Assembly: GCA_947177675.1 (NCBI GenBank)
Contig: CAMWVK010000008.1
Span: 1 to 13,846 of the forward strand
Length of the DNA stretch: 13,846 nucleotides
Origin: an uncultured Mucispirillum sp.
GTDB lineage: Bacteria; Chrysiogenota; Deferribacteres; Deferribacterales; Mucispirillaceae
Reading direction: 5' to 3'
The position numbers and the translations under genes were made by a program. Each line of letters begins with the position of its first letter. The stretch's first letter is position 1. Shown here in pieces: positions 1-13,846 of this stretch. The notes beneath the pieces were generated by a model that was given only the letters and a program-made list of their open reading frames with translations, was not told the DNA's origin and ran no database searches.

Positions 1-676
1 CACCTGTACCATGTTTTCTGTAATAATGTTTATTAAGAACATAATAAGGCAGTAGAGTAGCAGCAGGATTAATAAGCATTGTTTGATAATTTATTTGAGC
101 TATCTCTTCTAAAACAACCGCATTTTCCACAGCATCAAGCCCGCCTTTATCTGCACTGCCTCCCCATGTAAATGGTCCATGTTGCTTAACTAAAACAGCA
201 GGTATTTGCAGCCAGTCTTTATCTTTAAATGTTTCTACTATTACTTTGCCTGTATTTAATTCATAATCGCTTTCAACTTCGTCATAAGTTAATGCTCTAG
301 TACAGGGAATATCACCAAAAAAGTAATCTGCATGTGTTGTTCCCATAGCTTTAATTGGAATTCCTGCTTGAGCGTATGAAGTTGCATATTTAGAATGTGT
401 GTGGCATACACTATAAATTTGAGAGCATGAATGATAAATTTCTAAATGTGTTTTTGTATCTGATGATGGCTTTAATTTACCATCTGTAACTTTACCAGCT
501 AAATCCACAACAATCATATCCTGCGGCGACATTTTTTCATATTCAACACCAGATGGTTTAATAATAATATAATCTTCTACTCTGGCAGAAACATTACCCC
601 ATGTTAAAGTTATTAATCCCTGCTTATAAAGCTGTATATTTGCCTCATAAACTTTTTCTTTTATATTATCAAACAT
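1..676 (-). CDS. araD: L-ribulose-5-phosphate 4-epimerase (AraD, class II aldolase family), 3' end cut by window edge
   Basis: The reverse strand reads openly from an ATG at 676 to the window edge, giving 225 codons. Family members are about 231 residues, so only a handful are missing. The zinc-site motif CHTHS is near residues 91-95, with a further zinc His in KQHGPF (His166). The substrate-phosphate motif KPSSD is at 69-73 and TTHADYFFGD at 113-122, all characteristic of AraD. The readable end, NKHYYRKHGTG, matches the start of the AraD C-terminal tail; the catalytic Tyr expected there lies off the window. The family interconverts L-ribulose 5-phosphate and D-xylulose 5-phosphate in the cytosol. 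The start overlaps the preceding gene by 8 bp (ATGTTTGA contains its stop), implying translational coupling. Its place in a glycan operon rather than an arabinose operon suggests a precursor role (inference). A related class II aldolase activity cannot be excluded. Confidence 0.88.
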   Translation of the reverse strand, partial: MFDNIKEKVYEANIQLYKQGLITLTWGNVSARVEDYIIIKPSGVEYEKMSPQDMIVVDLAGKVTDGKLKPSSDTKTHLEIYHSCSQIYSVCHTHSKYATSYAQAGIPIKAMGTTHADYFFGDIPCTRALTYDEVESDYELNTGKVIVETFKDKDWLQIPAVLVKQHGPFTWGGSADKGGLDAVENAVVLEEIAQINYQTMLINPAATLLPYYVLNKHYYRKHGTG

Positions 677-1706
677 GCTTTTCTTCCTTTTTTATCATTA
701 GTGTATGTGATAACCCTGTTTTTAAATCATACTGTGGCTGCCAGCCTAAATCCATTAGTTTAGAAGCATCAAGAATAGAATCAAGTGACTTAGAATAACC
801 CTGATTTTCTATTTCATCTGGTATTTCAAACTGAAGAGATACTTCTGCAAGTTCAGATAAAGTTTCAGCATATTCTCTGATAGAAGCAATAGAGTTTGGA
901 TTTGCAACATTATAAACCTGACTGTCTTTACCATATAAAATAACATAAAGCATAGCATATACTGCATCTGCCACATAGCAGTATGTCCTTTTCTGCAAGC
1001 CTTCACTTTTCATAATTATTTTTTCACCATTTAAGGCATTTCGCAAAAACTGTGCATCTGCTCTAGAACTTTCACTTGTAATTGCAGCACCATAAACATA
1101 GCAAAGGCGTAATATGTTTGCTTTTATATTATATTGATGATTATAACTCATACATAATGTTTCTGCTGCTCGTTTAGATTCTGGGTAGCAGGAACGCACA
1201 AGTTTTGAATCTATCATACCAAAATCATCTTCTGTAAATGGTTTATTAGTATTATTCCCATATACTTCTCCAGTAGATATGTATAAAAAGCAGGTGGCAG
1301 TATCTTTTATCATTTCTAATAAATTCATAGTCCCTGTTAAGTTTGTTTTCATAGTGCCGACAGGGTCTTTTGAAAAGGCAAGTGGGTGTGAATTACTTGC
1401 TGCATGTATAATATAGTCAGCTTCATATTTTTTCTTTAAAGGTTCATTTAAATTCTGCTCTATAAAACATAAATTTTTATTTGCTTTAAATCTTTTTTGT
1501 AATTTTTCTAATTTTGAAGATACAGCATATGCATATATATTTTGAGAATATATAGTATTATACCATATTATAAAATCTACTAAATAAGAAGCAACCAGCC
1601 CTGTTGCACCTGTAATAAAAAAAGACTTATTATTAAGTTTTAAAATTTTATCGCCTAATAAATCTACAAGTTTTTTATATTCATTTTCTAATGTGCTGAC
1701 TGTCAT
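669..1706 (-). CDS. NAD-dependent epimerase/dehydratase family protein (extended SDR, nucleotide-sugar type)
   Basis: This 345-residue protein has an extended-SDR layout. A Rossmann dinucleotide-binding motif TGATGLVA lies at 32-39, where the usual third Gly is Ala39. HAAS follows at 101-104, the active-site strand STGEVYG at 144-150, and the catalytic Tyr-Lys pair in YPESK at 174-178. The spacing and the CYPESKRAAE segment resemble UDP-glucuronate decarboxylases and NDP-hexose 4,6-dehydratases. The STDEVYG of true 4,6-dehydratases is STGEVYG here, so the aspartate position is Gly. It should oxidise and modify a nucleotide-linked sugar in the cytosol; the substrate is not determinable. It starts 1 bp after the cytidylyltransferase stop, and its ribosome binding site AAAGGA lies within that gene's last codons. 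A CDP-linked substrate is therefore plausible (inference). Confidence 0.85.
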   Translation of the reverse strand: MTVSTLENEYKKLVDLLGDKILKLNNKSFFITGATGLVASYLVDFIIWYNTIYSQNIYAYAVSSKLEKLQKRFKANKNLCFIEQNLNEPLKKKYEADYIIHAASNSHPLAFSKDPVGTMKTNLTGTMNLLEMIKDTATCFLYISTGEVYGNNTNKPFTEDDFGMIDSKLVRSCYPESKRAAETLCMSYNHQYNIKANILRLCYVYGAAITSESSRADAQFLRNALNGEKIIMKSEGLQKRTYCYVADAVYAMLYVILYGKDSQVYNVANPNSIASIREYAETLSELAEVSLQFEIPDEIENQGYSKSLDSILDASKLMDLGWQPQYDLKTGLSHTLMIKKEEKHV

Positions 1707-1707
1707 T

Positions 1708-2400
1708 TTAAATTCCTTTTAATAAGGCTCTAAAAATTGCAAGGTCTTCTGATGTTGTTAATTTAATATTTTTCTCAGACCCTTTTGAAAAATATACAAT
1801 CTGTCCAGTTTCAACTAATAATGTGCAGCTGGCAACAGAATTAGTGATACCCATTTCTTTTGCTTTTTTATGTGTATCTAAAATACTACCTAGTGTAAAC
1901 CCTTGTGGTGTTTGAGTTCTTTTTAAGTTATCTCTAGGATATGCAGAAACAGCAGAAGCTCCGTCTACAGTTTCAAGCATTGCTTCATGACATGGAATGC
2001 AGACAACAGCATTGCCCTTTTCTCTAGTTACATTGATACATTCAGAAATTATCTCACTAGAAACCATAGGGCGAATAGCATCATGAATTAATACTATATC
2101 TTCTCTGCTGTAAAACTTTGCAAGTTCATCTAATCCGTTTTTAATAGACTCCTGTCCTGATTTACCAGAAGGGGCGATATGTTTTAGCTTTGTAATATTA
2201 TATTCTTTTGCATAATTTTGTAGGATAATTTCCCAGCCTTCAATACATACCACAGATATAGCATCAATATTTGGATGTTTCTCAAATGCTTCTAATGTAT
2301 AAATAATAATAGGTTTATCATTTACCGTTATAAATTGTTTTGGTATTGCTGACAACATTCTTGCCCCAATACCACCTGCAATAATTAGTGCAATATTCAT
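1708..2400 (-). CDS. IspD/TarI family cytidylyltransferase
   Basis: The 230-residue length is typical of the family. The nucleotide-binding signature lies near the N-terminus (IAGGIGARM at 7-15 and PKQ at 20-22). HDAIRP is at 106-111, RTQTPQGF at 161-168 and NIKLTTSEDL at 211-220; these are the conserved blocks of IspD and TarI. The family transfers CMP from CTP to a sugar or polyol phosphate (methylerythritol 4-phosphate for IspD, ribitol 5-phosphate for TarI). YPRD before the RTQTPQ block resembles the TarI branch, while RTQTPQ itself is IspD-like, so the sequence does not settle the substrate. Context favours a glycan role: the upstream neighbour carries a CDP-polyol phosphotransferase domain and the downstream neighbour is a nucleotide-sugar SDR. 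A strong ribosome binding site AAGGGGGTGG (2413-2404) overlaps the previous gene's stop codon. Confidence 0.85.
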   Translation of the reverse strand: MNIALIIAGGIGARMLSAIPKQFITVNDKPIIIYTLEAFEKHPNIDAISVVCIEGWEIILQNYAKEYNITKLKHIAPSGKSGQESIKNGLDELAKFYSREDIVLIHDAIRPMVSSEIISECINVTREKGNAVVCIPCHEAMLETVDGASAVSAYPRDNLKRTQTPQGFTLGSILDTHKKAKEMGITNSVASCTLLVETGQIVYFSKGSEKNIKLTTSEDLAIFRALLKGI

Positions 2401-2411
2401 AAGCCACCCCC

Positions 2412-4694
2412 TTATTTAATTTTTAATTTTGTTTTTAATATTCCAGTTAGTCTTTCACTATTGTTTATATTATTATATTCAGAAGGGAAAAACTTTTCTA
2501 ATATTTTACTTTTTAATTCTTGATGACGGTCTGGGTTGTTATAATTTTCTTCTATTGAGAATATTGTTTCTTCCCAGGTTTTTGTAATATCGCCTGCACA
2601 ATTTTCTTTATATGGCATATTAAATGTAGTTTCTTTCTTCTCATAAGTATCTAAATCAAAAGCAAAGTAAATAACTGGTTTTTGTGTAATTAAAAAGTCA
2701 TAACCAATGGATGAATAGTCTGTTATAATCTGCGAATATTCATATAATGATGCATAAATATCTTTTTCATCACTAACTTCAATGCGGGGATAAACAGCTA
2801 TGGCATTTTTAATACGAGATGTGTAATCTCTCCAAGTATTAGGGTGCAGCCTAAGATACATAGTAGCATCAATTTTTTCTAATAAATTATTAATTTTATC
2901 AAGATTTTTTATGAAATCTTTTACCATAAATTGCTCTGTTTCAGGTTTCCACCTGTATGTTGGAGCATAAAGTATTTTATATTCAGTAACTTCTTTTTCT
3001 ATATTTTCATACATAATAATATTTCTAGGATATCCACATGCAAGCTGTGCATTTTCTGGTATTTTCCAAGGGTTTGCAACAATATCCCTAAATGGCTGTC
3101 CTGGGCATACCATACCATAATATTCTTCAAAAAGTTCTCTAAAAGGTGCTTTAAAAAAATATTTAACTGGCTTTATGATTTTATTTATAATTCCATCATC
3201 ATTATGGATTAAAATATCTGATGATAATCTTGCACCGGGAACTGTTGTGTTTGGGAGTTCATCACCTATAGGTATCATACTTTTAGGACCAACACCATGC
3301 CATAAGTTTACAAATTTTGTTCCAGCATTAAATCCGTATCTTGGTGTATAATCACTCATTTTAAAATGGTCAGAAACAGCTAATTTCGCCCTAACCATTG
3401 TCCAAAAACCTGCAAAAGAGTTCATTTTATAACATGGCTTTTTTTCTTCATTCAGCTGTTTAAATACTTTATCATTCATTGTAATCCATACAGCCTTTAT
3501 TTCAGGATGATTTTTTATAATATATTCATAAAAATACTGAGTATTATCCATATAAGATGTTCTTAAAAACCCAGAAAAAACCCAAAGATTTTTCTTTTTA
3601 GGAATAAGAGCTAACCACCAGTAAAGCGAAAATCTAAATATTTTCAAAATTATATTCTTAATGTTTCTAATCAATGATATAAATGGGTTTAAAATTTTTA
3701 ATATTTTCCCATTATTTAATAAATCAGCATTCTCTTTACCTAATATATTTACCTGATTTAGCCTTATATTAAATCCATAAAATAGATTTTTAGTCATTTG
3801 ATAAACTTCTGGATATTGCTCTTCTAGTGATGTCAGTAAATCCCATCTATCATTTTTAATTATTGCATTTGCATAGTTTTTAACTTCTGTCCATAATCTG
3901 CCTTGCAGTTTATTTATACAAAAACTATCATAATGTTTTATATAGTAATCTATACATGTTGTTAATATTTTAAAATATTCTAGTCTTGTATTTAAAAAGT
4001 GGTCATCCATAGATATTTTATTGTAAAAAACACCAGAAACATTTCTGCGGTATACACTCATTACTTCATTTAATATATACATATAACCTTGCCCCATGTG
4101 CAGTACAATCATAGGTATGTCCCCAATAATACCATCTGTTTTTAAATTTGCAGGTATTTCAATATTATTCCACCTAATAAAAAGTGATGAAGTATGGGGC
4201 CATTCATAAAGAATGTCTGATATAATAAGTTTATTTTTTGATTGTAGATTATCATGATAAATAAAATTCTTCTTGGCATAATAATCATACAATGACCATT
4301 CTTTATCAGCCTGAATCTTTACTTTATGTGCACAAATATTTATATCATCATTTGCTTCCATAAAATCATACTGCTTTTGAAGTTTATTTTCATCTGTCCA
4401 AAAATCATCACCATCACAAAATGCTACATATTTTGAAGTAACCCTGTCACATATATCCATAAAATTTTCTAAAGCTCCTATATTAGAAGAGTGTTTGATA
4501 TGCTTAATAATATCAGGATATTTTTTTGCATATTCTGCAACAATTTCACTTGTTCCGTCAGTAGAGCCATCATCACCAACTAATACTTCATAGCCAAAGT
4601 TAGTTTTCTGCATTATAAAGCTGTCAAGTGCTTCCATAATATACTCTTTTTGATTATATGTAACACAAACTACTTGAACTTTTATTTCACTCAT
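2412..4694 (-). CDS. Two-domain transferase: GT2 glycosyltransferase fused to TagF-like CDP-glycerol/CDP-ribitol phosphotransferase
   Basis: The 760-residue protein has two catalytic regions. Residues 1-about 270 form a GT-A fold GT2 domain, with VCVTYNQ near 9-15, DDGSTDGT at 41-48 and the metal-binding DGDD at 94-97. A hydrophobic, basic linker (about 340-368, including FRFSLYWWLALIPKKK) may associate with the membrane. Residues about 370-760 are TagB/TagF-like, with NLWHGVGPKSM near 463-473, LYAPTYR at 575-581, RLHPN at 615-619, ITDYSS at 657-662 and KPVIYF at 672-677. Members of this second family transfer glycerol phosphate or ribitol phosphate from CDP donors to growing teichoic-type polymers at the inner membrane face. 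The cytidylyltransferase encoded 11 bp downstream could supply the donor (inference). The GT2 half is a close paralogue of the GT2 encoded at 6018-6980. It starts 2 bp after the upstream gene's stop. Confidence 0.88.
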   Translation of the reverse strand: MSEIKVQVVCVTYNQKEYIMEALDSFIMQKTNFGYEVLVGDDGSTDGTSEIVAEYAKKYPDIIKHIKHSSNIGALENFMDICDRVTSKYVAFCDGDDFWTDENKLQKQYDFMEANDDINICAHKVKIQADKEWSLYDYYAKKNFIYHDNLQSKNKLIISDILYEWPHTSSLFIRWNNIEIPANLKTDGIIGDIPMIVLHMGQGYMYILNEVMSVYRRNVSGVFYNKISMDDHFLNTRLEYFKILTTCIDYYIKHYDSFCINKLQGRLWTEVKNYANAIIKNDRWDLLTSLEEQYPEVYQMTKNLFYGFNIRLNQVNILGKENADLLNNGKILKILNPFISLIRNIKNIILKIFRFSLYWWLALIPKKKNLWVFSGFLRTSYMDNTQYFYEYIIKNHPEIKAVWITMNDKVFKQLNEEKKPCYKMNSFAGFWTMVRAKLAVSDHFKMSDYTPRYGFNAGTKFVNLWHGVGPKSMIPIGDELPNTTVPGARLSSDILIHNDDGIINKIIKPVKYFFKAPFRELFEEYYGMVCPGQPFRDIVANPWKIPENAQLACGYPRNIIMYENIEKEVTEYKILYAPTYRWKPETEQFMVKDFIKNLDKINNLLEKIDATMYLRLHPNTWRDYTSRIKNAIAVYPRIEVSDEKDIYASLYEYSQIITDYSSIGYDFLITQKPVIYFAFDLDTYEKKETTFNMPYKENCAGDITKTWEETIFSIEENYNNPDRHQELKSKILEKFFPSEYNNINNSERLTGILKTKLKIK

Positions 4695-4696
4695 TA

Positions 4697-5974
4697 CTAA
4701 ACTCTCCAGTCAATAAGGGTAGATAAATTATCTACTCCAAAAACAGAAATATTTTTATTTTTCATAACTTTTTGTCGCTCTGCAAAAGAATCATCTATAA
4801 ATACAGCATTATTTTTAGTAATATATTTTGATTTTTCATCTGTATCTGCTATATGAATAATTTCATTAAAAAGATTTTTTGAAATACATAAATCATCTAA
4901 TTTTTGATAAATATCACCAGCATGCTTAGTTAAAAGAATGATTTCTTTTTTTTGATTTTTAAATTGATACAGCAGCTTAACAGCATCAGTATTTACTCCT
5001 GTTTGAAGAGAAATTACATCATCAAAATCAATATAAACAGTATCAAAATCTAAATCTATTTTATAACTTGCATATAATGCTCTATCTATTTGTATTTCAT
5101 AGTTATTTCTAATAATCTCTACATCACAGTCCATCATATCAAAGAGACTTAATTGAGCAAAATTAACACCAAGCCCTAAAGATAAATCCATAGTTCCGGC
5201 TATTCGTGGTGCTATTTCCATTAATACAAACTCACCATCTGTATTTTCTTTTACTTGAAAAAACCAAACACCTTGAAATGATAAAACCTTATTTATTTTT
5301 TCTGCAAGTTCTATAAATTTTGGGTTATTAATAGTTTTTGAAGAAACACTTATGCCATTGCTTATGCGAATACGCTGCCTGCCCATTGCAAAAAGAAGTT
5401 TGCCATGTCTATTTGTAAAGCAGTCTATTGTGTATTCTCTTCCGGGCAGATATTCCAAAATTAATAATTCACTATTTTTAGATAAATAAAAATCAAGCTC
5501 ATGTTTGTTAGATACTTTACAGGTGCCTTTAGAACCCTGTCCCACTGATGGTTTTAAAAAAATAGGATATTTTTCTATATTATCTTTTTGAAATAATTTT
5601 GGTGTTGGTATAATACCCTGAAATTTTTTATATGTTTTTTCTTTAGAACGGCATATTTCATTTGTTTCTAGTGATGATGTTATTATTTTTGCTTTAAACT
5701 CATGTGCATGTTGAGCTAGTTTTAGAACTACACTGTCATGGGCTGGAAAAATAAAATCTATTTTGTAATCATCGCAAACTTTTTGCAGTGCTGGAATAAA
5801 TGCAGCATCTTCAACAAAAGGAATATTTGGAATATATGTTTTAAATACATATTCACCATGGTCAGAAATAGATGATGCACCAACCATTTCAAAATGAATA
5901 CTGTCTTTTAATGCTCTATTTATCTCTAGTGCTATTTCACTTCCGCAGGGAAATACTAAAACACATTTTTTCAT
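4697..5974 (-). CDS. ATP-grasp domain protein fused to a C-terminal HAD-like domain
   Basis: The protein is 425 residues. Residues 1-about 300 form a carbamoyl-phosphate-synthase-like ATP-grasp module: an N-terminal Rossmann-like segment (CVLVFPCGSEIA), the ATP-binding stretch PIFLKPSVGQGSKG at 137-150, and the metal-binding block VLMEIAPRIAGT at 250-261. From about 312 a HAD-like region begins. YIDFDDVI at 314-321 fits the DxDx(T/V) nucleophile motif, LLTKH at 347-351 fits motif II, Lys381 or Lys383 could serve motif III, and FIDDSFAER at 392-400 fits motif IV. ATP-grasp enzymes join a carboxylate, via an acyl phosphate, to an amine or other nucleophile; HAD domains are usually phosphatases. 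In this operon it may decorate a sugar or polyol precursor (inference). Substrates are unknown. A GAAGGGG site lies about 14 bp before the ATG, which is long spacing. Confidence 0.82.
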   Translation of the reverse strand: MKKCVLVFPCGSEIALEINRALKDSIHFEMVGASSISDHGEYVFKTYIPNIPFVEDAAFIPALQKVCDDYKIDFIFPAHDSVVLKLAQHAHEFKAKIITSSLETNEICRSKEKTYKKFQGIIPTPKLFQKDNIEKYPIFLKPSVGQGSKGTCKVSNKHELDFYLSKNSELLILEYLPGREYTIDCFTNRHGKLLFAMGRQRIRISNGISVSSKTINNPKFIELAEKINKVLSFQGVWFFQVKENTDGEFVLMEIAPRIAGTMDLSLGLGVNFAQLSLFDMMDCDVEIIRNNYEIQIDRALYASYKIDLDFDTVYIDFDDVISLQTGVNTDAVKLLYQFKNQKKEIILLTKHAGDIYQKLDDLCISKNLFNEIIHIADTDEKSKYITKNNAVFIDDSFAERQKVMKNKNISVFGVDNLSTLIDWRV

Positions 5975-6017
5975 TTTATATATAAATACCCCTTCTATAA
6001 TTAAATATGTCTAAAAG

Positions 6018-6980
6018 TTAAATAATAAATGGTATAAAGCCTGTAACTCTTTGTTTAACTTTATTAATAGTATATTGTATTTTTGATACTGCACCTTTAT
6101 TTTCTGCAAATGCAGTTTTTAATATTTGTGGATAAAGATTTAGCAGTTTATTTAATGTCTCTTTATCATTGTTACGCAAAGATGCTAATGCAGTATTACG
6201 CACCATGTGTATTTTTTCTTTGCTTTTATCTGCTCCAAAATATTTTTCAATAGATTCATAAAAGCAAAGGTGCTCTATACCATAATTTAAAAACCATTTG
6301 TCTAAAAGATTTACTCCATACCATATACCATTTATATGTTTTCTATAAACTGCCATAACATCTGGCAAAAAACATATTTTTCCTTTTGATGCATGTAATA
6401 AATGCAGGTAATAATCAACTGGAAGAATATTTTTAGGGATTATATATTCTATACTGTTTTTATCATTAAAAACCCAGCGATACATAACTGAATTTGTCTG
6501 AATAAAGTTATATTTCAATAAATCATTAATATTTAAAGTTTTTTTGTAAAAGCGATGTTTTGGCTTTGGAAAAATTACATTTTTTTGTGAGCCATCTTCA
6601 TATTTAATTAAAACAGGGTGAAAACAGATGCTGCAGTCTTTATGTGTATCCATAAAATCAGCCTGTTTTTGAAGTTTATTTTCATCTATCCAGTAATCAT
6701 CACCATCACACATTGCTACATACTTTCCTTTACATGCACTTGCAGCATCTAAAAGATTTTGATAACTGCCTGTATTATGGCTGTGAAATATTGGTTTAAT
6801 AATATCAGGATATTTTTTTGCATATTCCTTGATAATATCTTGCTGCCCGTCAGTAGAGCAGTCATCAGCAATAATAGCTTCAAAAGGGAAGTTTGTTTTT
6901 TGTGTTACAAAACCTTCTAATGTTTGCTTAATAAAGTCTGCATGGTTGTATGTAACACAGCATACTGAAACTAAGGGCAT
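6018..6980 (-). CDS. GT2 family glycosyltransferase
   Basis: The 320-residue protein begins directly with the GT-A nucleotide-binding fold. SVCCVTYNH lies near 5-13, DDCSTDG at 39-45 and the metal-binding DGDDYW at 92-97. The C-terminal part (about 230-320) is helical and basic, as in many membrane-associated capsule GT2 enzymes, and ends in a short hydrophobic stretch (TGFIPFII). It should add one sugar from a nucleotide donor to a lipid-linked or growing glycan at the cytoplasmic membrane; donor and acceptor cannot be predicted. The first ~110 residues closely match the N-terminal domain of the 2412-4694 product, including a shared WxDENKLQKQxDFM block, so the two are paralogues. The start overlaps the aminotransferase gene by 10 bp, and the AAAGG site lies inside that gene, which points to coupled translation. 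Confidence 0.9.
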   Translation of the reverse strand: MPLVSVCCVTYNHADFIKQTLEGFVTQKTNFPFEAIIADDCSTDGQQDIIKEYAKKYPDIIKPIFHSHNTGSYQNLLDAASACKGKYVAMCDGDDYWIDENKLQKQADFMDTHKDCSICFHPVLIKYEDGSQKNVIFPKPKHRFYKKTLNINDLLKYNFIQTNSVMYRWVFNDKNSIEYIIPKNILPVDYYLHLLHASKGKICFLPDVMAVYRKHINGIWYGVNLLDKWFLNYGIEHLCFYESIEKYFGADKSKEKIHMVRNTALASLRNNDKETLNKLLNLYPQILKTAFAENKGAVSKIQYTINKVKQRVTGFIPFII

Positions 6981-8056
6981 AACAAACCTTTAATAATAAG
7001 TTCAGAAATTTGTTTAACACTTTCATGGGGTAAATCTGGATATAATGGCAGGCATGCAATGCGTAAAGCAATATCTTCAGATACAGGGCATTGTGCTGTT
7101 TTTTCTATATATGGTAAATGATTAAGTGATGGATAAAAATATCTGCGAGGATAAATTTTATTATCATTAAGGATAGAAAAGACATTTAATAATTCTTTTT
7201 CTGATTTAAAAACTACTGGATAATAAGCATAATTATACTGTAATTCAACTTGTTCTTTAGGTCTTTGAATATGCTCTTTTAGTATGGTGTCATATATGTT
7301 AGAAACAGCTTTACGACCTGCAATAATTTTAGATATATAAGGAAAATTAGCTAAACCCATTGCTGCATGAAACTCAGACTGTTTTCCATTAATACCAAGT
7401 GTAATATGGTCATCTTTATTGTGACCAAAACGCTTTTGTAATTCTAATTTATCAGATACTGCTTTATCTTTGACTATACAAGCTCCGCCTTCAACTGTAT
7501 GGAAAAGTTTAGTAGCATGAAATGATAATGTGGAAATATCTCCATAGCTTGATAAAGCCCTGCCTTTATATACTGATCCAAATGTATGAGCTGCATCATA
7601 AATGACTTTTAAGTCATATTTATCTGCAATAGAATTAATTGCATCTATATCGCAGGCATAGCCAAAAACATGGACAGCCATAATAGCTTTTGTATCTTTT
7701 GTAATTGCAGCTTCAACTTTACTGGCATCTATTGTAAAATTATCTGGCTCTATATCAACAAATACTGGTTTACATTTTTCCCATAATATACTAGATGTGG
7801 TAGCAACATAAGAAAAAGGGGTAGTAATAATTTCGCCATGAGTTATATCTAGTGCAGCCAAAGCAAGTTGCAAAGCTATTGTGCCATTTGTAACATAATG
7901 TATATTTTCAACACCTAAAAACGAACGCAGTTTTTCTTCTAAAGCATATACACAAGAGCCAGTATTAGTTAAAATTCTACTTGCAAATATATCTTTTACA
8001 TAATGCATGTATTCATCAAGTGCAGGAGTGAAAGATTTTGTTACATAAATGTTCAT
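6971..8056 (-). CDS. DegT/DnrJ/EryC1/StrS family PLP-dependent sugar aminotransferase
   Basis: The protein has 361 residues from the ATG at 8056. The frame can be extended to a TTG at 8065, but the ATG start (MNIYVTKSF) matches the family N-terminus and is preferred. The cofactor site is clear: TNGTIALQLAL near 56-66, the PLP-stacking/ring-nitrogen segment VIYDAAHTFG (Asp154), and the Schiff-base lysine in SFHATKLFHTVEGG (Lys183). The family transfers an amino group, usually from glutamate, to a keto group of a nucleotide-linked sugar in the cytosol. The SFHATK...EGG form occurs among VioA/FdtB-like sugar aminotransferases, but regiospecificity cannot be assigned. The SDR encoded in the same operon could provide a keto-sugar (inference). 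It is the first gene after the TA-repeat promoter, with a predicted leader of about 36 bases. The ribosome binding site is weak (GGTTGGT). Confidence 0.9.
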   Translation of the reverse strand: MNIYVTKSFTPALDEYMHYVKDIFASRILTNTGSCVYALEEKLRSFLGVENIHYVTNGTIALQLALAALDITHGEIITTPFSYVATTSSILWEKCKPVFVDIEPDNFTIDASKVEAAITKDTKAIMAVHVFGYACDIDAINSIADKYDLKVIYDAAHTFGSVYKGRALSSYGDISTLSFHATKLFHTVEGGACIVKDKAVSDKLELQKRFGHNKDDHITLGINGKQSEFHAAMGLANFPYISKIIAGRKAVSNIYDTILKEHIQRPKEQVELQYNYAYYPVVFKSEKELLNVFSILNDNKIYPRRYFYPSLNHLPYIEKTAQCPVSEDIALRIACLPLYPDLPHESVKQISELIIKGLLCP

Positions 8057-8099
8057 AATTACCAACCATAAATCAAAAATTTTATACTATAGCAGAGTA

Positions 8100-8127
8100 A
8101 TTATATATATATATATATATATGTCAA
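8100..8127 (-). promoter_or_regulatory. Consensus sigma70 promoter of the glycan operon, with a TA-repeat spacer
   Basis: On the reverse strand a perfect -35 box TTGACA (8127-8122) is followed after 16 bp by a perfect -10 box TATAAT (8105-8100). Transcription would start near 8093, about 36 bases before the aminotransferase ATG. Both hexamers are exact matches and the spacer is pure TA repeat. A second -10-like string (TATAGTATAAAA) lies further downstream without a matching -35. The promoter points at the seven-gene leftward operon. Confidence 0.8.
8102..8121 (-). repeat. (TA)10 dinucleotide tract between -35 and -10; likely phase-variation repeat
   Basis: Ten uninterrupted TA units on the reverse strand start right after the last base of TTGACA. 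The final two units form the first four bases of TATAAT, so the 16-bp spacer is eight TA units. Gain or loss of a unit by slipped-strand mispairing would change the spacer in 2-bp steps (14, 16, 18) while leaving both boxes intact. The known precedent is the hifA/hifB promoter region of Haemophilus influenzae. The tract is seen directly; switching is inferred. Confidence 0.85.
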
Positions 8128-8139
8128 GTTAAAAATTAA

Positions 8140-8153
8140 ATATTGCTCAATAT
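8140..8153. promoter_or_regulatory. 14-bp palindrome upstream of the operon promoter (operator candidate)
   Basis: ATATTGCTCAATAT is made of perfect 6-bp arms (ATATTG/CAATAT) around a central CT. It begins 13 bp upstream of the -35 box, a position suited to an activator or to a repressor contacting upstream DNA. In such AT-rich DNA a chance 6-bp dyad is possible, though the GC-containing arms make it less likely. No regulator in the window is an obvious partner. Confidence 0.35.
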
Positions 8154-8314
8154 CAATGTAAGAGTATAAGACAAATGTTACAAAAATAAGTTTTATTACT
8201 AAAGATAAAGTTGATATGAGTTAATTGATAAAATATATTATATGTTTATATTTAAATAATAAATCTGTAGATAGTTGTATTTTATATATCACATTTTTAT
8301 TCCTGCTTCTTACA

Positions 8315-8340
8315 CCTAGCTGTATATACATCTAACTAGG
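8315..8340 (-). terminator. Weak stem-loop after the ATPase gene (possible terminator)
   Basis: In the leftward transcript CCUAGUU can pair with AGCUAGG (7 bp including one G-U) around a 12-base loop whose GUAUAUAC is itself self-complementary. It lies about 60 bp past the ATPase stop. No U-run follows, so intrinsic termination would be inefficient and some read-through toward the glycan operon is possible. Confidence 0.3.
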
Positions 8341-8402
8341 CTAAACACTTTATTATAATCACATTTTTAAGTTGTTCAAATAAGATTTTTTGATTTACAT
8401 TT

Positions 8403-9635
8403 TCATTCCCACATTGCATACATAGGCACAGCCAGCATATTTTCACCAAAAGAAAGAGTATTTTTACCAGTATAAAGTATGATACCTTTAAAATCACTGT
8501 TTTTTGCAATATTCTTCTCAAACCATCTTATATGTTTAAAATCATCACTGCTTATATTGCTGCCTGCTTTCACTTCTACTGCATATAAATTATTATTTTC
8601 ATTATCCTGCAGTATAAAATCTATCTCATGACCAGCATTATCTCTAAAATGGTAAATGCTGTATTCTCCATTATAATAATCTACCAGTGCTGTAAGCTCG
8701 TGAAATACAAAAGTTTCTATAAGTTTTCCTGAAATATCCTGGTCATATCTGACTTTATCCATAGTATAGTTTAAAACAGATGTAATAATTGCAGTATCAG
8801 TCATAAATAGTTTTGGTTTTTTAGTAACTCTCTCATAGTCTGTTTTTGTAAATGCTGGCAGCTGTTCTATAATATACATCATTTCAAGCAGTGTAAGATA
8901 TTTATTAAAAGTAGGTTTTTCAATAGACAGGGCACTTCTTATTGCATTTTGTTCCATATATTTAGAACTCCATGCAGCAGTAGTTTCTATAAGTTTTTTC
9001 ATATCCTGATGGTTTCTAATTTTTTCTATATCTACTAAATCTTTTTCTAATATGGCATTAATATAGTCTTTACACCAGTTTTTAATATCTTTTATATCAT
9101 AGCCTAATGTTTCAGGATAACCGCCTTTTAAGGCAATGTCTAAAATTTCTTCCTTGCCGTTATATTCATAACTTTTTTGAAAATTTAAATTTTTAAGATT
9201 TTCAATAAATACTGGTTCTTTTTCTAATATTTCCCCTTGAGAAAATGTGCGTAATAATATGCGGCCAATTCTTCCTGCCATAGATTCACTTACCTGTGGA
9301 AGAGCCTGTATATCAGCACTGCCAGTGATAATATATCTGCCCATTCTGTTATCTTCATCAACAATTTCTTTTAATGCAGTAATGATAACAGGTGCTTTTT
9401 GAACTTCATCTATAATCATAATATCTTTATTATGTGTAAGAAAATGTTTAGTATCAGCAATACATGCAGCAAAACTTGTGCTGTTATCCATTGTATGATA
9501 TATGCAGTCATATTGTGCTGTAATACTTTTTGCGGCAGTAGTTTTGCCACACTGTCTAGCACCAGTAATCTGCACAATTCTTCGTTTTTGTCGTAAATAT
9601 TCAATATTTTTATTCTGCCATCTGCCAAGTGTCAT
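8403..9635 (-). CDS. AAA family ATPase with DUF4143-type C-terminal domain
   Basis: The 410 residues match the usual length of this family. The N-terminal P-loop ATPase has Walker A GARQCGKT at 25-32, Walker B IMIIDEVQ at 72-79 and a sensor-like IITGSA at 102-107. AGRIGRILLRTFSQGEI (120-136) is typical of the family's arginine-rich segment. The C-terminal DUF4143 part includes FVFHEL near 309-314 and a PD-(D/E)XK-like block, HEIDFIL (336-342) followed by YAVEVKAG (351-358), giving Asp339, Glu354 and Lys356 as candidate nuclease residues. These proteins are widespread and often multicopy; their role is not established, and nuclease activity here is only suggested. It sits alone between glycan genes, with tandem repeats overlapping its likely promoter. 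The ribosome binding site is weak (GCAGGT). Confidence 0.9.
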   Translation of the reverse strand: MTLGRWQNKNIEYLRQKRRIVQITGARQCGKTTAAKSITAQYDCIYHTMDNSTSFAACIADTKHFLTHNKDIMIIDEVQKAPVIITALKEIVDEDNRMGRYIITGSADIQALPQVSESMAGRIGRILLRTFSQGEILEKEPVFIENLKNLNFQKSYEYNGKEEILDIALKGGYPETLGYDIKDIKNWCKDYINAILEKDLVDIEKIRNHQDMKKLIETTAAWSSKYMEQNAIRSALSIEKPTFNKYLTLLEMMYIIEQLPAFTKTDYERVTKKPKLFMTDTAIITSVLNYTMDKVRYDQDISGKLIETFVFHELTALVDYYNGEYSIYHFRDNAGHEIDFILQDNENNNLYAVEVKAGSNISSDDFKHIRWFEKNIAKNSDFKGIILYTGKNTLSFGENMLAVPMYAMWE

Positions 9636-9676
9636 AATATAACCTGCTTTAAAAGTAAAGTATGCTTTATTGAAGC

Positions 9677-9705
9677 AGTATAATATAATTATGTTGAAAA
9701 GTAAA
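9677..9705 (-). promoter_or_regulatory. Probable promoter of the ATPase gene, -35 within the tandem repeats
   Basis: On the reverse strand TTTACT (9705-9700) and TATACT (9682-9677) are 17 bp apart, matching the sigma70 consensus at 4/6 and 5/6. The -35 lies in the first 23-bp repeat unit, so anything binding the repeats could control it. Transcription would start near 9670, about 35 bases before the ATG. A further repeat-core remnant (AAAAGTAAA, 9651-9659) lies just downstream of that start. Confidence 0.45.
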
Positions 9706-9782
9706 ATAGAATTATGTTAAAAAGTAAAATAGAATTATGTTGAAAAGTAAAATAGAATCATGTTGAAAAGTAAAATAGAATT
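9691..9782. repeat. Four tandem 23-bp repeats upstream of the ATPase gene
   Basis: Units at 9691-9713, 9714-9736, 9737-9759 and 9760-9782 share the form ATGTTGAAAAGTAAAATAGA plus ATT. Unit 2 has one change (GTTAAAAAG) and unit 3 one change (final T to C). The last unit runs into the stop codon of the glycosyltransferase gene. They fill the gap between that gene and the ATPase promoter. There are no spacers between units, so it is not a CRISPR array. Likely roles are operator sites or a slippage-prone tract. Confidence 0.9.
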
Positions 9783-11649
9783 ATTTATCACCGCAATAAC
9801 TGAATGTATATCCGTTATATTCAGCAGTATAAACCCACAGCCTTTCTATTGCGTGAGCTGTTGTTCCGTCTGCCTGCCCTTTTTCGTTAGGAAAGTTATC
9901 TGAAAGTATTGTTGTAAAAAGCGGCAGCACTGCATCAACCCTTGCCCAGAACATATTACCAACAGGGAAAACAATATTATTTACAGGTAGTTTTATATCA
10001 ATATCCAGCTTTTGCAGCACATTTTCTGCTAAATCTTTATTTAATCCCCAGTGGATAGCATTTTCCAGATTATGAAATGGTTTAGGGAAAACTATTCCAA
10101 GCCCTTTATTCATTTCAAGGTTTTTAATAATATTTTCTATATTTTCTCTATTGCCAAAAAGTGAGCCAAAAAGATATTCCCGCCAGTTATCTCCAAAAAT
10201 ATCTATTTTTGATTTTTTAGTATGTATATGACATATAAATTTATATTTTCTAACATATTTACTCATTTGTGCGATAAATGGGTAAATATCTCTGCCTTTA
10301 TTATCATAAAGTTCAACTATAATATTTACTGCATTAGAATGGCTGTTAAAATAATTTCTAATATATTCTGCCTTTTCTTCATTATCAGTAGATATATAGC
10401 AGTCAAAAGCATAAGGGATTTTATTTATTTCTGTAATAATATTTTCAAGTAAATCAAGATAAAAAATATGTATCTGCAGGCATATTTGTGATTTGCTGCA
10501 CATTTCTTCAGGCATATTCTTTTTGTATGATGAAAGTTTTTTGCCATATATTTTTTTATTAAATACAGCTCTATACATGGTGTTTAAAAAGGCATATCCT
10601 GTTTTTTTCTCAGGGGCAATATGGCTGTATTCATCCCAGTTATTAAAGGAATCTATAAACAAAAATCTTTCATTTTCATTAAAATTATCTCTGAGAAAAC
10701 TGCATTCAGTTTTTATCCAGTTATAAAAAATATCAAGGCTGTATTTATAAACTGATGGTTCATTTTTATAAAGAGTATCTTTTCCATTGATAATTGTTTT
10801 ATAATATGGTTTGTCTGATTTTACAGGATGGTTGCAGAATAAATGTGCCAGATAGTCATAACTGTATAATAAACCTTGTATTTTTTTATTAATGTATGAA
10901 ATGCCATTTGATGCAATAGATGGCATTTTATCAGTATTTGCAGAGTATATAAATCTTGATACTTTATCGTTTTTAAAATCAGTAAAATGGAGTATTCTGC
11001 ACCATATTTTGAAATCCTTAATATTGTGTGATATTATACTGTGTGCAGAATTAATAAAATCATTAATATCTTTATAGTTTTTCAGCCTGCGAATATCTAA
11101 AATAATAATATATTTGTCATCAAGTTTTATCATTTTAGAAAAATCAGTAATATTTAATACAGTATTTATATCATTAGCTGTAAGACAGGCATCAAGGCTT
11201 AAACAGAAAGGGTATGTTTCATCGCACAGGTTTAATGCACTTATAAAGTTTTTATATTTATTAGTATCATTTATTTCATAGCAGAAAGCATATATCTGGT
11301 ATTCTTTTGCAAGTCTTATATGATAATTTATTCTTTCAGTTGCATTGTTACTATATACAAGTGGTATTCTTGGTGTGTAATGGTTTAAATAAAGTGGTTT
11401 TCTGCTATTAATTGCTGCAATATCAGTCTGTGTAACACTGTAAAATGTTACAGTTTTTATATCTGTGCTTATAGTATTTGATGGAATATACTTTGCCTGA
11501 TAAAAACAGTCAAAGGAATATTTGCTTAAATGTCTACTGGCAATAATATTTTTTATGAATATGTCAACTTTTTTATAAGTAGACTTAAAGCCAGTATATT
11601 TAAGTGAAAAGAAAAATTTCTTTATTAAATCATAATACCTATTATACAT
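9781..11649 (-). CDS. WbsX-like and RgpF-like (rhamnan synthesis F) fusion glycosyltransferase
   Basis: The protein has 622 residues in two regions. Residues about 65-360 resemble the WbsX/GT99-type domain, though divergent. LYLNHYTPRIPLVY is near 86-99, RLAKEYQIYAFCYE at 112-125, YPFCLSLD at 146-153, and FIDSFNNWDEYSHIAPEKK at 331-349, which mirrors the family's 'NEW.EG..LEPD' block. Residues about 388-610 match RgpF: QIHIFYLDLLENI near 392-404, NKGRDIYPF at 450-458, HIHTKKS at 474-480 and NWREYLFGSLFG at 488-499. Such proteins act in O-antigen, capsule or rhamnan assembly, in the cytosol or at the inner membrane. Linkage and donor cannot be predicted. It is separated from the main operon by the ATPase gene and has its own promoter candidate. 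The start ATG lacks a good ribosome binding site, so the exact N-terminus is less certain. Confidence 0.85.
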   Translation of the reverse strand: MYNRYYDLIKKFFFSLKYTGFKSTYKKVDIFIKNIIASRHLSKYSFDCFYQAKYIPSNTISTDIKTVTFYSVTQTDIAAINSRKPLYLNHYTPRIPLVYSNNATERINYHIRLAKEYQIYAFCYEINDTNKYKNFISALNLCDETYPFCLSLDACLTANDINTVLNITDFSKMIKLDDKYIIILDIRRLKNYKDINDFINSAHSIISHNIKDFKIWCRILHFTDFKNDKVSRFIYSANTDKMPSIASNGISYINKKIQGLLYSYDYLAHLFCNHPVKSDKPYYKTIINGKDTLYKNEPSVYKYSLDIFYNWIKTECSFLRDNFNENERFLFIDSFNNWDEYSHIAPEKKTGYAFLNTMYRAVFNKKIYGKKLSSYKKNMPEEMCSKSQICLQIHIFYLDLLENIITEINKIPYAFDCYISTDNEEKAEYIRNYFNSHSNAVNIIVELYDNKGRDIYPFIAQMSKYVRKYKFICHIHTKKSKIDIFGDNWREYLFGSLFGNRENIENIIKNLEMNKGLGIVFPKPFHNLENAIHWGLNKDLAENVLQKLDIDIKLPVNNIVFPVGNMFWARVDAVLPLFTTILSDNFPNEKGQADGTTAHAIERLWVYTAEYNGYTFSYCGDK

Positions 11650-11692
11650 AATACCATAACAGCAAGGATGTTTTTATATTAAACTACACTAA

Positions 11693-11721
11693 ATTATTGC
11701 ATATAATTCATTAATTTTCAA
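11693..11721 (-). promoter_or_regulatory. Probable sigma70 promoter of the WbsX-RgpF glycosyltransferase gene
   Basis: On the reverse strand TTGAAA (11721-11716, 5/6) is followed after 17 bp by AATAAT (11698-11693, 5/6). Transcription would start near 11686, about 37 bases before the ATG at 11649. AT-rich DNA yields many such matches, so this is a sequence-based candidate only. Confidence 0.45.
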
Positions 11722-11730
11722 TGATATTTT

Positions 11731-11750
11731 ACAAATTAATTAATATTTGT
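11731..11750. promoter_or_regulatory. 20-bp inverted repeat upstream of the glycosyltransferase promoter
   Basis: ACAAATTAATTAATATTTGT has perfect 6-bp ends (ACAAAT/ATTTGT) around an AT core. It starts 9 bp upstream of the -35 box, where an activator site or UP-type element would lie. Chance occurrence in AT-rich DNA is a real alternative. Confidence 0.3.
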
Positions 11751-11942
11751 CCCTGAAATTTGTATATTATATGAAAATAAAATAAATTTTAAGTTGATAT
11801 ATGTATCACTGTTCAAACTGTTACAGATTAAAGAGATTTATATGTTTTTAGAATCTTTGCTTTTGCTCATAATGACATATAAGCTTTAGCATAAGGTTTC
11901 TCATACAAATATAGACGAATTTATTTCGGCTGTGTGTGGTTT

Positions 11943-11968
11943 TTTTAAATCCAAGGATGGATTTAAAA
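11943..11968. terminator. Perfect 11-bp stem-loop after the HxlR gene (terminator-like, no U-run)
   Basis: TTTTAAATCCA and TGGATTTAAAA pair perfectly around a 4-base loop (AGGA), 17 bp past the HxlR stop. In the leftward transcript the hairpin is followed by A residues and preceded by U residues, so it is not a canonical intrinsic terminator. It may act as a 3' stability hairpin or an inefficient terminator. Confidence 0.4.
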
Positions 11969-11985
11969 TAAAAATTTAGCAAGTT

Positions 11986-12336
11986 TTAATTTTCAGGTAT
12001 GCTGCCAAAATCTATTACCGTTTTATATTCTTCTCCCCATTTTGCAAGCACATCCATTACAGGAATAAGTGTATTTCCAATATTTGTAAGGCTGTATTCT
12101 ACTTTTGGCGGCACTTCTGCATATACATGTCTTTTGACAATACCATTGCTTTCAAGCTCTCGTAAATTCTGTGTAAGTACTTTCTGGCTTATTCCATCAA
12201 TATTTTTTTTAATCTGTCCAAACCTAAGAGTATTATTTGCAATAAGCTCTCTTAATATTAATAGTGTCCATTTATTCCCTATTAAATATACTGTTGTTGC
12301 AACGGGACATTTTGGCAGTTCTTCTTTTGTAAGCAT
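11986..12336 (-). CDS. HxlR family winged-helix transcriptional regulator
   Basis: The protein has 116 residues from the ATG at 12336. This start is chosen over an in-frame TTG at 12348 because GGAG (12346-12343) lies exactly 6 bases before the ATG. The whole HxlR profile is present: the N-terminal Cys in KCPV (Cys10), GNKWTLLILREL near 20-31, RFGQIKKNIDGISQKVLTQNLRELE for the recognition region, the wing YAEVPPKVEYSLT, and PVMDVLAKWGEEY in the C-terminal dimer helix. Family members are small dimeric DNA-binding proteins, and several (such as YodB and HypR) sense electrophiles or oxidants through the N-terminal Cys. The single conserved Cys makes thiol sensing plausible here but unproven. It is divergent from the 12492-13301 gene and probably controls it, and perhaps itself, through the dyad at 12385-12405. 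Confidence 0.92.
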   Translation of the reverse strand: MLTKEELPKCPVATTVYLIGNKWTLLILRELIANNTLRFGQIKKNIDGISQKVLTQNLRELESNGIVKRHVYAEVPPKVEYSLTNIGNTLIPVMDVLAKWGEEYKTVIDFGSIPEN

Positions 12337-12384
12337 AATATTCTCCAATAGTTTCTATAAGGTTACTATATAATAAAAAGGTGC

Positions 12385-12405
12385 CTACTTGCTAAAATAA
12401 AGTAG
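12385..12405. promoter_or_regulatory. Inverted repeat CTACTT-N9-AAGTAG in the divergent intergenic region (HxlR operator candidate)
   Basis: Perfect 6-bp arms flank GCTAAAATA. TACT...AGTA-type dyads are known targets of HxlR-family repressors such as YodB, although spacing here is wider. The dyad covers the -35 region of the rightward promoter candidate, so binding by the adjacent regulator would block it (inference). Confidence 0.45.
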
Positions 12406-12415
12406 CATATATAAT
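12387..12415 (+). promoter_or_regulatory. Probable promoter of the metallo-beta-lactamase-like gene
   Basis: A perfect -10 box TATAAT (12410-12415) lies 5 bp past the inverted repeat. The -35 region (ACTTGC, 12387-12392 at 17-bp spacing) is poor and lies inside the inverted repeat. A strong -10 with a weak -35 under a dyad fits a regulated promoter. It leaves a leader of about 70 bases before the ATG. Confidence 0.45.
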
Positions 12416-12454
12416 ATATACTTACTTACGGAAGAATACAAGAAAAAATTAAAT

Positions 12455-12476
12455 ATGCGTCATAAGATGACTGCAT
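12455..12476 (+). promoter_or_regulatory. Leader hairpin just upstream of the ribosome binding site
   Basis: In the leader RNA AUGCGUCAU pairs with AUGACUGCAU (9 bp with one bulged U) around a 3-base loop, ending 4 bases before the GGAG site (12481-12484). It could be a second protein-binding dyad in DNA or influence translation in RNA. No known riboswitch fold is recognised. Confidence 0.3.
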
Positions 12477-12491
12477 ATAAGGAGAATTTTT

Positions 12492-13301
12492 ATGAATACT
12501 TACAGTTTTGAGACAAAAGATGTAGCGGAAAAACAGCTTGGCAATGGAAAAGTTAGTGTATATGATTTTGGAAGTGTAAAACTTCATACATATATAACCA
12601 ATGACGCATTAAGTGATACTGCTTACCTTATAGAAGCAGATAAAGAGTTTATAGGTATTGAAACACCAGCTTTCTATGATGATTTAAAGGCATACAGCAG
12701 CTATATAAAGCAGTCAGGCAAGCCGTTAAATCATTTATTTTTAGCATACCATACAGCTTTACCAGAAAATTATACAGGCAGAGTATATGCAACTGAAAAT
12801 TATGTAAAATCTGTGACAAAAGGCAGTATTAAAGGGCTTTTAGATAATTTTAAAAATATTTTTGGTGATTCATTTAATACAAGCATACCAAAAGTTACAA
12901 ATATTATTAAAGAGGGAAAAGTTAATATTGCAGGTATTGAGTTTATTATTAGGAATAAAGATGATGGCTACATTATAGAGATACCAGCCTGCAACTCTAT
13001 ATATATTCACATGGCAGGCTCTGATGTTCATAATATACTTCCTTCTGTAGAATACATTGATAGTGCCATTAATGATATGCAGCAGTATAAACAGAAAAAT
13101 TATACATTAATTTTAACTTCCCATTATAAACCTGAAACAATAGAGCTTGCTGATATTAAAACAGGCTATTTAAAAAGTATTAAGGAAATTTATGCAGCAA
13201 ATAAAAATAAAGAAGATTTTATTGCATCAGTGAAAAATAAATATCCAAAATACAGTGGTGAAAATTATCTTCAAATGACAGCAGATATGCTTTATAAATA
13301 A
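12492..13301 (+). CDS. Degenerate metallo-beta-lactamase-fold protein (catalytic metal motif lost)
   Basis: The protein has 269 residues, with ribosome binding site GGAG 7 bases before the ATG. The pattern suggests the MBL fold. A short beta-strand pair runs VSVYDFGSVKLHTYI (21-35), DTAYLIEADKEFIGIETP (42-59) occupies the usual 'NsYLI...IDtG' place, and LAYHTALP (84-91) sits where THxHxDH is expected. IYIHMAGSDVH (170-180) and LTSHYKP (208-214) align with the later Asp and His positions. Only one His of the HxHxDH motif remains, so binuclear metal hydrolysis is unlikely. No signal peptide or membrane segment is seen. It is divergent from an HxlR regulator, which suggests induction by whatever that regulator senses. 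Substrate and activity are unknown, and assignment to the MBL family is by pattern only. Confidence 0.6.
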   Translation: MNTYSFETKDVAEKQLGNGKVSVYDFGSVKLHTYITNDALSDTAYLIEADKEFIGIETPAFYDDLKAYSSYIKQSGKPLNHLFLAYHTALPENYTGRVYATENYVKSVTKGSIKGLLDNFKNIFGDSFNTSIPKVTNIIKEGKVNIAGIEFIIRNKDDGYIIEIPACNSIYIHMAGSDVHNILPSVEYIDSAINDMQQYKQKNYTLILTSHYKPETIELADIKTGYLKSIKEIYAANKNKEDFIASVKNKYPKYSGENYLQMTADMLYK

Positions 13302-13308
13302 TTAATAT

Positions 13309-13330
13309 TGCTGCTATTTTTATGGCAGCA
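13309..13330 (+). terminator. Stem-loop after the metallo-beta-lactamase-like gene
   Basis: UGCUGCUAU pairs with AUGGCAGCA (9 bp, one G-U) around a UUUU loop, 8 bases past the stop codon. A poly-A stretch follows instead of U residues, so it is a terminator-like or stabilising hairpin rather than a canonical intrinsic terminator. Confidence 0.45.
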
Positions 13331-13363
13331 TCTATAAAAAAAATACTGTAAAAATTTTAATGC

Positions 13364-13392
13364 TTTACATAAATAAAAATATAACGCATACT
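13364..13392 (+). promoter_or_regulatory. Probable sigma70 promoter of the HIT gene
   Basis: TTTACA (13364-13369, 5/6) and CATACT (13387-13392, 4/6) are 17 bp apart. The start would be near 13399, about 23 bases before the ATG. This supports transcription separate from the preceding gene. Confidence 0.4.
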
Positions 13393-13421
13393 TATATATA
13401 TTAAAATATAAGAGGTGTATA

Positions 13422-13838
13422 ATGGAAAATGATTGCATATTTTGTAAAATTATTGCAGGTGAGATACCATCCTGTAAAGTATATGAAGATGATAACTTTT
13501 TAGCATTTATGGATATTAATCCTGCTGCTTTCGGTCATACTCTTGTTATACCAAAACAACACTGCCGTAATCTGTTAGATACTCCAGATAATGTTGGTGC
13601 TGGTTTTTATCCTGTGCTTAAAAAGGTGGCAATAGCTGTAAAATCAGCTTTTAATGCAGAAGGTATATATATGTTTCAGCAAAATGAGCCTGCTTCTGGT
13701 CAGGAAGTGTTTCATTCTCATGTTCATATTGTTCCAAGATATAAAAATGATAATTTTGGAAAACATACTCCTGCAAGATTAAAAGTAGAAATTTCTAAAA
13801 TAGCAGAAGATGCAGAAAGTATTAGAAAATACATATAA
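13422..13838 (+). CDS. HIT family protein (histidine-triad nucleotide hydrolase)
   Basis: The complete 138-residue protein has the N-terminal CIFCKIIAGEIP signature (Cys5 and Cys8, the possible zinc pair with later His residues), the FMDINPAAFGHTLVIPKQH strand region (29-47), and the catalytic histidine triad HSHVHIVPR at 98-106 (His98, His100, His102) preceded by SGQEVF. This is the Hint/HIT1 branch, which hydrolyses purine-nucleoside phosphoramidates and related adenylylated substrates in the cytosol. Its physiological role is often unclear in bacteria. The ribosome binding site AGAGGTG lies just upstream of the ATG. It appears to be a stand-alone housekeeping gene, not linked functionally to the glycan region. 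Confidence 0.93.
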   Translation: MENDCIFCKIIAGEIPSCKVYEDDNFLAFMDINPAAFGHTLVIPKQHCRNLLDTPDNVGAGFYPVLKKVAIAVKSAFNAEGIYMFQQNEPASGQEVFHSHVHIVPRYKNDNFGKHTPARLKVEISKIAEDAESIRKYI

Positions 13839-13846
13839 CATATAAT

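Follow-up and report, generated by a model that had tools for sequence, protein, structure and literature searches.

The window (the whole stretch of DNA that was analyzed, 13,846 nt) contains a probable promoter in which exact -35 and -10 hexamers are separated by 16 bp of pure TA repeat, with an operon of glycan genes downstream. Our tentative preference, held with slightly less than even confidence, is that this is the core promoter of an exchanged glycan operon that is slippage-prone in this lineage, and that the tract is incidental and not a conserved contingency locus. Ten genomes of the genus were compared, among them the window's own assembly, G000 (329 contigs, 1,877,679 bp, 86% complete), and its nearest relative in the set, G006 (one contig, 2.35 Mb).

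Probable promoter, operon, and flank in the window

The features of the promoter and operon are as follows.

8122..8127, minus strand: -35 hexamer TTGACA, exact (promoter scan; same letters in G006)
8106..8121, minus strand: 16-bp spacer of eight TA units (spacer in G006 also 16 bp, with 3 substitutions)
8100..8105, minus strand: -10 hexamer TATAAT, exact (promoter scan; same letters in G006)
8102..8122, no strand: unbroken TA tract of 10.5 units, 100% matches (tandem-repeat scan and genome-wide count)
8057..8099, minus strand: 43-nt leader from the -10 to the ATG (11/43 positions differ from G006, no indel)
6971..8056, minus strand: DegT/DnrJ/EryC1/StrS-type sugar aminotransferase, first gene, ATG at 8056 (Pfam)
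6018..6980, minus strand: family 2 glycosyltransferase (Pfam)
4697..5974, minus strand: ATP-grasp protein (Pfam)
2412..4694, minus strand: glycosyltransferase 2 fused to a CDP-glycerol glycerophosphotransferase domain (Pfam)
1708..2400, minus strand: IspD-type cytidylyltransferase (Pfam IspD above cut-off)
669..1706, minus strand: NAD-dependent epimerase/dehydratase (Pfam)
2..676, minus strand: class II aldolase/ribulose-5-phosphate 4-epimerase-like protein (AraD), truncated by the contig end
8157..8191, plus strand: 35-bp end remnant of a dispersed element, outer end 29 bp upstream of the -35

The first-pass annotation had described exact TTGACA and TATAAT boxes around a 16-bp spacer consisting of nothing but TA, within an uninterrupted (TA)10 tract. 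We confirmed both points: in the direction of transcription, the -35 box, spacer, and -10 box occupy 8127-8122, 8121-8106, and 8105-8100, and the tract extends over 10.5 units. The core anatomy also supports its proposal that one TA unit amounts to 2 bp of spacer and that a change of one unit would touch neither box. A short tandem repeat placed between -35 and -10, the arrangement of promoter-spacer repeat phase variation, was found here. The site matched 12/12 hexamer positions, the highest score in the window, where 113 promoter-like sites were counted in all (against a shuffle mean of 94.8, sd 10.8). No plus-strand promoter was present at the TA tract among the best 60 of those 113 sites. 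A divergent, overlapping promoter pair on one tract, as at hifA/hifB of Haemophilus influenzae, was not found; the gene upstream is co-directional.

A first-order Markov model built on the window gives an expectation of 0.0005 TA runs of 21 bp per 1.88 Mb; with one observed, the tract is far above chance. It is the sole run of (TA)≥8 in G000. Across the 10 genus genomes there was one other such run, G005:C8:52540, which lies within an open reading frame and was dropped as a promoter for that reason. The hexamers are a different matter. The pattern TTGACA-N14-20-TATAAT yielded 20 pairs in G000 vs 22 for the reversed pattern, so exact hexamers alone are not above chance, and we rejected them as proof of a promoter. 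Given the TA tract, the chance of both exact hexamers abutting it is about 1e-4, a value computed post hoc from base composition.

Seven co-directional, tightly packed genes lie downstream of the promoter, the last one truncated where the contig stops, and the corresponding operon of G006 has at least 11; the earlier count of at least seven co-directional polysaccharide genes is borne out. The cytidylyltransferase at 1708..2400 scored below the cut-offs of the NCBIfam ispD and ribitol-5-phosphate cytidylyltransferase models. In G006 the operon continues with an MBOAT acyltransferase (Pfam), followed by three genes whose translations were read as an SGNH-like protein and the permease and ATPase of an ABC system. 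This gene content suggests an ABC-exported polysaccharide, presumably located at the cell surface.

The operon is 96.8% identical to that of G006 over 8.1 kb. Third-position difference, determined for six of the seven genes, was 2.0-5.6%, vs 22% for the HIT-family gene at 13422-13838, the sole reference gene. Because the operon is so much closer to G006 than the HIT-family gene is, these data suggest that it was exchanged recently between the G000 and G006 lineages. Database matches to the HIT protein that carry a name include Calditerrivibrio, Deferribacteraceae, and Deferribacterales (47-56%), as well as a Nanoarchaeota record (63% over 78%), Parcubacteria, and others; kinship groups are in keeping with Deferribacterales, and the genus is presumably Mucispirillum. 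A close orthologue of the aminotransferase beyond G000 was found only in G006 (96%) among the 10 genus genomes; the best matches in the other eight were ≤34% identical, two of those eight genomes having a completeness of just 57% and 75%. The closest cluster of aminotransferase sequences has 67 members. Relatives that carry a name, at 29 loci, were spread over Alphaproteobacteria, Gastranaerophilales, Bacteroidetes, Firmicutes, and other groups, with best segments 29-71% identical; those at 64-71% were in Alphaproteobacteria, Gastranaerophilales, and Elusimicrobium assemblies. Horizontal spread of the operon or its aminotransferase has probably been both wide and recent.

Upstream, a gap of 346 bp separates the operon from a co-directional AAA/DUF4143 ATPase gene at 8403-9635. 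Directly upstream of that gene, at 9651-9784, is a 23-bp tandem repeat of about 4.7 copies. Further copies of the element end at 8157-8191 were seen at ten places in G006 and at one in G000:C13, and each of these eleven leads into one shared reading frame; the element is probably an insertion sequence. It was also considered as a mobile promoter and rejected, since its end falls outside the block conserved with G006. In G006 the corresponding -35 box has another dispersed repeat terminating 26 bp upstream of it (L054, about 9077-9367), which presumably resembles the final part of an IS30-type transposase gene. The flanks of the two promoters appear to have been rearranged independently.

Comparison with the sister genome

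The G006 promoter has identical boxes, again a 16-bp spacer, and zero indels between the -35 and the ATG, and the start codon of the aminotransferase is at the same position. Changes between the two genomes number 0/12 in the boxes, 3/16 in the spacer, and 11/43 in the leader. The three spacer substitutions break the TA run in G006, so the pure TA promoter tract is present in one assembly, while in the one relative with a close copy of the operon the spacer has the same length but a substituted sequence; no variant in unit number was seen. As far as these alignments go, what is common to both species is the boxes and their distance, without the repeat. At the leader's rate, zero changes in 12 box positions has a P of 0.04 (Fisher p 0.10), and the statistical weight of box conservation is modest to weak. 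BLAST similarity upstream of the gene stops at the first base of TTGACA and covers the -35-to-ATG block only; an ungapped comparison of the two genomes beyond the -35 gave nothing clear. Divergence jumps at the start codon, with 14/71 positions differing in the -35-to-ATG block vs 35/1086 in the adjacent gene. Recombination with a junction close to the ATG would be consistent with this jump, as an incomplete explanation. Taken together, these data make a real promoter of constrained length likely, but not a conserved switch, because the pure repeat is not maintained between the species.

The operon could instead be served mainly by read-through from the ATPase gene at 8403-9635 or by another start in the 346-bp gap. 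A simple terminator scan found no site in 8057-8402, a promoter-like site scoring 10/12 lies at 8379-8352, and the exact hexamer pairs are, as noted, no commoner genome-wide than the reversed pattern. However, the gene upstream of the operon in G006 is a different one and divergent, so there the operon needs its own promoter, and the upstream similarity is confined to the -35-to-ATG block. We regard a main promoter elsewhere as improbable.

For the core promoter of an exchanged operon, the reading that we prefer, both the unchanged boxes beside a changed leader without indels and the 43 nt from the -10 to the shared start codon count as support. As proposed, a core sigma-70-type promoter would drive a horizontally exchanged surface-polysaccharide operon, and RNA polymerase would require both exact boxes about 16 bp apart, a distance kept in both species. 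The G000 lineage has a pure TA microsatellite for a spacer, and replication slippage, the mechanism known for hifA/hifB, is expected to change its length in occasional cells. One unit fewer would leave a 14-bp spacer, predicted to be off, and one unit more an 18-bp spacer, predicted to have reduced or altered activity; the window sequence is the 16-bp state, predicted to be active. The placing of 16 bp close to the active state is an analogy with hif, in which 10 TA units give a 16-bp spacer; the primary work on the hifA/hifB promoter is reportedly that of van Ham in 1993. We infer promoter activity, slippage, and the resulting expression change in G000. The poly-C spacer promoters in the same genomes, described below, suggest that spacer-length variation matters in the genus.

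Another TA-rich promoter, that of a secreted-protein gene in three species (G005, G001, and G007), has a net 1-nt change from the -35 to the ATG. We had considered it as a one-unit TA change between species and dropped that candidate when the alignment gave a net 1-nt gap. It carries no sign of frequent TA-unit changes and counts against slippage. These three TA-rich spacers without pure repeats, together with the mixed A/T spacer between the same boxes at the same distance in G006, favor the view that the promoter is an ordinary one whose spacer, like the genome, is AT-rich; pure TA would then be a chance or mutational state that does not vary meaningfully and at most eases melting. Such a reading has to contend with a 21-bp pure TA run at an expectation of 0.0005 per genome and with the general tendency of long dinucleotide runs to slip. 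We consider it unlikely.

Poly-C promoters and C/G runs in the genus

A second class of promoter, with a C run in the spacer (e.g., TTGACA-TT-C9-ATGA-TATAAT), was first noticed among the exact genus promoters listed. The pattern TTGACA-N0-8-C6+-N0-16-TATAAT found 35 sites, spread over 9 of the 10 genus genomes, vs 1 for the reversed pattern, and in 45 genomes of the order it found 1 further site, in G011. With the run set at C7+ and the search extended to 384 genomes, there were 42 sites, namely 35 in the genus, 1 in G011, and 6 in other phyla (5 genomes in a set of 334); the reversed C7+ pattern occurred twice, once in the genus and once elsewhere. The exact-box search located five of these promoters in G000, at C44:7881, C46:8178, C60:47, C74:2077, and C168:4561. 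None is on the window's contig, C8, and the window promoter itself has a TA spacer in place of a C run. G006 has seven sites.

Spacers and runs were tallied over 34 distinct sites in the loci retrieved for this purpose, with identical contexts merged and one base off allowed per box. Spacer lengths were 14 bp (3 sites), 15 (23), 16 (5), 17 (1), and 19 (2), and the runs were C7 (1), C8 (1), C9 (27), C10 (4), and C11 (1). By hand count, TG stood one base before the -10 in 23 of the 34. Wide length variation was not seen in these promoters, most being C9 with a 15-bp spacer, and between one pair of probable orthologues the length is different (C9/15 bp in G000 vs C10/16 bp in G006, 83% identity).

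About two-thirds of the poly-C promoters precede lipoprotein-like genes. A lipobox was found in 20/31 frames of ≥80 aa downstream of them vs 21/313 other frames (Fisher 9e-14, a value that is too small because homologues lack independence and some of the background frames, all of them read from the first ATG, are doubtful). The lipobox rule was a simple one, and L122 and L184, which look lipoprotein-like by eye, were counted as misses. The C run is present upstream of homologues down to 26% identity, in a search that started from the runs themselves. Profile scans of ten poly-C-driven proteins gave one with RCC1 repeats above the cut-off and nine without any match above it.

C/G runs also occur inside reading frames. 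G006 has 23 C7+ runs on the plus strand, of which a minority of 4 are accompanied by both promoter boxes; others are in reading frames. The ten C-run frames that were scanned, some of them incomplete where cut by the ends of the stretch examined, comprised an ATP-grasp protein, a histidine kinase, a GT9 protein, an M66 peptidase, two sulfatase-like proteins, the MBOAT protein of the operon discussed here, and a PKD protein, while the remaining two had no match. C/G runs of 8-10 lie within frames of G006 (e.g., L200, which is the MBOAT gene, L194, L199, L185, and L188), glycan-modifying genes among them, and the MBOAT acyltransferase gene of the window operon's G006 counterpart carries an in-frame G9 tract. 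These in-frame runs are candidate frameshift switches.

The first-pass annotation had taken the TA tract for a likely phase-variation switch of a whole glycan operon. A selected, maintained switch, in which cycling of the unit number turns the operon up or down, would explain why the genome's single long TA tract sits exactly between two exact boxes, with a predicted surface-glycan operon, a usual kind of target for such switches, downstream. The many other candidate contingency tracts in the genus, including the MBOAT G9 of G006, favor it as well. However, G006 keeps the 16-bp length and loses the repeat; TTGACA(TA)5..TATAAT was found in the window's own genome only, 1 of the 10 in the set; and poly-C, unlike TA, recurs upstream of diverged homologues, with the qualification that this search began from the runs. 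We consider a maintained switch possible but would wager against it, ranking it second to the lineage-specific, slippage-prone core promoter. What stands of the earlier claim is the slippage-prone anatomy; the pure tract is not kept in G006, and the slippage-type promoters that recur in the genus are poly-C. The poly-C promoters look like better phase-variation candidates in the genus than the TA tract of the window. A broader view, for a genus that is probably Mucispirillum (gut Deferribacterales), joins C7-C11 promoters of surface lipoprotein families, in-frame G/C runs in glycan genes, and the window operon as a dinucleotide version into one genus-wide system of promoter-spacer contingency; we hold this to be an even proposition.

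For comparison, the C run of the meningococcal opc promoter lies between the -35 and the -10, and porA is a further meningococcal example.

Known systems and meaning for the genus

In the sections of the source available to us, hifA/hifB of H. influenzae carries a (TA)9-11 tract, and strain R2866 an interrupted hif variant, (TA)4ATTA (PMC2651432). The window promoter resembles hif in having a TA tract of about 10 units that is proposed to set the -35/-10 distance, with genes for a presumed surface structure downstream. It differs in that hif is a divergent pair with documented length variation, whereas the window promoter faces one direction, precedes a glycan operon, and showed no variation in its one assembly. 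The match to hif that had been drawn from the sequence holds for the tract and fails for the divergent arrangement. Judged by this anatomy, hifA/hifB is the right analogue for the window promoter.

The opc promoter of Neisseria meningitidis had 11 C in the parent vs 12 C in high expressers, according to the part of the report available (PMC3447861). Repeat length within the promoter sets expression of opc, and the genus poly-C promoters resemble it in layout. Unlike opc, the window tract is TA, and the genus poly-C promoters mostly precede lipoprotein-like genes. Campylobacter has poly-G/C contingency tracts, as given in the available portion of PMC8355987, and the in-frame runs of G006, including those in glycan genes, are like them. 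Tracts of that type act by frameshift, in contrast to the spacer change proposed for the window promoter.

Among the titles and abstract openings returned by a literature search, there was no description of phase variation for Mucispirillum, the presumed genus of these genomes, poly-C promoters included. The terms "phase" and "homopolymer" were absent from the main text of the Mucispirillum genome paper on a term search of the text as available (PMC5285517).

If the TA tract slips, a change of one unit could alter the whole surface glycan and, with it, encounters with phage, immune defenses, and the niche. The poly-C promoters lead to a hypothesis that sequencing can test, namely that the genus may diversify its surface lipoproteins by spacer slippage.
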